Both the position numbers and the translations under genes were made by a program. The notes under the pieces are model-generated. The model was not told where the DNA came from, ran no database searches, and was given only the letters and a program-made list of their open reading frames with translations. A stretch of 64,000 bases of DNA from Bacteroidia bacterium (lineage in GTDB: Bacteria > Bacteroidota > Bacteroidia > Flavobacteriales_D > Cryomorphaceae): contig JAUICL010000001.1 in the NCBI GenBank assembly GCA_030427905.1, positions 310,001 through 374,000 of the forward strand, read 5' to 3'. Below, piece after piece: positions 1-64,000 of this stretch; position 1 is the first letter of the stretch, and each line of letters opens with the position of its first letter.

Positions 1-783
1 CGACTCGGCCTGGCTGTTGCCTGGTTTTGGGTTGAGCTTGGTGATTTCACCTACCGCGACTTTCAAATCTTCGTCAGAGATTTCCATTCGCTTCAAGATG
101 CGATCGTAATGCTTTTTGGTAAATGAATCGAAGTACTTTTCAACTACTTCGGTGGCAATTTTGATGGATGGGTAATGGTGATCTTTCCGTTTAAGCTGGA
201 GTAACAAGCACTCTTGCAGCGTTCTGGCACCCACTCCGGCTGGATCGAGATCCTGGATGATCGATAAAGCATTTAAAAGCTCTTCGTCGCTCACCATGAT
301 ATTTTGGGAGAATGCCAAATCGTCGCTGATGTTCTCAAGATCTCTTCTCAAGTACCCATCGTCATCGAGGTTTCCGATGATGGTTTGGGCTAGCGCTTCT
401 TCTTCATCGGTAATATTGCGAAGTGAAAGCTGCTGAGTAAGCTGATCTCGGAAGGTGTTCCCCGAGGCAAAAGGCATGGCTTTTTCATCGTCATCGGCAC
501 CTTTGTTCCGTACAGATAGTTTGTACGAAGGGGTATCATCATCGATATACTCCGAAAAATCAAACTCCTCTTGCGCTTCAGAGCGTTCCGTTTCTTCCCA
601 CTCATGGGTTGGGTCATCGGTGTTTTCAGCTTCTTTTCCCTCTTCCAGGGCTGGATTCACTTCGAGCTCTTCCTTGATGCGCTGTTCGAGCTCCACGGTT
701 GGAACTTGGAGAAGCTTCATCAACTGAATTTGTTGAGGCGAGAGCTTTTGAAGTAATTTTTGCTGTAGACTCTGTTTGAGCAT
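1..783 (-). CDS. rpoN: RNA polymerase sigma-54 factor, N-terminal part (cut by window edge)
   Basis: Sigma-54 binds core RNA polymerase, recognises -24/-12 promoters and needs an ATPase activator to open them. The reading frame runs leftward from an ATG at 783 and is still open at base 1 (261 codons), so the C-terminal DNA-binding part with the RpoN box lies outside the window. The start is typical: residues 1-45 are the glutamine- and leucine-rich activator-interacting region I (QQKLLQKLSPQQIQLMKLLQ), then an acidic region II (residues about 46-100), then the core-binding domain with DPAGVGARTLQECLLLQL. It is the last visible gene of a leftward group with the aldehyde dehydrogenase and a small membrane protein, 57 bases after the latter. 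Bacteroidota usually carry one rpoN. Confidence 0.93.
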   Translation of the reverse strand, partial: MLKQSLQQKLLQKLSPQQIQLMKLLQVPTVELEQRIKEELEVNPALEEGKEAENTDDPTHEWEETERSEAQEEFDFSEYIDDDTPSYKLSVRNKGADDDEKAMPFASGNTFRDQLTQQLSLRNITDEEEALAQTIIGNLDDDGYLRRDLENISDDLAFSQNIMVSDEELLNALSIIQDLDPAGVGARTLQECLLLQLKRKDHHYPSIKIATEVVEKYFDSFTKKHYDRILKRMEISDEDLKVAVGEITKLNPKPGNSQAES

Positions 784-840
784 GTGTTTATTAATTCTGA
801 AATCGGGATGAATTCTCAGCCCAATTTCGTGAATTTCGGT

Positions 841-1335
841 TTAATGGTTAACGATTATTACTCTCCACTTATTTTTCAAGCGATATTTCCGCCCATTGTA
901 CAAGAGACCAAGTGCCCCTATTCCGGCAAATATTCCCGCCAGCGGATACACTTCTTCGTCCACTACCGGGGTATCGCCCGTATTGAAGGTATTGTTGGCC
1001 GCTGAAAAGAGAAAAAACGTTGGAATCGCGATGAAGGATGCCTTAGCAAAGCCGTGTACTGCCTTCACTTTAGACCGATCTGCCAGAGCTTCTACTTCGT
1101 TGAGCTTTACTTCGAGCATGTTGTCTACAAAAAAAGAAGAATCGGAAAGTTGAACGATTTGCCCTTTGTAGAATTCCTTTTCATCCCAGCGTTTAAATTC
1201 GATTTCATCGCCTACGTAGTAGCGAATACGGTTACCAGTCCCAGGTTTTTCGAGCAGGAGAAATGCTTCCAGCTGCGCCATCAGAGCCATGGGAAAGCAT
1301 ACCAATATGAGCAGGACAAACCGTTTAGGATTCAT
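841..1335 (-). CDS. Hypothetical membrane-associated protein with signal peptide
   Basis: This is a 164-residue protein of unknown function. Residues 1-20 form a signal peptide (basic start MNPKR, hydrophobic core, ending LMAQ). Residues about 25-90 are a soluble stretch with the pattern of a small beta domain (YYVGDEIEFKRW, GQIVQLSDSSFFVDN). Two hydrophobic segments follow, at about 98-114 and 128-145, and the C-terminus is basic. The start overlaps the end of the aldehyde dehydrogenase gene by 11 bases and rpoN follows 57 bases downstream, so the three are probably co-transcribed. No family is recognised with certainty. Similar short proteins occur in many Bacteroidota genomes, and nothing visible links it to sigma-54 or to aldehyde oxidation. 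Confidence 0.75.
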   Translation of the reverse strand: MNPKRFVLLILVCFPMALMAQLEAFLLLEKPGTGNRIRYYVGDEIEFKRWDEKEFYKGQIVQLSDSSFFVDNMLEVKLNEVEALADRSKVKAVHGFAKASFIAIPTFFLFSAANNTFNTGDTPVVDEEVYPLAGIFAGIGALGLLYNGRKYRLKNKWRVIIVNH

Positions 1336-2773
1336 AATTGATACAGATGTTTTTGGGCTCGGTAAAGAACTTCATGGCTTCGAATCCACCTTCGCGACCT
1401 ACTCCCGAGCTTTTTATTCCACCGAAAGGAGTTCGCAAATCGCGCTCCAACCAGCAATTTACCCAGACTATTCCCGCTTCGATTTCACCAGCCACGCGGT
1501 GGGCGCGTTTCAAGTTTGCCGTCCAGATGGTCGATGCCAATCCGTAGGTGGTGGCATTTGCCTTCTCGATGGCTTCGGCTTCTGTCTTAAAGGTATCAAT
1601 CGTAACTACCGGGCCAAAGATCTCTTCTTGGTTGGTACGACAAGTTTGATCTAAACCAGTAATCACGGTCGGTGCGATGTAATACCCTTCTGCAAGGTCT
1701 CCTTCAAGCTTAACCTGATGACCACCGCACTTCACTTTTCCGCCTTCTTCTTTTGCCAAATCGATGTAGCTGAGTATTTTTTCCATGTGGGGTTTGCTTA
1801 CCACAGCACCCATTTTGGTTTCTGGCTTTGCAGGATCGCCCACTTTCATCTTGCTCACCTTTTCGGTAAATGCAGCGATGAATTTCTCTGCGATTGACTC
1901 TTCCACAAGGATTCTCGATCCACAAAGGCAGATCTGACCTTGGTTGGCGAAAGAGCTTCTCAGCGTGACCTTGAGCATATCATCAAAATCGCAATCTGCG
2001 AAAATGACATTGGGGTTTTTTCCACCGAGCTCGAGCGACAATTTCTTAAACTGCGTACCAGCCGATTCCACAATGCGCTTACCGGTTTCGGTTCCACCGG
2101 TAAAGGAAATGGCCTTGATCTTAGGATGTCTACAAATGGCATCTCCTGCTCTAGCCCCTAGTCCATGAACGATGTTGAGCACACCGGCTGGAAAACCAAT
2201 TTCCATAGCCGATTTGGAGAGCAGATACGCTGTCATCGGTGTGATCTCTGATGGCTTCGCCACTACCGTGTTTCCCGCGGCAAGTGCTGGTGCAATTTTC
2301 CAGGAGAAAAGGTATAATGGTAAATTCCAAGGAGAAATACAGCCTACCACACCGATTGGACGGCGGGTAGTGTAGTTGATTCCAAGGCCTTCTGTGTAGT
2401 GACTTTCACTTGCAAATTGGGTGGCAGCGGCGGCAAAAAACTCGAAATTGCTCACTGCTCTGGGTATATCAACGGCAGTAGCAAGAGATACGGGCTTACC
2501 ATTGTCTTTCGACTCGGCCGCGGCATAGGCTTCCAGGTTTTTCTCTATGGCTTGCGACAATTTGAGTAGCCATTTAAACCGAATATTGGACTTACTTCCA
2601 GCCCACGATTTAAAAGCTCCACGAGCCGCTTGATATGCCTTCTCGACATCATCGGCTCCCGAGTCTGGTATCTGGCTGTAAACTTTACCCGTAGCAGGTT
2701 GATAATTGTCAATCCATTTTCCTTCACTGGGCTCACACCACTTGCCATCAATGTAATTGAGTATTCTCTCCAT
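1325..2773 (-). CDS. Aldehyde dehydrogenase, ALDH8 / 2-aminomuconic semialdehyde dehydrogenase type
   Basis: A 482-residue NAD(P)-dependent aldehyde dehydrogenase of full family length. The catalytic cysteine is Cys282 in GQICLCGSR, the general base Glu248 is in LELGGKNP, Asn150 is in SPWNLP and the cofactor lysine is Lys173 in VVAKPSE. The stretch RSSFANQGQICLC is characteristic of the ALDH8A1 / 2-aminomuconate and 2-hydroxymuconate semialdehyde dehydrogenase group, which oxidises ring-cleavage products of tryptophan or catechol catabolism. That substrate is inferred. It is supported by a RidA-like deaminase at 22.4 kb, an SDR at 5.2 kb and 3-hydroxyanthranilate dioxygenase at 49.8 kb. It is the first gene of the group leading to rpoN. 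Its leader contains an intrinsic terminator (2809-2840) downstream of a good promoter. Confidence 0.9.
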   Translation of the reverse strand: MERILNYIDGKWCEPSEGKWIDNYQPATGKVYSQIPDSGADDVEKAYQAARGAFKSWAGSKSNIRFKWLLKLSQAIEKNLEAYAAAESKDNGKPVSLATAVDIPRAVSNFEFFAAAATQFASESHYTEGLGINYTTRRPIGVVGCISPWNLPLYLFSWKIAPALAAGNTVVAKPSEITPMTAYLLSKSAMEIGFPAGVLNIVHGLGARAGDAICRHPKIKAISFTGGTETGKRIVESAGTQFKKLSLELGGKNPNVIFADCDFDDMLKVTLRSSFANQGQICLCGSRILVEESIAEKFIAAFTEKVSKMKVGDPAKPETKMGAVVSKPHMEKILSYIDLAKEEGGKVKCGGHQVKLEGDLAEGYYIAPTVITGLDQTCRTNQEEIFGPVVTIDTFKTEAEAIEKANATTYGLASTIWTANLKRAHRVAGEIEAGIVWVNCWLERDLRTPFGGIKSSGVGREGGFEAMKFFTEPKNICINYES

Positions 2774-2808
2774 GGCGTGAAGTTCGGCAATCTTGCCGAT
2801 TAATCAAT

Positions 2809-2840
2809 AAAAAAAGAGGGCTGCTTAAACCCTCTTTCTT
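2809..2840 (-). terminator. Intrinsic terminator inside the aldehyde dehydrogenase leader
   Basis: Read leftward, AAAGAGGG and CCCTCTTT form an 8-bp stem with a 9-base loop, extendable by a G-T pair and two A-T pairs, followed directly by a run of seven T. It lies between a predicted leftward promoter (2882-2910) and the dehydrogenase ATG at 2773. It could therefore stop a short leader transcript of about 65 bases or act as an attenuator. A second short hairpin (CGGCAA/TTGCCG) follows at 2786-2799. Because the stem is A/T-flanked on both sides it could also terminate weakly rightward. Confidence 0.7.
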
Positions 2841-2881
2841 CGTTGCGAAAAATCTGTAAACTTTTGAAATATTGCTTGGAA

Positions 2882-2910
2882 CAAAGCTATCTCAATCGAT
2901 GCTACACAAA
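2882..2910 (-). promoter_or_regulatory. Bacteroidota-type promoter TTTG-N17-TAGCTTTG
   Basis: Read leftward, a TTTG -33 element (2907-2910) is separated by 17 bases from TAGCTTTG (2882-2889). This matches the Bacteroidota consensus of TTTG or TTG, 17-23 bases, TAnnTTTG. It should drive a transcript starting near 2875 toward the aldehyde dehydrogenase and rpoN group, passing through the terminator at 2809-2840. Confidence 0.6.
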
Positions 2911-2991
2911 CGTTAAAGGCATATCAACTTTTGTTAAATTAGGTTAACCAATCGCAGAGTGATAGCAGGTTGCGGTTACATTTGCTTTGAC

Positions 2992-4545
2992 TTGAAAAAA
3001 TCCATCATAACCATATTAATCGTGCTCATAAGCGTCTCGCTATTGGGTCTGGTGGCCATCCAAATTTACTGGATACAAAACTCCATTGTGCTAAGAGATG
3101 CTCAGTTTAGAAGGAGTGTGAAAATAGCCCTTGCTGAGGTAAATAGCGTGCTGGAGCGACAAGAAAAAATGGCTCGGATCAAGCAGCATGAGTTTGGGAA
3201 ATGGATGCTTGAATACGACAGCATCAGAGCGGCTAGTTCAAATGTGGTGCAATCGACACTTGCCGATACCATAGCCTATCAAGGCCCTCAAAACGACTAC
3301 ATCCTGAAGTTCTCGAACGAAAATACCCGGGTAGAGATCGGAAGTACTGAAGAGCTAGATGCCCTAATAGCACAAGAGTCAGAAAATCTGGCCTACGATA
3401 TCCAAACCGCCTACCCCATCAAGGACTATCAGTCTAATGAGATCGCCGATTTGATGTTTGACTTACTCACCATCGAGTTTAGCACCAACTTCTTAAGTCG
3501 GTATGGAGTGCATGAAATCGATTCGCTAATCAGCACTTCGCTCAAAAATATTGGGGGAATCAAAGCCGAGTATCACTTTGGTATTTTCGACTACGAAGAC
3601 TTACCGCAGCTCGTCCCAGAGCGATCAGAGCCATACATGCGCGAAGTGGTCGAGAAGGGATACAAAGTCAATCTGCTTCCTTCAGATTATGGTACGCCGC
3701 ACACCTACCTTCACCTCTGGTTTCCCAACCAGGAAACCTACTTGGTAAAAACCCTATGGCCCTTGCTGACATCGTCTACGATCTTTATGATAGCCGTCAT
3801 TTTAACCTTCGCCTATACCATCAAGACCATTTTGCGTCAAAAGAAGGTGTCGGAGATCAAAAACGACTTCATCAACAACATGACCCACGAACTCAAAACG
3901 CCGATCTCCACAATTTCGCTGGCCTGTGAAGCGTTATCTGATCCAACTATGTCGAGCTCGAGTCAGAAAGTTGGCCATTTTGTTGGGATGATTCGCGATG
4001 AAAATAAGCGTCTCGGTGTATTGGTTGAAAATGTATTGCGCAGTGCCGTGCTGGACCGTGGTGAGTTGGAAATGTCGAAAGATCATGTCAACATTCACGA
4101 AATAGTAGAAGCGGCTATAAAGAACATCACCTTACAAGCCACCAAGAAAGGCGGTGTGATCCGCAAGAAACTACAAGCTACGCAGCCAGTTTTACGAGGC
4201 GATAAGATTCACTTGACTAATGTGGTTTTTAATCTCCTCGACAACGCCATAAAGTACAGTAAAGAAAAACCCGAGATCACCCTTCGGACGAGAAGCACTG
4301 ATGTGGCCATCATCATTGAAGTAGAAGACAAGGGAATCGGGATTAAAAAAGACGATCAAAAACGCATATTTGACAAACTATACCGGGTATCAACCGGAAA
4401 CATTCACAACATAAAAGGCTTTGGGTTGGGACTAAGCTATGTGCAGGTCATCGTGACCAAGCATCATGGCACGGTCTCTGTGCAAAGTGATTACGGCAAA
4501 GGAAGCACATTCACCATTCAAATACCATACGACTATGACCTCTAA
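2992..4545 (+). CDS. Sensor histidine kinase, RprX-like
   Basis: An inner-membrane two-component sensor kinase of about 517 residues. It has an N-terminal membrane anchor (residues 3-24), a periplasmic sensor region to about 250, a second membrane helix at about 255-278, a HisKA domain with the phosphoacceptor His299 in NNMTHELKTP, and a HATPase domain with the N box LLDNAIKYS, G1 box DKGIGI and G2 box GFGLGLSY. I prefer the TTG at 2992 because the protein then begins LKKSIITI like its relatives. An in-frame GTG at 2959 would add 11 residues without hydrophobic character. The cognate regulator overlaps its 3' end by 11 bases. The arrangement and sequence resemble the RprX/RprY pair of Bacteroides. 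The signal it senses is unknown. Confidence 0.9.
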   Translation: MKKSIITILIVLISVSLLGLVAIQIYWIQNSIVLRDAQFRRSVKIALAEVNSVLERQEKMARIKQHEFGKWMLEYDSIRAASSNVVQSTLADTIAYQGPQNDYILKFSNENTRVEIGSTEELDALIAQESENLAYDIQTAYPIKDYQSNEIADLMFDLLTIEFSTNFLSRYGVHEIDSLISTSLKNIGGIKAEYHFGIFDYEDLPQLVPERSEPYMREVVEKGYKVNLLPSDYGTPHTYLHLWFPNQETYLVKTLWPLLTSSTIFMIAVILTFAYTIKTILRQKKVSEIKNDFINNMTHELKTPISTISLACEALSDPTMSSSSQKVGHFVGMIRDENKRLGVLVENVLRSAVLDRGELEMSKDHVNIHEIVEAAIKNITLQATKKGGVIRKKLQATQPVLRGDKIHLTNVVFNLLDNAIKYSKEKPEITLRTRSTDVAIIIEVEDKGIGIKKDDQKRIFDKLYRVSTGNIHNIKGFGLGLSYVQVIVTKHHGTVSVQSDYGKGSTFTIQIPYDYDL

Positions 4546-5230
4546 AACCCGAATACTACTCGCTGAAGACGACCCCAATTTGGGAACACTCCTTCAAGAA
4601 TACCTCGAAGCTAAAGACTTCGACACCGTCTTGTGCACCGACGGAGATAAGGCGTTTAAAACGTTTTCAAAGCATCAATTCGACTTTGTAATTCTGGATG
4701 TGATGATGCCGGTGAAAGACGGGTTTACAGTAGCGAAGGACATACGCACCATCAACAAGAAGATTCCGATTATCTTCTTGACGGCCAAGTCTATGAAGGA
4801 AGACACGCTTAAAGGGTTTAGCCTTGGTGCGGACGACTATATTACGAAGCCATTTTCGATGGAAGAATTGTTGGTAAGGGTGAATGCCATTCTCCGCAGA
4901 ACAGACAATTTTCAGAGCCCGGAAGAAGAAGTACACACGTTCGATCTGGGTATTTTCCACTTCGACTACGACCGTCAGATTCTTAAAAATGGTGATTCGG
5001 AGACGAAGCTTACCACCAAAGAAAATGAGCTCCTTTACCTGCTTTGCTTGAACAAAAATGGTGTTTTAGAGCGCAACTACGCCCTCAACGCCATTTGGGG
5101 AGACGACAATTATTTCAATGGTCGAAGTATGGATGTGTACATCGCCAAGCTTCGGAAGCACTTGCGCCCCGACTCAAATTTGGAGATCATCAACATCCAC
5201 GGTAAAGGGTTTAAGCTGCTGGCGAACTAG
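4535..5230 (+). CDS. OmpR-family response regulator, RprY-like
   Basis: A 231-residue DNA-binding response regulator. Residues 5-120 are the receiver domain with acidic pocket EDD (11-13), phosphoacceptor Asp55 in ILDVMMP, Thr in FLTAK and Lys in TKPFS. Residues about 135-230 form a winged-helix OmpR domain (TTKENELLYLL, GRSMDVYIAKLRKHL, IHGKGFKL). I chose the ATG at 4535, which overlaps the kinase gene by 11 bases. A longer frame from 4466 would only add kinase-encoded shadow sequence. Translational coupling with the kinase is likely. The gene ends 4 bases inside the converging SDR gene. Confidence 0.94.
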   Translation: MTSKTRILLAEDDPNLGTLLQEYLEAKDFDTVLCTDGDKAFKTFSKHQFDFVILDVMMPVKDGFTVAKDIRTINKKIPIIFLTAKSMKEDTLKGFSLGADDYITKPFSMEELLVRVNAILRRTDNFQSPEEEVHTFDLGIFHFDYDRQILKNGDSETKLTTKENELLYLLCLNKNGVLERNYALNAIWGDDNYFNGRSMDVYIAKLRKHLRPDSNLEIINIHGKGFKLLAN

Positions 5231-6024
5231 AGACAGCCGGTTCTTCCACCGTCCACAGGTAAGTTTATCCCGTTGATATACGATGCCAGCGGGCTGGCTA
5301 GGAAGCATATTCCATTGGCTACTTCCTGTGGGTTGGCAACTCGTTTCATCGGAACGGCATTACCCATTTGTGTAAGCACTTCAGAAACCGATTGCCCCGT
5401 GCTTTCGGCTTTCTTTTGAGCGATGCTATCCAAGCGACCTGTAGCAGTAGCTCCTGGAAGGACGTTATTGACTGTGATGTTGTACTGACCCAATTCGTTT
5501 GCGAGCGTCTTAGCCCAATTGGCCACTGCGCCACGTATGGTATTTGAAACGCCCAGATTGGCCAAGGGCTGCTTCACGGATGTGGAGATTACGTTGATCA
5601 CACGGCCGTACCCTGCTGAGCGCATGCCGGGCTCCAGAGCTTGCACGAGCGCTTGATTGCAGAGAAGGTGCATTTCAAATGCCGAAGTAAACTCAGCCAA
5701 GTTGGCGTTGATAGCCAGACCGCCAGGAGGGCCTCCCGTATTGTTCACCAAAATGTGGATGGGGTTATGTGCTTCCACGAGACCTTTCACTACCTTCTTC
5801 ACATTCTCAACCGACGAAAAGTCAGCCACACCGTAGCCGTGGTCTTCGTTAGAAATCTCATTGAGCTCGCGGCACACTTCTTTGAGCTTTTCTTCATTTC
5901 TCGCCAAGCAAATCACCTTCGCTCCCATTTGGGCAAGCGTCAAAACTGTTGCTTTACCTATACCCTGTGTACTTCCAGATACCAAGGCCGTTTTTCCTTT
6001 GAGAGATTCCTCCATTTTAAACAT
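5227..6024 (-). CDS. SDR-family protein lacking the usual Tyr-Lys catalytic pair
   Basis: A 265-residue short-chain dehydrogenase/reductase fold protein. The NAD(P)-binding glycine motif SGSTQGIG (residues 16-23), NNTG (94-97) and the C-terminal PVDGG are present. At the catalytic site Ser147 is followed 13 residues later by SNTIR rather than YxxxK, so Tyr is replaced by Ser160 and Lys by Arg164. A variant subgroup of SDR proteins shares this SN-x-x-R pattern, and members are often found with kynurenine-pathway genes in Bacteroidota. The reaction is uncertain. The ATG at 6024 is used; another in-frame ATG lies at 6015. A TATATTTG box (6050-6057) lies just upstream. The gene converges with the response regulator. 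Confidence 0.85.
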   Translation of the reverse strand: MFKMEESLKGKTALVSGSTQGIGKATVLTLAQMGAKVICLARNEEKLKEVCRELNEISNEDHGYGVADFSSVENVKKVVKGLVEAHNPIHILVNNTGGPPGGLAINANLAEFTSAFEMHLLCNQALVQALEPGMRSAGYGRVINVISTSVKQPLANLGVSNTIRGAVANWAKTLANELGQYNITVNNVLPGATATGRLDSIAQKKAESTGQSVSEVLTQMGNAVPMKRVANPQEVANGICFLASPLASYINGINLPVDGGRTGCL

Positions 6025-6049
6025 ACCAGTTCTCGTTTCGATTGAACCA

Positions 6050-6057
6050 CAAATATA
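6050..6057 (-). promoter_or_regulatory. -7 box TATATTTG before the SDR gene
   Basis: TATATTTG read leftward fits the Bacteroidota TAnnTTTG -7 element and lies 25 bases before the SDR start. No good -33 TTG is seen at 17-23 bases, so this is a partial match. Confidence 0.4.
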
Positions 6058-6293
6058 GGTTTACATAGTTCATGAAGGTGAATGTGGAAATTAAGAATTA
6101 GGAATGTGAGAATTAAGAACTGTGAAGCAGTGGTGACCGAATGAAAGTAGCGTCAGTACGTCAGTATTAGAAATGAAGGATCATTGTCATTCCTAATTGA
6201 GTGAAACCATTTGCGCCAACCTCACCATTTGCCTATAAATTGTAACCGAATTAGCCCAAACCCGTATTCTATAAGTTGGTAATCACATTAGAT

Positions 6294-6806
6294 ATGCGCG
6301 TTACTCAAGTTTACATATTGCTCATAATCCTGGTAAGTTGCAGCAAACCAGCTACACCGCCAGCCGAATCTCCTGCGGAATCCATTCCTGTGGTGACGAT
6401 AGATTTGAAGGAGCACGGACTCCCAATTACTTTGGGGCTGGACTCGAATCAGGCAGAACTTTCAATTGTTTGGAACGAAACTTTTGGCCGGCTCGAGCTA
6501 TCGAATGATGCCGGATTGGAAGTCTTTGTAAAAGAAGACACCCTCTCATGTGCGTCAAAATCCTTGGAAATTGAAGCCACGATCTTCACGATAAGCTATC
6601 ATACCAAAACTGATGAGATTTTGGCATACCAAACATCTCTTCCCGATGGAACAGCCGCTTACCATCACGTTTTCGCTTCAATGAACATCGGTGGAACAAA
6701 CTATACATTCGAGAACAACCCACTGGTATCCTATTCTCGCGAGCAGGTAGAAGAAATGTTGACATGGATAAGCTCAGCGCAAGAATCCACTTCCGAAATT
6801 CTTTAA
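6294..6806 (+). CDS. Hypothetical lipoprotein
   Basis: A 170-residue predicted lipoprotein of unknown function. The ATG at 6294 gives a short signal sequence with lipobox LVSC (Cys16), followed by a Pro/Ala/Glu-rich linker and a globular domain rich in beta-strand pattern. The in-frame TTG at 6276 would only add six residues. The region before it (6058-6293) shows no gene, only an AT-rich stretch with short imperfect repeats of GAATTA/GAATGT type. The next gene starts after a predicted promoter that overlaps this gene's last bases, so the two are probably transcribed separately. No family is recognised. Confidence 0.7.
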   Translation: MRVTQVYILLIILVSCSKPATPPAESPAESIPVVTIDLKEHGLPITLGLDSNQAELSIVWNETFGRLELSNDAGLEVFVKEDTLSCASKSLEIEATIFTISYHTKTDEILAYQTSLPDGTAAYHHVFASMNIGGTNYTFENNPLVSYSREQVEEMLTWISSAQESTSEIL

Positions 6807-6836
6807 TTGGCAGCATGGAGAGAATTTGTATTTTTG
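6807..6836 (+). promoter_or_regulatory. Promoter TTG-N19-TATTTTTG
   Basis: TTG at 6807-6809, a 19-base spacer, then TATTTTTG at 6829-6836 matches the Bacteroidota TTG-N17-23-TAnnTTTG consensus. It lies 30 bases before the ATG of the secreted protein at 6867 and directly after the stop codon of the lipoprotein gene. Confidence 0.6.
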
Positions 6837-6866
6837 AATGCTAGCCAAACTTGGAATAAGAACTTT

Positions 6867-7664
6867 ATGAAACCCCTTTCAACTATCTTGCTCTTCTGGA
6901 CTCTTTTCGGTTTATCAACCAGTTCTATTGGAGCTTCTCTTGTTCTCAATGGTATTTATCAAGGCAAAGATCTCTATGTCAAAAACCCAAGCACCGGCGA
7001 TGGTGTGGGTTTCTGCGTGTATGAAGTCTTAGTAAACGGTAAAATGACCAGCGATGAAGTGAATAGTTCGGCATTCGCCATCGACTTCAATATTCTCGGA
7101 ATTGAGACAGGTTCCAACATCGAAGTGATTATCAATCACAAGGATGGATGTGCTCCACAAGTGATCAACCCCGAAGTGATAAAACCACATGCCACCTTTC
7201 AAATGAAAGATGTAGCGGTTAAGAATAACATCATTTCTTGGACTACGGAGAATGAAAGTGGATCTCTACCCTTCTATGTCGAGCAATTTAAGTGGAACAA
7301 GTGGGTACGCGTAGGCGAAGTACAGGGAGAAGGAACCGCAGAGCCACATACCTACAGATTTGAATTATCGCCATACAGCGGCGAAAACAAAGTGCGTGTA
7401 AAACAAGTTGATTACAGCGCCAAGCCGAAGTATTCAAAAGAGATTTCTTACAATCCGAATGTAAGCCCAGTAACCTTCGAGCCCAAAAATCCATCTGAAG
7501 AAATCACCTTTTCGAAGGCTACTCAGTATGAGATTTTCGATCACTACGGTGAGCTAGTTAAGACGGGGTTTAGTCAAACGGTGGATGTGAGTTTCTTGGA
7601 GAAAGGAAAGGAGTACTATCTGAATTACGACAGCTCCTTTGGTGAAACATTTAAGAAGAAGTAG
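6867..7664 (+). CDS. Secreted protein with possible C-terminal sorting-domain-like region
   Basis: A 265-residue exported protein of unknown function. Residues 1-23 are a signal peptide (MKPLSTILLFWTLF to IGA). The middle part (SLVLNGIYQGKDLYVKNP and following) contains repeated beta-sandwich-like strands, including a segment resembling a fibronectin type III fold (WTTENESGSLPFYVEQF). The last 45 residues (YEIFDHYGELVKTG, LEKGKEYYLNYD) resemble a type A T9SS sorting domain, but the match is loose. The ATG at 6867 is chosen over an upstream frame start because it begins the signal peptide and sits behind a promoter. It converges with the HAD gene, overlapping by 14 bases. Confidence 0.7.
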   Translation: MKPLSTILLFWTLFGLSTSSIGASLVLNGIYQGKDLYVKNPSTGDGVGFCVYEVLVNGKMTSDEVNSSAFAIDFNILGIETGSNIEVIINHKDGCAPQVINPEVIKPHATFQMKDVAVKNNIISWTTENESGSLPFYVEQFKWNKWVRVGEVQGEGTAEPHTYRFELSPYSGENKVRVKQVDYSAKPKYSKEISYNPNVSPVTFEPKNPSEEITFSKATQYEIFDHYGELVKTGFSQTVDVSFLEKGKEYYLNYDSSFGETFKKK

Positions 7665-8301
7665 CCGGAATCACACCTTCTCTTTTCAAAACATCTTCCA
7701 CTTCTTCCCCATCTTTTAGATGGAAAGATTTGATCCCAAACCGACGTGCCGCTTCGACGTGCATCAGGGTGTCGTCTACAAAGCAAGTCGTGCCCACATC
7801 AATGCCGTTTTCTTCTACAAGTTTGCGAAATATTGCTTCATCGGGCTTTCGTTCATGCATCTGATGGCTGTAGCCAATGAACTCGAATAGCCTCGCAAAC
7901 TCTTCCCAGCCAACAGTTTGATCGATTGTTTTCTCAAACGCTTCCTGGTGCAGAGCATTGGTATTGCTTAAAATGTAGCATTTGTACTTGCCCTGAAGGC
8001 TTTGCAGGAAGTGGAATCTGTGAATAGGAAACTCCCCCAAAAGCGCGTTCCATGCTCGAATAATGTCCTGACTTTCAGCCCGTGGCATGTAGGCCTGTAG
8101 TTCAGCAACAAAGGTTTCACTAGAAATTAATCCCTTCTCGTATTGTTGAAAAAGCGTCGCCTGAATCTCCTTTGTAAAGGCCTTCTCCGGGTTGGTCAAG
8201 CCCAATTTTCCAAAGGCCTCTACCGTTGCCTGATAGTCGATATCGAGCAAAACCTTTCCTAGATCAAAAATGATGGATTCTATGGCGTGATTTGAAGACA
8301 T
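7651..8301 (-). CDS. HAD-family phosphatase, YihX-like
   Basis: A 216-residue haloacid-dehalogenase-superfamily hydrolase. Motif I is FDLGKVLLDID: it has the nucleophile Asp but Gly where many members have the acid-base Asp, as in the YihX sugar-phosphatase subgroup. Motif II is ILSNTN, the lysine is in HERKPDE, and the acidic motif is CFVDDT. An alpha-helical cap lies at about residues 15-85. The substrate, perhaps a sugar phosphate, is inferred. The start is the ATG at 8301 just before FDLGKV. A longer frame from 8391 would run into the tRNA-like repeat and lacks family similarity. The gene converges with the secreted protein at 6867. Confidence 0.87.
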   Translation of the reverse strand: MSSNHAIESIIFDLGKVLLDIDYQATVEAFGKLGLTNPEKAFTKEIQATLFQQYEKGLISSETFVAELQAYMPRAESQDIIRAWNALLGEFPIHRFHFLQSLQGKYKCYILSNTNALHQEAFEKTIDQTVGWEEFARLFEFIGYSHQMHERKPDEAIFRKLVEENGIDVGTTCFVDDTLMHVEAARRFGIKSFHLKDGEEVEDVLKREGVIPATSS

Positions 8302-8364
8302 GGGTAATAAAGGATTTGAAGATTTTGCTAAAGTCCGATTTTCATCTAATTTCGCGAAACTTTC

Positions 8365-8466
8365 TTGGGGCATTAGCTTCCTGACGAGCAAAGCTATCAG
8401 GACTAGAGCGCCCCGAAAGCGTTCGGGGAGGCCTGCGGGAACGATTAATTCGAACCGCTTGCTGAA
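8365..8466 (+). repeat. Degenerate tRNA-Ala copy carrying inserted hairpins
   Basis: This block repeats segments of the intact tRNA-Ala that follows. The 5' end TTGGGGCATTAGCT is identical to 8479-8492. CTAGAGCGC (8403-8411), GAGGCC (8428-8433) and TTCGAA plus CCGCT (8449-8459) follow in tRNA order. Between them the D loop is replaced by an inverted repeat TCCTGA/TCAGGA (8379-8402), and the anticodon arm by a perfect hairpin CCCCGAA-AGCG-TTCGGGG (8411-8428). The T arm has about 10 extra bases. It cannot fold as a working tRNA. It looks like a tRNA remnant or a tRNA-derived element. Confidence 0.65.
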
Positions 8467-8480
8467 CGAAAAAGATTATT

Positions 8481-8554
8481 GGGGCATTAGCTCAGTTGGC
8501 TAGAGCGCTACACTGGCAGTGTAGAGGCCAGCGGTTCGAATCCGCTATGCTCCA
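8481..8554 (+). tRNA. tRNA-Ala (anticodon GGC)
   Basis: A 74-base tRNA with a complete cloverleaf. The acceptor stem GGGGCAT/ATGCTCC has one G-T pair. The D arm contains AGCTCAGTTGGCTAGAGC. The anticodon stem CTACA/TGTAG holds the loop CTGGCAG, giving anticodon GGC (alanine). The T arm AGCGG-TTCGAAT-CCGCT is canonical and the discriminator base is A. CCA is not encoded. A hairpin terminator follows at 8561, then a GIY-YIG gene. Confidence 0.97.
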
Positions 8555-8560
8555 CAATAA

Positions 8561-8585
8561 AGGCTTCCTTCGGGGAGCCTTTCTC
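8561..8585 (+). terminator. Hairpin terminator after tRNA-Ala
   Basis: AGGCTTCC-TTCG-GGGAGCCT forms an 8-bp stem with a TTCG tetraloop (one G-T pair), followed by TTCTCGTT. It lies 6 bases after the tRNA and 4 bases before the GIY-YIG start codon. Confidence 0.6.
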
Positions 8586-8588
8586 GTT

Positions 8589-8840
8589 ATGGCAATTGTG
8601 TACATCATATATTCTGAGAAGTGGGATCGATACTATATCGGGTTTACAGAAAATATAAGCCAGCGATTGTTGTATCACAATTCCGGCAAAAACAAATCAA
8701 CCAGAGGTAGTGAACCATGGGTGCTGAAGTATCACGAAAAACACCCAAGCGCTACATCTGCCCGGAAACGAGAACACGCAATCAAAGCCAAGAAAAGTCG
8801 GAAGTATATTGAATGGTTAATCAACTCAGCGGAAAATTAA
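8589..8840 (+). CDS. Small GIY-YIG nuclease-domain protein (UvrC N-terminal-like)
   Basis: An 83-residue stand-alone GIY-YIG domain. The VYIIY (4-8) and YYIG (15-18) strands, catalytic Arg26 in ISQRL and metal-binding Glu62 in KREHAIK are all present, and the C-terminus ends in SRKYIEWLI as in the URI/YhbQ-type family. Such single-domain proteins are widespread and their role is poorly defined; some relatives are homing-type nucleases. The ATG at 8589 is chosen. The frame stays open back to 8496, but that would translate the tRNA-Ala and its terminator. The gene follows the tRNA directly and is flanked on both sides by degenerate tRNA-like repeats, which suggests the tRNA, repeats and nuclease form one unit. 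Confidence 0.88.
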   Translation: MAIVYIIYSEKWDRYYIGFTENISQRLLYHNSGKNKSTRGSEPWVLKYHEKHPSATSARKREHAIKAKKSRKYIEWLINSAEN

Positions 8841-8844
8841 GTTG

Positions 8845-8893
8845 GCGTCCCGAAGGAATTCGGTGAGGCCACCCCGATCAAATCGGGGTATGC
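8845..8893 (+). repeat. Degenerate tRNA 3'-half downstream of the GIY-YIG gene
   Basis: GCGTCCCGAAGGAATTCGG followed by TGAGGCC (8845-8870) matches 21 of 26 bases of the hairpin unit at 8408-8433. It then continues with a T-arm-shaped hairpin CCCCG-ATCAAAT-CGGGG (5-bp stem, 7-base loop) and TATGC. The order GAGGCCA, T arm, TATGC is that of the tRNA-Ala 3' half. It closes the tRNA/GIY-YIG cassette on the right. Confidence 0.6.
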
Positions 8894-9060
8894 AGTACAA
8901 AATCAATTCACGTAGTCACCAGAGCTAAAGAGATGGTATTGGAGTTTTGCATACACCACTTAAACCGTTGAAAGGCATGGTTTTCGAGATGATGAATGCG
9001 AACTGTAGAACTCCTTTTGAGAAATTTTCTCTAACTTGGTCAAAACAGAAAATCAAAGCC

Positions 9061-9573
9061 ATGAGACGAATTATTCTAGCTTTTCTCTTTATGTCCGCAT
9101 GCATTCTTGAATGTCATTCTCAAGAGAAGGAAAAATTTAAACCGCATCACGAGATAAAACTTAACATCGTATACTCACTAGCTGAAATTGTAGAATTGAA
9201 CTACGAGTTGGTACTAGGTGAAGACTTTTCGGTGGGATTGGCTGCAAACTATTGGTTTGATGAAAGCGCTCGAATTGATTACCAAATCATACCGTACTTC
9301 AGATTCTACCCTCTTAATCAAAAACCATCTGCGGGATTCTTTATTGAAGCGAACACGTCAATCCTAGGCGTTACAAATGAAATTTACAATTTTCCGTACG
9401 AGATGGAAGAAGAGTCTGATGTTGAGTTTGGAATGGGCGTAGCTACTGGCTACAAATTTATTTCTCGAAATGATTTTACCACCGAGCTGTATCTAGGAGC
9501 GGGACGCGTATTTGGAGGAGACTACAACGAGTTCTATCCCAGGCTTGGTATCACCCTAGGAAAGCGATTCTAA
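9061..9573 (+). CDS. Outer-membrane beta-barrel protein, DUF3575-like
   Basis: A 170-residue exported protein. Residues 1-20 are a signal peptide ending HSQ. The rest is a string of short amphipathic strands (IKLNIVYSLAEIVELNYELVL, FSVGLAANYWF, YFRFYPLN, FGMGVATGYKF, GITLGKRF) ending in Phe, as expected of a small outer-membrane barrel. The pattern of a first strand KLN followed by a family-typical ELNYE agrees with DUF3575. The ATG at 9061 gives a clean signal peptide; upstream in-frame ATGs from 8947 do not. It is expected in the outer membrane; its function is unknown. Confidence 0.75.
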   Translation: MRRIILAFLFMSACILECHSQEKEKFKPHHEIKLNIVYSLAEIVELNYELVLGEDFSVGLAANYWFDESARIDYQIIPYFRFYPLNQKPSAGFFIEANTSILGVTNEIYNFPYEMEEESDVEFGMGVATGYKFISRNDFTTELYLGAGRVFGGDYNEFYPRLGITLGKRF

Positions 9574-9646
9574 GCTCACCTGCAAGACTTTCCTACAAAG
9601 CATCAGGAGATAAGCGCATAAAATTTATTCTCCTATTTTTATTGCA

Positions 9647-11959
9647 ATGCGCAATTGGTTCATCTTTACTTTTCTAGTTTCTTGTCTATTCTGCACGAAT
9701 GCAAAAGGCCAAGAAGGCCCAAAGGTGGGTCTCGTGCTAAGTGGTGGTGGGGCCAAAGGAATTGCTCATATCGGTGTGCTCAAATCGATGGAAGAAGCGG
9801 GCATTGTGCCCGACTATATCGTGGGTACCAGTATGGGAGCTATCGTGGGAGCGCTTTACTCCTTAGGTTATTCGGCCGATGAGATCGAAGCTAAAATACT
9901 CGCAATAGATTGGGATTTGATTCTAACCAATCAAGTACCCCTGAACTCCATAGCTTTTGAAGAAAAGGAGTACTACAATCGGTACATGATCGAGTTTCCC
10001 TTTTCGGATGGAAGGGTAAGGCTTCCCAACGGGATGATTGAAAGCCAGTCGCTGACTGAGATATTGCAGTACCACCTTTGGCCGGCCCTGAAGTACAATG
10101 ACTTTGACGAGTTTCCGATACCGTTTCGTTGCGTAGGTACTGACTTGCAGACTGGCGAGGCCATTGTTTTTGACTCGGGTTCACTGTACAAAGCTGTACG
10201 TGCGAGCATGGCTATGCCGGGGGTTTTCACCGCAGTAAATTTGGATTCGACCTATGCTGTAGATGGCGGGCTTGTGGAAAATTTCCCTGTAAACCGGGTG
10301 ATTGAAATGGGGGCCGACTACGTGATTGGAGTGAACGTGAGCAGCACCACCCTGAGCGGACAAGAGAGCTTCGAAACCATCGGCGAGATAGCTATGTCGG
10401 TGGCTATGATTGGCTCAAATAAACGGTCGGCGTCTGAGATCGACTCATGCGACATCTATATCGAACCAGAAGTTGGCGCCTTTTCAGCCGGAAATTTCAC
10501 CAAAGCGCAAGCCATTCTCGAAGCCGGTATTCGAGCGGGAGCATCCCACATCAATGAATTTGACCTATTGGCTGCGAAGCTCAAAAAAGAAACAACGCCA
10601 GAATCCCCAAGAATCGATCCGCTTAAGCTTTCATCTGTTCAAATTGACCACTCCGATCTATTTAGCGATAAACTCCTCCATTCCAAGCTCGATTTATCGT
10701 TAGATGACACCATTAGCAGAAATGCGCTTACTAAATCAGTACGGCAGGTTTTCGGAATCAATGGGTTTCACAAAGTGGAATACACGCTCAATCCAAACAA
10801 GAAAGATGAGCTGCTTATTGACCTTCAGGAAAAAACTCCCGGACGGCTTTTCGCAAGCCTTCACATAGACAACGTCTTTGCCACGGGGCTTCTTTTAAAT
10901 CTAACGTATCGAGATCTCTTGGGAAAAGACTCCCGCTCTATCTTTATACTAGACATCTCGAAAAACCCAAAGTTTAGATTTGATTATTACAAATACATCG
11001 GACTGCGAAAGCGCCTTGCACTCAATTTCAGATATGACTTTCTGAACGAAGAAAGCCCAATCTACGAGCGTGGTGAAGTAAAGGATATTTCGAAAAGTCA
11101 AATTCACAAAGTGAGACTCGGAATACTCAGCACACAATCCCTCAAACAAAGCTTCACTCTACATGGATACTTCAATTCTCAGTCGGCTGGTGACCAATTT
11201 GAGCGAGTGGTTCCTGAAGAGATCGACAAACTCAAACTGAGTGATGCGGGGGTCGAAATAGGCTATTTTCGCAATACGCTCGACAACAGAAACTTTCCTT
11301 CGCGCGGAGTCGAACTCAATTCACTAGTGAGAGCACTTGCTTGGTCAAAATACGAGCTCGTTGCTCAAAGCGGAGTTGATAGCGTTCGAATTTCCGATGA
11401 TCTTGACCTGCTGGTACCTATCGAATTGTATGAAGATATCCTCGATGCCTTGACTCCTGGTTTATACTTTGAGATAATAACCCAAATCAGAAGGTACTTT
11501 GCAATCGGTAAATCAACGAGTATTATCGGCGATTTTGGATTTGGACTTACCATCGGTGAGCTTGATTCTGAGCAGTTTAAGAACCAGTTTTCAATAAGCG
11601 GAAGCAGACGCATGAATCTGAGTGACTTCCGGGCCTACGGCTATAATTACGATGAGTTGACCGCACCAAATCTAGCGATGGCTGGAGCATCTCTTCAAAA
11701 AATAGTATTCAGAAATCTCTTTCTGAGAGGGGGTGCTTCCCTGATCGGCACATACAGATACATCGACTATAAGAATATCTCAGAACAGTTCTCCTTTGAT
11801 GAATTTGAAGAAGAGAATCTAAGTGTAGGCTATGGGTTCGAAGCTTCATTTAGGAGTCGACTAGGCCCAATTTCTGCTGGCGTATCCACCAATACTGATG
11901 ATGGCCAGATTAGGTACTTCTTTTCATTTGGTTATTCTTTTAATTACTCCGACCCCTAA
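9647..11959 (+). CDS. Patatin-like phospholipase fused to a C-terminal outer-membrane barrel
   Basis: A 770-residue protein. A signal peptide (1-21) is followed by a patatin domain (about 25-235) with oxyanion motif SGGGAKG, nucleophile Ser62 in GTSMG and Asp206 in VDGG, the Ser-Asp dyad of lipid acyl hydrolases. A linker with a POTRA-like segment (about 310-385, KSVRQVFGINGFHKVEYTL) leads into a C-terminal barrel (about 390-770) of Omp85/TamA type ending GYSFNYSDP. This is the layout of type Vd patatin proteins such as PlpD and is common in Bacteroidota. It probably sits in the outer membrane; whether the lipase faces the periplasm or the outside is not visible. The ATG at 9647 directly precedes the signal peptide. 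Confidence 0.92.
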   Translation: MRNWFIFTFLVSCLFCTNAKGQEGPKVGLVLSGGGAKGIAHIGVLKSMEEAGIVPDYIVGTSMGAIVGALYSLGYSADEIEAKILAIDWDLILTNQVPLNSIAFEEKEYYNRYMIEFPFSDGRVRLPNGMIESQSLTEILQYHLWPALKYNDFDEFPIPFRCVGTDLQTGEAIVFDSGSLYKAVRASMAMPGVFTAVNLDSTYAVDGGLVENFPVNRVIEMGADYVIGVNVSSTTLSGQESFETIGEIAMSVAMIGSNKRSASEIDSCDIYIEPEVGAFSAGNFTKAQAILEAGIRAGASHINEFDLLAAKLKKETTPESPRIDPLKLSSVQIDHSDLFSDKLLHSKLDLSLDDTISRNALTKSVRQVFGINGFHKVEYTLNPNKKDELLIDLQEKTPGRLFASLHIDNVFATGLLLNLTYRDLLGKDSRSIFILDISKNPKFRFDYYKYIGLRKRLALNFRYDFLNEESPIYERGEVKDISKSQIHKVRLGILSTQSLKQSFTLHGYFNSQSAGDQFERVVPEEIDKLKLSDAGVEIGYFRNTLDNRNFPSRGVELNSLVRALAWSKYELVAQSGVDSVRISDDLDLLVPIELYEDILDALTPGLYFEIITQIRRYFAIGKSTSIIGDFGFGLTIGELDSEQFKNQFSISGSRRMNLSDFRAYGYNYDELTAPNLAMAGASLQKIVFRNLFLRGGASLIGTYRYIDYKNISEQFSFDEFEEENLSVGYGFEASFRSRLGPISAGVSTNTDDGQIRYFFSFGYSFNYSDP

Positions 11960-11993
11960 TAGAGTCTTAAAGTAAGCCTATATTTAAAGCTCA

Positions 11994-13010
11994 ATGCACG
12001 CAGGTAAACATTTCAGCTTTCTAGAAGCATTTATTTGGACGAGATGGGATATTTTGAGCTTCCTTCTCTACTCAACTGCGGTTTCTGTTTTATACGAGGG
12101 CTTTGGCATCACCCAAATAGGGATACCCTGGCTACCAGTAGCTCTGATAGGTACAGCGGTGGCCTTTCTCATTGGTTTTAAAAACAATGCCACTTACGAT
12201 CGCCTTTGGGAAGCGCGAAAAATTTGGGGCGAAATAGTGAACCAAAGCCGAACTTGGGGCATCATGTGTCGCGATTTTATAACGCCCTATCGAAGTGCTG
12301 TAGAAATCTCAGATGCCGAGATCAACTCGATCCATCGGCGATTGATCGACCGACACATAGCCTGGCTCACGGCCTTGCGTTTTGAATTGCGCCAGCCAAA
12401 GAATTGGGAAAACATGACCAGCCGTTCGGCACGTGCATTTAAAAAGCGCTTCAAAGTACCAGAAGAAAAAGAAAACCTAGATGAATTGCTTCAGAAGTAT
12501 TTGTCAAGGGAAGAATTTGATCAAATTCAGGGCACTCAAAATCTACCTGCGCAAATCCTAAGCCTACAATCAAAAGACTTGAAGGAGCTCGAGCACCGCG
12601 GTTTGACTGAAGACTTTCGCCACATCGAACTAGAGAAGATGCTAGGAACGTTCTATACCTGTCAAGGTAAAGCAGAGCGGATCAAGAACTTTCCCTATCC
12701 CCGGGTCTTCTCCACAACAAACCGCTACTTCGTGGGTATTTTTCTCGGCCTACTCCCCCTCGGTTTGGCGCCAGAATTTCACAAGCTCGGGGCTCTGGCT
12801 TGGCTAAACATTCCCTTTAGCACCCTAGTATCGTGGGTCTATAATTCCATGGAAAAGATTGGCGTATCAACTGAGAATCCATTTCAAGGGGGGGCTAATG
12901 ACGTACCTATATCCAGCATATCCCGCGCTATTGAGATCGACCTGCTTCAAATTCTAGGAGAAACGAATGTACCCGAACCAATTCAGCCGGTTCACAACAT
13001 ATTAATGTAG
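11994..13010 (+). CDS. Bestrophin-family (UPF0187) membrane channel protein
   Basis: A 338-residue inner-membrane protein of the bestrophin/UPF0187 family, whose studied members are anion or cation channels. Hydrophobic segments lie at about 20-42, 45-62, 228-248 and 252-270. Family-typical stretches are visible: FKNNATYDRLWEARKIWGEIV near residue 62, RHIAWLTALRFELR near 122, and PFPYPRVFSTTNRYFVGIFL-like sequence near 225-240. It starts with the ATG at 11994, 34 bases after the patatin gene. A TATATTTA sequence lies just upstream and may be a -7 element. The ion it conducts is unknown. Confidence 0.9.
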   Translation: MHAGKHFSFLEAFIWTRWDILSFLLYSTAVSVLYEGFGITQIGIPWLPVALIGTAVAFLIGFKNNATYDRLWEARKIWGEIVNQSRTWGIMCRDFITPYRSAVEISDAEINSIHRRLIDRHIAWLTALRFELRQPKNWENMTSRSARAFKKRFKVPEEKENLDELLQKYLSREEFDQIQGTQNLPAQILSLQSKDLKELEHRGLTEDFRHIELEKMLGTFYTCQGKAERIKNFPYPRVFSTTNRYFVGIFLGLLPLGLAPEFHKLGALAWLNIPFSTLVSWVYNSMEKIGVSTENPFQGGANDVPISSISRAIEIDLLQILGETNVPEPIQPVHNILM

Positions 13011-13126
13011 GAAAAGGCCGAATCAAAGCATGAGTGCCAAGCCTTTCGCTCACACCCCAATAAATTTCGATACAGCTATATCCCCAGCTCAAACATCTTA
13101 TATTTAAACACGAATACTCATCGCCT

Positions 13127-14374
13127 ATGCGTACTATACTTCTGGTTTGTTTCTGGATTCTGGGACTTCATGCATTCTCTCAAAGCAATTACAACCCCAA
13201 TATTATCCCTCTTGGAGATAAAGAAGCACTAATGGGCAATACGGGTACCGGAGGTATCGGGTCTACTGGGGCAGTGTACTATAATCCCGCTGCCTTGACG
13301 ATGTTAGATGGAAATAGCTTCTCGCTTTCCGCTTCGGCATACATGCGCTATAAGTTTACCGCTGACCCGATAGATGTCATTAATGGACAAGATCTCCTTT
13401 ATGAAGCGGTCGACTATCAGAGTATTCCGTCGAGTGTGGTTATAGCAAAGAAGAAAGGAGACTGGAACATTGCTCTGTCGCTTCTGATTCCTCAAGACTT
13501 CCTGTACGAAGGGCAAACCACGTGGAACGTCCCAATAGATACTTATCAGTCGAAGTTTAAGATTCTTCAAAATTTTAAAGAAAACCTGTTTCTAGCTGGG
13601 TTATCTGCCGCGCACAAGCTGGGCAATGGCTACTCCATTGGGCTCACCATGTACGGTACGGCCTACGCCTACACATCCATCTCCGATATCTCGGCTACTT
13701 TCCCTGATGATCCAAGCTTGCTCAGTGTCAGCACATCAAGAACTCGAGTTCACCCGTTCGACATTTTCTTTATTGCCGGGGTCTTGAAGGAGATGGAAAA
13801 GTGGAATATTGGCTTATCTGTAACCACACCTAATATCAACATTTGGAAGGCTGGCTCTTACTACGAGTACAATTTTTCCAATTTGGGTGGAACGTCTGAG
13901 AGCTCAGTCGTTGACGAACAAGACCTCGACGGGCAGTTCAAATACCCCATGGAAATCCGTCTCGGTACTGTGTACAGAGCATCAGAGCGCACCCTGCTCG
14001 CCATGGACCTAACATACCGCAGTGAAAGCGACTACCACATATTCGGTGATTTCCGGCCAGATGAATTTGCCATCGACACCAGAGGACAGTTTAGGGTAAA
14101 TGCAGGACTCGAGTTTGACACCAGTGAGAAGTTGAACTACTTGATAGGTGGAAGTTACAACCCGAGTACCTTAGTAGAAACCGGGAGTGAAGCGAGCCAA
14201 GTGTTCATCGGCGGATACACAGGCCTAAAACTGATAACAAAGTACCTGGAAACTTCGATTGGTTTTTTCTATAATCGGGGTTCGGGAGAAGCTCACTTGG
14301 AAATAGTGAACGGAGATTCAAAACAATCATATGAAATAATGGGCTTCTTTTTGGGGTCAAACTATAAATTCTAA
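13127..14374 (+). CDS. FadL/OmpP1-like outer-membrane transport protein
   Basis: A 415-residue outer-membrane protein. A signal peptide ends at about residue 19 (HAFSQ). The N-terminal region GNTGTGGIGSTGAVYYNPAAL is the hatch-like motif typical of the FadL/OmpP1/TodX family, and the rest alternates amphipathic strands and turns, ending SNYKF with a C-terminal Phe. Members move hydrophobic compounds such as long-chain fatty acids across the outer membrane. The substrate here is unknown. The next barrel gene starts 3 bases after its stop, so the two are probably co-transcribed. Confidence 0.82.
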   Translation: MRTILLVCFWILGLHAFSQSNYNPNIIPLGDKEALMGNTGTGGIGSTGAVYYNPAALTMLDGNSFSLSASAYMRYKFTADPIDVINGQDLLYEAVDYQSIPSSVVIAKKKGDWNIALSLLIPQDFLYEGQTTWNVPIDTYQSKFKILQNFKENLFLAGLSAAHKLGNGYSIGLTMYGTAYAYTSISDISATFPDDPSLLSVSTSRTRVHPFDIFFIAGVLKEMEKWNIGLSVTTPNINIWKAGSYYEYNFSNLGGTSESSVVDEQDLDGQFKYPMEIRLGTVYRASERTLLAMDLTYRSESDYHIFGDFRPDEFAIDTRGQFRVNAGLEFDTSEKLNYLIGGSYNPSTLVETGSEASQVFIGGYTGLKLITKYLETSIGFFYNRGSGEAHLEIVNGDSKQSYEIMGFFLGSNYKF

Positions 14375-14376
14375 TC

Positions 14377-15087
14377 ATGAACACCTTTAAGTCTTCTATT
14401 CTTTCGATCTGCATTTTTGCAACAGTTTTATCATCACAAGCGCAGTCTGTAACAGAAATTGGTGGTTTCGCGGCAATTCCAGTGGGAGAGTTGGGATCAA
14501 CCGAATTGGGTGACGGTGGAGGCTTTGCCGAAACGGGCTGGGGAATTCGCATTTATTCGAAGAAGGAATGGAAAGTCCTACCCGAGGGTATGTCAATCGG
14601 TTTCTTCTCAACATATCAATGGAGCAAAATAGACAATAGCGCCCTATCTGAAGCATATACCGAAGTCCTTGGACAGCGCACCGAAGTGACCGATAGCCGC
14701 TATGCACCATTCACCACTGCCTTGGGCCCCAACTACGAATGGGGTTTTGGGAAAGTAAACTTGAATGTAAGAGCACATCTCGGCGTTATGTTCTTAAACA
14801 CCAAGTCGATTACCATCAATGTTTTTGACGATGGAGGAAGCCAGCTCACTTCAGAAACGGTCAATTTCGACAACGACCCGGCTTTTCTCTATGGTGGTGG
14901 CCTTGCATTGGGCTACGAACTTATCCCCGATATTCTGGACATCGCCTTGACAGCCGATTTTCTTCATGCCAAACAAAACATCGACGTTTCGTTTGAGAGC
15001 AGTGAAGCCATCGACTCATCCCAAAACCTTTCTTACCTCAACGCGGGAATTTCTATCGTTCTGAAGCCTATTCCGGAGAAGAAGTAG
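14377..15087 (+). CDS. Hypothetical outer-membrane beta-barrel protein
   Basis: A 236-residue exported protein with a signal peptide (1-23, ending SQA). Its strand pattern (GWGIRIYSKKEWKVL, MSIGFFSTYQW, WGFGKVNLNVRAHLGVMFL, FLYGGGLALGYEL, LNAGISIVL) suggests a porin-like barrel of 8-10 strands. It lies 3 bases after the FadL-like gene and 10 bases before a strong terminator, so it ends that transcription unit. No specific family is recognised. Confidence 0.75.
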   Translation: MNTFKSSILSICIFATVLSSQAQSVTEIGGFAAIPVGELGSTELGDGGGFAETGWGIRIYSKKEWKVLPEGMSIGFFSTYQWSKIDNSALSEAYTEVLGQRTEVTDSRYAPFTTALGPNYEWGFGKVNLNVRAHLGVMFLNTKSITINVFDDGGSQLTSETVNFDNDPAFLYGGGLALGYELIPDILDIALTADFLHAKQNIDVSFESSEAIDSSQNLSYLNAGISIVLKPIPEKK

Positions 15088-15097
15088 AAACAAAAAT

Positions 15098-15118
15098 CTC
15101 CGCTAATGCGGAGTTTTT
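15098..15118 (+). terminator. Intrinsic terminator after the barrel-protein genes
   Basis: CTCCGC-TAAT-GCGGAG (6-bp stem) followed by TTTTT. It ends the unit of the two outer-membrane protein genes at 13127-15087. Confidence 0.85.
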
Positions 15119-15120
15119 CG

Positions 15121-15137
15121 GTGGGCCCAGCTGGGCT
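15121..15137 (-). repeat. Copy of the tRNA(CAT) 3' end
   Basis: The 17 bases GTGGGCCCAGCTGGGCT are identical to 15212-15228, which encode the acceptor and T-stem 3' strands of the neighbouring tRNA. Read leftward it forms an outer 3' tRNA half beyond the tRNA terminator. The intervening 15138-15175 contains a short stretch rich in C and G with no gene. Confidence 0.65.
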
Positions 15138-15175
15138 TCATCCTAAGGCGGATAGACTTCTCGCCCCCAAACGCA

Positions 15176-15209
15176 CAAAAAAACCCACCCCGAAGAAATC
15201 GGTGTGGGT
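15176..15209 (-). terminator. Intrinsic terminator of the tRNA(CAT) gene
   Basis: Read leftward, ACCCACACCGA and TCGGGGTGGGT form an 11-bp stem with one mismatch and a TTTCT loop, followed by seven T. It lies 3 bases after the tRNA. Confidence 0.85.
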
Positions 15210-15212
15210 CAG

Positions 15213-15286
15213 TGGGCCCAGCTGGGCTCGAACCAGCGACCACCTGATTATGAGTCAGGTGCTCTAACCAACTGAGCTATGGGCCC
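15213..15286 (-). tRNA. tRNA with CAT anticodon (Ile2 with lysidine, or elongator Met)
   Basis: A 74-base cloverleaf. The acceptor stem GGGCCCA/TGGGCCC is perfect, the D arm is AGCTCAGTTGGTTAGAGC, the anticodon stem CCTGA/TCAGG holds CTCATAA, the T arm is GCTGG-TTCGAGC-CCAGC, and the discriminator is A. CCA is not encoded. The anticodon CAT reads Met, or Ile (AUA) after lysidine modification. The GGTCGCTGGTTC stretch resembles tRNA-Ile2 more than elongator Met, but this cannot be settled by eye. It is not the initiator, because its first base pair is G-C. Confidence 0.93.
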
Positions 15287-15298
15287 TAAGTTCTTTCA

Positions 15299-15357
15299 GG
15301 GGCCTAGCGAAGTGCTTGTCTGCCGAAGCAGAGCGAAGCTGAAGCTATCGGCCCTAA
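15299..15357 (-). repeat. Degenerate tRNA(CAT) 5' half with inserted hairpin
   Basis: Read leftward, TTAGGGCCGATAGCTTCAG (15339-15357) repeats the tRNA 5' end TTAGGGCCCATAGCTCAG with one substitution and one inserted base. It continues with CTTCG-rich sequence able to pair with itself and closes with TAGGCCCC, which pairs with the GGGCC start. It lies directly upstream of the intact tRNA. The remaining bases 15358-15499 hold no gene that I can see. Confidence 0.6.
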
Positions 15358-15499
15358 AATGGTGGGCAAAAATAAGCTTTCGGATCAAACCGTGCAAACA
15401 TTGATCGCAGCAATAGTAGGTGTTTGATATCTAATCAAATCGCACGTGCAAGTCTCCCTTTAAAACCATAACTTGTTTGACGAACTGTATAACTAAGCT

Positions 15500-16387
15500 A
15501 TGAACTTACACGTCTCAGTGCTCATTCCCGCATGGCAAAAGAGCATTAGTGACTTTTTAGGCGAATCTGTAACTATCGAACACATCGGCATTGTAAGCGG
15601 TGGATCGATCAGTGACGCGCACCGGGTCATCACCTCTCACGGGCCCTTTTTCGCCAAACTAAACAATGCCGAAGCCTACCCCAACATGTTTGAAGCCGAA
15701 GCAATTGGTCTCAAGTTTCTAATCGATAGAAGCGCTTTTGATTTGCCAAAGCCCATTGACGTTGGTGAAGAAGGCGATACCCAATGGATACTGACTAGTT
15801 TTATCGAATCGGCTTCAAAAGCCAATGAATACTGGGAAGAGTTTGGCAAACGCCTAGCTCACCTTCACCAAAACACGGCCCCACTCCACGGCTTTGACTC
15901 CGACAACTACTTTGGCTCCCTTGTTCAGCCCAACAAGCAACATAATTCTTGGACCGAGTTCTTCGTAAAAGAAAGACTCGATCCGCAGCTGAAAATTGCC
16001 GTAGACCATGGCCGTATCAATCCCGAAATCTCAAAGAGGTGCCAAAAGCTCTATGCCAAACTAGATGATCTGATTCCTCAGGAAACGCCAGCAGCCCTTC
16101 ACGGCGACTTGTGGACTGGTAATTTCATGACCGGAAATGATGGACATGCCACCATTTTTGACCCAGCCGTTTATTTCGGGCACAGAGAAGTAGACATTGC
16201 TATGAGCCAGCTCTTTGGTTCTTTCGATCAAGCTTTTTACAATTCCTACAATGAAGTAAAACCCTTGGAGCCCGGATGGGAAAAGCGAATTGAAATTTTC
16301 AACCTTTACCCGCTTCTGGCACACGTCAATTTATTTGGAGAAAGTTACGTCAGTCAAGTCAACCATATCCTACGATATTGGTCATAG
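15500..16387 (+). CDS. Fructosamine kinase family protein
   Basis: A 295-residue kinase of the fructosamine-3-kinase/ketosamine kinase family, of the usual length for bacterial members. The nucleotide-binding N-lobe contains VSGGSISDAHRV, the ATP lysine in FFAKLN and a Glu in MFEAEAIGLKFL. The catalytic loop is HGDLWTGN and the metal-binding Asp is in IFDPAVYFGHREVDIAMS. These enzymes phosphorylate sugars attached to protein amines and so remove glycation. It stands alone between the tRNA locus and the sigma factor gene, starting at the ATG at 15500. Confidence 0.9.
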   Translation: MNLHVSVLIPAWQKSISDFLGESVTIEHIGIVSGGSISDAHRVITSHGPFFAKLNNAEAYPNMFEAEAIGLKFLIDRSAFDLPKPIDVGEEGDTQWILTSFIESASKANEYWEEFGKRLAHLHQNTAPLHGFDSDNYFGSLVQPNKQHNSWTEFFVKERLDPQLKIAVDHGRINPEISKRCQKLYAKLDDLIPQETPAALHGDLWTGNFMTGNDGHATIFDPAVYFGHREVDIAMSQLFGSFDQAFYNSYNEVKPLEPGWEKRIEIFNLYPLLAHVNLFGESYVSQVNHILRYWS

Positions 16388-16472
16388 ACCTATCATTTGA
16401 AACGCCCTTTGGGCTGATGAATTTCAGATCAATTGTCAATCGATTGATGCGAAGTGATTACCTTTAAAACTT

Positions 16473-17015
16473 TTGCCAACGACCTTGGGAATTTTTAATA
16501 AGTCAAACCAGAATAAAGAAGAGCTGACGCTCAAAGAGTTCGAAGAAGCATTTGATCTCTATTACACGAGTATTCGAAATTTTCTTTACTTCAAAACTTC
16601 GCAAGAAGGACTTGCCGAGGACGTAGCCCAAGATGCCTTTGTAAAACTCTGGGAAACCAGACATAGCATCAACAAGTCTTCCATTAAATCATACCTCTAC
16701 ACCATCGCAAACAACCTGGCCATAAACCAGCTGAAGCGAGATCAATTGAAATACAAATTTCAAAACCTGCAGGTGGAGAGATCGAATAACGAAACGCCGG
16801 AGTACTTGATGGAAGTCCAAGAATTTGACAAGAAGCTTCAAGATGTGTTAGCGCGAATCCCTGATGGGGCGCGGGAAGTATTCCTCATGAACCGAATTGA
16901 AGGACTAAAATATCACGAGATTGCCGAAAGATTGGGCTTAAGTATGAAGGCCATAGAAAAACGAATGTCAAAGGCATTGTCTATCTTGAGGACGGAGCTG
17001 CATAGAAAAGTATAA
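16473..17015 (+). CDS. ECF-family RNA polymerase sigma factor
   Basis: A 180-residue extracytoplasmic-function sigma factor. Region 2 (about 22-90) contains FEEAFDLYYTSIRNFLYF, LAEDVAQDAFVKLWE and IKSYLYTIANNLAINQLKRD. Region 4 (about 122-172) contains IPDGAREVFLMNRIEGLKYHEIAERLGLSMKAIEKRM-type helix-turn-helix sequence. The start is a TTG (16473), with another TTG at 16485; no ATG precedes region 2. A TACCTTTA sequence at about 16459 may be the -7 box. It is the first gene of a FecIR-type operon: the anti-sigma gene follows with a 1-base overlap. Confidence 0.92.
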   Translation: MPTTLGIFNKSNQNKEELTLKEFEEAFDLYYTSIRNFLYFKTSQEGLAEDVAQDAFVKLWETRHSINKSSIKSYLYTIANNLAINQLKRDQLKYKFQNLQVERSNNETPEYLMEVQEFDKKLQDVLARIPDGAREVFLMNRIEGLKYHEIAERLGLSMKAIEKRMSKALSILRTELHRKV

Positions 17016-17863
17016 TGACTGAAGGGAACGACATAGAGAGCAGAATAGACGAGGCCATTTCGAATTTGAAAATGCCGTTTTCGGATTCATCTACGGCCGA
17101 TGCCAAGGAGAAGTTGATGATGATGGCAGAAGAGTCTCAACCGGTATTCTCGATCAACCGCCGTCAGAAGGTGACGTGGTGGCAAGTAGCTGCAGCAGTG
17201 GCTTTGCTCATTGCTCTGCCGTTTTCGCTTTATATGGTGGGAAATGTTTCACACACCAATGGTTCTAATATCGCCGTAGCGCACACCCTGCCTGACGGTT
17301 CTCAAATTACCTTAAACCCTGGCTCAAAAGTAGATTACAACACCATGCTGTGGTGGCGATCTAGAAAGGTAAACTTTGAAGGGAAAGGCTATTTTGTAGT
17401 CAATCCTGGAAATGAGTTTAAAGTAAAGTCCCCTCATGGCGAAGTGCAGGTTTACGGGACGGAATTCACCGTTTGGGCCGACGACAACGATCTTTGGGTA
17501 CACTGCTCTGAAGGGTCGGTAGGTGTGACGCACGCCGATACTGAAATCAAATTGACCAAAGGTGAGTATACCGCGTGCAATGATGGAGAACTGAGAGCAA
17601 AGTGTAAACTTGCACACAAGGGCTTTTACAAGCCCAGAGAGCGCGGCGATGTTCTAGAATTTGAAAACACTCCTTTTTCTGCAGTAATCCAGGAGCTAGA
17701 GCACGTTTTTGAAACAGAAATATCCTACACACTCGATCATCGCTTAAATTATTCAGGATCGCTGCAAAGCGAAAACATGATGGAAAGTCTCGATATTCTC
17801 TGTCAAACATTTGGAGCCAAGTTTGAAGCCAAGCCCGATGGCTCCATTTCCATATCGGAATGA
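17015..17863 (+). CDS. FecR-family anti-sigma factor
   Basis: A 282-residue inner-membrane anti-sigma regulator. The cytoplasmic N-terminus (1-50) is expected to bind the sigma factor encoded just upstream. One membrane helix lies at about 52-71 (VAAAVALLIALPFSLYMV). The periplasmic FecR domain (about 85-185, LPDGSQITLNPGSKVDY) is followed by a DUF4974 domain (about 208-280, FENTPFSAVIQELEHVF). It overlaps the sigma gene by 1 base and the TonB receptor gene by 4 bases, so translation is probably coupled. It should relay a signal from the STN domain of the receptor. Confidence 0.93.
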   Translation: MTEGNDIESRIDEAISNLKMPFSDSSTADAKEKLMMMAEESQPVFSINRRQKVTWWQVAAAVALLIALPFSLYMVGNVSHTNGSNIAVAHTLPDGSQITLNPGSKVDYNTMLWWRSRKVNFEGKGYFVVNPGNEFKVKSPHGEVQVYGTEFTVWADDNDLWVHCSEGSVGVTHADTEIKLTKGEYTACNDGELRAKCKLAHKGFYKPRERGDVLEFENTPFSAVIQELEHVFETEISYTLDHRLNYSGSLQSENMMESLDILCQTFGAKFEAKPDGSISISE

Positions 17864-20472
17864 TGCGGTGGTGGCTGTTTCTCTTTATATCGCTTTACTC
17901 TACCGCAACTTGGGCGCAAACTGATCCCGATTTTCAAAAGTATACTGGTACATCCCTACTCGACGCCATTTCATCGCTTGATGACTATGAGGGAATTGCA
18001 TTTTCCTACAACCCCGATTTAATTGCCAATTTCAAAGTCCCTGATATTCCAGAAAATGTCAATTCAGTTGATGCATTCTTGACTATAGCGCTCAAGAAAA
18101 CTGGACTCTCCTTCAAAGTAATCAGCGGTACCTACGTGATTTTCTCAAAATCAATTGAGAGAAAAGAACGCTCTATCTCGGGAGTGGTGCGTGACAAATG
18201 GACCAAGGAAGCCCTCCCCTACGCTACAATCAAGGTGAAAAACTCGAGTCTCTCGACCATTTCCAACACCGACGGAAAATTCTCCATACTCTCCATCCCT
18301 GCTGAAGCCGACAGCATTCAGGTAAGCTACATCGGCTACAAACCCCAAACCGTGCCTATTAGAGGAGCTACCACAAGCACGTATATCTCAGTAGAAATGG
18401 AGCCGCAGCAACGCAATTTGCCATCAGTTGAAATCACAGCTCGGGTTGAAAAACTCATCGAACTTGACAAGAAGCCAAGCCAACTAACATTTAACCCGGC
18501 GCAGCTATCCAAAATTCCGAGTCTGGGTGAGACCGATCTGTTTTCAGCCCTTCGCAAACTCCCAGGCATAGCTGGAGCACAAGACGCCGAATCGGGACTA
18601 CGGCTTCGAGGTGGTGAATCAGATCAAACACTGGTTTTATTTGATGGAATCACCGTTTACCACGTCGATCATTTCTTTGGCTTTTTAAGCGCGTTCAACT
18701 CCAACGTGGTGAAGAATATCCAGGTGTACAAAGGAGGAGCTCCTGCCAAATACGGTGGCCGTGCTGCAGGGGTAGTTGACATAACAGGTATAGATGGAAA
18801 TAAAGTTAACCCCAGTGTCACCATGGAAGCCAACCTACTGAGTGCGAACATGCTCGTAGAGCTGCCCATGGCCGATGAAAAGGCATCGTTGGTTGTTGGG
18901 TTTCGTCGCGCTTATACCGATGTGATCCAGACAAATGCATACCAAAAAATGTTCAACAACATCTTTAACTCGAGTTTGCCAAATACCGATCAAAATGTAG
19001 ATGTTTTTGATGGAGATGATGATCCCGTGTACAGCTATTACGATCTCAACGCCAAATTCAATTTCAAACCCACTGAAAAGGATGCTTTCTCCTTGAACTA
19101 CTACCAAGGGGCTGATGATGTACAAATCACCTTTCGTGGAAATTTTGAAAATTTGGAGCGCATCTCAAATGATGACACCAAATGGGGAAACCGCGGCGGC
19201 TCAGTGAAGTGGTCTAGAAAGTGGAACAAGCGTTGGTTCACCTATTTGAATCTCGGAAAGTCGAACTACAGAAGCGACCTCCGTGCCGAAGAATCCTTTT
19301 TTAGAGTCGATGATGGCGTTCTCCTAAGCCAACTCTTTTTCGATCAGCGTGTTGATGTTTCCGATTTGACTTTGAGGTTTGACAATACCTGGGAAGCTAG
19401 CAAGAACACAAAACTCGATTTTGGGTACTGGGCTACCGAAAACAAAATAAGCCTTCAGGCTCAGAATCAGATTGCCATCCTACAAGACTCACTTCAAGAG
19501 GCCACAACCAATGCCTTCTACGCTGATGTATCGCAGCGGCTTGGGCGCTTTGATATTACAGGTGGGCTCCGGGCAACGATTTACTCCAATTCGGATGAAG
19601 TCTTTGTAGACCCGAGATTATCGGCAACCTACAGCATAAACGAGTTTCTGACCGCCAAAGCTGCCTATGGAATACACCGACAAATGATCAGAAGGCTCAA
19701 CGAGCGGAGTCTCTACCTGAGTATTCCAGAAACCTGGACTTTGGCCAGCGATGAGACTGTCCCGATACTGAGAAGCGACCACTACATCGGAGGAGCTACC
19801 TTTCAAAGAGCTGGGTGGACTATCGATCTTGAAGGATTTCATAAGGACGAGTCAGGTACAGTGGAATACCTATACCCTGAGTTTGGGAGCCCTGTGGGAA
19901 ACCTAGATCAATTCGCCATTGGTGGTGAACGAAAAATTTGGGGGCTGGAGTTCATGACAAAATACAAACGCAAGAATCACGGCATTCTAGTAGGATACAC
20001 GTATATAGACGCTCAATCGCGATATGACGAGGTGAACAATGGCGCGTATTTTACAAGCTCAGGGATATCAGAACACGAACTGAACTTAGTCTATAGCTTT
20101 GAGCACAAGCGCTGGGACTTTTCTGCAGCATTTGTCCTGGCTAGTGGTACGCCATACACCCCAGTGCTTGGGACTTTTGTGGTCACTCTTCCCTCGGGTG
20201 AGCAAGAGCAATTTATTAGCCTGGGGCAAATCAATTCTGCCAGGCTAGACATGTATCAGCGGTTGGATGTAGAGGGATCTTATACCGTTCCGCTCAAAAA
20301 AGGTACGCTCGAAATGGGTGTTTCGGTCTACAACCTTTACGACAATCAAAGTGTAAAATTCATCGACTACTTCGAGATTCCGATAGAAGGCACCGCGTTT
20401 TACACTTTGGGAAGAAAAAACGTCTACACCTTAGGGATAACCCCTTCCATCTTTGTAAAACTTCGGATATGA
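17860..20472 (+). CDS. TonB-dependent receptor with STN and carboxypeptidase-regulatory domains
   Basis: An 870-residue outer-membrane receptor. It has a signal peptide (1-20, ending WAQ), an STN signalling domain (about 30-100), a CarboxypepD_reg-like domain (about 103-180, ISGVVRDKWTKEALPYATI), a plug (about 215-320, RLRGGESDQTLVLFDGITVY and GGRAAGVVDI) and a TonB barrel to the C-terminus (ending VKLRI). The STN domain and the adjoining sigma/FecR genes indicate a receptor that both imports a ligand and signals its presence. No SusD homologue follows, so a polysaccharide locus is not supported; the substrate is unknown. It overlaps both neighbours by 4 bases. Confidence 0.94.
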   Translation: MMRWWLFLFISLYSTATWAQTDPDFQKYTGTSLLDAISSLDDYEGIAFSYNPDLIANFKVPDIPENVNSVDAFLTIALKKTGLSFKVISGTYVIFSKSIERKERSISGVVRDKWTKEALPYATIKVKNSSLSTISNTDGKFSILSIPAEADSIQVSYIGYKPQTVPIRGATTSTYISVEMEPQQRNLPSVEITARVEKLIELDKKPSQLTFNPAQLSKIPSLGETDLFSALRKLPGIAGAQDAESGLRLRGGESDQTLVLFDGITVYHVDHFFGFLSAFNSNVVKNIQVYKGGAPAKYGGRAAGVVDITGIDGNKVNPSVTMEANLLSANMLVELPMADEKASLVVGFRRAYTDVIQTNAYQKMFNNIFNSSLPNTDQNVDVFDGDDDPVYSYYDLNAKFNFKPTEKDAFSLNYYQGADDVQITFRGNFENLERISNDDTKWGNRGGSVKWSRKWNKRWFTYLNLGKSNYRSDLRAEESFFRVDDGVLLSQLFFDQRVDVSDLTLRFDNTWEASKNTKLDFGYWATENKISLQAQNQIAILQDSLQEATTNAFYADVSQRLGRFDITGGLRATIYSNSDEVFVDPRLSATYSINEFLTAKAAYGIHRQMIRRLNERSLYLSIPETWTLASDETVPILRSDHYIGGATFQRAGWTIDLEGFHKDESGTVEYLYPEFGSPVGNLDQFAIGGERKIWGLEFMTKYKRKNHGILVGYTYIDAQSRYDEVNNGAYFTSSGISEHELNLVYSFEHKRWDFSAAFVLASGTPYTPVLGTFVVTLPSGEQEQFISLGQINSARLDMYQRLDVEGSYTVPLKKGTLEMGVSVYNLYDNQSVKFIDYFEIPIEGTAFYTLGRKNVYTLGITPSIFVKLRI

Positions 20473-21257
20473 GAGCAAAAGAAGTTTATACTTATCTATT
20501 TCTGGGCTTGGCAATTGCATTGGCTAGTTGCTCTGATCCTGATGAAACGAACCCCTTATCTACCGTAGATGGCATTTCTATTGAAGGATTTCTCTTCGCT
20601 GGTGAGCCAATCGATAGCCTGGTGATCAAGCAAATTGATCCCGAGGGAAGTGCCATTGGCCATTCAATCGACATTGAAGACGTGTTTCTTAAGCAAGGAG
20701 ATCAATACATTAGCCTCGTGGAGCACCCCGATCGGAAGGGGCACTATTTTCAAGCAGATTCTTCAGCATACTTTAAGCAAACAGATAAAAGGGTATCCCT
20801 AAAAGTTCTCATCCAAGGAGAGCAGTATTCATTTTCTTCTAGGTTTCCAGACTCCTTATCCAATCTGAGCATTTCATCGAGCGAGATTGCGCTCACTCCC
20901 GAGAGGCCAGACTCCGTTTTGGCCAGATTATCGTGGGATCCCGTTCCTGGGGCTACAGGGTATTGCATTTTTGTCCGCGCCATGGGTTACGATTGCTTTC
21001 CAGTTGGTGGTTTGGGCAGCAATAGTCAAACAGCGCTCTACCGCATTCACAGCGAAAATCAAGTATCTCTTAAGAGCTCTGACTTTACACACTACGGCTC
21101 CTACTCATTATACGTCACAGCAATCAACGCCGATTACGCGCAGTACTATCAGGGCAGTGTACACGCACCGCTCATTGCTGCCGGCGATGCTCCCTATGCT
21201 TTTTGGGGCCTATTTACTGCTTTTAATGGGGAAGCAATCCAAGTACATGTGAAATAA
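20469..21257 (+). CDS. Lipoprotein encoded with the TonB receptor, DUF4249-like
   Basis: A 262-residue predicted lipoprotein. The signal sequence ends in the lipobox ALASC (Cys21). The mature part has beta-sandwich character and a fibronectin-III-like segment near residues 155-180 (ARLSWDPVPGATGYCIFV). DUF4249 lipoproteins commonly accompany STN-containing TonB receptors in Bacteroidota, and length and position fit, but the assignment is tentative. It overlaps the receptor gene by 4 bases and is probably an accessory surface or periplasmic partner of the receptor. Confidence 0.8.
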   Translation: MRAKEVYTYLFLGLAIALASCSDPDETNPLSTVDGISIEGFLFAGEPIDSLVIKQIDPEGSAIGHSIDIEDVFLKQGDQYISLVEHPDRKGHYFQADSSAYFKQTDKRVSLKVLIQGEQYSFSSRFPDSLSNLSISSSEIALTPERPDSVLARLSWDPVPGATGYCIFVRAMGYDCFPVGGLGSNSQTALYRIHSENQVSLKSSDFTHYGSYSLYVTAINADYAQYYQGSVHAPLIAAGDAPYAFWGLFTAFNGEAIQVHVK

Positions 21258-21340
21258 TTTTTCTCTCAGGGTAGGGAAAAGAAAAGTGCATCTGTAATAG
21301 GGGTGTTAAACGACCAAAGCACCACTTAAAAAAGATTGCA

Positions 21341-22192
21341 TTGAGCGAGAAGGACCAATTTGAAAGAAATATTGATCTCTGTCTAAGCGCAGATCGGATT
21401 TCATTCCAAAAGTCGCAAGAAGCGGCTTGGTTAGAGGTAGAGGAGCGTCTCCATAAAGCCGAAGTCATCGAAGTTGATTTTACTTCGAGAAAGCCCTGGA
21501 CAAAATGGGCTGTGGCAGCTTCAGTCGCGGTGGTAACTATGCTTACTACTGCTGGAGTCTATCAGATGAACGAAAAGGGTGTAGCATCCACCAATGAGCT
21601 TGCTCAAATGCTGCTTCCAGATGGATCTGAAGTGACTCTGAACAAGCACTCGGTGGCATCCTTCAACAGCCTTGGCTGGAAAATGTCCAGAGAAGTTGAG
21701 TTGAAATCTGGTGAAGCATTTTTCGATGTCAAAAAAGGAAGCACCTTCACCGTAGAAACGCCAAAAGTCGATGTACAGGTTTTAGGTACTTCGTTTGACA
21801 TCAGTGTAGAAGATGATCGGGTTGAAGTTTCGTGTAAAACGGGGCTGGTAAGTGTACAGCAGGACGAGAGAGAATTAGTGCAGCTTACCCCAGGAATGAA
21901 AGTGACCGTGTTTGAAACCGGCTTTGATATCCAAACCCTTTCGCCAGATCGGATTGCCGATTGGACCGACGGTTCCTACCAGTTTGATCGCGTGTCAGTG
22001 CAGGAAGTATTTCAAGTTCTCGGAAAAGAGAAAAATGTAGAAATCATCCTGCCGACTGATCTAGAAATGAATTACAGTGGTGAGTTTAAATCGAGCCAAC
22101 CACTTTCTGAAATATTAGAAACTATCTGTAAGCCACTAAACTTGACTTACAAGTTAAATGAGAAAGAAAGCAGAGTAAGAATTAAAAAATAA
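21341..22192 (+). CDS. Second FecR-family anti-sigma factor, without an adjacent sigma gene
   Basis: A 283-residue FecR homologue: short cytoplasmic N-terminus (1-55), membrane helix at about 60-80 (WAVAASVAVVTMLTTAGVY), FecR domain (about 92-180, LPDGSEVTLNKHSVASFNSLGW) and DUF4974 domain (about 205-282, YQFDRVSVQEVFQVL). The start is a TTG at 21341; no ATG precedes the conserved region. It has the same layout as the FecR at 17015 but clearly different sequence, so it is an old paralogue. No sigma gene or receptor lies next to it. A 46-codon ORF follows 7 bases later. Its partner sigma factor may be the one at 16473 or one elsewhere. Confidence 0.88.
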   Translation: MSEKDQFERNIDLCLSADRISFQKSQEAAWLEVEERLHKAEVIEVDFTSRKPWTKWAVAASVAVVTMLTTAGVYQMNEKGVASTNELAQMLLPDGSEVTLNKHSVASFNSLGWKMSREVELKSGEAFFDVKKGSTFTVETPKVDVQVLGTSFDISVEDDRVEVSCKTGLVSVQQDERELVQLTPGMKVTVFETGFDIQTLSPDRIADWTDGSYQFDRVSVQEVFQVLGKEKNVEIILPTDLEMNYSGEFKSSQPLSEILETICKPLNLTYKLNEKESRVRIKK

Positions 22193-22199
22193 TAGAGCC

Positions 22200-22340
22200 A
22201 TGTTAAAGGAACTTAACAAGATCAGAATGAACATCAAGTCAAACAAGATCTACGGAGGAATGACCCCTTTGTGGGATGAATACTACGTGAAGGCTCAGAA
22301 TAAGAAATTCAAGAACAAATGGGATAAGATGAAGAAGTAG
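22200..22340 (+). CDS. Small basic protein (46 residues), unknown
   Basis: An ATG at 22200, 7 bases after the stop of the second FecR gene, opens 46 codons ending TAG at 22340. The product is very lysine-rich (12 Lys, 1 Arg against 4 acidic residues), has no signal peptide or membrane helix, and has two aromatic patches (PLWDEYYV and KWDKMKK). A terminator follows at 22404. The tight spacing to FecR and the single terminator suggest co-transcription. No family is recognised. It may be a real small protein or a chance ORF; spacing, composition and a clean end argue for a gene. Confidence 0.5.
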   Translation: MLKELNKIRMNIKSNKIYGGMTPLWDEYYVKAQNKKFKNKWDKMKK

Positions 22341-22403
22341 TAGGCTATGCTACTCTTCTACTGATTTGAAATCCACCAGTTCGCACCTTTTTGGGTTAAG
22401 GTT

Positions 22404-22450
22404 AATGACCTGGGCACTTGGCTATGAGTGTCCGGGTCATTCTCTTTTAT
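22404..22450 (+). terminator. Long-stem terminator after the FecR/small-ORF unit
   Basis: AATGACCTGGGCACT and AGTGTCCGGGTCATT form a 15-bp stem with two G-T pairs and loop TGGCTATG, followed by CTCTTTTATA. It ends the 21341-22340 unit and faces the converging RidA-like gene, which stops at 22458. Confidence 0.75.
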
Positions 22451-22457
22451 ACCATCT

Positions 22458-22883
22458 CTAATCAATGGTTGCGATACACTTCAGTTCGATGGCTATCGGT
22501 GTAGGCAAACAATTGATTTCACATGTGGTTCTACACGGCTGATTGTCTTTAAAATACTCTGCGTATATGCGGTTGTAAGTCTTAAAATCGTCTTTCATAT
22601 TGGTGAGAAAGACGGTGACATCAACCAACTTATCCCAAGACGATCCAGAGGCTTCCAGGATGAGTTTGATATTCTTAAAAACCGAATGACATTGAGCTTC
22701 GATGTCGTAACTCAAAATATTTCCATCTGCATCGAGCTCCACTCCAGGAATCTTTTTGGTGCCCCGTTCTCTAGGCCCAACTCCACTCAAGAACAAAAGG
22801 TTTCCGACCTTGCGCGCGTGTGGGTATAATCCCACCGGCTCTGGAGCCTTCTCCGAATTGAATTTACTGTTGTCAGCTGTCAT
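22458..22883 (-). CDS. RidA-family deaminase, probable 2-aminomuconate deaminase
   Basis: A 141-residue RidA/YjgF/UK114-family protein. Conserved stretches are KVGNLLFLSGVGPR, AQCHSVFKNIKLILEASGSSWDKLVDVTVFL, the ligand-binding Arg in CRTTCEINCLP, and IAIELKCIA at the end. Plain RidA proteins are about 125-130 residues. The N-terminal APEPVGLYPHAR and the internal insert RERGTKKIPGVELDADGN resemble 2-aminomuconate deaminases of the kynurenine route, which release ammonia from 2-aminomuconate. That role is inferred from these features and from the aldehyde dehydrogenase and 3-hydroxyanthranilate dioxygenase in the window. It lies downstream of sdhB but is separated from it by a terminator. Confidence 0.83.
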   Translation of the reverse strand: MTADNSKFNSEKAPEPVGLYPHARKVGNLLFLSGVGPRERGTKKIPGVELDADGNILSYDIEAQCHSVFKNIKLILEASGSSWDKLVDVTVFLTNMKDDFKTYNRIYAEYFKDNQPCRTTCEINCLPTPIAIELKCIATID

Positions 22884-22896
22884 TTCATTTTGGTTT

Positions 22897-22921
22897 AAAA
22901 AAGCCCCGCAACTGCGAGGCT
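22897..22921 (-). terminator. Intrinsic terminator of the sdhCAB operon
   Basis: Read leftward, AGCCTCGCA-GT-TGCGGGGCT (with one T-G pair) is followed by six T. It lies 23 bases after the sdhB stop codon and before the RidA-like gene. Confidence 0.85.
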
Positions 22922-22944
22922 CATTCTTAAAAAAATACTCTGCT

Positions 22945-23697
22945 TTACTTTCCAGGCGAAACTGTGGCCTTGAGATATTCGCGGTTCATTCTCGAAATGT
23001 TCTCTAGCGATATTCCCTTTGGACACTCGGCTTCACATGCACCTGTAACCGTACAGGCTCCAAACCCTTCGTGATCCATTTGCTCGACCATATTCTTCAC
23101 GCGCTCTTCGGCTTCAACCTTACCCTGTGGTAAAAGGCTAAGCTGCGACACCTTAGCTGAAACAAACAGCATTGCAGAAGCGTTTTTACACGCTGCTACA
23201 CAGGCACCACACCCGATACATGTCGCTGCATCAAATGCTTCGTCCGCATCTTCTTTCGGAATTGGAATGGCGTTGGCATCGATGGTATTTCCGCTGGTGT
23301 TTACAGAAACATAACCACCTGCCTGAATGATGCGATCGAAAGCCGATCGATCTACCATCAAATCCTTAATTACAGGGAAGGCCTTGGCTCTCCACGGTTC
23401 AATAAACACCGTTTCACCGTCTTTGAATGAACGCATGTGAAGCTGACACGTTGTAGTCCGATTCATCGGGCCGTGCGGCTCACCATTTATGTAAAGGCTA
23501 CATGCTCCACAGATACCCTCGCGACAGTCGTGATCAAACGCGATTGGTTCATCACCTTCAGCTACCAGCTTTTCGTTCAACACGTCCAACATCTCCAAAA
23601 ATGACATCTCTTCGCTTATGTCTTTCACATCATAAGCAACAATCTCACCTTTGCTGTTGGCATCCTTTTGTCTCCAAACTTTGAGTGTTAAGTTCAT
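22945..23697 (-). CDS. sdhB: Succinate dehydrogenase/fumarate reductase iron-sulfur subunit
   Basis: A 250-residue iron-sulfur subunit that passes electrons from the flavoprotein to the membrane quinone site. The [2Fe-2S] motif is in [15 protein letters not shown] (about residues 58-69). The second domain has [15 protein letters not shown] (about 139-153) and [16 protein letters not shown] for the remaining two clusters. It is the third gene of the leftward sdhCAB operon and ends 23 bases before a terminator. Such B-type enzymes may work as succinate dehydrogenase or fumarate reductase; an aerobic TCA-cycle role is likely but inferred. Confidence 0.96.
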
Positions 23698-23723
23698 ATC
23701 CTTATGCTTTAACCGCGCTGGGC

Positions 23724-25727
23724 TTATTTATAACTTCTAGTTTTAACTTCGATGGCTTCGTAATTCAAGTCTTCCTTGTGCAAGACTGCTTCACCTGGCT
23801 CACCGGTATATTCAAACACACTAACAAAAGTGAAGTTCTCATCATCTCTCATGGCTTCTCCTTCGCTGGTCTGAAACTCTTCTCTGAAGTGTCCACCACA
23901 GGACTCATTTCTGGTCAATGCATCGAGACACATCAGTTCTCCTAACTCAAGGAAGTCAGCTACTCTACCGGCCTTTTCAAGCTCTGGATTCAATCCGTTA
24001 ATTGAGCCTGGTACTTTCACATCCTTCCAGAACTCTTCTCGCAAGGCCTTAATTTCAACCATGGCTTCTTTGAGCCCTTCGGCGTTTCTCGACATACCAC
24101 ATTTATCCCACATGATCTTTCCAAGTCTCTTGTGAAAGTGGTCGACTGTTTTTGAACCTTGTATAGACAGAAGTGTTTCGAGTCGGTCGTTCACATTCTT
24201 TTCAGCCTGCTCAAAGGCCGGCTGATCAGTAGATATTTTTCCAGTCAAAATATCATCTGCTAGGTAGTCACCTATGGTGTAAGGAAGGACGAAGTAACCA
24301 TCTGCCAGTCCTTGCATCAACGCTGATGCCCCAAGTCTGTTTGCTCCGTGATCACTAAAGTTAGCTTCACCGCAGGCAAAACAACCCTTAACCGTGGTCA
24401 TAAGATTGTAGTCTACCCAAATACCTCCCATGGTGTAGTGCACCGCCGGGTATATCATCATTGGCGTTTCGTATGGATTCTGATCCTTGATTTTCTCATA
24501 CATCTCAAACAAGTTACCATACTTCGCTTCTACAACCTTTTTACCCATGGCTATGATCTCATCTTTCGATGCATTGTTCATTCCGTGGATAGAAGCCTGC
24601 TCTTTTCCATAACGCTCTATAGCCGATGCGAAATCGAGGTATACTGCTTGACCCGTCGCATTCACTCCAAAGCCCGCGTCGCAACGCTCCTTGGCAGCAC
24701 GTGAAGCTACATCTCGAGGTACGAGGTTTCCAAAAGATGGATACCTTCTTTCTAAGTAATAATCTCTGTCTTCTTCAGCAAGCTGAGTTGGCTTCAATCG
24801 GCCTTCTCGGATAGCCTGAGCATCTTCTATTTTCTTTGGTACCCATATACGTCCATCGTTTCTAAGCGACTCCGACATGAGCGTTAGCTTCGATTGGTGA
24901 TCTCCTGAAACTGGAATACACGTTGGGTGAATTTGCGTAAAGCAAGGGTTAGCCATAAAAGCACCGCGCTTGTGCGCTTTCCATGCAGCGGTCACATTAG
25001 ATCCCATGGCATTGGTTGAAAGGAAGAACACGTTTCCGTATCCACCTGTACACAATACCACGGCGTGAGCGGCATGCCTTTCAACTTTTCCTGTTACGAG
25101 ATTTCTAGCGATAATACCTCTGGCTTTATCATCGACCATTACCAGGTCGAGCATCTCATGGCGGTTATACATTTTCACCTTACCCTTCGAGATCTGTCGC
25201 GACAAGGCCGAGTAGGCTCCAAGCAAAAGCTGCTGACCAGTTTGCCCTTTGGCGTAGAATGTACGTGAAACCTGTACTCCACCGAAAGATCGGTTGTCGA
25301 GCAATCCACCGTATTCACGTGCAAAGGGTACCCCTTGCGCTACACATTGGTCAATAATATCAGCTGAAACTTCAGCCAGACGGTGAACGTTTGATTCTCT
25401 CGAACGGTAGTCTCCACCTTTTACTGTGTCGTAGAACAACCGGTAAACGGAGTCTCCATCATTCTGATAGTTCTTGGCTGCGTTTATTCCTCCTTGAGCC
25501 GCAATACTGTGAGCTCGACGCGGAGAATCTTGAAAGCAAAAAGCCTTCACATTGTATCCCATCTCGGCCAGCGATGCCGCTGCCGATGCACCTGCCAACC
25601 CCGTACCAACAACGATAATGTCGATGCTTCGTTTATTGGCTGGATTTACAAGGCGAATATGATTTTTATGGTTGGTCCACTTTTTATCTATAGAACCTTC
25701 TGGAATTTTTGAATCTAAAACTGACAT
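23724..25727 (-). CDS. sdhA: Succinate dehydrogenase/fumarate reductase flavoprotein subunit
   Basis: A 667-residue catalytic subunit that oxidises succinate to fumarate with covalently bound FAD. The dinucleotide-binding motif [15 protein letters not shown] is near residue 36. The FAD-linking histidine lies in [18 protein letters not shown]. Active-site stretches include [28 protein letters not shown] and [11 protein letters not shown], with GLFACGEA-type sequence [20 protein letters not shown] at the end of the FAD domain. The helical C-terminal domain is complete. It lies between sdhC (10-base gap) and sdhB (26-base gap). The length and layout fit Bacteroidota B-type enzymes. Confidence 0.97.
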
Positions 25728-25737
25728 GTTCTCAATA

Positions 25738-26424
25738 TTAGTGGGTGAGATAGATGTAAACTGGAATGGCCGCGAAGGCTATTGATACGACTATCGAAAA
25801 GGCATATCCGATTTTTTCAAAGATCACCTTCGTCTTAGCTGTTCTGAGTCCGAAAGAAGAGAATGCGCTTTTGAAACCGTGCAGCAAGTGAAAGCACATG
25901 GCCGCCATTGCAAACACATAGAACAACACGAAGATTAGCCCCATGGAGTCGTCAGTAAAAAACGAAATCACAACAGTGTAGAGATCTTTGTTGCCAGCGC
26001 TATCCACCGGAAGCGAACCAAAATGCATCACGTACCAGAAATTGCTCATGTGTACGGCGATAAACACCAAGATGATAGTTCCGAGTACACCCATGTTTCG
26101 GGAGTTCCACTTCGAATTTGCCGATGGGTTGGAGTATGCGTATTTCTGTGGACGAGCAGCTTTGTTCGATGCCACGAGCATAATTCCATCAATCGCGTGA
26201 AAAAGAATACTGAAATACGTCAAGTAGCTCAATATTTTGACCGCCGGATTGGTGGTCATAAATTTTGCATAGGCATTAAATTGAAGCGCTGCTTCTTCGC
26301 CTGTTAAAAACAACTGAAGGTTTCCGGCTAAGTGTCCTACAAGGAATAAGCATAGAAATAAACCGGTGGCTGACATCCAGTACTTTTTTGCCAAACTGGA
26401 CTTGAGAATAGCTGAATTACTCAT
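25738..26424 (-). CDS. sdhC: Succinate dehydrogenase cytochrome b subunit (B-type, five helices)
   Basis: A 228-residue membrane anchor with five hydrophobic helices at about 15-35, 60-82, 107-128, 155-178 and 205-226. Candidate haem-ligating histidines lie in [31 protein letters not shown] and [12 protein letters not shown], consistent with a di-haem B-type cytochrome as in Bacteroidota and Wolinella/Bacillus-type enzymes. No separate SdhD is present or needed. It is the first gene of the leftward sdhCAB operon, with a TACATTTG -7 box at 26452-26459 and divergent transcription from the aminopeptidase gene. Confidence 0.93.
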
Positions 26425-26451
26425 TATTTATATTCTACGGTGTATAATCCA

Positions 26452-26459
26452 CAAATGTA
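26452..26459 (-). promoter_or_regulatory. -7 box TACATTTG before sdhC
   Basis: TACATTTG read leftward fits TAnnTTTG, 27 bases before the sdhC ATG. The -33 region has only TG-rich sequence, so the match is partial. A TGTTTA/TAAACA inverted repeat lies about 30 bases further upstream. Confidence 0.45.
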
Positions 26460-26488
26460 AGTGTCGAGGTCAAAAAACACACATCTTA

Positions 26489-26502
26489 TGTTTATTTAAA
26501 CA
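26489..26502. promoter_or_regulatory. Inverted repeat TGTTTA-TT-TAAACA between divergent genes
   Basis: A perfect 6-bp inverted repeat with a 2-base centre in the sdhC-pepP divergent region, between the two predicted -7 boxes. It could be an operator. In AT-rich intergenic DNA such a repeat can also arise by chance. Confidence 0.3.
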
Positions 26503-26543
26503 AATTCTAAGCAATTGAGTTCAGAATAATCGATGCCGAACCC

Positions 26544-26551
26544 TAAATTTG
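26544..26551 (+). promoter_or_regulatory. -7 box TAAATTTG before the aminopeptidase gene
   Basis: TAAATTTG fits the TAnnTTTG element, 19 bases before the ATG at 26571. The nearest upstream TTG is 26 bases away, slightly beyond the usual spacing. Confidence 0.45.
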
Positions 26552-26570
26552 CTCAACAAGAAAAAGACAA

Positions 26571-27857
26571 ATGAGATACCAACCGCTTTCAGCTTCAACA
26601 TATTCAATGCATCGACAGAAATTCGCCGAAAGTCTTCGCGAAAAATCGCTTGCCATTTTCAACTCTAACGACATCATGCCGACCAATGCCGATGGCACCA
26701 TGCCCTTCAGGCAGAACAATGATATGCTCTATTTGTCGGGAGTAGATCAGGAAGAAAGCATTCTTTTGATTTTCCCTCAAGCATCTAATTCGGCTCACAG
26801 AGAAATTCTCTTTGTGAAAGAGACCAGTGAAGAAATTGCCATTTGGGAAGGCGAAAAGCTGACAAAAGAAAAGGCTACTGAATTATCAGGCATTAAAACA
26901 GTACTGTGGCTCGACCAGTTCGAAGCCGTACTCAAAACGTTGATGGTGGAAGCGGGGCGCATTTACCTCAACACCAACGAACATACGCGTCGGTCAAACG
27001 AAGTTGAAACACGCGATGATCGATTCAGGAATTGGATCATGAAAGAGTATCCACTCCACACGTACGATCGAGCCACTCCCATTCTTCAATACCTCCGTTC
27101 GATCAAATCAAATGAAGAGATCGACCAAATGCAAAAGGCTTGTGATATCACAAAAGATGGTTTAAACAGAATATTGAAGTTTGTGAAACCGGGAGTGATG
27201 GAGTACGAAATAGAAGCGGAATACGCTCACGAGTTTTTGCGCCAGCGATCAAGAGGCTTTGCTTACACACCTATCATCGCATCCGGATTCAATGCATGTG
27301 TGCTGCATTATATTGAAAACAAAGAAGAGTGTAAAGACGGCGACTTACTCCTTATGGATGTGGGTGCGGAATATGGAAATTACGCGAGCGATATGACCCG
27401 CACCATTCCCGTGAATGGAAAATTTACAGATCGTCAGCGCGATGTGTACAATGCTGTATTGCGAGTGATGAAGGGGGCAATGAACTTGCTAAAGCCCGGC
27501 GTTCTTTTAGGAGAGTACCACAAGCAGGTTGGTCAATTAATGGAAAAAGAACTCTTGGATTTAGGGCTTCTGACCCAGGCTGATATTGACAATCAAGATT
27601 CGAGCTGGCCCGCGTACAAGAAGTACTTTATGCACGGCACATCGCACTTTATCGGTCTGGATGTTCACGATGTAGGCTTATGGCATTTACCCCTAGAACC
27701 GGGAATGTGTTTCACCGTAGAGCCAGGAATCTACATTCGCGAAGAAAACATCGGTATACGTCTTGAGAATGATATCGTGATCACCGAAAACGGGTTTATC
27801 GATTTGATGAAAGACATCCCGTTGGAAGCTGATGAAATCGAAAGACTGATGGCTTAA
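26571..27857 (+). CDS. pepP: Xaa-Pro aminopeptidase (M24B metallopeptidase)
   Basis: A 428-residue M24-family aminopeptidase that removes an N-terminal residue preceding proline. The N-terminal creatinase-like domain (1-170) is followed by the pita-bread catalytic domain. Metal ligands are visible as Asp in LLMDVGAEYG, Asp in YASDMTRT, His in HGTSHFIGLDVHD, Glu in TVEPGIYI and Glu in IRLENDIVI. FMHGTSH plus GLDVHDVG is typical of PepP. The ATG at 26571 lies behind a TAAATTTG box. The gene overlaps the converging small ORF at 27854 by 4 bases. A cytoplasmic location is likely because no signal peptide is present. Confidence 0.93.
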   Translation: MRYQPLSASTYSMHRQKFAESLREKSLAIFNSNDIMPTNADGTMPFRQNNDMLYLSGVDQEESILLIFPQASNSAHREILFVKETSEEIAIWEGEKLTKEKATELSGIKTVLWLDQFEAVLKTLMVEAGRIYLNTNEHTRRSNEVETRDDRFRNWIMKEYPLHTYDRATPILQYLRSIKSNEEIDQMQKACDITKDGLNRILKFVKPGVMEYEIEAEYAHEFLRQRSRGFAYTPIIASGFNACVLHYIENKEECKDGDLLLMDVGAEYGNYASDMTRTIPVNGKFTDRQRDVYNAVLRVMKGAMNLLKPGVLLGEYHKQVGQLMEKELLDLGLLTQADIDNQDSSWPAYKKYFMHGTSHFIGLDVHDVGLWHLPLEPGMCFTVEPGIYIREENIGIRLENDIVITENGFIDLMKDIPLEADEIERLMA

Positions 27858-28108
27858 GCCCTCACGGTGAACCTTCGGCTGATGGCTCTGTCTCCATCGA
27901 GAATCAAGAAAATGTAGGAATCGGGGGCGAGGTCGGCAATGCTAATAGATGTATCTAGACGACTGATGTTTCCCGATTTCAGAATGCGACCGCAGTAATC
28001 GCAAATATCAAAGATGGTTCGCTGTGTTTTGCTTCTATATCTGACATGCACTTGTTTGGATACCAAGTCTGTTCGCACTTTTAGGAGGTCTTGTAGTCCG
28101 ACTATCAT
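27854..28108 (-). CDS. Short ORF consisting almost only of a T9SS type A-like sorting domain; possible remnant
   Basis: An 84-residue ORF whose residues about 15-84 follow the type A T9SS C-terminal sorting pattern: a first strand VHVRYRSKTQRTIFDICDYCGRIL, the loop SGNISRLDTSISIADLAPDSYIF, and a final KRF-like strand SRRFTVRA. There is no signal peptide and no cargo domain. The frame stays open upstream to 28186 but without an ATG, and there it enters a terminator hairpin. It is therefore probably the 3' remnant of a lost secreted-protein gene rather than a working gene. It overlaps pepP by 4 bases at its 3' end. Confidence 0.45.
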   Translation of the reverse strand: MIVGLQDLLKVRTDLVSKQVHVRYRSKTQRTIFDICDYCGRILKSGNISRLDTSISIADLAPDSYIFLILDGDRAISRRFTVRA

Positions 28109-28170
28109 AGTTAAAGGTGTTTTGAGAGCGGTATACGGCTCATGGCCGATTGGGTTGCGATCTCCATAAA

Positions 28171-28195
28171 ATAAAAAGCTCCGCAAACGCGGAGC
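28171..28195 (-). terminator. Intrinsic terminator after the 30-codon ORF
   Basis: Read leftward, GCTCCGC-GTTT-GCGGAGC is followed by TTTTTATTTTA. It shows that a leftward transcript ends here, although the only leftward candidate upstream is the ORF at 28223-28315. Confidence 0.8.
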
Positions 28196-28222
28196 CCTTT
28201 ATTTTATCAAACTCAATTAAAC

Positions 28223-28315
28223 TCAACGATCAATGAAGATCCATTTTTGTTCAGCAACGATGTTTACAGTTTCGTTTTCAGTTTCGCTTTCGCATTGGAG
28301 TAATATTGTTGTCAT
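28223..28315 (-). CDS. Possible 30-residue acidic peptide, or a small RNA
   Basis: Leftward ATG at 28315 opens 30 codons ending TGA. The product is acidic in the middle (CESETENETVNIVAEQ) and ends KWIFIDR. The stop codon is followed 27 bases later by a strong intrinsic terminator, so a leftward transcript of roughly 130-200 bases is implied between about 28180 and 28380. Whether its function lies in the peptide or the RNA is not visible. No family is recognised and no clear promoter box is seen. Without this ORF, 28109-28435 would be gene-free. Confidence 0.4.
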   Translation of the reverse strand: MTTILLQCESETENETVNIVAEQKWIFIDR

Positions 28316-28399
28316 AGGCTTTACTTTTATTAACTTCTGATATGAATTTACGTCCAATGATTTGGTTTATATTGAGGCATTAAACGAAAGGACGTTGTG

Positions 28400-28425
28400 A
28401 GTCCATAAGCGGATTCTGATGGACT
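28400..28425 (+). promoter_or_regulatory. Stem-loop just before the first LytTR regulator
   Basis: AGTCCAT and ATGGACT form a perfect 7-bp inverted repeat with a 12-base loop, ending 10 bases before the start codon at 28436. It could be a leader hairpin affecting translation or an operator. LytTR proteins usually bind direct repeats, so autoregulation is not implied. Confidence 0.35.
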
Positions 28426-28435
28426 AGAATTTGAT

Positions 28436-29212
28436 ATGAAAGGAAAGATTCGAGCTATAATCGTGGATGATGAGATGCCCGCCCGAGAGAATCTCAAGTT
28501 TATGCTAGCCGACTATTGCCCTGAAGTGAGCGTAGTAGGATTAGCAGATGGGGTTGAATCAGGCAAAGCACTTTTTGAAGCTGAGAGGCCTAGTCTGGTA
28601 TTTCTGGATATTCGCATGCCTTCTGGCTCAGAAGGATTTGAGCTTTTAGACAAACTAGAAGGCGATGACTTCTTTGTAGTCTTTGTAACGGCATTTAAAG
28701 ACTATGCTATCCGAGCATTTGAAAATAGAGCCCTACACTACATTTTGAAACCGATAGATGAAGGTGATCTTCAGGAAGTGGTACAACGTATTATCATGAG
28801 GAAGTCCTTGCTGGAGAAAGGCGAAATAGAACCGGAAAAAGCGCGGCTCTCAGGACTGAACGATGTCATCAAGGACCAAAAAGATCCAACCCGAATCACC
28901 ATTCACCATTCAAAAGGTATAAAGATCGTAGAAGTAGATGATATCGACTACCTGGAAAGCAGTGGAAACTGCACCATCCTTCACTTTTCGGATGGATCTA
29001 GCTACCTCGACACGCGCACATTAAAGGTGTACGAAGCACTTGTACCCCAACACTTTTTCCGCACCCACCGGTCGTATATGATTAACCTACGGCAAGTGTC
29101 CGAAATCCTCCATGGAAATGATCAAAGTGTCATTATAAAGTCTGGGAAATCCCTACCATTCTCAAGAGACAAAAAGAAAGAATTGATCTCGGCCATTACA
29201 AATTTGGGCTAA
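28436..29212 (+). CDS. LytTR-family response regulator (first of two)
   Basis: A 258-residue response regulator. The receiver domain (5-120) has DDE (11-13), phosphoacceptor Asp58 in VFLDIRMP, Thr in FVTAFKDY and Lys in LKPIDEGDL. A linker leads to a LytTR DNA-binding domain (about 155-255) with DIDYLESSGNCTILHF, the FFRTHRSYMINLRQV signature and LPFSRDKK. It is followed 101 bases later by a second LytTR regulator and then by the sensor kinase, and probably works with that kinase. The ATG at 28436 follows a small stem-loop. Confidence 0.94.
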   Translation: MKGKIRAIIVDDEMPARENLKFMLADYCPEVSVVGLADGVESGKALFEAERPSLVFLDIRMPSGSEGFELLDKLEGDDFFVVFVTAFKDYAIRAFENRALHYILKPIDEGDLQEVVQRIIMRKSLLEKGEIEPEKARLSGLNDVIKDQKDPTRITIHHSKGIKIVEVDDIDYLESSGNCTILHFSDGSSYLDTRTLKVYEALVPQHFFRTHRSYMINLRQVSEILHGNDQSVIIKSGKSLPFSRDKKKELISAITNLG

Positions 29213-29313
29213 AATCAACCCATTTAGCAGCTCACTCATTGAGAGTAGCGGTTCAATCAAAGACCCAAGAGAATTCGTGCAAATCAATCTATATTGGGTT
29301 AAAACCACCGCCT

Positions 29314-30063
29314 ATGAAAGCCTTAATTGTTGACGACGAGCAGTTTTGCCGTGATAATCTCAAGTTACTTATTGATGAGTATTGTCCGCAAATATCTTCT
29401 ATTGAACTAGCATCCAGTGCTGACGAAGCCAGAACACAGTTGGCAGTATCAGATCCTGATGTGTTGTTTTTGGACATCAAGATGCCTAAAGAGTCTGGTT
29501 TTGACCTACTTCACAGTTTAGGTGACCACAAATTCTCTGTTATTTTCACCACGGCTCACAACGAGTATGCCCTTGATGCACTTAAAGCTCAGGCCGTAGA
29601 TTACCTCGAGAAGCCTATCAATATAGACGACCTTCAATCGGCCGTTTCTAAATTGGGCAAGAAAGAGCTTTCGGATGGGAACTCACTTTCTGAGATTCGC
29701 GCACTGATTCAAAAAACATACCTTGAGCAGAACGAAGAAAAAATCGCTGTGCCTATGCGCGAAGGCTATGAGATTATCTCGTATCGCGAGATCGTGCACC
29801 TTGAAGCTCAAGAGAGCTACACCATGATCTACCTCGATTCTGGCAAGAAGCTCCTCAGCAGTAAGAACATAAAAGTTTACGAAGAAAAACTTGATCCGCT
29901 CGTATTCTTCCGGACTCATAAGTCCCACATTATCAACCTGAGACACCACCTTAAGGGATTTAACCGAATAGATGGAAATTCAGCCGTGATGACCGGAGGC
30001 AAGCACGTTCCCATCGCAAGACGTAAATTGCAGTCTTTTTTAGACCGCATTGCGGGAATGTAA
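29314..30063 (+). CDS. LytTR-family response regulator (second of two)
   Basis: A 249-residue paralogue of the regulator at 28436. The receiver has DDE (7-9), phosphoacceptor Asp54 in LFLDIKMP, Thr in FTTAHNEY and Lys in EKPINIDDL. The LytTR domain (about 145-247) has EIVHLEAQESYTMIYL and VFFRTHKSHIINLRHHL. The ATG at 29314 starts exactly at the receiver; the upstream in-frame GTG/TTG-type starts from 29239 add unrelated residues. The kinase gene begins 3 bases after its stop, so this regulator is the likeliest direct partner of that kinase. Confidence 0.94.
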   Translation: MKALIVDDEQFCRDNLKLLIDEYCPQISSIELASSADEARTQLAVSDPDVLFLDIKMPKESGFDLLHSLGDHKFSVIFTTAHNEYALDALKAQAVDYLEKPINIDDLQSAVSKLGKKELSDGNSLSEIRALIQKTYLEQNEEKIAVPMREGYEIISYREIVHLEAQESYTMIYLDSGKKLLSSKNIKVYEEKLDPLVFFRTHKSHIINLRHHLKGFNRIDGNSAVMTGGKHVPIARRKLQSFLDRIAGM

Positions 30064-30066
30064 TTT

Positions 30067-33060
30067 ATGCTGAGATTCCTTTTTTCATTAAGTATACTCC
30101 TACCAATACTCGTTTCTGCTCAGCAGCACCCGTTTATTAATTACAGCACCAAAGACGGTTTGGCCCAATCGCAAGTGAGAGCCATTGCCCAAGACGAGTA
30201 TGGATACATTTGGTTTGGAACCCAGGCAGGACTTAGTCGATTTGATGGCTATCAGTTTAAAAACTTTAGCATCAACGAAGGACTTCCCAACAATCAAGTG
30301 AACTGCCTGCTGCCCGATAGCGGCGGGATTTGGGTTGGGACTACTGGGAGCCTGGCCAAGTTTACCCTCGACGGAATCCAAACCATCCCCCTGCCAGATT
30401 CCCTGATCAATAGTCGGATCGTTGAACTCCTGATCGATGATCAGGACGTGATGTGGATTGCACTTGAAAACCACGGAATCCTCAAGTTCGACGGAGATCA
30501 ATTTCAGCACATCGGACTAAAAGAAGGGCTCCAGAACAATTTTGTACGCGCGATCTCAAAGTCGCCTTATGGAGATATTTGGATTGGAACACGTGAAGGA
30601 GTGGCTGTTTACAAGGATGATAAAATCACTGTCTTAAATCAGGAACTACTAAGTCAATCCAGTATTTCCGACATCTTTTTTACTCAAAATGGAAAGGTGA
30701 TCATTTCAAGTTTTGGAGATGGATTCTTCGTAGGTGAAGAAACAGGGTTCACCAATTTTACCATGGGTGATGGGTCACATTCCAACCACATCAGGTCGGC
30801 TGTTGAAACGCTCGATGGCCGAATTTGCCTGATCGCCCGTCAAGGGTTTGCTTTTTTTGATGGAAAAGAGTTTGACATTTTCACAGAAGAACAAGGTCTG
30901 CCCTACCTGAGCATCAAATCTGTTTTTGTTGATCGCGAAGGAAATTTGTGGCTTGGAACAGATGGCCAAGGCGTACTTTTTAGAGCGGGGACATCGTTTA
31001 CGACCATCACGATGGCCGATGGGGCGCACTCCGATCTTATCTTGAGCATTGCTGCTATAGACTCTACCAGGCTTTTTCTAGGTAGTTACGATAACGGTAT
31101 CACCATTTACGATGAGCAATCTTTCCACCCTTACCCCTATGCTGATTCGCTTCGCAATCAAACAATTTGGTCCCTTCTATATGATGAAAACAAAGTGCTA
31201 TGGGCAGGGACATCCAATGGCTTGATGCGAGAAGAAAATGGCCAAATCACCTACTTGGATCGAGATGCCGGAATCCCTGGAATTCGAATTACAGCAATTT
31301 CCGAAAGCCAGGGTACCGTGTGGGTTGGAGCCGAATCGGGTTTAGCACAACTCAGCGGCTCGGGCCAATTGTTGCAGTCGTTTGAAGAGATCACCGGGTT
31401 TGAGGGAAGAAGAATTAGAAGCATTCTTCCGCGAGACACTGCTGATATTTGGGTGGGTGCTGAAAACGGACTCTTCCACATCACCGATACGTCAATCGAT
31501 AAACACGTAACACCGGGAAAAATTCCTCCACCGATATACTGTTTAGCTGCCGATGACTATCACCAACTCTGGGTCGGGACGTCAAATGGGCTCTATGTTA
31601 CATACAGAGATAGCATAGGTTTCATTGAGGTGGAACTCGGAAAGAACTATAGTTCTAAGAATATCAACTTTCTCAACATCCTGCCAGATACGACATTGGC
31701 GATAGGCACCAACAATGGTTTGTACCGAATCAAACTTAAGCCCGGTATGCCAGGCAGCGAAGTAAAAGCCACCCATTATACCCAGTACGAAGGTCTAGAA
31801 GCAGAGGAAACCAACCAGAATTCATCTTTATTTCAGGGTTCGTCGCTTTGGTTTGGGTCAACGCTTGGTACCATCAAATTTGATTTGAATCAGGATAAGG
31901 TCAGAAACGCCAAGGCACCATTGCTAAACATTACCGGACTGCAACTTTTCCTCGAAGAAACCCCGTGGCGCGAAATTGCTGATAGCATTTCTCCTTCCAC
32001 AGGCCTTCCAGTAGATCTATCTCTAGACTATCAAAGCAACTACCTTACTTTTGATTTTGCAGGAATATCGCTCTCGAACCCGGAGAAAGTGAGTTACCGA
32101 TATACCCTGGAAGGTGCAGACGAAAACTGGCTTGGACCTACAAAAAACAGGTCGGCGACTTACGCCTATTTACCTCATGGAAATTACACCTTCCGGATCG
32201 AAGCGTTTTCTGAAGACAATCCAGAAGTTAAAAGTGAAACGGCCTTCGCGTTTTCGATAACGCCTCCGTTCTACTTGACACCTTGGTTTTTCACCTTGAG
32301 CGGTATCGCAGTTATCGCCCTACTTTTGACTATTTATCAAAATCAGATCAAGAAGGAAGAAGAAAAACGAGCCAATCTTCAGCTTAAATTTCAATCGCGC
32401 TTGATGGAGCTCGAATCCCAATCTCTGAATTCGAGTATGAATCGTCACTTCATCTTCAATTCGCTCAATTCCATTCAGTACTACATCAATATGCAGGATC
32501 GGAAGTCGGCAAACCGTTATTTAACCAGCTTTGCTAAGCTCATCCGAAAAAACCTCGACAGTAGCCAGCAAAATGAAACAAGCCTACAAGACGAACTAGA
32601 ACGGCTCAAGCTCTATCTATCACTCGAACAAATGCGGTTTCAAGGTCGGTTTGACTACCAAATTGAAGTGGATGAAAACGTTCAGACCGAAGATGTGAAC
32701 ATACCCGCCATGATGCTCCAGCCCTTCTTAGAAAACAGCATCTGGCACGGCATACTCCCGAATGACAAACACGGTGAACTCAAACTCAGAATACTCGATA
32801 GAGTTGAAGAAATTGAGATTCATATTGAAGACAATGGAATTGGAGTAGAAACCAGCAAACAACAAAAAATCGATACCGGAAATGGGCACATTTCTCAAGG
32901 AATGGACATCACCCAAAGTAGGCTTCAACTTTATAAAAACATGACTGGGTTAAATTATACAATCGAGGGCCCTTTCGAAATGAAAGGGCTCGATCAGGAA
33001 ACAATCGGCACCAAAGTCATCCTTTTTATACCACGAAACTTCGGTATTTCAAGAGCTTAA
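30067..33060 (+). CDS. LytS-type sensor histidine kinase with two-component-regulator propeller
   Basis: A 997-residue membrane sensor kinase. A signal peptide (1-19) is followed by a periplasmic Reg_prop beta-propeller region (about 25-600) with many IWFGT/LWLGT/VWVGA repeats, for example GYIWFGTQAGLSRFDGYQF. A Y_Y_Y domain (about 665-735, YTLEGADENWLGP) precedes one membrane helix at about 738-757. A coiled coil leads to a His_kinase domain with His794 in NRHFIFNSLNSIQYYI and a HATPase domain (IEDNGIGVETS). There is no fused receiver or HTH, unlike hybrid sensors of glycan-use loci. Two LytTR regulators lie directly upstream. The ligand is unknown. Confidence 0.94.
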   Translation: MLRFLFSLSILLPILVSAQQHPFINYSTKDGLAQSQVRAIAQDEYGYIWFGTQAGLSRFDGYQFKNFSINEGLPNNQVNCLLPDSGGIWVGTTGSLAKFTLDGIQTIPLPDSLINSRIVELLIDDQDVMWIALENHGILKFDGDQFQHIGLKEGLQNNFVRAISKSPYGDIWIGTREGVAVYKDDKITVLNQELLSQSSISDIFFTQNGKVIISSFGDGFFVGEETGFTNFTMGDGSHSNHIRSAVETLDGRICLIARQGFAFFDGKEFDIFTEEQGLPYLSIKSVFVDREGNLWLGTDGQGVLFRAGTSFTTITMADGAHSDLILSIAAIDSTRLFLGSYDNGITIYDEQSFHPYPYADSLRNQTIWSLLYDENKVLWAGTSNGLMREENGQITYLDRDAGIPGIRITAISESQGTVWVGAESGLAQLSGSGQLLQSFEEITGFEGRRIRSILPRDTADIWVGAENGLFHITDTSIDKHVTPGKIPPPIYCLAADDYHQLWVGTSNGLYVTYRDSIGFIEVELGKNYSSKNINFLNILPDTTLAIGTNNGLYRIKLKPGMPGSEVKATHYTQYEGLEAEETNQNSSLFQGSSLWFGSTLGTIKFDLNQDKVRNAKAPLLNITGLQLFLEETPWREIADSISPSTGLPVDLSLDYQSNYLTFDFAGISLSNPEKVSYRYTLEGADENWLGPTKNRSATYAYLPHGNYTFRIEAFSEDNPEVKSETAFAFSITPPFYLTPWFFTLSGIAVIALLLTIYQNQIKKEEEKRANLQLKFQSRLMELESQSLNSSMNRHFIFNSLNSIQYYINMQDRKSANRYLTSFAKLIRKNLDSSQQNETSLQDELERLKLYLSLEQMRFQGRFDYQIEVDENVQTEDVNIPAMMLQPFLENSIWHGILPNDKHGELKLRILDRVEEIEIHIEDNGIGVETSKQQKIDTGNGHISQGMDITQSRLQLYKNMTGLNYTIEGPFEMKGLDQETIGTKVILFIPRNFGISRA

Positions 33061-33119
33061 CATTGTGATAATTGGAATTTTCAACAATGGGTTGTATATT
33101 TACAGGAAATAATGTGTTC

Positions 33120-33398
33120 TTGAAACAACTATTATACATATTCGGAATTGTTTTGCTCATGGGCGGGATAAGCTCGTGCTCAAAAGATGAGTTAGAGGCT
33201 CCTGCCGAAACCGAATCCACATCACCACAAGCAATTAGCATTGATGGTAATCAAGGATTGAAAGGTGGAAACAGATTAGGTCTTGGACCTGATATTATAC
33301 TCGAGTCTGGTACTGGTGAAGGTGAAGGTGATAATGGAGTAGATATTAACGATGACGGTGATAACGAAGAAGAAGACAGAAGTCCCCAGAAAGAATAA
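33120..33398 (+). CDS. Small acidic lipoprotein, unknown
   Basis: A 92-residue predicted lipoprotein. The signal sequence LKQLLYIFGIVLLMGG ends in a lipobox SSC, and the mature part is acidic and low in complexity (ESGTGEGEGDNG, DINDDGDNEEED). I prefer the TTG at 33120 because it starts a normal signal sequence; an in-frame ATG at 33087 and a TTG at 33072 would add odd N-terminal residues. TATATTTAC at about 33096 could be a -7 element for this start. A strong terminator follows at 33422. It lies 60 bases after the kinase gene; a link with it is possible but not shown. Confidence 0.65.
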   Translation: MKQLLYIFGIVLLMGGISSCSKDELEAPAETESTSPQAISIDGNQGLKGGNRLGLGPDIILESGTGEGEGDNGVDINDDGDNEEEDRSPQKE

Positions 33399-33421
33399 GA
33401 TTTGAAATTAACATGTCTAAG

Positions 33422-33447
33422 AGCCTCGCAATTGCGGGGCTTTTTTT
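33422..33447 (+). terminator. Intrinsic terminator after the small lipoprotein gene
   Basis: AGCCTCGC-AATT-GCGGGGCT (one T-G pair) is followed by seven T. Its stem is nearly the same as that of the sdh terminator at 22897. It ends the LytTR-kinase-lipoprotein region. Confidence 0.88.
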
Positions 33448-33613
33448 GTTTATGACTATCATGCTTCCAGCAGCTTTTCTATATTTATACATATCACATA
33501 GCCCCAATTAGGATGACCCAATTGGCTTATGCACCAGCTAAATTGGAAGAAACCATTCAGTTTGATATAAGAGCTAGGTGAACTTATCCTTAATAATCTG
33601 CACATTATTATAC

Positions 33614-35170
33614 ATGTCTAACAAAGCGTCTTCAAATCTTCATGAGCTTATCCGCTCACTCAGCAGCGTTGAAAAGCGATACTTTAAACTCTTTTCGGAA
33701 CGGCATAGCACCAAATCCAAAAAGAACTACCTTAAGCTATTCGACAAAATAGACAGCCAAGAAGTATATGACGAAGATGAAATACTGAAAGCTTTTAAGA
33801 ATGATGCATTCGTAAAACACCTGTCCATAGCTAAAAATAGGCTTTACCACCAAGTTCTAAAAAGCCTGGATGCCTTCTACGCCCAGGATTCTGCCGAAGC
33901 TGAGATAGGTCGCTATATTCACTATGGTGAAATACTCTTTCAAAAAACACTCTATCAGCAATGTGAACGCATCTTGAATACAGCCAAAAAAATGGCCCTG
34001 AAGTATGAAAAGTGGGGTGCCCTATTGCAGATCATAAGACGTCAGAAAAGACTCGCCGAGATAAGACATTACGAAAAAGGAAAGAAAAGTGAGATCGAAC
34101 AGCTTCGAAAACTTGAAGCCGAAGTGCTTCATAAACTCGAAACAGAGTCGAGACTGTGGTATGAAAAGAGTCAGATCTTTTACAACCTATTTACAAAAGG
34201 CCAGGTTAGAGATAAAAAACTCGCACGTAAAATGCTCCCAGCGGTAAATGAACTAGTCGAGTTAAGCAAGAATAGTCAAGGCAGCTTTGAGTCAACTTAC
34301 CTCAACTACCATACGCAAAGTGCATACTACTTCTCAACCGGCGATTACCCCAACAGCTACAAGTCCCTTAAGGCCAATGCCGAACACATGGAAAGCAATC
34401 TCGACATCATTAGGGATGAGCCTTCTCTTTACATTTCCGTTTTGACCAATCTTATATACGTCTGCGCAAAATTGAACTACTTCGATGAAATGCACGCCTA
34501 TCTGGACAAAACCCGAAATCTGCCTAAGCCACTTTCTAAGAGAGTGAACGAAGATCTAGAGCTACGCATCTTCATCAACAGCAATAGCCTAGAGCTTGCC
34601 ATTTGCAGTATCAAGGGAGATTTGGTTCGAGGAATTCCACTTGTTTCAGAAACGATAAAAGATCTAGAGCGGTGGAAACCGAAATTGAGCGATGTCCGAC
34701 TCGCATCCTTCTATCAGTATTTCTCAACACTTTACTTTATTGCAGGCCAGTTTAAGGATGCCTTGAAGTGGAACAATGAATTACTCAATTCCATAGCCAT
34801 AGACAAGACTGAAGACCAATATTGCTTTTCTCAAATTTTTCATCTTTTGATCCATTTTGAACTTGGCAATACCGATATCATTCCGCACTCGCTCAAAAGC
34901 CTTAGCCGATACCTTGAGACGAGAAAAAGGCATTTCCGATTCGAAACACACTTTCTAGAATTCATGAAGCAGGTAAGTCGCGAAGGGCAGCGTGATCACA
35001 GCGATTCTTTGAATCAGTTTTATGGAGAGATAAAGTCTCTCGAGACCGATCAGTATGAGAAAGCCGTGTTTGACTATTTTGATTTTATAGCTTGGTGCGA
35101 AGCCAAACTTTCTAGAAAACCGCTCTCGGACGTCTTAGCTACTAAGGTTTCGCTAAAAGATGTCCTTTAA
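33614..35170 (+). CDS. Large alpha-helical protein, possibly TPR-like, unknown
   Basis: A 518-residue cytoplasmic-type protein without signal peptide or membrane helix. It is rich in Lys, Glu, Leu and Tyr with a repeating helical-pair pattern (YIHYGEILFQKTLYQQCERILNTAKKMALKYEKWGALLQI, and later STLYFIAGQFKDALKWNNELL), suggesting a TPR-like solenoid. The N-terminus SNLHELIRSLSSVEKRYFKLF is distinctive. Comparable long helical proteins are found in Bacteroidota, but I cannot assign a named family. The ATG at 33614 is preferred to a GTG at 33578. It converges with thiL, overlapping by 4 bases. Confidence 0.8.
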   Translation: MSNKASSNLHELIRSLSSVEKRYFKLFSERHSTKSKKNYLKLFDKIDSQEVYDEDEILKAFKNDAFVKHLSIAKNRLYHQVLKSLDAFYAQDSAEAEIGRYIHYGEILFQKTLYQQCERILNTAKKMALKYEKWGALLQIIRRQKRLAEIRHYEKGKKSEIEQLRKLEAEVLHKLETESRLWYEKSQIFYNLFTKGQVRDKKLARKMLPAVNELVELSKNSQGSFESTYLNYHTQSAYYFSTGDYPNSYKSLKANAEHMESNLDIIRDEPSLYISVLTNLIYVCAKLNYFDEMHAYLDKTRNLPKPLSKRVNEDLELRIFINSNSLELAICSIKGDLVRGIPLVSETIKDLERWKPKLSDVRLASFYQYFSTLYFIAGQFKDALKWNNELLNSIAIDKTEDQYCFSQIFHLLIHFELGNTDIIPHSLKSLSRYLETRKRHFRFETHFLEFMKQVSREGQRDHSDSLNQFYGEIKSLETDQYEKAVFDYFDFIAWCEAKLSRKPLSDVLATKVSLKDVL

Positions 35171-36210
35171 GACTCTTCTTCACTTTCAGTCTTGAAAGCA
35201 TCCCAGCCTTGAGCTTGAATCTCATGCGCCGAGCCATCGCGTGCGATCAAAAGCGGAGCCGAACCTTCTTCCATATGGCCAATTACTGTCAAGTGAGGGT
35301 TCCCTTTTATCTTATCGTAATCACTTTGTGCTATTGTGAAGAGAAGTTCATAATCTTCCCCCCCATTCAAGGCACACATAGTCGGATCTAATCTGAAATC
35401 TTCGGCTGCTGATACAACTGTAGGGTCAATAGGCAGTTTGTCCTCATAAAGATGGACACCTAGATTGCTCTGGTCGCAGATATGCTTCATGTCAGACGCG
35501 AGCCCGTCAGAAATATCCATCATAGCAGTAGGCTGAACCCCAAGCTGACTCAGTAATTCTACTACGTCTTTTCTCGCTTCCGGCTTAAGCTGTCGCTGGA
35601 GAATATAATCGTAGCCTTCCAAATCGGGCTGCACCCCAGGCGTAGATTCAAACACCGCTTTTTCTCGTTCCAAAATTTGAAGTCCGAGATAGGCTGCACC
35701 CAAATCACCAGATACGACAACGAGATCCTTGTTTTTGGCTCCCTTTCTATAAACCACCTTTTCTTCTGGAGCTTTACCAATCACAGTGATGCTAATTGCC
35801 AAACCGGCCTTCGAACTAACCGTATCACCACCAACAAGATCCACCCCGTAAACTTCGGCCGCAAGTAAGATACCAGCGTAAAGCTCTTCAACTGCTTCGA
35901 GTGAAAATCGATTGCTGAGCCCGAGAGAAACCACCATTTGCTCTGGGCGCCCATTCATGGCGTAGATATCAGAGAAATTGACAACGGCTGCCTTGTATCC
36001 TAGGTGCTTCAATGGCACATAAGCCAAGTCAAAATGGACACCTTCCATCAACATATCAGCTGTAACAAGGCTCTGCTCGCCCGTTTCACTGATCACCGCC
36101 GCGTCGTCTCCTGCGCCGAGAACGGTAGATTTTTGATTGATGGTTATGTGTTCTGTCAGGTGCTTAATCAAGCCAAACTCCCCAAGTGAGCTAAGTTCTG
36201 TGCGATCCAT
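35167..36210 (-). CDS. thiL: Thiamine-monophosphate kinase
   Basis: A 347-residue ThiL, which phosphorylates thiamine monophosphate to the coenzyme thiamine diphosphate. The N-terminal AIRS-like domain has LGEFGLIKHL, GAGDDAAVI and TADMLMEGVHFD. GGDTV and the C-terminal MDISDGLASD and GGEDYELLFTI complete the Mg-ATP site. The ATG at 36210 (MDRTELSSLGEFGLI) is the family start; an upstream extension to 36264 is not supported. A TATCTTTG box at 36228-36235 lies just upstream and the gene is divergent from the SUF operon. No thiamine-biosynthesis genes or TPP riboswitch are seen nearby. Confidence 0.95.
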   Translation of the reverse strand: MDRTELSSLGEFGLIKHLTEHITINQKSTVLGAGDDAAVISETGEQSLVTADMLMEGVHFDLAYVPLKHLGYKAAVVNFSDIYAMNGRPEQMVVSLGLSNRFSLEAVEELYAGILLAAEVYGVDLVGGDTVSSKAGLAISITVIGKAPEEKVVYRKGAKNKDLVVVSGDLGAAYLGLQILEREKAVFESTPGVQPDLEGYDYILQRQLKPEARKDVVELLSQLGVQPTAMMDISDGLASDMKHICDQSNLGVHLYEDKLPIDPTVVSAAEDFRLDPTMCALNGGEDYELLFTIAQSDYDKIKGNPHLTVIGHMEEGSAPLLIARDGSAHEIQAQGWDAFKTESEEES

Positions 36211-36227
36211 AGTCGAGATTTGAGCTG

Positions 36228-36235
36228 CAAAGATA
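36228..36235 (-). promoter_or_regulatory. -7 box TATCTTTG before thiL
   Basis: TATCTTTG read leftward fits TAnnTTTG, 17 bases before the thiL ATG. No clear -33 TTG is seen at the expected distance. Confidence 0.4.
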
Positions 36236-36298
36236 ACCCTTTGATCGCTCTTACATAGCCCCATCCTATTGGGCCATATAAAATCGCAATCGTCTTAG

Positions 36299-36330
36299 TT
36301 TGTAACAATCCCCTTTCTTAGGTATTTTTG
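36299..36330 (+). promoter_or_regulatory. SUF operon promoter TTTG-N20-TATTTTTG
   Basis: TTTG at 36299-36302, a 20-base spacer and TATTTTTG at 36323-36330 match the Bacteroidota consensus well. The leader to the sufA ATG at 36417 is about 80 bases. A short leader of this kind leaves room for regulation, but no clear operator is seen. Confidence 0.65.
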
Positions 36331-36416
36331 CACTTGGATTGTAATTTAAAATTAGTCTAAATAGCTTTCGTGAAAGCTGGGAAGGCGTTTAAAATACAGG
36401 ATTAAGGAATCAAACT

Positions 36417-36743
36417 ATGATCATAGTAAGAGATAGTGCTCGCGACGAAGTGAACAGACTCATGTCTCAAGAAGGGGCAAAGGAGAATGCCTTCGTCAGG
36501 GTTGGAGTGAAAGGTGGTGGATGCAGTGGGCTGATGTACGACCTCGATTTTGACAGTGAGTTGAAAGAAGACGATAAGGTTTTCGAAGACAACGGGGTTA
36601 AAATTGTGGTTGACAAGAAGAGCTACCTGTACCTGATTGGCACTGAACTCGATTTTTCAAGTGGATTGAATGGAAAGGGGTTTGCCTTTATCAATCCGAA
36701 CGCCAACCGCACCTGCGGATGTGGCGAAAGTTTCTCTATTTAA
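36417..36743 (+). CDS. sufA: A-type iron-sulfur carrier protein SufA/IscA
   Basis: A 108-residue A-type carrier that receives Fe-S clusters from the SufBCD scaffold and hands them to apoproteins. The three cluster-binding cysteines are present: one in KGGGCSGLMYDL (near residue 37) and two in RTCGCGESF (near 102-104). It is the first gene of the eight-gene SUF operon and lies 9 bases before sufB. The family length is normal. Confidence 0.95.
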   Translation: MIIVRDSARDEVNRLMSQEGAKENAFVRVGVKGGGCSGLMYDLDFDSELKEDDKVFEDNGVKIVVDKKSYLYLIGTELDFSSGLNGKGFAFINPNANRTCGCGESFSI

Positions 36744-36752
36744 AATAGTCCC

Positions 36753-38198
36753 ATGGCCTCTAACGAAGAAGAAATCTTAAGAGAAGTCACGGATAGTGAC
36801 TATAAATTTGGTTTTACCACCAATATCGATTCTGACAAAGTTGAGAAGGGTCTGAATGAAGATATCATTCGCCTTATTTCAGCGAAGAAGAATGAGCCTG
36901 AATGGTTACTCGAATTCCGCTTGGAAGCATTCGAGCAGTGGAAAAAAATGGAAGAACCCGATTGGGCTCACGTCAATTATGAGAAGCCCGACTTTCAGGA
37001 TATCCACTACTACGCCGCTCCGCAACCAAAGAAGAAATTGGATAGTCTCGATGAAGTGGATCCAGAGTTGTTGGACACGTTCAATAAACTAGGCATCTCA
37101 ATCGACGAGCAAAAAAGACTAACCGGAGTTGCTGTAGACATCGTTATGGACTCTGTTTCTGTGGCTACAACGTTCAAAGAGAAGTTGGCGGAATTGGGAA
37201 TTATCTTCTGCTCATTTAGCGAAGCGGTTCAAAACCATCCAGAATTGGTGCGTAAGTACATGGGTACCATCGTTCCAAAGACTGATAATTTTTACGCGGC
37301 GCTCAATTCCGCTGTCTTCACTGACGGATCATTTGCCTACATACCGAAAGGGGTAAAATGCCCGATGGAGCTCAGCACCTATTTCCGAATCAATGAAGCG
37401 CAGACTGGACAGTTTGAGCGTACGTTGGTTGTGGCTGATAAAGGGAGCTACGTGAGTTATCTCGAAGGGTGTACTGCACCAATGCGAGACGAGAATCAGC
37501 TACACGCAGCAGTTGTGGAGCTTGTCGCTCTCGACGATGCCGAAATAAAATATTCAACGGTTCAAAACTGGTACCCTGGTGACAAGAATGGGCACGGAGG
37601 TATCTTCAACTTTGTAACTAAGCGCGGTCTTTGTGAGCGCAACGCAAAGATTTCTTGGACGCAAGTCGAAACGGGTTCAGCTGTTACTTGGAAGTACCCA
37701 TCATGCGTTCTTAAAGGCGATAATTCGGTAGGTGAATTTTACAGCGTTGCGGTTACCAATAATTTCCAGCAAGCCGATACCGGAACGAAAATGATACACA
37801 TTGGTGCAAATACCAAAAGTACCATCATCTCGAAGGGTATTTCTGCTGGCCGAAGCCACAACTCGTACCGCGGATTGGTAAAAATCAACAAGAATGCTCG
37901 CCATGCGCGAAACTTCTCGCAATGCGACTCCCTATTGATGGGCGATCGCTGTGGAGCACACACGTTCCCATACATCGAGACAGAGAATAGTACCGCCAAA
38001 GTGGAGCACGAAGCGACCACATCTAAAATTGGAGAAGATCAGATTTTCTACTGTCTCCAACGTGGAATCAGTGAAGAAAAAGCGATCAGCTTGATCGTAA
38101 ACGGATATTGTAAAGAAGTACTCAATAAGCTTCCGATGGAGTTTGCCGTGGAAGCGCAAAAACTCCTGTCCATCTCATTGGAAGGAAGTGTTGGATAA
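36753..38198 (+). CDS. sufB: Fe-S cluster assembly scaffold SufB
   Basis: A 481-residue SufB, the main scaffold subunit of the SufBC2D complex. Family stretches are [23 protein letters not shown]-like sequence near residue 112, [49 protein letters not shown] and [26 protein letters not shown] with cysteines implicated in cluster building. The C-terminus [19 protein letters not shown] is typical. It sits between sufA and sufC in one operon. Confidence 0.97.
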
Positions 38199-38215
38199 GA
38201 ACTAAAGAAGAAAAA

Positions 38216-38974
38216 ATGCTCAGCATAAAAGACTTGCATGCCGAAGTAGAAGGCAAATCAATTCTCAACGGACTCAACCTGGAAATAAAGCCAGGTGAAG
38301 TGCACGCCATCATGGGGCCAAATGGATCAGGAAAAAGTACCCTGGCTTCTGTTTTGGCTGGAAATGAAGCGTTCGAAGTTACCGATGGAAGTGTCGATTT
38401 TGAAGGAGAAGATCTATTGGAAATGGGGCCAGACGAGCGCTCTCATGCGGGCTTGTTTCTCGCATTCCAATACCCGATCGAGATTCCAGGTGTTAGCAAC
38501 ATCAATTTCCTAAAGACTGCGATCAATGAAAAGCGCGAAGCGCTTGGACAAGAACCGATTTCAGCCAAGGAATTTTTGGCGATGGTAAAGGAAAAAGCCG
38601 CCTTGGTAGAACTCGACAACAAGCTTGCCAACCGATCGGTAAACGAAGGTTTTTCGGGTGGAGAGAAGAAGCGAAATGAAATCTTTCAGATGGCGATGCT
38701 TGAGCCTAAGCTCGGAATCCTCGACGAAACCGATAGTGGACTAGACATCGACGCACTGCGAATTGTAGCAAACGGCGTAAACCAGTTGCGTTCACCTGAG
38801 CGATCATTCGTCGTGGTTACGCACTATCAGCGACTTCTAGACTACATTGTTCCAGACTTTGTTCACGTCCTATACAACGGAAAAATCGTGCGCACGGGTG
38901 GAAAGGAACTCGCTCTCGAACTCGAAGAGAAGGGGTACGACTGGATTAAGAAAGAAGAAGATCAATTGGCCTAG
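38216..38974 (+). CDS. sufC: SUF system ATPase SufC
   Basis: A 252-residue ABC-type ATPase that powers the SufBCD scaffold; it has no membrane part. Walker A is GPNGSGKST (residues about 35-43), the Q loop is in FLAFQYPIEIPGV, the signature is FSGGEKKRNE and Walker B is LGILDETDSGLD, followed by the H loop in VVVTHYQRLL. The Suf-type sequence DETDSGLDIDAL distinguishes it from transporter ATPases. It follows sufB by 17 bases and precedes sufD by 3. Confidence 0.97.
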   Translation: MLSIKDLHAEVEGKSILNGLNLEIKPGEVHAIMGPNGSGKSTLASVLAGNEAFEVTDGSVDFEGEDLLEMGPDERSHAGLFLAFQYPIEIPGVSNINFLKTAINEKREALGQEPISAKEFLAMVKEKAALVELDNKLANRSVNEGFSGGEKKRNEIFQMAMLEPKLGILDETDSGLDIDALRIVANGVNQLRSPERSFVVVTHYQRLLDYIVPDFVHVLYNGKIVRTGGKELALELEEKGYDWIKKEEDQLA

Positions 38975-38977
38975 TCT

Positions 38978-40198
38978 ATGATGAATCAAAAGGACAATAA
39001 AACACCTTGGGCTGATTCGCTGATCGCATCATACGCGGCTAAACCGGAATCGGAAAATCTGGGTGAATTGCGTTTTCCTACTCGAAAAGATGAGTACTGG
39101 AAATACACGCGCACCAATCAGATTGCAAAGAATTCATGGTCGTTTCAAGATGCTGAAATCAGTTCTGATCAGGTTGAGAACGCCATTGACGGAATTAAGA
39201 ACTGTGTCGTTTTCATCAATGGAAAATTTGACGCCCCCCACTCTATTGAACTTCCGAAAGGAATCAGCGTTGCGAATACCGATGCCGCTGTTGAGAGTTT
39301 TGCCGCCGAAAAACCGTTCAATCCGTTCAGAATATTGAATGAAGCGCTGCCACAAACCTGTTTGGACATCGCTATAGAAAATAACACGGTATTGGATGAA
39401 GCGATCAACTTTGTCTTTATTTATCATGGTAAAGACAGCGTGGCCAACCCTTTCAATCGGGTAAAAATCGGAGCAAATTCATCTGTGAAATGGATTGAGC
39501 GTCACATCCACATAGGCGAGCACGCCACATTTGGAAATGTGTGTACTCAGATTCGACTTGGTGAAAACGCATACTGCGGAATGGATATTCTCCAATCCGG
39601 AACTGGTTCTTCAAATCACCATGAAGAGATCGAAGTCAGTGTAGAGAAGGGAGCCCGTTACGTTCAGAATTCTTTCACGCTTAGTGGAAACTGGACCCGA
39701 AACAATACCCAAGTAAGCATCGTTGGTGAAAACGCCGAAGCGAACTTAAATGGATTCTACATTCCGGCTCAAAAGGAGTTGGTAGATAACCATACGATTA
39801 TCGACCACCAGGTAGCACATTGCAATTCCAATGAGCTCTACCGTGGTGTTATGCTCGACCAATCGACAGGTGTGTTTAATGGAAAAGTATTTGTTCGTCA
39901 GGACGCTCAAAAAACCAATGCCTTCCAAAGCAATGGAAACATCTTGATGAGCGACAATGCTACCATGAATTCGAAGCCGGAGCTTGAGATCTACGCCGAT
40001 GATGTGAAGTGTAGCCATGGATCTACCACGGGCCAATTCGATGACGAAGCGATGTTTTACTTAATGGCCAGAGGGATTTCTAAATCAACAGCTCAGAAAA
40101 TGTTAGTCGGCGCTTTTGCTGCTGACGTTTTGGAGCTTTTGGTTCATGAAGAGCTTCACGAAGAGATTGAAAACGCCATTCACAAGAAACTCGGTTAA
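38978..40198 (+). CDS. sufD: Fe-S cluster assembly protein SufD
   Basis: A 406-residue SufD, the SufB paralogue of the SufBC2D scaffold. It shows RKDEYWKYTRTNQI near the N-terminus and the beta-helix core with NRVKIGANSSVKWIERHI, NSFTLSGNWTRNNTQV and NGFYIPAQKELVDNHTIIDH. It has the C-terminal signature DDVKCSHGSTTGQFDDEAMFYL with its conserved Cys and His. Two ATG codons (38978, 38981) begin the frame; either could be used. It is followed by sufS 3 bases later. Confidence 0.96.
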   Translation: MMNQKDNKTPWADSLIASYAAKPESENLGELRFPTRKDEYWKYTRTNQIAKNSWSFQDAEISSDQVENAIDGIKNCVVFINGKFDAPHSIELPKGISVANTDAAVESFAAEKPFNPFRILNEALPQTCLDIAIENNTVLDEAINFVFIYHGKDSVANPFNRVKIGANSSVKWIERHIHIGEHATFGNVCTQIRLGENAYCGMDILQSGTGSSNHHEEIEVSVEKGARYVQNSFTLSGNWTRNNTQVSIVGENAEANLNGFYIPAQKELVDNHTIIDHQVAHCNSNELYRGVMLDQSTGVFNGKVFVRQDAQKTNAFQSNGNILMSDNATMNSKPELEIYADDVKCSHGSTTGQFDDEAMFYLMARGISKSTAQKMLVGAFAADVLELLVHEELHEEIENAIHKKLG

Positions 40199-40201
40199 GC
40201 A

Positions 40202-41428
40202 ATGGAAATGCTCTCAACCACTTCAGCTATCAGAGATGAGTTCCCGATTCTCGAAGAAGAAGTAAACAAGCACAAGCTCGTTTACCTCGACAATGCGGCT
40301 TCGTCGCAAAAGCCGAAGGTGGTAATTGATGCCATGTCATCATATTACGTGCACCACCACAGCAATGTGCACCGTGGCATTCACCATTTGAGTCAGGTGG
40401 CTACCGACATGTTTGAAGGCGCCAGAGAAGAGATGCGTTCCTTCTTGAATGCGGCATCCACCAAGGAAATTATCTTCACAAGTGGCACCACGGAAGGAAT
40501 CAACTTGGTAGCGACATCGCTAAGTCGCGGGGTGTTGAAGGCTGGTGATGAGATTATGATCACCGAGATGGAGCACCACTCCAACATCGTTCCTTGGCAG
40601 ATGGCTGCCACATACAGCGGTGCCAAATTGGTTGTGGTGAATGTGACTCCAGATGGACAAATCGATATGGAAGATTTCCATTCGAAACTATCCACCAAAA
40701 CAAAATTGCTGAGCGTTGTACACGTGTCGAATGCCCTCGGGACCGTAAACCCCGTAAAAGAGATAACAGCTGCCGCCAAGGCAGTTGGAGCTTGGGTGCT
40801 AATTGACGGAGCTCAATCTGCCCCACATATCCAAATCGATGTGCAAGATCTCAACTGCGACTTCTTTACGCTTTCAGGACATAAAATGTATGGCCCAACG
40901 GGTAGTGGTGTGCTCTACGGTCGCGAAGATGTTTTGAATGAAATACCGCCCTACAAAGGTGGTGGAGAGATGATCGAGACTGTTACATTCGAGAAGACGA
41001 CTTACAACGAATTGCCCTTCAAGTTTGAAGCCGGTACACCTGATATTGCAGCGGCTCTTGGACTAGCCGAAGCTTCGCGATTTATCAAGCGATTGGGCTA
41101 CGATCAAATCGCTCAAACCGAGGCGGAATTGATGTCCTACGCTACCGAAAAGCTCGGTGAGATTGAAGGGATCCAGTTCATCGGTACTGCACCAAAAAAG
41201 TCTGGAGCGATCTCTTTCTTGATCGAAGGAACGCATCCATCTGATGTGGGTACCATAATCGATAAGCTCGGGGTGGCTGTGAGAACGGGGCACCACTGTA
41301 CCCAGCCACTTATGGCGAAATTTGGAATTCCGGGGACCATCCGTGCGTCGTTTGCCGTGTACAACACCAAAGAAGAGGTAGATACCTTCGTTACTGCGGT
41401 AAAACGCGCCGTAAAAATGTTAAAGTAG
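40202..41428 (+). CDS. sufS: Cysteine desulfurase SufS
   Basis: A 408-residue group II cysteine desulfurase that takes sulfur from L-cysteine with PLP and passes it to SufE. The PLP lysine is in FTLSGHKMYGPTG, the aspartate and histidine that hold the cofactor are in LIDGAQSAPH and EMEHHSNIVPW, and the sulfur-carrying Cys is in RTGHHCTQPLM. The N-terminal YLDNAASSQKP is typical. It lies 3 bases after sufD and 1 base before sufE. Confidence 0.97.
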   Translation: MEMLSTTSAIRDEFPILEEEVNKHKLVYLDNAASSQKPKVVIDAMSSYYVHHHSNVHRGIHHLSQVATDMFEGAREEMRSFLNAASTKEIIFTSGTTEGINLVATSLSRGVLKAGDEIMITEMEHHSNIVPWQMAATYSGAKLVVVNVTPDGQIDMEDFHSKLSTKTKLLSVVHVSNALGTVNPVKEITAAAKAVGAWVLIDGAQSAPHIQIDVQDLNCDFFTLSGHKMYGPTGSGVLYGREDVLNEIPPYKGGGEMIETVTFEKTTYNELPFKFEAGTPDIAAALGLAEASRFIKRLGYDQIAQTEAELMSYATEKLGEIEGIQFIGTAPKKSGAISFLIEGTHPSDVGTIIDKLGVAVRTGHHCTQPLMAKFGIPGTIRASFAVYNTKEEVDTFVTAVKRAVKMLK

Positions 41429-41429
41429 T

Positions 41430-41855
41430 ATGGCGAGTATTCAGGAAGTTTCAGAAGAAGTAGTCAGTGAGTTTGCCTTTTTGGACGAATGGATGGACAA
41501 GTACGAGCACTTGATCGAACTTGGTAAGACACTTCCAATGATCTCTGTTGAGGAAAGAAGACCCGAGAACTTGATCAAGGGATGTCAATCGCAGGTGTGG
41601 CTGCACGCAGAAATGAATGGAGACAAAGTTCTCTTCACTGCCGATAGCGACGCCATCATCACAAAGGGAATTATCGCTTTGATGATACGCGTGTTGAACG
41701 ACCAGAAGCCTGAAGATATTCTCAACGCCGATTTTGGTTTTATCGATGAAATTGGGTTGAAAGAGCATTTGTCACCTACCCGCTCCAACGGCTTGGTGTC
41801 GATGATCAAACAAATGAAAATGTACGCACTTGCCTTCCAGGCAAAAGCCAACTAA
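41430..41855 (+). CDS. sufE: Sulfur acceptor protein SufE
   Basis: A 141-residue SufE, which accepts persulfide sulfur from SufS and delivers it to SufB. The conserved Cys is in NLIKGCQSQVWL (about residue 51). EFAFLDEWMDKYEHLIELGK near the start and LSPTRSNGLVSMIKQMK near the end are typical. The gene follows sufS by 1 base and precedes the DUF59 gene by 1 base, so all are likely translated together. Confidence 0.96.
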   Translation: MASIQEVSEEVVSEFAFLDEWMDKYEHLIELGKTLPMISVEERRPENLIKGCQSQVWLHAEMNGDKVLFTADSDAIITKGIIALMIRVLNDQKPEDILNADFGFIDEIGLKEHLSPTRSNGLVSMIKQMKMYALAFQAKAN

Positions 41856-41856
41856 T

Positions 41857-42168
41857 ATGGATCGAAGACAACTCGAAGAACAAATTATCGCCGTGATCAA
41901 GACCATTTATGATCCGGAGATTCCGGTAGATATCTACGAACTGGGTTTGATCTACAACATCGACATAAACGACGACCACGACGTGAAAGTCGATATGACA
42001 CTGACATCGCCTTCTTGCCCTGTTGCCGAATCGCTACCCGCTGAAGTGGAGCAGAAAATTGCCAGCCTGGAACAAGTGAAAACGGCTATCGTTGAAATCA
42101 CCTTCGACCCACCTTGGGACAAGGATATGATGAGTGAAGAAGCCCAATTGGAACTCGGATTTCTATAA
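41857..42168 (+). CDS. SufT-like DUF59/MIP18 iron-sulfur assembly protein
   Basis: A 103-residue DUF59 protein. Such proteins (SufT in Gram-positives, MIP18 family in eukaryotes) help mature Fe-S proteins. The signature YDPEIPVDIYELGLIYNIDI and the conserved Cys in LTSPSCPVAESLP are present. The ATG at 41857 gives the family length; a longer frame from 41830 only overlaps sufE. It overlaps the next gene by 1 base (TAATG). Confidence 0.92.
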   Translation: MDRRQLEEQIIAVIKTIYDPEIPVDIYELGLIYNIDINDDHDVKVDMTLTSPSCPVAESLPAEVEQKIASLEQVKTAIVEITFDPPWDKDMMSEEAQLELGFL

Positions 42169-42677
42169 TGGAAGGCCCGATAGAAAATAAGGTAGCCAAG
42201 AGCGGGTTGATCACTCTTGACCTCGATGATTTTCTGCCCTCAGAAAAGCCGCTGGAACTCGATATTGCACCTTGGCTTTGGAATGGACTTGCACTAAAGG
42301 AAAAGGACTTTAGAGCTTCGGTGAAAGATCACGATTGGAGCTCATACGCCGACAAAGCCGTTGCCGTTTTCTGCAGCGAAGACGCCATCATTCCACATTG
42401 GGCCTATATGCTTATCGCGACACAGCTCACTGAAGTCAATGCAACACCCTTTTTTGGATTACCAAAGAACTACACCACTTGGTATGTCAATCAAAAAGTG
42501 GATGCCTTAAACCCCGCCGATTACGCTGATGCACGCGTTATTTTGAAAGGCTGCGGGAAGGAAGCCCTACCCTACTCGGTTTACGCAGATATCACGCGCA
42601 AACTCACTCCTGTAGTAAAATCTCTAATGTTTGGGGAGCCGTGCAGTACGGTGCCAGTTTTTAAGAGGAAGGGGTAA
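42168..42677 (+). CDS. DUF2480 protein at the end of the SUF operon
   Basis: A 169-residue protein of the DUF2480 family, found in Bacteroidota at the end of SUF operons. No signal peptide or membrane segment is present. Visible features are the N-terminal GLITLDLDDFLP, the motif PHWAYMLIATQL, and two cysteines that could bind metal or sulfur, in LKGCGKEALP and FGEPCSTVPVFK. It overlaps the DUF59 gene by 1 base, which argues for a role in iron-sulfur assembly, but its function is unknown. Confidence 0.88.
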   Translation: MEGPIENKVAKSGLITLDLDDFLPSEKPLELDIAPWLWNGLALKEKDFRASVKDHDWSSYADKAVAVFCSEDAIIPHWAYMLIATQLTEVNATPFFGLPKNYTTWYVNQKVDALNPADYADARVILKGCGKEALPYSVYADITRKLTPVVKSLMFGEPCSTVPVFKRKG

Positions 42678-42724
42678 CATTCAGAAGTGGCGAAGCCAAC
42701 AAAACTAGACTAATTCGTCTCACT

Positions 42725-43783
42725 TTATTCTTCTTTAAATAGGAACTCTGTGTTCTGCATTGCACGTTCATAATCGGAAGTGTACTTCCAGTAAAATATC
42801 CGCTTTCCGGCAGGCGAATCGATGTTGAATCTGGGATCTTTCATGCCATAAATCGTTTTAGCGCGAAAATCATCCAATGAGCACAAGCCCATTTTAGCCC
42901 GCCTTTCGTCTATTTCCCTTTCCATATCTGGCTCTATTGAATAGAATCCCCAGGCAGACAAGGTGGTGTCAACCTTCCCTTTTTGGAAGTTTTCTTCTAA
43001 ACCGTGCTGAACAAGACCTGAAAACTCGAAACCAAAATCATCCATTCCCGTGCTTCCGACAATCAGTTGAATACCCACTCGCACATCCAATTCACCCGTT
43101 TCAACAGCTTCATATAAGATCTCTGTAAAGTCGTATCTTATTCCTGACCTACTTCCTACATTGTTGTGAAAAACGATCATTCTGAATGACTCGTAGTCGA
43201 ATTCTAAGTAGGTTCCAACCTTTTCCTCTGTCGGGAACCCGTCGCTTTCTATGAGATTGACGAGAAACGTGGCATTGCTCTCATCGAGAGCAGCGATTGT
43301 ATCGCCGTAAACGGCATAGCTCCCCTCTTTAATTCTGAATAATTGATCAACGACTAATAATGAGTCGTAAACCTGTCGAAGATTATGGTCAAATCCCTGG
43401 CCAGATCCAGCGCATGTTTTAACAAGGTCTTCTCCCATTGGGCTACTAAATAATGGATCGAAAACAGGCTTTGCCAAAAGACTATCCAGCTCGTAACCAT
43501 ACTTACATAAATTTTCCAAATTGGCCGCTGCCATTGAATAATCTTCGACAAGAACGGCGCAGACAGCTTGATTGTATATATCACGACAGTAGGGAAAATC
43601 CTTCATTTGAAAAGCGCGATCGTATAAGGCAATGGCCTCTGCATAGTTCGCTTCAACAATTGACAACTCAGCCCGATTGACCGACTCATAATATGCCTTC
43701 AAAGAATCTGGTATAGCTGAAAACCCACTCCTTCCAAAAAGCACGCAAGCCACAAGAACAAACCACCTAGATAATCGTCTCAT
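42725..43783 (-). CDS. Exported protein of unknown function with TPR-like N-terminus
   Basis: A 352-residue exported protein. A signal peptide (1-22, FVLVACVLFGRSGFSA) is followed by a TPR-like pair (about 32-95, AELSIVEANYAEAIALYDRAF and NQAVCAVLVEDYSMAAANLENL). A domain of unknown function comes next (about 130-350, with GTYLEFDYESFRMIVFHNNV and GSTGMDDFGFEFSGLVQHGL). The ATG at 43783 is chosen; a TTG two codons earlier is possible. A TACCTTTT sequence upstream may be a -7 box. The gene converges with the SUF operon, and the 47 bases between them hold no clear terminator. Confidence 0.78.
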   Translation of the reverse strand: MRRLSRWFVLVACVLFGRSGFSAIPDSLKAYYESVNRAELSIVEANYAEAIALYDRAFQMKDFPYCRDIYNQAVCAVLVEDYSMAAANLENLCKYGYELDSLLAKPVFDPLFSSPMGEDLVKTCAGSGQGFDHNLRQVYDSLLVVDQLFRIKEGSYAVYGDTIAALDESNATFLVNLIESDGFPTEEKVGTYLEFDYESFRMIVFHNNVGSRSGIRYDFTEILYEAVETGELDVRVGIQLIVGSTGMDDFGFEFSGLVQHGLEENFQKGKVDTTLSAWGFYSIEPDMEREIDERRAKMGLCSLDDFRAKTIYGMKDPRFNIDSPAGKRIFYWKYTSDYERAMQNTEFLFKEE

Positions 43784-43839
43784 AGCCAAAAGGTAGCAAG
43801 ATTGTGTGAGAAACCAAAACTAGATTAATAGATGCCCAC

Positions 43840-43861
43840 AAAAAAACGGGCCGAAGCCCGT
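43840..43861 (-). terminator. Intrinsic terminator of the purF-like gene
   Basis: Read leftward, ACGGGC-TTCG-GCCCGT is followed by seven T. It lies 29 bases after the stop codon of the PurF-like gene. Confidence 0.88.
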
Positions 43862-43889
43862 CTTTTAAATCATCTATTTTAGATAGGCT

Positions 43890-45791
43890 TTAATACGCCC
43901 TTTCGTCTTTTCCTTCGTAGTAGTTGATAAAAGCTTTGTTGACCACTTTCATCCCGCCCGGTGTAGGGTAATCGCCAGAGAAATACCAGTCTCCACTGTC
44001 GTTTGGACAGGCTTCGTGCAGTCCTTCAAGCGACTGGAAGATGATATCAATCTCACAATCTGCATCGTGAGGCGTGAGTAGCTGCGATATCTTCTTCGAA
44101 ACTTGATCGGCAGTGAATGGAGCGTAAATCTCCTTGACGTAGTTTTTCACTTCCGTCTTCGCGATGTTCTCCTGATTTTTACACTTAGCGTAAACATCGT
44201 CGATCAACTTCTGGTTTCCAGCTTCCTTGTTCAACTCTATGGCCGCCTGAAAAGCGATAAAGTCACCGAGCTTCGCCATATCAATTCCGTAGCAATCGGG
44301 GAAGCGGATTTGCGGAGCGCTGGACACGATCACAATCTTCTTCGGGTTCAATCTTCCGAGAATTCGCAATACGCTTTGGCGGAGTGTCGTCCCGCGCACG
44401 ATGCTATCATCGATTACGACCAAGTTGTCTTGCTTTTCCTTTACCGTTCCATACGTGATATCGTACACGTGTGCCACCATATCATCGCGTGCATCATCCT
44501 GGGTAATAAACGTTCGAAGCTTAGCATCTTTAATCGCGATTTTCTCCATTCGCGGACGCAATTCCAAAATGTCTTTAAGTTCTTCTTTGGTGATCTCAGC
44601 CCCCTTGTCGAGAATCATTTCACCCTTTTGGCGGTTTAGCTCGTCTTCCAGGCCTTTCATCATTCCAATGAAAGCTACTTCGGCAGTATTTGGAATAAAG
44701 CTAAACACGCTGCTATTGATGTCACCATCAATGGTCTTCATGATAGAAGGAACCATGTTTTTTCCAAGAGCAATACGCTCTCTGTAAATGTCCTGATCTG
44801 ATCCGCGAGAGAAGTAAATGCGCTCGAAAGAGCACGACTTGCGGGGCGCTTCTGGCGTAATGCGCTTCATCGAAAGCTCACCGGTGTGCTTGATGATCAA
44901 AGCGTGACCTGGCTCAATCTGCTTGATGGTCTCTGCTTTTACATTAAACGCCGTTTGTATAACGGGACGCTCAGATGTCACCACGATTACCTCATCATCT
45001 TCGTAGTAAAAAGCTGGTCTGATTCCGTTTGGATCTCTGAGTACAAAGGCGTCTCCATGACCAACAAGTCCAGCCATAGCATAGCCACCATCCCAATCTT
45101 CTGCGGCATTCTTCAAGATCGATTCTACATCGAGGTGATCGGCAATCTTATCCGTAATCTCTTGTTTTGTAAATCCGTCGGCCTTAAATTTTTCAACGAG
45201 CTTGTCGTTTTCTTCATCCAAGAAGTGTCCGATTTTCTCGAGAACCGTTACGGTATCTGATTTCTCCTTCGGGTGCTGCCCGATGCTCACCAGAAGGCCA
45301 AAAAGCTCATCGACATTGGTCAGGTTGAAGTTTCCTGCAACCACCAAGTTTCTGGTTTTCCAGTTATTTTGGCGAAGAAACGGGTGAACATTCTCGATGC
45401 TGTTCTTCCCAAAAGTCCCGTAACGTACATGACCTAAAAGCAGCTCTCCTGTGAAAGCCACATTGTCCTTCAGCCATTCCGTATCGTTCAGCTTCTCGGG
45501 AGCCTTCTCTTCAATCTCTTTGAATCGCTTGTTGATGTATTCAAAAACGTCTTGAATTGGTCGCTGGGCATTTGATCGATGCCGGCTGATATAGCGCTGA
45601 CCAGGTTTTCTGTCGAGTTTGATGCTCGCCACACCAGCTCCATCCTGCCCACGGTTGTGCTGTTTCTCCATAAGGAGATACAACTTGTTTAGGCCGTACA
45701 ATGCCGTCCCGTATTTTTCGCGGTAAAATTGGAGTGGTTTTTTGAGCCTTAAGAGTGCTATTCCACACTCGTGCTTTATTGGATCGCTCAT
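43890..45791 (-). CDS. Amidophosphoribosyltransferase-like protein, long form
   Basis: A 633-residue PurF-like protein. The N-terminal class II glutamine amidotransferase domain has nucleophile Cys9 in HECGIALL (after removal of eight residues), RGQDGAGV and GHVRYGT. The C-terminal phosphoribosyltransferase domain has the PRPP motif VVIDDSIVRGTTLR. PurF normally makes phosphoribosylamine from PRPP and glutamine and is about 470-510 residues, so this form is over 100 residues longer, with inserts near 60-105 and in the C-terminus. At the oxyanion site the usual HNGNLxN reads GNFNLTN (153-159). It may be a second PurF paralogue of Bacteroidota; activity is not certain. A TAACTTTG box lies 23 bases upstream. 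Confidence 0.87.
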   Translation of the reverse strand: MSDPIKHECGIALLRLKKPLQFYREKYGTALYGLNKLYLLMEKQHNRGQDGAGVASIKLDRKPGQRYISRHRSNAQRPIQDVFEYINKRFKEIEEKAPEKLNDTEWLKDNVAFTGELLLGHVRYGTFGKNSIENVHPFLRQNNWKTRNLVVAGNFNLTNVDELFGLLVSIGQHPKEKSDTVTVLEKIGHFLDEENDKLVEKFKADGFTKQEITDKIADHLDVESILKNAAEDWDGGYAMAGLVGHGDAFVLRDPNGIRPAFYYEDDEVIVVTSERPVIQTAFNVKAETIKQIEPGHALIIKHTGELSMKRITPEAPRKSCSFERIYFSRGSDQDIYRERIALGKNMVPSIMKTIDGDINSSVFSFIPNTAEVAFIGMMKGLEDELNRQKGEMILDKGAEITKEELKDILELRPRMEKIAIKDAKLRTFITQDDARDDMVAHVYDITYGTVKEKQDNLVVIDDSIVRGTTLRQSVLRILGRLNPKKIVIVSSAPQIRFPDCYGIDMAKLGDFIAFQAAIELNKEAGNQKLIDDVYAKCKNQENIAKTEVKNYVKEIYAPFTADQVSKKISQLLTPHDADCEIDIIFQSLEGLHEACPNDSGDWYFSGDYPTPGGMKVVNKAFINYYEGKDERAY

Positions 45792-45814
45792 TAAAGTATC
45801 GCTGTAAGGAAGCG

Positions 45815-45849
45815 CAAAGTTACTGACTATTTTTTGATTCTTTATTCAA
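45815..45849 (-). promoter_or_regulatory. Promoter TTG-N24-TAACTTTG before the purF-like gene
   Basis: Read leftward, TTG (45847-45849), 24 bases, then TAACTTTG (45815-45822). The -7 box fits TAnnTTTG; the spacing is one base above the usual range. No PurR-type operator is recognised. Confidence 0.45.
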
Positions 45850-45959
45850 CCCAACCAATAGGCAATAGATGATATTTATACTGATCAAACTTCCGTTGAG
45901 ATTCAATCATATACCAACTATTGACTTAATTCGACGTCAAGTTTGTGTACTTTTAAATA

Positions 45960-48900
45960 ATGCTGAGCTCGGTGGCTAAAATATGGGTCATTTGTGTGGG
46001 TTTGCTTTTGGTTTCGGGCCAGGTAAAAACTCAAAATTTGGCCTATCTGGAAAACAAGGGCCAATGGCATGAAAATGTGCACTTTCGGGCTGAGCTACCC
46101 AGCAGTTTTGTTTACCTCGACCAAGAGGGAATTTCTATAAATCTTTACGAACCCGATTTCTACTTAAAGCTCCATGACTGGCATGGTGGCCTTGATACGG
46201 TGAGCGTTGGATATGGGCACGCCATCAAGTTTCGATTTGACGGAGCCGACCTTTCACACCGACGCGGAGAAGACGTAGTCTATGCCAATACCAATTTCTT
46301 CCTTGGGGATGACCCAAACAAATGGGCCAGTAAAGTAAAGAGCTTTGAACGGGTCTACTACGATCAGGTTTACGATGGAATAGACTTGCGCTTTGCCTCT
46401 GGAAATGGCCATATGAAGTACGATTTTATCGTAGATCCTGCGGCTAATCCTGATCAGATACGCATTGTGATTGATGGCGCCGATCAATTGGGAATCAAAG
46501 ATGGAAACTTAGTTGTAGAGACATCTGTTGGATCATTTGAAGAGCTCGCTCCATTTGCCTACCAGTTGAATAGCCTAGGAATTATCTCACCTGTCGCTTG
46601 CAAGTACAAGCTTAAGAACAACACGCTGACATACGTTTTTCCCGACGGATACGACCAGTCTCGTGAGCTGATAATTGACCCAGAGCTGGCGTTTTCGTCG
46701 TTTATTGGGGCATCGTCGAGCAATTTCGGAACAACTGCAAGTTATGATGAAGAAGGCAACTTATATGCCGGGGCCATTGTTTTTGGCCCGCTTTACCCCA
46801 CCACAGTTGGTACCTTTCAAGTTAACTTCGCCGGTGGCACCATCGATTGCGGAATGTCGAAGTTCAGCCCAGATGGCACCGATCTCGTGTACAACACCTA
46901 CCTTGGAGGAAATAGCAGTGAGACTCCGCACTCTATTGTGGTGAATGATCAGAACGAACTCTATATTCTCGGAACAACTTCCTCAACCGACTTCCCCGAC
47001 ACCTGGAATGCCTATCAAAGTGATTTTGCCGGCGGTCAGATAGTCGCTGGTATCGGTTTTAGTTATTCGAATGGTACAGATCTCTTTATTTCCAAACTCA
47101 GTGCCAACGGCGAGAACTTACTGGGCAGCACCTTTTTAGGTGGAAGTGGTAACGATGGAATCGGCGCTGGAACAGCTCTAGACTTTAACTACGGAGACCG
47201 TTTTCGTGGTGAGATCACACTCGATGATGAGAGCAATGTCTACATTGCCTCCGTTACCCAATCAAACGATTTCCCCATAGTAAATGGCTACGCCAACACC
47301 ATGTCCTCGGTGCTTACTGGTGTTATTGCAAAGCTTAGTAGCGGACTTGACAATCTGATCTGGTCAACCTATTCAGGTGGAAATGGCATTGAGTCGGCAT
47401 TTGGGCTACAGCTAGCTGCTGACAACAGCGTGTACTTTACCGGTGGAACGATGAGTACTTCAATCCCTTCTACAGGTGGTGCCTACCAAAGTAGTCTGGC
47501 TGGAAATGTGGATGGATTCATTGGTCATATTTCGAGCGATGGATCTACATTACTCGAGTGTACATACAACGGCACCGGGGCCTTCGATCAAAACTACTTT
47601 GTGCAAGTCGGGCCTGAAGGCAATGTCTTTGTCGTGGGTCAGACAGAAGGAAATTACCCCAAAGATCCCGATGTCTACGGCACCAACAATGCAGGTCAGT
47701 ACATTCAAAAATTTACCCCAGACCTTTCTACCAGCATTTGGAGCACTACCGTTGGGTCGGGAAATGGGATTGACATCTCCCCATCAGCCTTCCTTGTAAG
47801 CGATTGCGGAGAAATTTTTCTCTCTGGTTGGGGAGGAGATCTGAATACGGCAGGTGGAAACACCTTTGGACTTCCAGTCAGTTCCGATGCCTTTCAAAGC
47901 AATACCGACGGAGAAGACTTTTACATTATGGTGCTCGGTGCCGATGCGTCAAATCTTGAATATGCCACCTTTTTCGGTGGAAGCTCAGCACTTGAACATG
48001 TGGATGGTGGAACGAGCAGATTTGACAAAAATGGAATCGTATACCAAGCCGTATGTGCGGGATGTGGCGGATCAAATGACTTTCCCACTCAACCGGGGGT
48101 GTGGAGTGAAACCAACCCGTCAACCAATTGCAATCTCGGTGTCATCAAGTTTGATCTAGCGACCACTACTGCCCTAGCCGAAGTGGAGGCTACGGGTGGT
48201 ACAATCTGTACAGACAACGAATTTGAGCTGATTAATAACTCCGTTGGGGCCGATTCCTTTTTGTGGGTGCTTGGTGATGGAAATGAGAGTACAGAGGAGA
48301 GTTTGGTCCATACCTACGATGAACCTGGCGAATACGAAATAATCCTTTACGCTTTTGATGCAACGGGGTGTCTCTACCCCGATTCCACCATACTATCGGT
48401 CACAGTAGAGCCTTTCCCCGACATTGAAGTCACCGTGCCAGAGATCGGATGTCCCGGAGACGAAGTACAACTCAGCGCTTTTGGGGCCGACACGTACGAG
48501 TGGTTTCCAGATGATGATCTGAATGCCAATAATATTTCAGACCCGATTTTCACGGGCACCGAGTCTGTTGACTTGTTTGTAGTAGGCACAACTACCTGCG
48601 GTGTAGATACAGTACCCGTGCCCATTGTAGTTGGGAGCAATCTCATTGAGATTACCGCCGACACCACCATCTGCCCTGGTGAATCAGTCCAACTCAATGT
48701 GGAAGGTGGTGTAACTTATAGCTGGTCGCCAGCAGTAGGCCTGAGCAATCCCAATATAGCCAACCCCATTGCTACGCCTCCACAAGATGTAACCTATGTC
48801 GTGACGGTTACAACGGCCGAAGCTTGCGAGTTTGACGCCGAAGTGGAAATTGACTTTCTCCCACCCGCCCCTACTTTAGAAGGGGAAGACCGCTACGTTT

Positions 48901-49820
48901 CGTGCAATGGAGAAGTTGTGGAAATGGAAGTAAGTGGTGCCGACACCTACGAGTGGAGCCCTGCTACTGGATTGAGTTCAACCACTTCTCCTACGGTAAG
49001 TCTCATTCCCGATCACCCTGTGACCTACACGGTAACTGGATTTAATGAATGTGGAAGCGATGAACTAGAAATACTCGTTTTACGAAGTGATATTGAAGTG
49101 GGGATTATTGCAGACACCATCACCTGCCACAGCGATCCGTTTTACGTAGAAGCCTACGGAGCGGCAACCTATGCTTGGCAGCCAGCTGATGTGGTCGAAA
49201 ACCCATATGCCGAGCGCTCGTTAGCATCGATCGAACAAAGCACCTTGATCCAAGTGAGTGGGTATGACTCTTTGGGTTGTCGCGACACCGAATCCATTTA
49301 CATCTTCACCTATCCCAGAGAGCCATTTCGGGCAGGTAACGATCGGGTTATTTCTTTCGGTGAATTTGTGACAATAGAATCGTACAGCTCATACAACATC
49401 ACTTGGGAACCGAACCCCACTCTTAGCTGCTTAAACTGCAATTATCCTGTAGCATCGCCCGAAGAATCGACCATGTACTACGCCTCTGTGATTACTGAAG
49501 AAGGCTGTACAGAAATAGACTCGGTGCACATCGGTGTACGAGGAGACCTATTTGTGCCCAACGCCTTTACTCCCGACGGAGATGGTCTCAACGACTTCTT
49601 CAAGGCCCGAGGGCTCGAAATCGAGTCTTTCAAAATGGAGGTGTTCAACCGTTGGGGCGATCGCGTTTTTGTATCAGAAGACATCGAAAAAGGATGGAAT
49701 GGCTCATACCTTGGCGGTGACTATTACTGCCCACCCGATGTGTACCCATACCGCATCGTAGCTCGGGAAGTGTATGGTGAAGTCTTTGAGCTAACTGGTT
49801 TTGTCACGCTCATTCGCTAA
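45960..49820 (+). CDS. Large T9SS type B cargo with SBBP repeats and PKD domain
   Basis: A 1286-residue surface protein. A signal peptide (1-24) is followed by an N-terminal domain common in Bacteroidota (about 27-230, YLENKGQWHENVHF and YYDQVYDGIDLRF). SBBP beta-propeller repeats follow (about 240-710, with repeated YLGG, FLGG and YSGG blades such as DLVYNTYLGGNSSE), then a PKD domain (about 740-815). Several Ig-like repeats with TYEWSPATGLS or TYSWSPAVGLS occur at about 835-1190. A type B T9SS sorting domain forms the C-terminus (about 1200-1286, PNAFTPDGDGLNDFF, FNRWGDRVF and FVTLIR). It should be secreted by type IX secretion and attached to or released from the surface. The ATG at 45960 follows a TACTTTTA sequence. 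Confidence 0.93.
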   Translation: MLSSVAKIWVICVGLLLVSGQVKTQNLAYLENKGQWHENVHFRAELPSSFVYLDQEGISINLYEPDFYLKLHDWHGGLDTVSVGYGHAIKFRFDGADLSHRRGEDVVYANTNFFLGDDPNKWASKVKSFERVYYDQVYDGIDLRFASGNGHMKYDFIVDPAANPDQIRIVIDGADQLGIKDGNLVVETSVGSFEELAPFAYQLNSLGIISPVACKYKLKNNTLTYVFPDGYDQSRELIIDPELAFSSFIGASSSNFGTTASYDEEGNLYAGAIVFGPLYPTTVGTFQVNFAGGTIDCGMSKFSPDGTDLVYNTYLGGNSSETPHSIVVNDQNELYILGTTSSTDFPDTWNAYQSDFAGGQIVAGIGFSYSNGTDLFISKLSANGENLLGSTFLGGSGNDGIGAGTALDFNYGDRFRGEITLDDESNVYIASVTQSNDFPIVNGYANTMSSVLTGVIAKLSSGLDNLIWSTYSGGNGIESAFGLQLAADNSVYFTGGTMSTSIPSTGGAYQSSLAGNVDGFIGHISSDGSTLLECTYNGTGAFDQNYFVQVGPEGNVFVVGQTEGNYPKDPDVYGTNNAGQYIQKFTPDLSTSIWSTTVGSGNGIDISPSAFLVSDCGEIFLSGWGGDLNTAGGNTFGLPVSSDAFQSNTDGEDFYIMVLGADASNLEYATFFGGSSALEHVDGGTSRFDKNGIVYQAVCAGCGGSNDFPTQPGVWSETNPSTNCNLGVIKFDLATTTALAEVEATGGTICTDNEFELINNSVGADSFLWVLGDGNESTEESLVHTYDEPGEYEIILYAFDATGCLYPDSTILSVTVEPFPDIEVTVPEIGCPGDEVQLSAFGADTYEWFPDDDLNANNISDPIFTGTESVDLFVVGTTTCGVDTVPVPIVVGSNLIEITADTTICPGESVQLNVEGGVTYSWSPAVGLSNPNIANPIATPPQDVTYVVTVTTAEACEFDAEVEIDFLPPAPTLEGEDRYVSCNGEVVEMEVSGADTYEWSPATGLSSTTSPTVSLIPDHPVTYTVTGFNECGSDELEILVLRSDIEVGIIADTITCHSDPFYVEAYGAATYAWQPADVVENPYAERSLASIEQSTLIQVSGYDSLGCRDTESIYIFTYPREPFRAGNDRVISFGEFVTIESYSSYNITWEPNPTLSCLNCNYPVASPEESTMYYASVITEEGCTEIDSVHIGVRGDLFVPNAFTPDGDGLNDFFKARGLEIESFKMEVFNRWGDRVFVSEDIEKGWNGSYLGGDYYCPPDVYPYRIVAREVYGEVFELTGFVTLIR

Positions 49821-50347
49821 ACAAAGCGCGGATCAGTTTCCATTACATGCCCGCAATTCTTGCATGTTCGCATTTCTTCGCTTGCGTAATACTGTTTAAA
49901 TCGCGGCAAGAAATCAGACTCGATGTTACTCAAAGGGAAATAGGTCTCGTGAAGTTTGTTGTTGCATTTATCACAAAACCACATCAATCCGTCTTTCATG
50001 TCGCTGCCCTTTCTAACCCGCTCAATCACGAGACCAATGGAGCCTTCAGAGCGCATGGGTGAATGTGGCACCTTTGGCGGAAGTAAAAACATCTCACCTT
50101 CTCGGATCGGCACATCTACGGCCTTGCCATTCTCTTGGATCCGCACGTTGATATCTCCCTCAAGCTGAAAGAAGAGTTCTTCCGTCTCATTGTAGTGATA
50201 ATCCTTTCTCGCGTTTGGACCTGCTACAATCATCACGATGTAATCGGTTCCTTCTGGATATAGGTTTCGATTCCCAACAGGTGGCTTCAAAAGATCTCTA
50301 TTTTCTTCAATCCACTTGAATAAGTTGAATGGCCTTCTAATTTCCAT
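49817..50347 (-). CDS. nbaC: 3-hydroxyanthranilate 3,4-dioxygenase
   Basis: A 176-residue iron-dependent cupin that opens the ring of 3-hydroxyanthranilate in the kynurenine route of tryptophan breakdown. The iron ligands are His51 and Glu57 in YHYNETEELFFQ and His95 in PKVPHSP. These positions match those known for the Cupriavidus (Ralstonia) metallidurans enzyme. The rubredoxin-like second iron site of bacterial forms is complete, with Cys125/Cys128 in FCDKC and Cys162/Cys165 in TCKNCGH. No other kynurenine gene is adjacent. It converges with the large T9SS cargo gene (4-base overlap) and lies just after the OmpA operon. Confidence 0.95.
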   Translation of the reverse strand: MEIRRPFNLFKWIEENRDLLKPPVGNRNLYPEGTDYIVMIVAGPNARKDYHYNETEELFFQLEGDINVRIQENGKAVDVPIREGEMFLLPPKVPHSPMRSEGSIGLVIERVRKGSDMKDGLMWFCDKCNNKLHETYFPLSNIESDFLPRFKQYYASEEMRTCKNCGHVMETDPRFV

Positions 50348-50372
50348 GGTCTTGTAATTTGCCTAAAGTTAA

Positions 50373-53300
50373 CTATTCACTAGCGAGAATCTTAAACTCT
50401 GTACGTCGGTTCTTTGCATGTTCGGCATTGGTGCAACGCACATTGTCGGCACACTTATTCGTTAGCTGCGATTCACCTAGACCTTTGGCTTCAAGTCTAT
50501 TTCTATCAATTCCTTTCGAAGCCAAGTAGTCTATTACGCCTTGTGCTCTTTTCTGAGATAAGAGGGTATTGTAATTTGCCGGCCCTCTCGAATCGGTATG
50601 TGAAAGCACTTCGATTCGAAGACTTGGGTTATCTTTTAAAACCTGAACCAGCTTATTGAGCGACTCAAGACTCGAAGACTTGGGCTTAAAGCTGTTGAAA
50701 TCGTAGTACACGTTGTCCAAGTTGAAAGTAGTGCCAGTCGATACTTTTACAGGTTTATCATTGTCAATTACGGTAATCATCTCTCCTTCAAAGTTCACGT
50801 AGAATTTGCCGTCACTTTGTTTCTCAACTCTCAATGAATCGGCACCAGGCTGGAACACCATTAAGAAAGCACTTTCATCACTATCATTCATTGAAATAAT
50901 GTAGTACTCACCCGGTTCTAATTGCTGAAAATTGAAATCATTGGTGCCGTTCAATACGGTCTCCACCAGTACTTCGCCTTCTGCATTACTCACCGTCATG
51001 GTTCCATGATCTTTCTCCTTGCTATGCACTCTGCCCGAAAACCCGGTAGAGAGAAAACTGTCGTCTTCCAGTTCTTCCTTTGCCAGAATGTGGTCCTTAT
51101 CTTCAAGAATTTGGAACCTGAAAGATTTCAAATCATTCGATTCGCCTTCGTAGACTTTCGCATTGTTGCTGTCGTAGATTTCAATAATCTTATTTGCAGT
51201 AAACATCGTATCGACCAGCGCTAACTCATATTCAAGACTCGGGTCAATTCCTCTTAAAATGGCAATACCACTGGGGTTTACAAATATGGTATCGACACGT
51301 GTCCCACCGACTTCAGTGAGCACCAGTGGTGTTGGCTCTTCAAACTCGAAATCCCTGATTCGAAGCTTGTAAACAGTGGTATCCTTCTTCGGCTCATCCT
51401 CAACCGCGACTACAGCCGGCGCAAGTTCCGACGCACTTTGTGCTCCGTAATCCTGGTAAAGCAGATACTCGAAAAAGTAGTTGTTTTGGTCAAAGGGCCT
51501 CACAGTTTGAGATGTGTCACCATTTCCATCTAGGATAACCAATCTATCATCAAATTTCAAGGTACGATCGGGCATATGGAGTCTATATGCCTTCCCTGCC
51601 ACCATAGAGCCAAGGGCCATAAATCCATCTTCGTCTACTTCGGGTTTACTCAGCTCCACATCGTTTTCATCGTAGAGGTATACTTCTTCACCTGTTTCCG
51701 ACTCATTGGAGGGAACAATCGCAAAAACTGCTGGAACAGCAATTTCTGAAGCCAGCATCCAGGTAGCTGCCGGTGCTGCTCTCATGTAAGAAAACTGGTT
51801 GCTCCCCATAGGACTTAAAGACTGGGTGAGTGCGCCTGATTCTCCATACACATCTATTTCGTGGTATTCTTCCAGCCCAGATGTCTGGATTACATACCCA
51901 TCACCCATTTTTGCTCCTTCAATTAAGAAGTCTCCTTGATTTCCGGTATGCGTAATAGCCAACGTATCTCCCGCTAGGTCAATAAGGGTTACGAAGATGC
52001 CTGAAACATTGACCGTGTCATCAGCAACTACCTTACCGGCAATATCAAATATGAGCTGACTATCATCAACATTCTGTTCTTTGTCTAAGATAAATTCTTC
52101 TTGATCCAAGAGTTCAAACTTGAATTCACCAGCTTGAGTTTGTCCTACAGTGGATACAATAGAGCCGGTCTCATCGAGTGTATTCAACAAAGCTGTGGCA
52201 GCTACGACGCCTTCTATTTTCATGGTGTACACCTCGCGAGTCTTCAAACCTTCAACGCCTATCATACCATTCTCACCCACTGCGGTTGTAGCCACCAAAT
52301 TTCCAGCACTATCATACACCTTTACTTCGGTACTTGGCGCAAAATCGCCATTGACTAGCTGAAGATTTGATTTCTTAATTGGCAATTGCTCAGGAATGAA
52401 AACAAACCCGAAGATGTCGTCTCCACCATGGCCATCTCGTCTATTTGAAGCAAAATACCCTTCACTAGCAGACAAAAATGTTAATCCAAAATCATCGTAT
52501 GGTCCATTCATGGGTTCTCGAAGATTGTATACGTCGGAGTACCCCAATAATTCGCTTGTATAATACACATCTAGCGCTCCATAGCCCATGTCTTGACGGT
52601 CTGAAGAGTAGTAAAGACGACTGTCGTAATAGTTGGGAAACACCTCGTTAAAAGGAGTATTAATTATCGGTCCCATATTGGCTGGTTCTGTCCAAGTTCC
52701 ATCCACGTAATCGGAGTACCAGAGATCCATTTGCCCATAACCACCCGGTCGGTCACTTGCGAAGATCATTCGCTTTCCTCCTTTTAAAAAAGTAGGGTGC
52801 CCGGTATTGAATTTGCCATTGTGTTTAAAAGCAATAATGTCATCTTCTTCTCCCGTCATTTGCGAAAAGTAGATTCCTATCACTCCGCCGTTTAAAGGTG
52901 CATCAATATCTCGGAGGGTGAGCGCGTGCATATTAGTCCCATCCCACTTATCTAGAGGACCGTCGTGGTAGTAGTAATCTCTATTCTTCATGAGCATGGA
53001 AGGGCGCGTCATCTGATCGACCTGAGCTCCTTTCAACTTCGTTTTGTAGAATAGGTGCATGTTCATATTGTTGTACGACGAAGGGAAAACAGCCTGAATA
53101 TTGGTGTGATCGTTCACAAACCATATTTCACCATCTTCGGCAATAAAGGGGCCGTACTCATTATACACTGAATTGAGTCCTTGCAGAGCATAATAGCTGG
53201 AGTGGTTCTCAAGCGAATCCCATTTCATCAGATCGCTAACTTTATCGAGCCACAAGAGTGTTTTGGGATCGCTCTGATCTTCAGACAAGAGCTGGATAAG

Positions 53301-53666
53301 CGAGATATAGGCTCCCGAAAAATCATCATTCACCACCAATACATCTGCATAAAACCGCCTGTCGTCAGTTGATGTCAAGTTGTATTCGCCGATGGATACC
53401 ATCACGTCAAGCGCTTCTTGATACTCGCGTAGCTGGTAATAACACTTAGCTAGCAGAATCCCGGCTTCCAAACTACTTTCTTTACCGTAAAAGTCCTTCT
53501 TAAGGGGCTTTACCGCTTCTGCATAGCGGCCTTCATTAAAAAACTTTTGGCCTTTCTTGAGCTGGGCTTCCGCATTAAAGGAAAACAGTATCAGCAACAT
53601 TAAGGTCATTAACCAATGATTTAGCTGGATGTTCTTCAATTTTTTAAGGGGGTTCTGGTTCATCAC
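50373..53666 (-). CDS. OmpA-family protein with PD40 propeller, large form
   Basis: A 1097-residue envelope protein. It has a signal peptide (about 16-34), TPR-like repeats (about 36-130, YAEAVKPL, LAKCYYQLREYQEAL), a PD40/WD40-like propeller (about 165-425, FASDRPGGYGQMDLWYSD, YYSSDRQDMGYGALDVYYT and FASNRRDGHGGDDIFGF), several beta-sandwich repeats (about 440-960), and a C-terminal OmpA peptidoglycan-binding domain (about 985-1097, SHTDSRGPANYN, NRRTEFKIL). The layout matches proteins encoded beside PorP/SprF homologues, such as PorE-like proteins, that tie the outer membrane to peptidoglycan. It is the last gene of a five-gene leftward operon, with a 2-base gap to its paralogue. Confidence 0.92.
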   Translation of the reverse strand: MMNQNPLKKLKNIQLNHWLMTLMLLILFSFNAEAQLKKGQKFFNEGRYAEAVKPLKKDFYGKESSLEAGILLAKCYYQLREYQEALDVMVSIGEYNLTSTDDRRFYADVLVVNDDFSGAYISLIQLLSEDQSDPKTLLWLDKVSDLMKWDSLENHSSYYALQGLNSVYNEYGPFIAEDGEIWFVNDHTNIQAVFPSSYNNMNMHLFYKTKLKGAQVDQMTRPSMLMKNRDYYYHDGPLDKWDGTNMHALTLRDIDAPLNGGVIGIYFSQMTGEEDDIIAFKHNGKFNTGHPTFLKGGKRMIFASDRPGGYGQMDLWYSDYVDGTWTEPANMGPIINTPFNEVFPNYYDSRLYYSSDRQDMGYGALDVYYTSELLGYSDVYNLREPMNGPYDDFGLTFLSASEGYFASNRRDGHGGDDIFGFVFIPEQLPIKKSNLQLVNGDFAPSTEVKVYDSAGNLVATTAVGENGMIGVEGLKTREVYTMKIEGVVAATALLNTLDETGSIVSTVGQTQAGEFKFELLDQEEFILDKEQNVDDSQLIFDIAGKVVADDTVNVSGIFVTLIDLAGDTLAITHTGNQGDFLIEGAKMGDGYVIQTSGLEEYHEIDVYGESGALTQSLSPMGSNQFSYMRAAPAATWMLASEIAVPAVFAIVPSNESETGEEVYLYDENDVELSKPEVDEDGFMALGSMVAGKAYRLHMPDRTLKFDDRLVILDGNGDTSQTVRPFDQNNYFFEYLLYQDYGAQSASELAPAVVAVEDEPKKDTTVYKLRIRDFEFEEPTPLVLTEVGGTRVDTIFVNPSGIAILRGIDPSLEYELALVDTMFTANKIIEIYDSNNAKVYEGESNDLKSFRFQILEDKDHILAKEELEDDSFLSTGFSGRVHSKEKDHGTMTVSNAEGEVLVETVLNGTNDFNFQQLEPGEYYIISMNDSDESAFLMVFQPGADSLRVEKQSDGKFYVNFEGEMITVIDNDKPVKVSTGTTFNLDNVYYDFNSFKPKSSSLESLNKLVQVLKDNPSLRIEVLSHTDSRGPANYNTLLSQKRAQGVIDYLASKGIDRNRLEAKGLGESQLTNKCADNVRCTNAEHAKNRRTEFKILASE

Positions 53667-53668
53667 AG

Positions 53669-55819
53669 TTATAATTCAGACTTTTTAAAAACTTTCATTT
53701 CTGTCCTTCTGTTCATAGCGTGTTCTTCTTCGGAGCAATCTACACCATCACTACATCTATTCAGCAGGTGTTTTTCTCCAAAACCTTCACCGCGCATGCG
53801 GTTTGGTTCAACTCCAATATCTTTTAAATAGGCCACTACGGCATCTATGCGTTGCTGCGAAAGTTTGAGATTGTATTTGGCAGGCCCACGTGAATCGGTA
53901 TGGCCCATCACCTCTATTTCCACATCCGGGTTTTTACGCATCAAGTCACCAACCTTGTCAAGAGAACTAAGGCTTTCTTTTGTAAGCTCGGCTCTATCAA
54001 GATCAAAGTGAATAACTGGGAGATCGAATATCTCGCCTTGAGAGAGGGAAACACTCTCGTTTAGCTCATTGGTCATGGTGATGACTTGCATCTCGTCAGT
54101 GAGCCGAATGTAAACGTAGTTCTTGGAGCGCTCCGGAGAAATGGTCTCAATGATATTTCCATTCTTATCGAGTATGTGAATCTCCGCGTTCGGGTCGTTT
54201 ACTTCACTCCTTATGGTATACCTAACATCTGGCCGAATGGCATCAAATACAAAGTGGCCGTCAGCCGAAGTAGAACTAACGCCAATTAGCTGTCCATTGC
54301 TATCTTCCAGATAAATCTGCAATCCACCTTCCACCTTCGACTCTTCAGGAGCGTAAAGCCCTGCGATATCGATCGAGAGGACGCTGTCGTCGTCTTTGTC
54401 AAATTTATCGAGGGTGTAGTCTGAAGGTGACAACAACTCAAATACAACAACGCCAGTAGTGTGCACAGGAACATCCTTCAGGAGGGCACCATCATCAGAA
54501 TAAAGCTTCAGTCGAGTATTCTCAGGAATAGAATCGCTTTGCACTTTTAACTCATATTCTGAATCACCCTTCAAATGCTTTACTTTAAAGTACCCAGCTT
54601 CATCTACGGTAGTAGATGCCACAAAACTACCGTCAGGTCTAAATATTTCGATATTCACCCCCGACATATCTTGGCCACCTGTTTCAATACGTCCAACCAC
54701 TTGCTTAAAGTATTGCTCTGGCCTTGTTATCACAAGTTCAAATACGTCGTCCCCACCCTTTGAGCCCACTCTATTTGACATCAAATAAAAGATAGTAGAA
54801 TCCTTTTCAATGAGCCCAAAATCGTCGTAGGCCGTGTTAAGTGGGTAGGCCATTAATTGAATTCCGCCTTCTCGCTTGGCGTAGATGTCGAGCCCACCAT
54901 AGCCCCTATCGCTTCTATCCGATGAGAAATAGAGTGTGTCTCCCACCCAAGTCGGGAAAACTTCGTTGCCAGCAGAGTTAAAGTTTTGACCTAAGTTCTC
55001 CCAGTTTGTATATCCCACTTCAGAGATTTCAGCTCGCCACAAATCCATACCACCGTAGCCTCCTGGACGATCAGAAGCGACAATGAGCTCCTTGGCTCTA
55101 ACGGCTGGATGAATGTATTGAACCGTGTCTGCGCTTAAATCAAATGCCTTAACCCTCCTTCCCGTCTCATCTAAACAGATTAGCTCACCCATCGGCCCAA
55201 ACTTTGAATAGGGTTTTTCATTCCACACTGTGAGCAACACAAGTGAATCGAGTACAGTTTCAGATGGACCCAATCCCAGAACGTTAAGCCGCTCCGCCCT
55301 TTTTACCCATGGCAATTGGCCTTCTTCTCTTAGTTGGTACCATCCCGAAGCCTTTTCACGGTAAGGAAACTTCGATTTCCAGGTGTTGCGGTCGTCGGCT
55401 ATTTCGGCTATCGAGTCATTTGCGAAAACCACTATGTCATTCATCAAGCCAGACCAAATAGTATTGGAAATCTCACCGGGATATTGCACATCATCAAGCA
55501 GCATAAGCTCTTCGATACGCAATAATTGCATACTGTATTCATCTTCGTTAGTAGCCGCTTCGACCTGACGCATTAGAAAATGAGCAAGAACAAAATCTCC
55601 ATGAGCTGCAAAGACCAAAGCTTGCGTAGCCATATGCTCTATCTTCAAGCAAGGTTCGTCCAACGCTAACATGGCGCGGTAGGCTTCTTCAATTTTCTGC
55701 TCTTTTAGCAAATGGGAAACGCGCTCACAAGAATGTGCGGTCAAGGTATCAAGGCCTTGCTGAGCGTATGCGGCAACGCTCAGCAAAACAAGGATATATG
55801 TTGCCAGCGCTTTCATCAC
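53669..55819 (-). CDS. OmpA-family protein with PD40 propeller, short form
   Basis: A 716-residue paralogue of the preceding protein. It has a signal peptide (1-19), a short helical region (about 20-110), PD40 repeats (about 195-370, VASDRPGGYGGMDLWRA, YFSSDRSDRGYGGLDIYAK and LMSNRVGSKGGDDVFEL), beta-sandwich repeats (about 375-590) and a C-terminal OmpA domain (about 605-716, GHTDSRGPAKYN, NRRTEMKVF). It shares the order of domains with the 1097-residue protein but has fewer middle repeats. The stop of the PorP/SprF gene overlaps its first base. The operon order suggests they act together at the outer membrane. Confidence 0.92.
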   Translation of the reverse strand: MMKALATYILVLLSVAAYAQQGLDTLTAHSCERVSHLLKEQKIEEAYRAMLALDEPCLKIEHMATQALVFAAHGDFVLAHFLMRQVEAATNEDEYSMQLLRIEELMLLDDVQYPGEISNTIWSGLMNDIVVFANDSIAEIADDRNTWKSKFPYREKASGWYQLREEGQLPWVKRAERLNVLGLGPSETVLDSLVLLTVWNEKPYSKFGPMGELICLDETGRRVKAFDLSADTVQYIHPAVRAKELIVASDRPGGYGGMDLWRAEISEVGYTNWENLGQNFNSAGNEVFPTWVGDTLYFSSDRSDRGYGGLDIYAKREGGIQLMAYPLNTAYDDFGLIEKDSTIFYLMSNRVGSKGGDDVFELVITRPEQYFKQVVGRIETGGQDMSGVNIEIFRPDGSFVASTTVDEAGYFKVKHLKGDSEYELKVQSDSIPENTRLKLYSDDGALLKDVPVHTTGVVVFELLSPSDYTLDKFDKDDDSVLSIDIAGLYAPEESKVEGGLQIYLEDSNGQLIGVSSTSADGHFVFDAIRPDVRYTIRSEVNDPNAEIHILDKNGNIIETISPERSKNYVYIRLTDEMQVITMTNELNESVSLSQGEIFDLPVIHFDLDRAELTKESLSSLDKVGDLMRKNPDVEIEVMGHTDSRGPAKYNLKLSQQRIDAVVAYLKDIGVEPNRMRGEGFGEKHLLNRCSDGVDCSEEEHAMNRRTEMKVFKKSEL

Positions 55820-56727
55820 TAAAACCTTCTATTATTGCGGGTTTCTTGTCTATACACGTTAAATTCATAGCCGATAAAAAACTCGTGCGTTCCGCTCTGC
55901 TCAGCTAGGAGAGAGTTAGTTGGCAAATCGTATGAATAGCCGAAGTGCAAATGCTTCGTGGCGAAGAAATGGCCTGAGAATACCAGTCCAAAATCATAGC
56001 GATACCCCGTGGTCAGCCAGAATTTATTTCTGAATAGCGCTCCGGCATTCAAATCGAACTGCACTGGGGTATCCAGCCCCTTTCGCAAAATGAAGCTTGG
56101 CTTGAGCGCAATATCTTTATTGATATCGAAAACTTTACCTCCAATAAGATTAAAAAATGTCCCCAGCGAAGCTTCGCTAAAATCACTTTTAATAATCTCG
56201 GCTTGGTTTAGAGATGTGGCACTTAGTCCAAAATATGTACTGGGGTCGATGTACATCACTCCAAAATCAAAATTGGGAACCCACTTATTGGCATCGGTGC
56301 CATAAGCCACAGGGTCATCGGGTTGGTGATACTCCAGCTCATCCCACCGGTACTGGTAGTTTATCACTCCGGCTTGAAGTCCGAATGAGAGCTTTTGACT
56401 CGAACTCAACTTAATTTTATAGGAATAGGCTATGGCAAACGAAGGTGTTTTTCGCGCCCCGATTTCATCGTTCTGAAATTGCAATCCCAAAGCCATGTTC
56501 TTGGCGTGTATTGGAGAGTGTAACGAGAAGTTTTGAGTGACTGGAGCGCCTTCAAACCCTACCCACTGGTTTCTGTAGCTCAATGATGCTGATAGGGCAT
56601 CGCGCTCACCGGCATAGGCGGGATTTACAGCAAATAAGTTAAACAGATACTGGCTGTACAGCCCGTGCTGTTGGGCCGACCCTGTCAGACTACAAATAAC
56701 CAATATGAAACATAACAATCTTTTCAT
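55819..56727 (-). CDS. PorP/SprF-family type IX secretion system membrane protein
   Basis: A 302-residue outer-membrane protein of the PorP/SprF family. A signal peptide (1-18, GSAQ) is followed by the family start QHGLYSQYLFNLFAVNPAYAGERDALSASLSYRNQWVGFEGAP-like sequence and a series of amphipathic strands, ending in EFFIGYEFNVYR. In T9SS and gliding bacteria, SprF-type proteins are needed to export or anchor type B cargo such as SprB. Here it follows a small type B cargo gene (4-base overlap) and precedes two OmpA-PD40 genes, the arrangement typical of such modules. Confidence 0.95.
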   Translation of the reverse strand: MKRLLCFILVICSLTGSAQQHGLYSQYLFNLFAVNPAYAGERDALSASLSYRNQWVGFEGAPVTQNFSLHSPIHAKNMALGLQFQNDEIGARKTPSFAIAYSYKIKLSSSQKLSFGLQAGVINYQYRWDELEYHQPDDPVAYGTDANKWVPNFDFGVMYIDPSTYFGLSATSLNQAEIIKSDFSEASLGTFFNLIGGKVFDINKDIALKPSFILRKGLDTPVQFDLNAGALFRNKFWLTTGYRYDFGLVFSGHFFATKHLHFGYSYDLPTNSLLAEQSGTHEFFIGYEFNVYRQETRNNRRF

Positions 56728-57452
56728 CTGGTCAATTCAATGTATCCTTTATGGGTGGTCTCACCCACCTTAACTATGTAGTAATACGTTCCTGATGATA
56801 GTTCTTCTCCACCATTCGTCCTACCTCTCCACACTCTTTCACCATTATCATAATCATCTATACTCCAGATCATTTGGCCCCAACGATTGAAAATCTCAAC
56901 GCTATTGTCTTGATATTCTTCGAGTTCCACATTGACAATAATCCATGTATCGTTTATGCCGTCTCCATTCGGAGAGAAAGCGTTCAGAAACTGAATAGCA
57001 CAGGCACTGGCAAGCCCTGGTTCCACCGTAAATTCTTGAGTGGTCGAACAGTTTGGAGAGCTTACCGTAACGGAATAATCTCCAGGAGGTAAATTCTGTA
57101 CTTCCTGCCCTTCGTGTCCAGAACTCCAGACAATGGTATATGGACCGGCACAACCAGCCACATCGGTTATGGCGGCGGCACCATCTGATGAAGATGGGCA
57201 GGCCGCATCAGTGACATCTATTACAAAACTGAGTAGACTTTTAGCCAAGGGCTGCTGAAAGCCTTGGGTGAGAATTACATCTTGACTCGATTCAGTTCGA
57301 ACTACTGCCTCGCCTGCCGATGATGTTATAGAAATAACTGAATTGGTAGAATTTAAGCCTCCCGAACCGACCAAAGCTCGGGTGAGCTCTACTTGAGCGG
57401 TGATTTCTACCAAACTCAAACTGAACAATATGGCAATAAGCCATCTAATCAT
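56724..57452 (-). CDS. Small T9SS type B cargo with SprB-like repeat
   Basis: A 242-residue surface protein. It has a signal peptide (1-20, ending TAQ), a short domain (about 21-75, VGSGGLNSTNSVISITSSAGEA) often found in Bacteroidota surface proteins, a SprB-type repeat (about 82-145, DAACPSSSDGAAAITDVAGCAGPYTIVW and LPPGDYSVTV) and a type B sorting domain (about 160-242, FLNAFSPNGDGINDTW, IFNRWGQMIW, GTYYYIVKVGETTHKGYIELTR). The ATG at 57452 is chosen because it begins the signal peptide; it overlaps the preceding gene by 8 bases. It is likely the dedicated cargo of the PorP/SprF homologue next to it. Confidence 0.92.
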   Translation of the reverse strand: MIRWLIAILFSLSLVEITAQVELTRALVGSGGLNSTNSVISITSSAGEAVVRTESSQDVILTQGFQQPLAKSLLSFVIDVTDAACPSSSDGAAAITDVAGCAGPYTIVWSSGHEGQEVQNLPPGDYSVTVSSPNCSTTQEFTVEPGLASACAIQFLNAFSPNGDGINDTWIIVNVELEEYQDNSVEIFNRWGQMIWSIDDYDNGERVWRGRTNGGEELSSGTYYYIVKVGETTHKGYIELTR

Positions 57453-58698
57453 TGCTCGATATTTCGGTCCAACCATCGGCTCCCAACGAAAGGTAGGTTG
57501 CCGACTGAGGGTTTAGCTCGTCGAGCTCCACCAATTGGTCAATAAAGTCGACGCTGTAACCACCAAAATCGATTTCTACATCTGCCACGATCGGGAATGG
57601 CCCGGTTCTACGGATTGAAATTATCCGCCCTACGCAAGTCGTGGGGTCAGGCATTTCAAGAGTCACTGTACCAATGCCCAAAAGGCTCGTTTTGCATACG
57701 ATGATATGATCGGTATCTAAAACCGTATAGGAAGTTGGCACAATGGCTGATTCAATGATGGAAATACCGTACCCTACCGAACCGTTCACTTGAAAGTTGC
57801 TCTGAGGGCTCGTGGTCCCAACTCCTACTCGCCCACTATTTGCATTGTGCATCACGCCGTCATCTTCAACCGTCCAGTCGTCGTCATCTTCCAGGTCTGA
57901 AAGATCGAGCTGGTGATTTACTCCACCTTCAGTAATACTTAGCATAGTTTCGTTGATCAAGGTTAGCCCATTCTCTTCAATCAGTTCGTTCTGCGGATCT
58001 GCATCGGCGTCGTTAATAAGTCCAGATAAATTGGTCGAAAATGTAGTTCCCGCCTCTGTAATATCCATCGTATGATCGCTCGTACTGAAAATCACCGATG
58101 ATATTCTCTCGTTTGTAGGATCAGAATCGGCATCATCGATCAAGTCGCTAAGGTCAGTTTCAAACTCAATGCCTGATTCCTGAATTGTGAGTGTTGCGCT
58201 GGCCGAGTCAAATGACACCGCACTAATCTGCTCATTGGTGGGATCGGCATCGGCATCATCTACATTGTCGGCCGTCTCTGCCACGGTTGCGGTGCCGGCG
58301 TGTAGGGCATAGGGCACTGAAACAAATTGCATACTTCCAATAGTCTCAAGACCAGACCCCGCATCGATGTCTATTTCGAGCCAATACGGGTTTGCGCCCC
58401 AGTCTATTTCATCGAAACTACCCTCCTGGGCAAAGCCGCCACCGATAAAAATGGAGAAGAGACCAAATTGATTTGTCGCTATTTCGGCATGCTCTTCCTG
58501 ATAAACAATAGCGCCATTCGGATTCGAAGCTCTCACCTTAGCTATGAGGTAAATTGCTTGATTTGCTAGTTCTTCACCCGATTCTGCATCGCGAGCCACC
58601 GCCTGGTAATTAACCAATTGTGGTGTCTGGCTATATGAGAATGAATGACTGAGAGTAAGTAATGAAAGGGCTAAAACGAGCCTAAAAAAACACATCAA
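57445..58698 (-). CDS. Exported tail-fibre-like protein with DxDxDPxNE repeats
   Basis: A 417-residue exported protein with a signal peptide (1-23, FSYSQ). The N-terminal domain (about 25-135, LVNYQAVARDAESGEELANQ and FGLFSIFIGGG) is common in large Bacteroidota surface and tail-fibre-like proteins. Three repeats of about 41 residues follow (about 145-275). Each starts with DADADPTNE, DADSDPTNE or DADADPQNE and ends with a DLSDLI-like segment; the acidic starts look like calcium-binding loops. The C-terminal part (about 290-417) includes GRVGVGTTSPQSNFQVNGSVG, a motif usual before peptidase S74 or fibre domains, but no S74 domain is present. It is the first gene of the operon with type B cargo, PorP/SprF and OmpA genes. 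Confidence 0.82.
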   Translation of the reverse strand: MMCFFRLVLALSLLTLSHSFSYSQTPQLVNYQAVARDAESGEELANQAIYLIAKVRASNPNGAIVYQEEHAEIATNQFGLFSIFIGGGFAQEGSFDEIDWGANPYWLEIDIDAGSGLETIGSMQFVSVPYALHAGTATVAETADNVDDADADPTNEQISAVSFDSASATLTIQESGIEFETDLSDLIDDADSDPTNERISSVIFSTSDHTMDITEAGTTFSTNLSGLINDADADPQNELIEENGLTLINETMLSITEGGVNHQLDLSDLEDDDDWTVEDDGVMHNANSGRVGVGTTSPQSNFQVNGSVGYGISIIESAIVPTSYTVLDTDHIIVCKTSLLGIGTVTLEMPDPTTCVGRIISIRRTGPFPIVADVEIDFGGYSVDFIDQLVELDELNPQSATYLSLGADGWTEISSND

Positions 58699-58827
58699 AA
58701 TCCGCTAGAGTTAAGAACAGTATTGCAATTGATAAAATAGGCCTAGATATAGGTGCCTTACAATAGTGGCCGCGGATAAATGCTAACAGGCAGACGTGAG
58801 TTGTTTCACCCTTGTAAGAGGGTCGCT

Positions 58828-59871
58828 TTATCGCCTAAAAAACCTCGATATATTTACCTCACTGATGATCTCTCCGCCCATTTCCAGATAGTCCACAAAG
58901 TTTTCAGCAAGGTATGGTACAAGCATGACTCCTTTTGCACCCATGCCATTAAAGAGATGGAGGTTCTGAACTCCAGAATGCGTTCCGACCAAAGGCTTTC
59001 TATCCTTTACTGTTGGCCGAATTCCGGCCTTGTGGTTTACTACTTCTACATTTTTGGGATACCAGCTCGCAAGTTTGTCCAAAAGTTCATTTCGCCCATC
59101 AGCAGTTGGAGTATGGTTCATATTCTCAAAATCGAAAGTTGCGCCAAGGCGAAACTTCCCTTCCCCTAAACCAAAAAGGAAGAATCCTGCATTAAAGATC
59201 TTATCGAAATTGATGTTATCATCCTTTACCGTGAGCACTTCGCCTTTGGTGGGCTTGAATCCGACGGCCGACCACACCGGATCTTCTCCTGAACGGTATC
59301 CGCGACAGTCAATGACATGTTCAAACTCATCACCTTCTAAAATTTTGGTTTCTGCTAGCGACAAGGCACCTTCACAAGTGGCCTGTTTCAATGAGTCATG
59401 CTCTTCGAAGTACTTTCTGGATTCTGAGAGGTAGAGAGGGATATCGAGAAAGCCCGCCTTGTCAACTACCCCAGAACCAAACTCACCACCACGAAAGGGA
59501 GCCACATCAGCCGGTGCATCCAGAAGGTATGGCCGATAGCCTGGCAAGGTTCTTTTCTCCATCCAAAAGTCGGCTTCCGGTTTATTGCCATGCATTCTCA
59601 GAATCTGGCGGTGGTGCTGGATCTTAATATCCAATTTGGACTCTACCGACCCATAAAGCCTTTCCATAGCAGGAAGTAACTCGTCAGTCCGCCAGGTTTT
59701 ATTAATCCGCCTGAAGACAATGGGGTTCCACAGACCTGCAGCGACTTGAGAGCTAGACGATTTATGTCCGTCGTCTAGAATCTTAAATGAAATATTTCGA
59801 CCTGAAAATATATGACCAAGCGCCGTTCCAGCGATGCCCTGACCTAAAATGAGATACTTGAATTTGCCCAT
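58828..59871 (-). CDS. FAD-dependent oxidoreductase (DAO family)
   Basis: A 347-residue flavoprotein of the D-amino-acid-oxidase/glycine-oxidase superfamily. The N-terminal Rossmann motif is LILGQGIAGTALGHIF, followed by ASSQVAAGLWNPIVFRR. The FAD domain closes with LHLFNGMGAKGVMLVPYLAENFVDYL. Members oxidise amino acids or amines, but the substrate cannot be told from the sequence; this protein is at the short end of the family. It stands alone with no co-oriented partner. The gap to 58698 (129 bases) holds no clear gene or terminator. Confidence 0.86.
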   Translation of the reverse strand: MGKFKYLILGQGIAGTALGHIFSGRNISFKILDDGHKSSSSQVAAGLWNPIVFRRINKTWRTDELLPAMERLYGSVESKLDIKIQHHRQILRMHGNKPEADFWMEKRTLPGYRPYLLDAPADVAPFRGGEFGSGVVDKAGFLDIPLYLSESRKYFEEHDSLKQATCEGALSLAETKILEGDEFEHVIDCRGYRSGEDPVWSAVGFKPTKGEVLTVKDDNINFDKIFNAGFFLFGLGEGKFRLGATFDFENMNHTPTADGRNELLDKLASWYPKNVEVVNHKAGIRPTVKDRKPLVGTHSGVQNLHLFNGMGAKGVMLVPYLAENFVDYLEMGGEIISEVNISRFFRR

Positions 59872-59907
59872 GCAAGGGCAAAGATGAGCAATTTTAGATG
59901 TTCGAGA

Positions 59908-60288
59908 TTAGTTTACCCGTTCGAGAATCTCTTTAACGATAGAAGGTAGGAAGTTGAACTCTTTTTCCTTGCTTACGAAGCGCAGTGCTCCAATGTTTTT
60001 GGCCTCTTCCTTCGTCCACTCGTTGTCGTTGTTGCTCAAGAAAATTACCGGTACTGTATAGTTGAAACTCTGCATGAGCTGGATCAGATCAAACCCACTT
60101 ATTGACGGCATGGATACATCTACTATAACCAAATCAAATCGCTGATTTGCAAGCTGCTCCATGGCCTCTGATGAGCTCTTTGCAATACTCACGTTATAGC
60201 CGCTATCAACGAGCAACTTTCGAGTAATCTTAAGTGTGATAACTTCGTCATCAACCAATAGAATCGAATCTTCTGTAGGGATATTCAC
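59908..60288 (-). CDS. Stand-alone receiver-domain response regulator
   Basis: A 126-residue CheY-like protein made of a receiver domain only. DDE (13-15), phosphoacceptor Asp57 in VIVDVSMP, Ser in FLSNN and Lys in VSKEKEF make up the active site. It has no output domain, so it probably acts by protein contact or as a phosphate relay. The gene follows an HPt-domain gene with a 2-base gap, so phosphate probably passes between the two. No hybrid kinase is near. Confidence 0.92.
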   Translation of the reverse strand: MNIPTEDSILLVDDEVITLKITRKLLVDSGYNVSIAKSSSEAMEQLANQRFDLVIVDVSMPSISGFDLIQLMQSFNYTVPVIFLSNNDNEWTKEEAKNIGALRFVSKEKEFNFLPSIVKEILERVN

Positions 60289-60290
60289 GG

Positions 60291-60665
60291 CTATTCTAAT
60301 TTGAGTTCATCTTGCACAGACGTGGAATTAAGCTCTTCTGAAACTTCCATCAAAGCCTTTCTTGCGAGGTCTAAAATACGAGCAATATCTTCATCTACAT
60401 AGTTGATCTTGCCACCTTTTAGATCGAGCTCCATTTTTTTCAGATGAATCAGGAGATTCTTAATACCTAATGGAACAGCGGCTGACCTCATTCGATGCGC
60501 TATGAATTGAATCGTCCCGTAATCCTTCTGGTTAAAAGCCTTTTGAAGTTCCTCTAAGTCTTGACTCGTTCGCTCCAAATAAAGCTTTAAGATCTCGACA
60601 AAGAATGCCTGATCGCCATTGGAAATGGCTTTCAAATTTTCGATATCAATTTCTTTTTCTACCAT
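60291..60665 (-). CDS. HPt-domain phosphotransfer protein
   Basis: A 124-residue histidine phosphotransfer protein: a four-helix bundle with phosphoacceptor His57 in FIAHRMRSAAVPLG, matching the AHxLKxxxxxxG pattern. It carries phosphate between a hybrid kinase and a final receiver. The receiver gene at 59908 follows 2 bases downstream. The gene starts 52 bases after the rseP stop (60717) and is read in the same direction, so it may belong to the dxr-rseP transcript, though its function is separate. No kinase partner is in the window. Confidence 0.88.
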   Translation of the reverse strand: MVEKEIDIENLKAISNGDQAFFVEILKLYLERTSQDLEELQKAFNQKDYGTIQFIAHRMRSAAVPLGIKNLLIHLKKMELDLKGGKINYVDEDIARILDLARKALMEVSEELNSTSVQDELKLE

Positions 60666-60716
60666 GATTATTTCACGTCAGTCCAATAAGTACGCCAAAC
60701 GTTGATAAAGGTTTCA

Positions 60717-62042
60717 CTATTGCCCAGTAAACCAACGATAAACATCCATACCGTTGGCGTAAACCATCAGTGTTAGTAGGATGGCAATCCCCGCCAATTG
60801 GGCGTATTCAAGGAATTTCTGCCCCGGCTCCCGCCCGGTAATCATCTCGTACAAAAGAAACATGACGTGCCCACCATCCAGTGCAGGTATGGGGAGAATA
60901 TTCATCACGGCAAGGATAATGGAAAGGAAAGCCGTCATATTCCAAAACCGCTGCCAATCCCATGTGGTTGGAAACAACTTCGTCAAAGTTCCAAATCCAC
61001 CTATTTTCTTCACTCCTTCTGAGCTAAAAACCAACTTGAGCGATCTTACATAGCTCACCATGATATTCACACCTTCGTTTACTCCAGCAGGAAAACTCTC
61101 GAAAAACCCGTACTCCTGCGTGGCAATATCAAAGTACTGTCTCGGATCAACATTGTAAAAACCGAGCTTACCGAGTGTATCTACTTGAGCAAGAAGCTGA
61201 ACTTGCCGCCCATCTCGCTCCACCACCAAATCAATCTTTTGTCCTTTGTTCTCATAAAGAGAATTAATCAAGGCTTGGTAAATCGAAACATCTTGGCCGT
61301 TAAGAGTGATAAACTTGTCGCCCTTCACGAGTCCTGCCCGATCTGCATCCGATCCATCCACGACTGAATCAACTTGGGCTGGATAAGCTTCGCTCAAAAT
61401 AGATTCCTTCCCTGAAGCCAAAATCAGTTGGTCGATATCTTCTGGTAAGGTCACTTCTATTTTTCGGCCACCCCGATCTACAACCAGTTCTCTTTCGTCG
61501 CCAAACAAGATCTCTTGGTTCACAATTGAAAGGGTTTTCGGGGTAATGTCGCCAATTGAAACAATCTTGTCGCCATTCTCAACCCCATATGCTTCGATAA
61601 GGGAATCAGCGTATACGCCAAATGTCAAATTCTCATTGGGGATGTACGACTTGCCCCACGTGAAAAGCATCATTGCGTAAATAACAAATGCGAGGATAAC
61701 ATTCACCACGACCCCGCCAATCATAATAATCAGCCTTTGCCAAGCTGGCTTAGATCGAAACTCCCAAGGCTTTGGCTCCGATTTGAGCTGCTCGGTGTCC
61801 ATGGACTCATCTACCATCCCAGAAATCTTCACGTAACCTCCTAAAGGAAGCCAGCCTATGCCGTATTCCGTATCCCCTTTCTTGAACTTGAACAGGGAAA
61901 ACCACGGGTCGAAGAAAAGGTAGAACTTCTCTACCCGCGTTTTGAAAAGTCGAGCGGGAATGAAATGTCCCAATTCATGCAGCACTACCAGCAATGATAG
62001 GCTCATGACAAACTGAAGTATTTTAATTGTTAATTCGCTCAT
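60717..62042 (-). CDS. rseP: Site-2 protease RseP (M50 family)
   Basis: A 441-residue intramembrane zinc protease. Zinc ligands are HELGH at residues about 22-26 and the Asp in the last third in IPALDGGHVMF. Helices lie near 5-25, 110-130, 370-392 and 415-435. Two PDZ-like regions fall between about 140 and 310 (VDGSDADRAGLVKGDKFITLNGQDV). RseP cuts anti-sigma factors and signal-peptide remnants in the membrane; in this organism the FecR proteins are possible substrates. It follows dxr by 8 bases, an order common in bacteria. Confidence 0.95.
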   Translation of the reverse strand: MSELTIKILQFVMSLSLLVVLHELGHFIPARLFKTRVEKFYLFFDPWFSLFKFKKGDTEYGIGWLPLGGYVKISGMVDESMDTEQLKSEPKPWEFRSKPAWQRLIIMIGGVVVNVILAFVIYAMMLFTWGKSYIPNENLTFGVYADSLIEAYGVENGDKIVSIGDITPKTLSIVNQEILFGDERELVVDRGGRKIEVTLPEDIDQLILASGKESILSEAYPAQVDSVVDGSDADRAGLVKGDKFITLNGQDVSIYQALINSLYENKGQKIDLVVERDGRQVQLLAQVDTLGKLGFYNVDPRQYFDIATQEYGFFESFPAGVNEGVNIMVSYVRSLKLVFSSEGVKKIGGFGTLTKLFPTTWDWQRFWNMTAFLSIILAVMNILPIPALDGGHVMFLLYEMITGREPGQKFLEYAQLAGIAILLTLMVYANGMDVYRWFTGQ

Positions 62043-62050
62043 AGGTCTAT

Positions 62051-63226
62051 TCAGGCCTTTTGCCTGCTCAATATCTCTTTTGCAGATCTTCTAATCTCTG
62101 CATCTATTTCTATGTAGTCTGCTATACTGGGCTTTTCAATAAACGTGGCCGTAGCCATGCATTCACTTATCAAATCTGACATTTCCAAGAAGCCCAACTC
62201 TTCTTTCAAAAAGGCCTCGACGGCTATTTCGTTGGCGGCGTTGAGAACACATGGCATATTCCCACCTTGGTTCATAGCTTCAAATGCGAGACCAAGATTT
62301 CTGAACGTTTCTCGATCGGGCTGCTCAAAAGTCAGAGATGGATAGTCCATAAAGTCAAACCGTGGAAACTCTGACTTCAATCGATTCGGGTAACCAAGTG
62401 CATACTGAATAGGCAATTTCATATCGGGAAGTCCCATTTGGGCTTTCATACTGCCGTCTTCAAACTGCACGATGCTATGAAGAATAGATTGGGCGTGAAC
62501 CACCACATCAATCTGGTCGGGGCGAAGTCCGAAAAGCCATTTTGCTTCGATCACTTCAAGCCCTTTGTTCATCAAAGATGCCGAATCAATGGTAACCTTG
62601 GCCCCCATATCCCAGTTGGGGTGCTTGAGAGCTTGTTTAGGCTTGACTCCCGCCAACTGGTCTCGAGTCATCCCGCGAAACGGGCCACCGCTAGCCGTCA
62701 AGTAGATCTTTTCTATCGGGTTGTGAAACTCACCCGCTAGACACTGAAAAATAGCCGAGTGCTCAGAGTCTACGGGGTAAATATTCACTCCTTTCTCCTG
62801 AGCCGCTTTGGTGATCAAATCACCGGCTACTACCAAGGTTTCTTTATTTGCTAGAGCAATATGCTTCCCAGCATTAATGGCGGCCATGGTTGGTCTTACT
62901 CCAGAAAATCCAACAAGCGCTGTCAACACCAGGTCAATTCCTTCCATCTCACAGATGCTGGCCAATGCATCTTCGCCGCAGTATACCTTGATGCCTTCGT
63001 CAAACAACTGATCCTTCAGCCACTTGTACTTCGATTCATCACTAATCACCACGGCATTAGGCTTGAATTTCAATGCTTGTTTGGCCAATAGCTCCGCATT
63101 AGTACGGGCTGTAAGCACTTCTACGCCAAAGGTGTCTTGGTTTTGCTCGATCACATCAAGCGCCTGAGTACCAATGGAACCCGTCGAACCAAGAATGGCA
63201 ATATTTCTCTTTGGATTTTCGCACAT
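62051..63226 (-). CDS. dxr: 1-deoxy-D-xylulose 5-phosphate reductoisomerase
   Basis: A 391-residue DXR, the NADPH-dependent second enzyme of the methylerythritol phosphate isoprenoid pathway. The NADPH motif is GSTGSIGTQALDVI (residues about 13-26). Metal- and substrate-binding stretches are PVDSEHSAIFQCL, LTASGGPFRG, HPNWDMGAKVTIDSASLMNKGLEVIEAKWLFG-like sequence and NAANEIAVEAFL. It leads the dxr-rseP pair, behind a TATCTTTG box (63235-63242) only 8 bases before its ATG. The presence of dxr shows that isoprenoids are made by the MEP route. Confidence 0.97.
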   Translation of the reverse strand: MCENPKRNIAILGSTGSIGTQALDVIEQNQDTFGVEVLTARTNAELLAKQALKFKPNAVVISDESKYKWLKDQLFDEGIKVYCGEDALASICEMEGIDLVLTALVGFSGVRPTMAAINAGKHIALANKETLVVAGDLITKAAQEKGVNIYPVDSEHSAIFQCLAGEFHNPIEKIYLTASGGPFRGMTRDQLAGVKPKQALKHPNWDMGAKVTIDSASLMNKGLEVIEAKWLFGLRPDQIDVVVHAQSILHSIVQFEDGSMKAQMGLPDMKLPIQYALGYPNRLKSEFPRFDFMDYPSLTFEQPDRETFRNLGLAFEAMNQGGNMPCVLNAANEIAVEAFLKEELGFLEMSDLISECMATATFIEKPSIADYIEIDAEIRRSAKEILSRQKA

Positions 63227-63234
63227 GAAGTTTG

Positions 63235-63242
63235 CAAAGATA
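63235..63242 (-). promoter_or_regulatory. -7 box TATCTTTG directly before dxr
   Basis: TATCTTTG read leftward fits TAnnTTTG and ends 8 bases before the dxr ATG. If it is used, the leader would be only a few bases long. No TTG -33 element is clear. Confidence 0.45.
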
Positions 63243-63284
63243 TGAGTTTGTACTGTAGGTGAATCGACTGATTTAAGTATTAAA

Positions 63285-64000
63285 TCATATCCATTTACAG
63301 AGTTTATCAGCTATTTTTCGGTCATTGCTCAGTCTTGGCACTTTGTTTTGACCACCCAATTTGCCCTGGCTCTTCATGTATTTATTGAATGCATCTGCTT
63401 CCAACACCGTCACCACCAATGGCCTCAGAATCTTTCCCTTGATCAGGTCAGCGTAGTAGATGTTCTTTTCCTGCATGACCCTGTCAAGATCTGCTGAAAA
63501 CCCATCTATGTCATTAGGCTCTGATGAAAAGGAAATCAACCATTCGTGATAAGGCAGCCCTGCGTCGGGATTCAATTGGGGCGCAACAGTAAATTCTATG
63601 ATTTCAGCTCCGTACTTACTAGCTACTTCATTCATAGCTCCTTCCACTTCTTCGGCAATTACGTGCTCTCCAAATGCAGATGTGAAGTGTTTTATTCTAC
63701 CCGTCACCACAATTTTAAAGGGGTCGATGGAAGTAAACTTGACGGTGTCGCCGATGCTATAGCCCCAGAGTCCGGCATTGGTTGACATAATCAATGCGTA
63801 GTTCACACCCACTTCTACTTCTCTTAGACTCAGGCGGGTTGGCGATTCATTATAAAACTCATCAGCTGGAATAAACTCGAAGAAAATCCCTGCATTCACA
63901 TTGAGCAAGAGGGCTTCGTTGTTTTGATCATCTTGGAAGGCGATAAACCCTTCGCTAGCCGGATAGGTTTCAATGCTGTCAACCGTTTTTCCGATAAGTC
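63285..64000 (-). CDS. GH3-superfamily protein, C-terminal part (cut by window edge)
   Basis: The frame runs leftward from beyond the window end at 64000 to a stop at 63285, giving the last 238 residues of a GH3-family protein. GH3 proteins are adenylate-forming enzymes first known as plant auxin-amide synthetases; bacterial members have no settled role. Visible stretches include YPASEGFIAFQ, IFFEFIPADEF, VEVGVNYALIMSTNAGLWGYSIGDTVKF (an ATP-binding region) and VVTGRIKHFTSAFGEHV. A TTG at 63908 lies inside the conserved domain and is not the true start. The N-terminal part lies outside. Confidence 0.87.
   Translation of the reverse strand, partial: LIGKTVDSIETYPASEGFIAFQDDQNNEALLLNVNAGIFFEFIPADEFYNESPTRLSLREVEVGVNYALIMSTNAGLWGYSIGDTVKFTSIDPFKIVVTGRIKHFTSAFGEHVIAEEVEGAMNEVASKYGAEIIEFTVAPQLNPDAGLPYHEWLISFSSEPNDIDGFSADLDRVMQEKNIYYADLIKGKILRPLVVTVLEADAFNKYMKSQGKLGGQNKVPRLSNDRKIADKLCKWI

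Follow-up and report, generated by a model that had tools for sequence, protein, structure and literature searches.

Within the 64,000-nucleotide stretch of DNA that we analysed (the window), an intact tRNA-Ala gene is followed by its terminator and by a small nuclease gene, and all three lie between two degenerate copies of the same tRNA. This nesting had been claimed in a sequence-only reading of the DNA, and searches with ARAGORN, Rfam and Pfam bear it out. The parts of the locus are:

8367..8458, plus strand: copy A, a degenerate 5' part of tRNA-Ala with palindromes at the D-loop and anticodon-arm positions; the 3' acceptor side is gone
8379..8402, plus strand: copy-A hairpin TCCTGACGAGCAAAGCTATCAGGA (TCCTGA..TCAGGA), where the D loop belongs
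8411..8428, plus strand: copy-A perfect 18-nt palindrome CCCCGAAAGCGTTCGGGG, an exact substitute for tRNA nt 28-44 (anticodon arm)
8481..8555, plus strand: copy B, the intact tRNA-Ala(GGC) (ARAGORN; Rfam tRNA, 68.1 bits)
8559..8582, plus strand: terminator hairpin of the tRNA, between tRNA and ORF
8589..8840, plus strand: stand-alone GIY-YIG nuclease ORF of 83 aa (Pfam), which runs at its 3' end into the 5' part of copy C
8820..8893 (start approximate), plus strand: copy C, a degenerate 3' copy of tRNA-Ala with its D-arm sequence fused with the ORF end and its acceptor 3' end decayed
8848..8865, plus strand: copy-C imperfect palindrome TCCCGAAGGAATTCGGTG at the anticodon-arm position
8872..8888, plus strand: copy-C perfect hairpin CCCCGATCAAATCGGGG at the T-arm position

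Copy A begins with GGGGCATTAGCT (8367-8378), which is identical to tRNA nt 1-12. The D-loop hairpin (6-bp stem, 12-nt loop) is followed by CTAGAGCG (8403-8410), the palindrome CCCCGAAAGCGTTCGGGG and AGGCC. The upstream copy therefore does keep tRNA-Ala segments in order with D loop and anticodon arm swapped for hairpins, as had been noticed. In copy C the order is imperfect palindrome, GAGGCCA, hairpin CCCCGATCAAATCGGGG and TATGC. The sequence-only reading had the last three elements right but placed the start of the copy too late. Copy C begins inside the 3' end of the ORF, where ..CTCAGC../GTTGGCG corresponds to the D arm of the tRNA; relatives commonly show this feature too. The match that it had reported between the two hairpin units (8408-8433 and 8845-8870, 21 of 26 bases) is correct and lies beyond all 200 shuffles, whose best 26-nt match averaged 14.7 with a maximum of 18; as a refinement, the palindrome in copy C is imperfect.

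In a second genome of the same family (G002), the orthologous gene adjoins an upstream copy of the same build, its palindromes at identical tRNA positions; TCCCGACTGCGGTCGGGA stands there where copy A of the window has TCCTGACGAGCAAAGCTATCAGGA. The arrangement is thus not due to chance. A group I intron in the tRNA was ruled out, because the tRNA is uninterrupted and Rfam found neither an intron nor any known RNA family besides tRNA within 7600-9700. The GIY-YIG ORF is the sole gene of the cassette and no integrase lies within it, so that the inserted unit does not qualify as a tRNA-targeting integrase element.

The window ORF matches Pfam PF01541 (GIY-YIG) with an E-value of 7e-14, the only other Pfam match being T5orf172. 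The catalytic residues Y16, G18, R26, H30 and E62 are, together with K66, invariant in an alignment of 49 proteins, and 32 of the 49 members give weak matches to TIGR01453, a group I intron endonuclease model. An AlphaFold2 model (mean pLDDT 95.1) predicts a single, fully ordered GIY-YIG domain of 83 aa, and domain match, residues and fold together assign the protein to the GIY-YIG nuclease superfamily. The nearest solved chains are UPF0213 BH0048 (1zg2, E 1e-13) and SLX1 (7cq2, E 3e-8), with I-TevI far weaker. Homing endonucleases of the I-TevI/SegB type usually have a separate C-terminal DNA-binding domain; unlike these, the window protein has none according to the model and Pfam. The resemblance to SLX1 suggests that DNA structure may be what this minimal protein recognises. 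Values of dN/dS between close homologues are 0.04-0.12, and the nuclease is therefore under purifying selection. A search of PHROG gave no match at E 0.01. Ten Rhizobium phage records do contain a GIY-YIG homologue with 46-47% identity to the window protein; in the one inspected, phage RHph_Y65 (MN988525, L136), no annotated tRNA lies within about 2.5 kb of it. There was no plasmid match, and carriage of the cassette by phages or plasmids was rejected.

Homologues of the nuclease were found in 37 of 100 related genomes. Among GTDB species genomes, a scan yielded 73 loci for which the organism is named; the hosts include Pontibacter, Algoriphagus, Echinicola, Mucilaginibacter, Chitinophaga, Flavobacterium and many Chitinophagaceae MAGs. 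Beyond Bacteroidota, homologues occur in Marinimicrobia/Fidelibacterota, Ignavibacteriota (Melioribacteraceae), Kiritimatiellota and CPR bacteria, the last of these from MAGs in which misbinning is possible. An independent draw across the phylum gave a profile match in 85 of 148 Bacteroidota species, with up to 19 copies per genome. The 19 profile matches of one Bacteroidota genome (G225; C23, C30 and C34) include several that are clustered.

To describe the linkage to tRNA genes, we pooled the loci of the related genomes, those of the GTDB scan and 30 loci of one genus into a set of 134, of which a few overlap and close relatives are non-independent. A tRNA or a recognisable piece of one adjoins the homologue in 121 of the 134, compared with 4 of 227 control windows about 1 kb away. 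At 95 loci it is an intact same-strand tRNA within 250 nt, located at a median of 51.5 nt (IQR 44-67) before the start of the match, and at a further 26 at least 18 nt are identical to a tRNA. An opposite-strand tRNA within 250 nt was seen at a single locus. The 13 exceptions are mostly contig ends, short matches or diverged remnants, and the loci at which ARAGORN found no tRNA are mostly arrays, contig ends, gaps or split tRNAs. Among the new loci from the phylum-wide draw, 28 of 29 are linked to a tRNA (Ala, Asp, Asn, Gly, Val, Pro, Ser or Arg). In total, at least ten tRNA isotypes are involved, and the flanking blocks recur across them; the sequence-only reading would have been contradicted by their absence beside other tRNA/GIY-YIG pairs.

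Of the nine GIY-YIG matches in the window's own genome, three are linked to tRNAs (Ala, Asn and a truncated one at Asp), and all three belong to this subfamily. UvrC, an exonuclease-type protein and two YhbQ-like genes are not placed behind tRNAs in this way. Two near-identical YhbQ-like GIY-YIG genes (L127 and L128; G000:C8:197369 and 207640) lie amid longer repeated palindromic sequences, away from tRNAs, and are possibly a second association of GIY-YIG genes with palindromes.

In a tree of 75 nuclease proteins (85 columns, many weak forks) there were 25 changes of tRNA isotype, compared with 39.7 when labels were shuffled, and none of 200 shuffles was as low. By this measure, nuclease phylogeny tracks tRNA isotype, with repeated switches.

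The usual order within the family is intact tRNA, terminator, ORF, spare copy C and a repeat of the same terminator, and every locus retains one intact tRNA. Tandem arrays repeat the ORF together with copy C (L060, L077 and genome G057), and upstream copies of the A type repeat the tRNA leader (L023, L077, L094). There are variants: at L005 and L007 the order is copy A, ORF and intact tRNA, and at L152 and L231 the ORF end directly precedes the intact tRNA. At 36 of 100 loci (control, 1 of 100) the ORF ends in coding sequence that matches the 5' end of the tRNA. Many Ala-type proteins end in ..IEWLISSAG*, encoded by ATT AGC TCA GCT GGC TAG: these codons are the tRNA-Ala D arm, and its TAG serves as the stop.

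In the extra copies, the anticodon arm, T loop or D loop is swapped for a perfect palindrome, typically TCCCGA-N6-TCGGGA. We could anchor 105 palindromes on both sides, from 54 loci. They are located in the anticodon arm (74), the D arm (14, in upstream copies only), the T arm (13) and the variable region (4). Those in the anticodon arm replace exactly nt 27-43 in 27 of the 74 cases, and others just nt 32/33/35-40. A length of 18 nt is shared by 66 of the 105, and 45 start with TCCCGA. The position is fairly consistent within a nuclease clade, being the T loop in the Phe type and the anticodon arm in the Ala type. The 3' part of the downstream copies is 100% identical to the locus's own intact tRNA in 35 of 51 cases. 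On average, it is closer to its own tRNA (0.91) than to tRNAs with the same anticodon at other loci (0.70), and so the copies were made locally.

Short units precede tRNA-Met at three loci (L171, L168 and L172; genomes G057 and G133). Each combines the 5' part of the tRNA, in which TCCGCC..GGCGGA takes the place of the D loop, with the leader; in L171 the units stand in tandem. No nuclease lies within the fetched stretch at these loci.

Syntenic tRNA-Ala loci with and without the cassette were compared, as had been suggested from the sequence. The locus of the window (a HAD gene, then tRNA-Ala) is occupied in the window's genome (G000) and in G002 and empty in five other genomes of the family (G001, G003, G004, G006 and G007), which have no ORF, no copy A and no palindrome there. 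A conserved TCTAATTT..G element immediately precedes the intact tRNA in most genomes with an empty site; in both occupied ones it lies 5' of copy A. This placement, from alignment by eye, suggests that the native 5' position is the one taken by copy A.

A similar picture was obtained in one genus, where 32 of 86 species have homologues at the threshold used. Its tRNA-Phe locus is occupied in G057 (three units), G124, G096, G140 and G133, has a short ORF stub alone in G141 and G152, and is empty in G040, G149, G171 and G125. The empty relatives retain the same first terminator. Tandem amplification is apparent from the three units of G057 compared with the one unit plus stub of its close relative G124. 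Thus the family displays presence and absence at orthologous sites, a feature of free-standing homing endonucleases. Between the distant species G096 and G133, identity is 63-81% upstream and rises to 93-99% from the tRNA through the ORF and spare copy to the second terminator, beyond which similarity is lost. The nuclease genes differ at a dS of 0.24, whereas a flanking gene (446 codons, 70% identity) is saturated. This profile and the contrast in dS show that exactly the cassette, bounded by the duplicated tRNA and terminator, moved between species into the same site. Judging mainly by this one locus in one genus, the cassette is transferred horizontally into its cognate site and the flanks have their own history. 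Presence and absence, tandem amplification and a transferred tract bounded by the tRNA and the second terminator all support the earlier suggestion of a mobile or selfish unit that restores its tRNA, or of tRNA-derived elements spread with the nuclease.

The palindromes are not exclusive to the element, because they are dispersed genome-wide. TCCCGA-N4-8-TCGGGA occurs 18 times in the window's genome (reversed control, 1) and 79 times in G045. In G057, G096 and G078, all of one genus, its place is taken by TCCGCCNNGGCGGA, which occurs 18-27 times in each and is absent from the window's genome. The palindromes of tRNA copies belong to the family that is dispersed in their own genome. The median palindrome density is 1.48/Mb in genomes with the nuclease compared with 0.34/Mb in those without (family-stratified permutation, p 0.0002); the contrast is weaker when only genomes of at least 2.8 Mb are considered (p 0.015). 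A Y1 (RAYT) transposase as carrier of the palindromes was unsupported: four Y1_Tnp loci have no TCCCGA or TCCGCC palindromes and are flanked by other ones.

Other RNA genes of the window's genome are also affected. A partial 5S rRNA copy that has the terminator of the intact 5S gene follows that gene after about 190 nt (L182:837-915; G000:C9, about 3836-3914). In it one hairpin is replaced by TCCCGATAGCTATCGGGA, a change of the type seen in the tRNA copies. There is no detectable ORF between the intact and partial 5S, and a search for a decayed GIY-YIG gene gave nothing above noise. The RNase P RNA gene (L191:438-825; G000:C1:249237-249624) has palindromes of the same family at two peripheral places: one, CCCGATAGCTATCGGG, lies within a CCCCGA/TCGGGG stem close to the 5' end, and the other, CCCGATTTATCGGG, close to the 3' end. 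Upstream of a tRNA-Gly(GCC) gene (L186, minus strand; G000:C5, about 56900-57100) is a degenerate 5' copy with the palindrome TCCCGAAAGCGTTCGGGA at the anticodon-arm position; no GIY-YIG ORF was seen at this locus.

Based on these results, we propose that the locus is probably one copy of a mobile, tRNA-restoring, homing-type cassette with a minimal GIY-YIG endonuclease as its only gene. We infer that the nuclease would cut the DNA of the cognate tRNA gene in a cassette-free allele, in a stem-loop region such as the anticodon arm or T loop. The break would be repaired from the cassette-bearing allele. Its 5' side would pair with the intact donor tRNA, and its 3' side (T arm, acceptor, terminator and flank) with the donor's second tRNA copy. 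The recipient would acquire the tract of tRNA, terminator, ORF and second tRNA copy, while its outer flanks stayed its own. The palindrome in the spare copies would remove the cut site there, so that the 3' side would be forced to anneal past the ORF. Annealing of this kind would result in insertion of the full unit and would always leave one functional tRNA. In Phe-type copies the palindrome lies exactly between both halves of GGTTCGATTC, and a SegB-like T-loop site would therefore be abolished; in Ala-type copies it takes away the anticodon arm. One difficulty for this model is that the adjacent intact tRNA still carries the presumed target, so that the unit has to escape or withstand cutting by its own enzyme. 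As repeats flank the ORF on both sides, recombination between them may account for tandem arrays, ORF loss and left-over degenerate copies.

Islands and ICEs that integrate at tRNA genes also restore a functional tRNA and leave duplicated tRNA fragments. The cassette resembles them in this respect but differs in its size of about 0.3-0.4 kb, in having a nuclease only and no integrase, and in the palindromes of its spare copies. The stand-alone, structure-specific UPF0213/YhbQ and SLX1 proteins are the best profile and fold matches and share the same minimal domain; they have no known tRNA linkage, and the YhbQ-like genes of the window's genome are not linked to tRNAs. The free-standing SegB of phages T4 and T6 is likewise a GIY-YIG nuclease beside tRNA genes, in a phage tRNA region with many isotypes (PMC13096335). 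The motif at which SegB cuts inside tRNA genes, RAWTSGAAC, is complementary to a T-loop sequence, and the enzyme amplifies segments of tRNA plus segB (PMC13096335). SegB is a phage gene, whereas the cassette family is chromosomal, consists of the catalytic domain only and lies within about 50 nt of one tRNA. In addition, it is flanked by palindrome-substituted copies of that tRNA and is nearer to UPF0213/SLX1 by profile and fold. REP/RAYT elements and other bacterial palindromes are also short and dispersed, and their family varies by genome (PMC2817692, PMC3116915); REPs, however, are tied to Y1 (RAYT) transposases, while the enzyme associated here is a GIY-YIG protein and the Y1 genes have other palindromes. 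Of these systems, SegB is the closest experimental precedent, and the cassette probably works like it, yet with a protein nearer to the YhbQ/SLX1 nucleases.

The palindromes are dispersed and genome-specific, and altered copies exist without an ORF (tRNA-Gly and 5S), so that palindrome placement may be a separate process. It is quite conceivable, if not what we favour, that two processes are at work: a tRNA-linked, homing-type GIY-YIG gene, and an unrelated dispersed palindrome that enters or replaces stem-loops of redundant or tolerant structured RNA and accumulates just in non-functional tRNA copies. This explanation departs from the homing cassette in the role of the palindrome alone. It agrees with the sharing of one palindrome family between tRNA copies and the rest of the genome (TCCGCCNNGGCGGA or TCCCGA-N-TCGGGA), with the palindromes in RNase P RNA and the partial 5S copy, where no GIY-YIG gene adjoins, and with those in terminator hairpins (L058). 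Unrelated palindromes would not readily explain why occupied loci have them in the arm expected of a homing repair product, why their position is fairly consistent per nuclease clade, or why their density is higher in nuclease-bearing genomes. That correlation, together with co-occurrence of palindrome and nuclease in several phyla (L042, L085, L094), would instead suit a system akin to REP: a structure-specific GIY-YIG enzyme would take the part of the tyrosine transposase, carry palindromes into the stem-loops of RNA genes and have tRNA genes as its home base. The kinship with SLX1/UPF0213 suits recognition of DNA structure, and the Y1 transposases of these genomes have different flanking palindromes. 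However, GIY-YIG enzymes are not known to insert DNA, genome size and phylogeny confound the correlation, and no intermediate was seen; we regard such a system as unlikely.

The host may also have domesticated the nuclease as a device for tRNA dosage or protection, keeping it to amplify or renew tRNA genes (for example, against tRNA-cleaving defence systems or toxins) or to block integration at tRNA sites. The strong purifying selection speaks for such a device, and integrases are known to cross over in the anticodon and T loops, where the palindromes sit. There is also a precedent in phage T6, which is shielded from a tRNA-cleaving defence by SegB-driven tRNA amplification (PMC13096335). We consider this explanation improbable, as there is usually one intact tRNA and the amplified units multiply mostly the ORF and broken copies, and as the patchy distribution within a genus (32 of 86) and the stubs point to gain and loss. 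Moreover, at four loci (L064, L071, L079 and L080) other DNA seems to have split the tRNA in its anticodon loop although the cassette is present. The tRNA-Ala upstream of the ORF at these loci lacks its 5' half, is broken at the anticodon loop and stands beside unrelated DNA, probably because another element has integrated at the same tRNA. Lastly, a single genome might suggest that GC-rich, terminator-like hairpins had come together by chance around a tRNA and a gene, CCCGA..TCGGG terminators being common. This explanation is refuted by the comparative data (the exact replacement of nt 27-43 in 27 cases, the identity of copies to their local tRNA and the recurrence of the arrangement), and we give it practically no credence.

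One counterpoint to the homing-type cassette is that the protein is a catalytic domain only, has UPF0213 and the structure-specific SLX1 as its nearest relatives and is without the usual homing DNA-binding domain. A categorically new kind of mobile system is also worth stating, although we think it rather unlikely. A structure-specific minimal GIY-YIG nuclease and dispersed palindromes would act together on the stem-loops of structured RNA genes, duplicate the gene, swap an arm of the spare copy for a palindrome and lodge the nuclease gene between the copies. tRNA would be the main host, with the 5S copy and RNase P helices also affected.

In sum, the cassette is a widespread arrangement and, by its behaviour, a variant of free-standing homing endonuclease cassettes. 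It is apparently undescribed: we found no description in the open-access full-text literature, most subscription papers and preprints being outside the reach of the search. The family is present in more than half of the sampled Bacteroidota species, sometimes in many copies. The palindrome substitution is its strangest trait. The family also provides a natural record of the exact replacement of stem-loops by palindromes, for which we know of no accepted mechanism, and is a source of very small nucleases directed at tRNA genes or at structure. If the mechanism that we propose holds, tRNA genes would be intense homing sites in bacterial chromosomes, visited by a nuclease that consists of a catalytic domain only and has host sparing built in.
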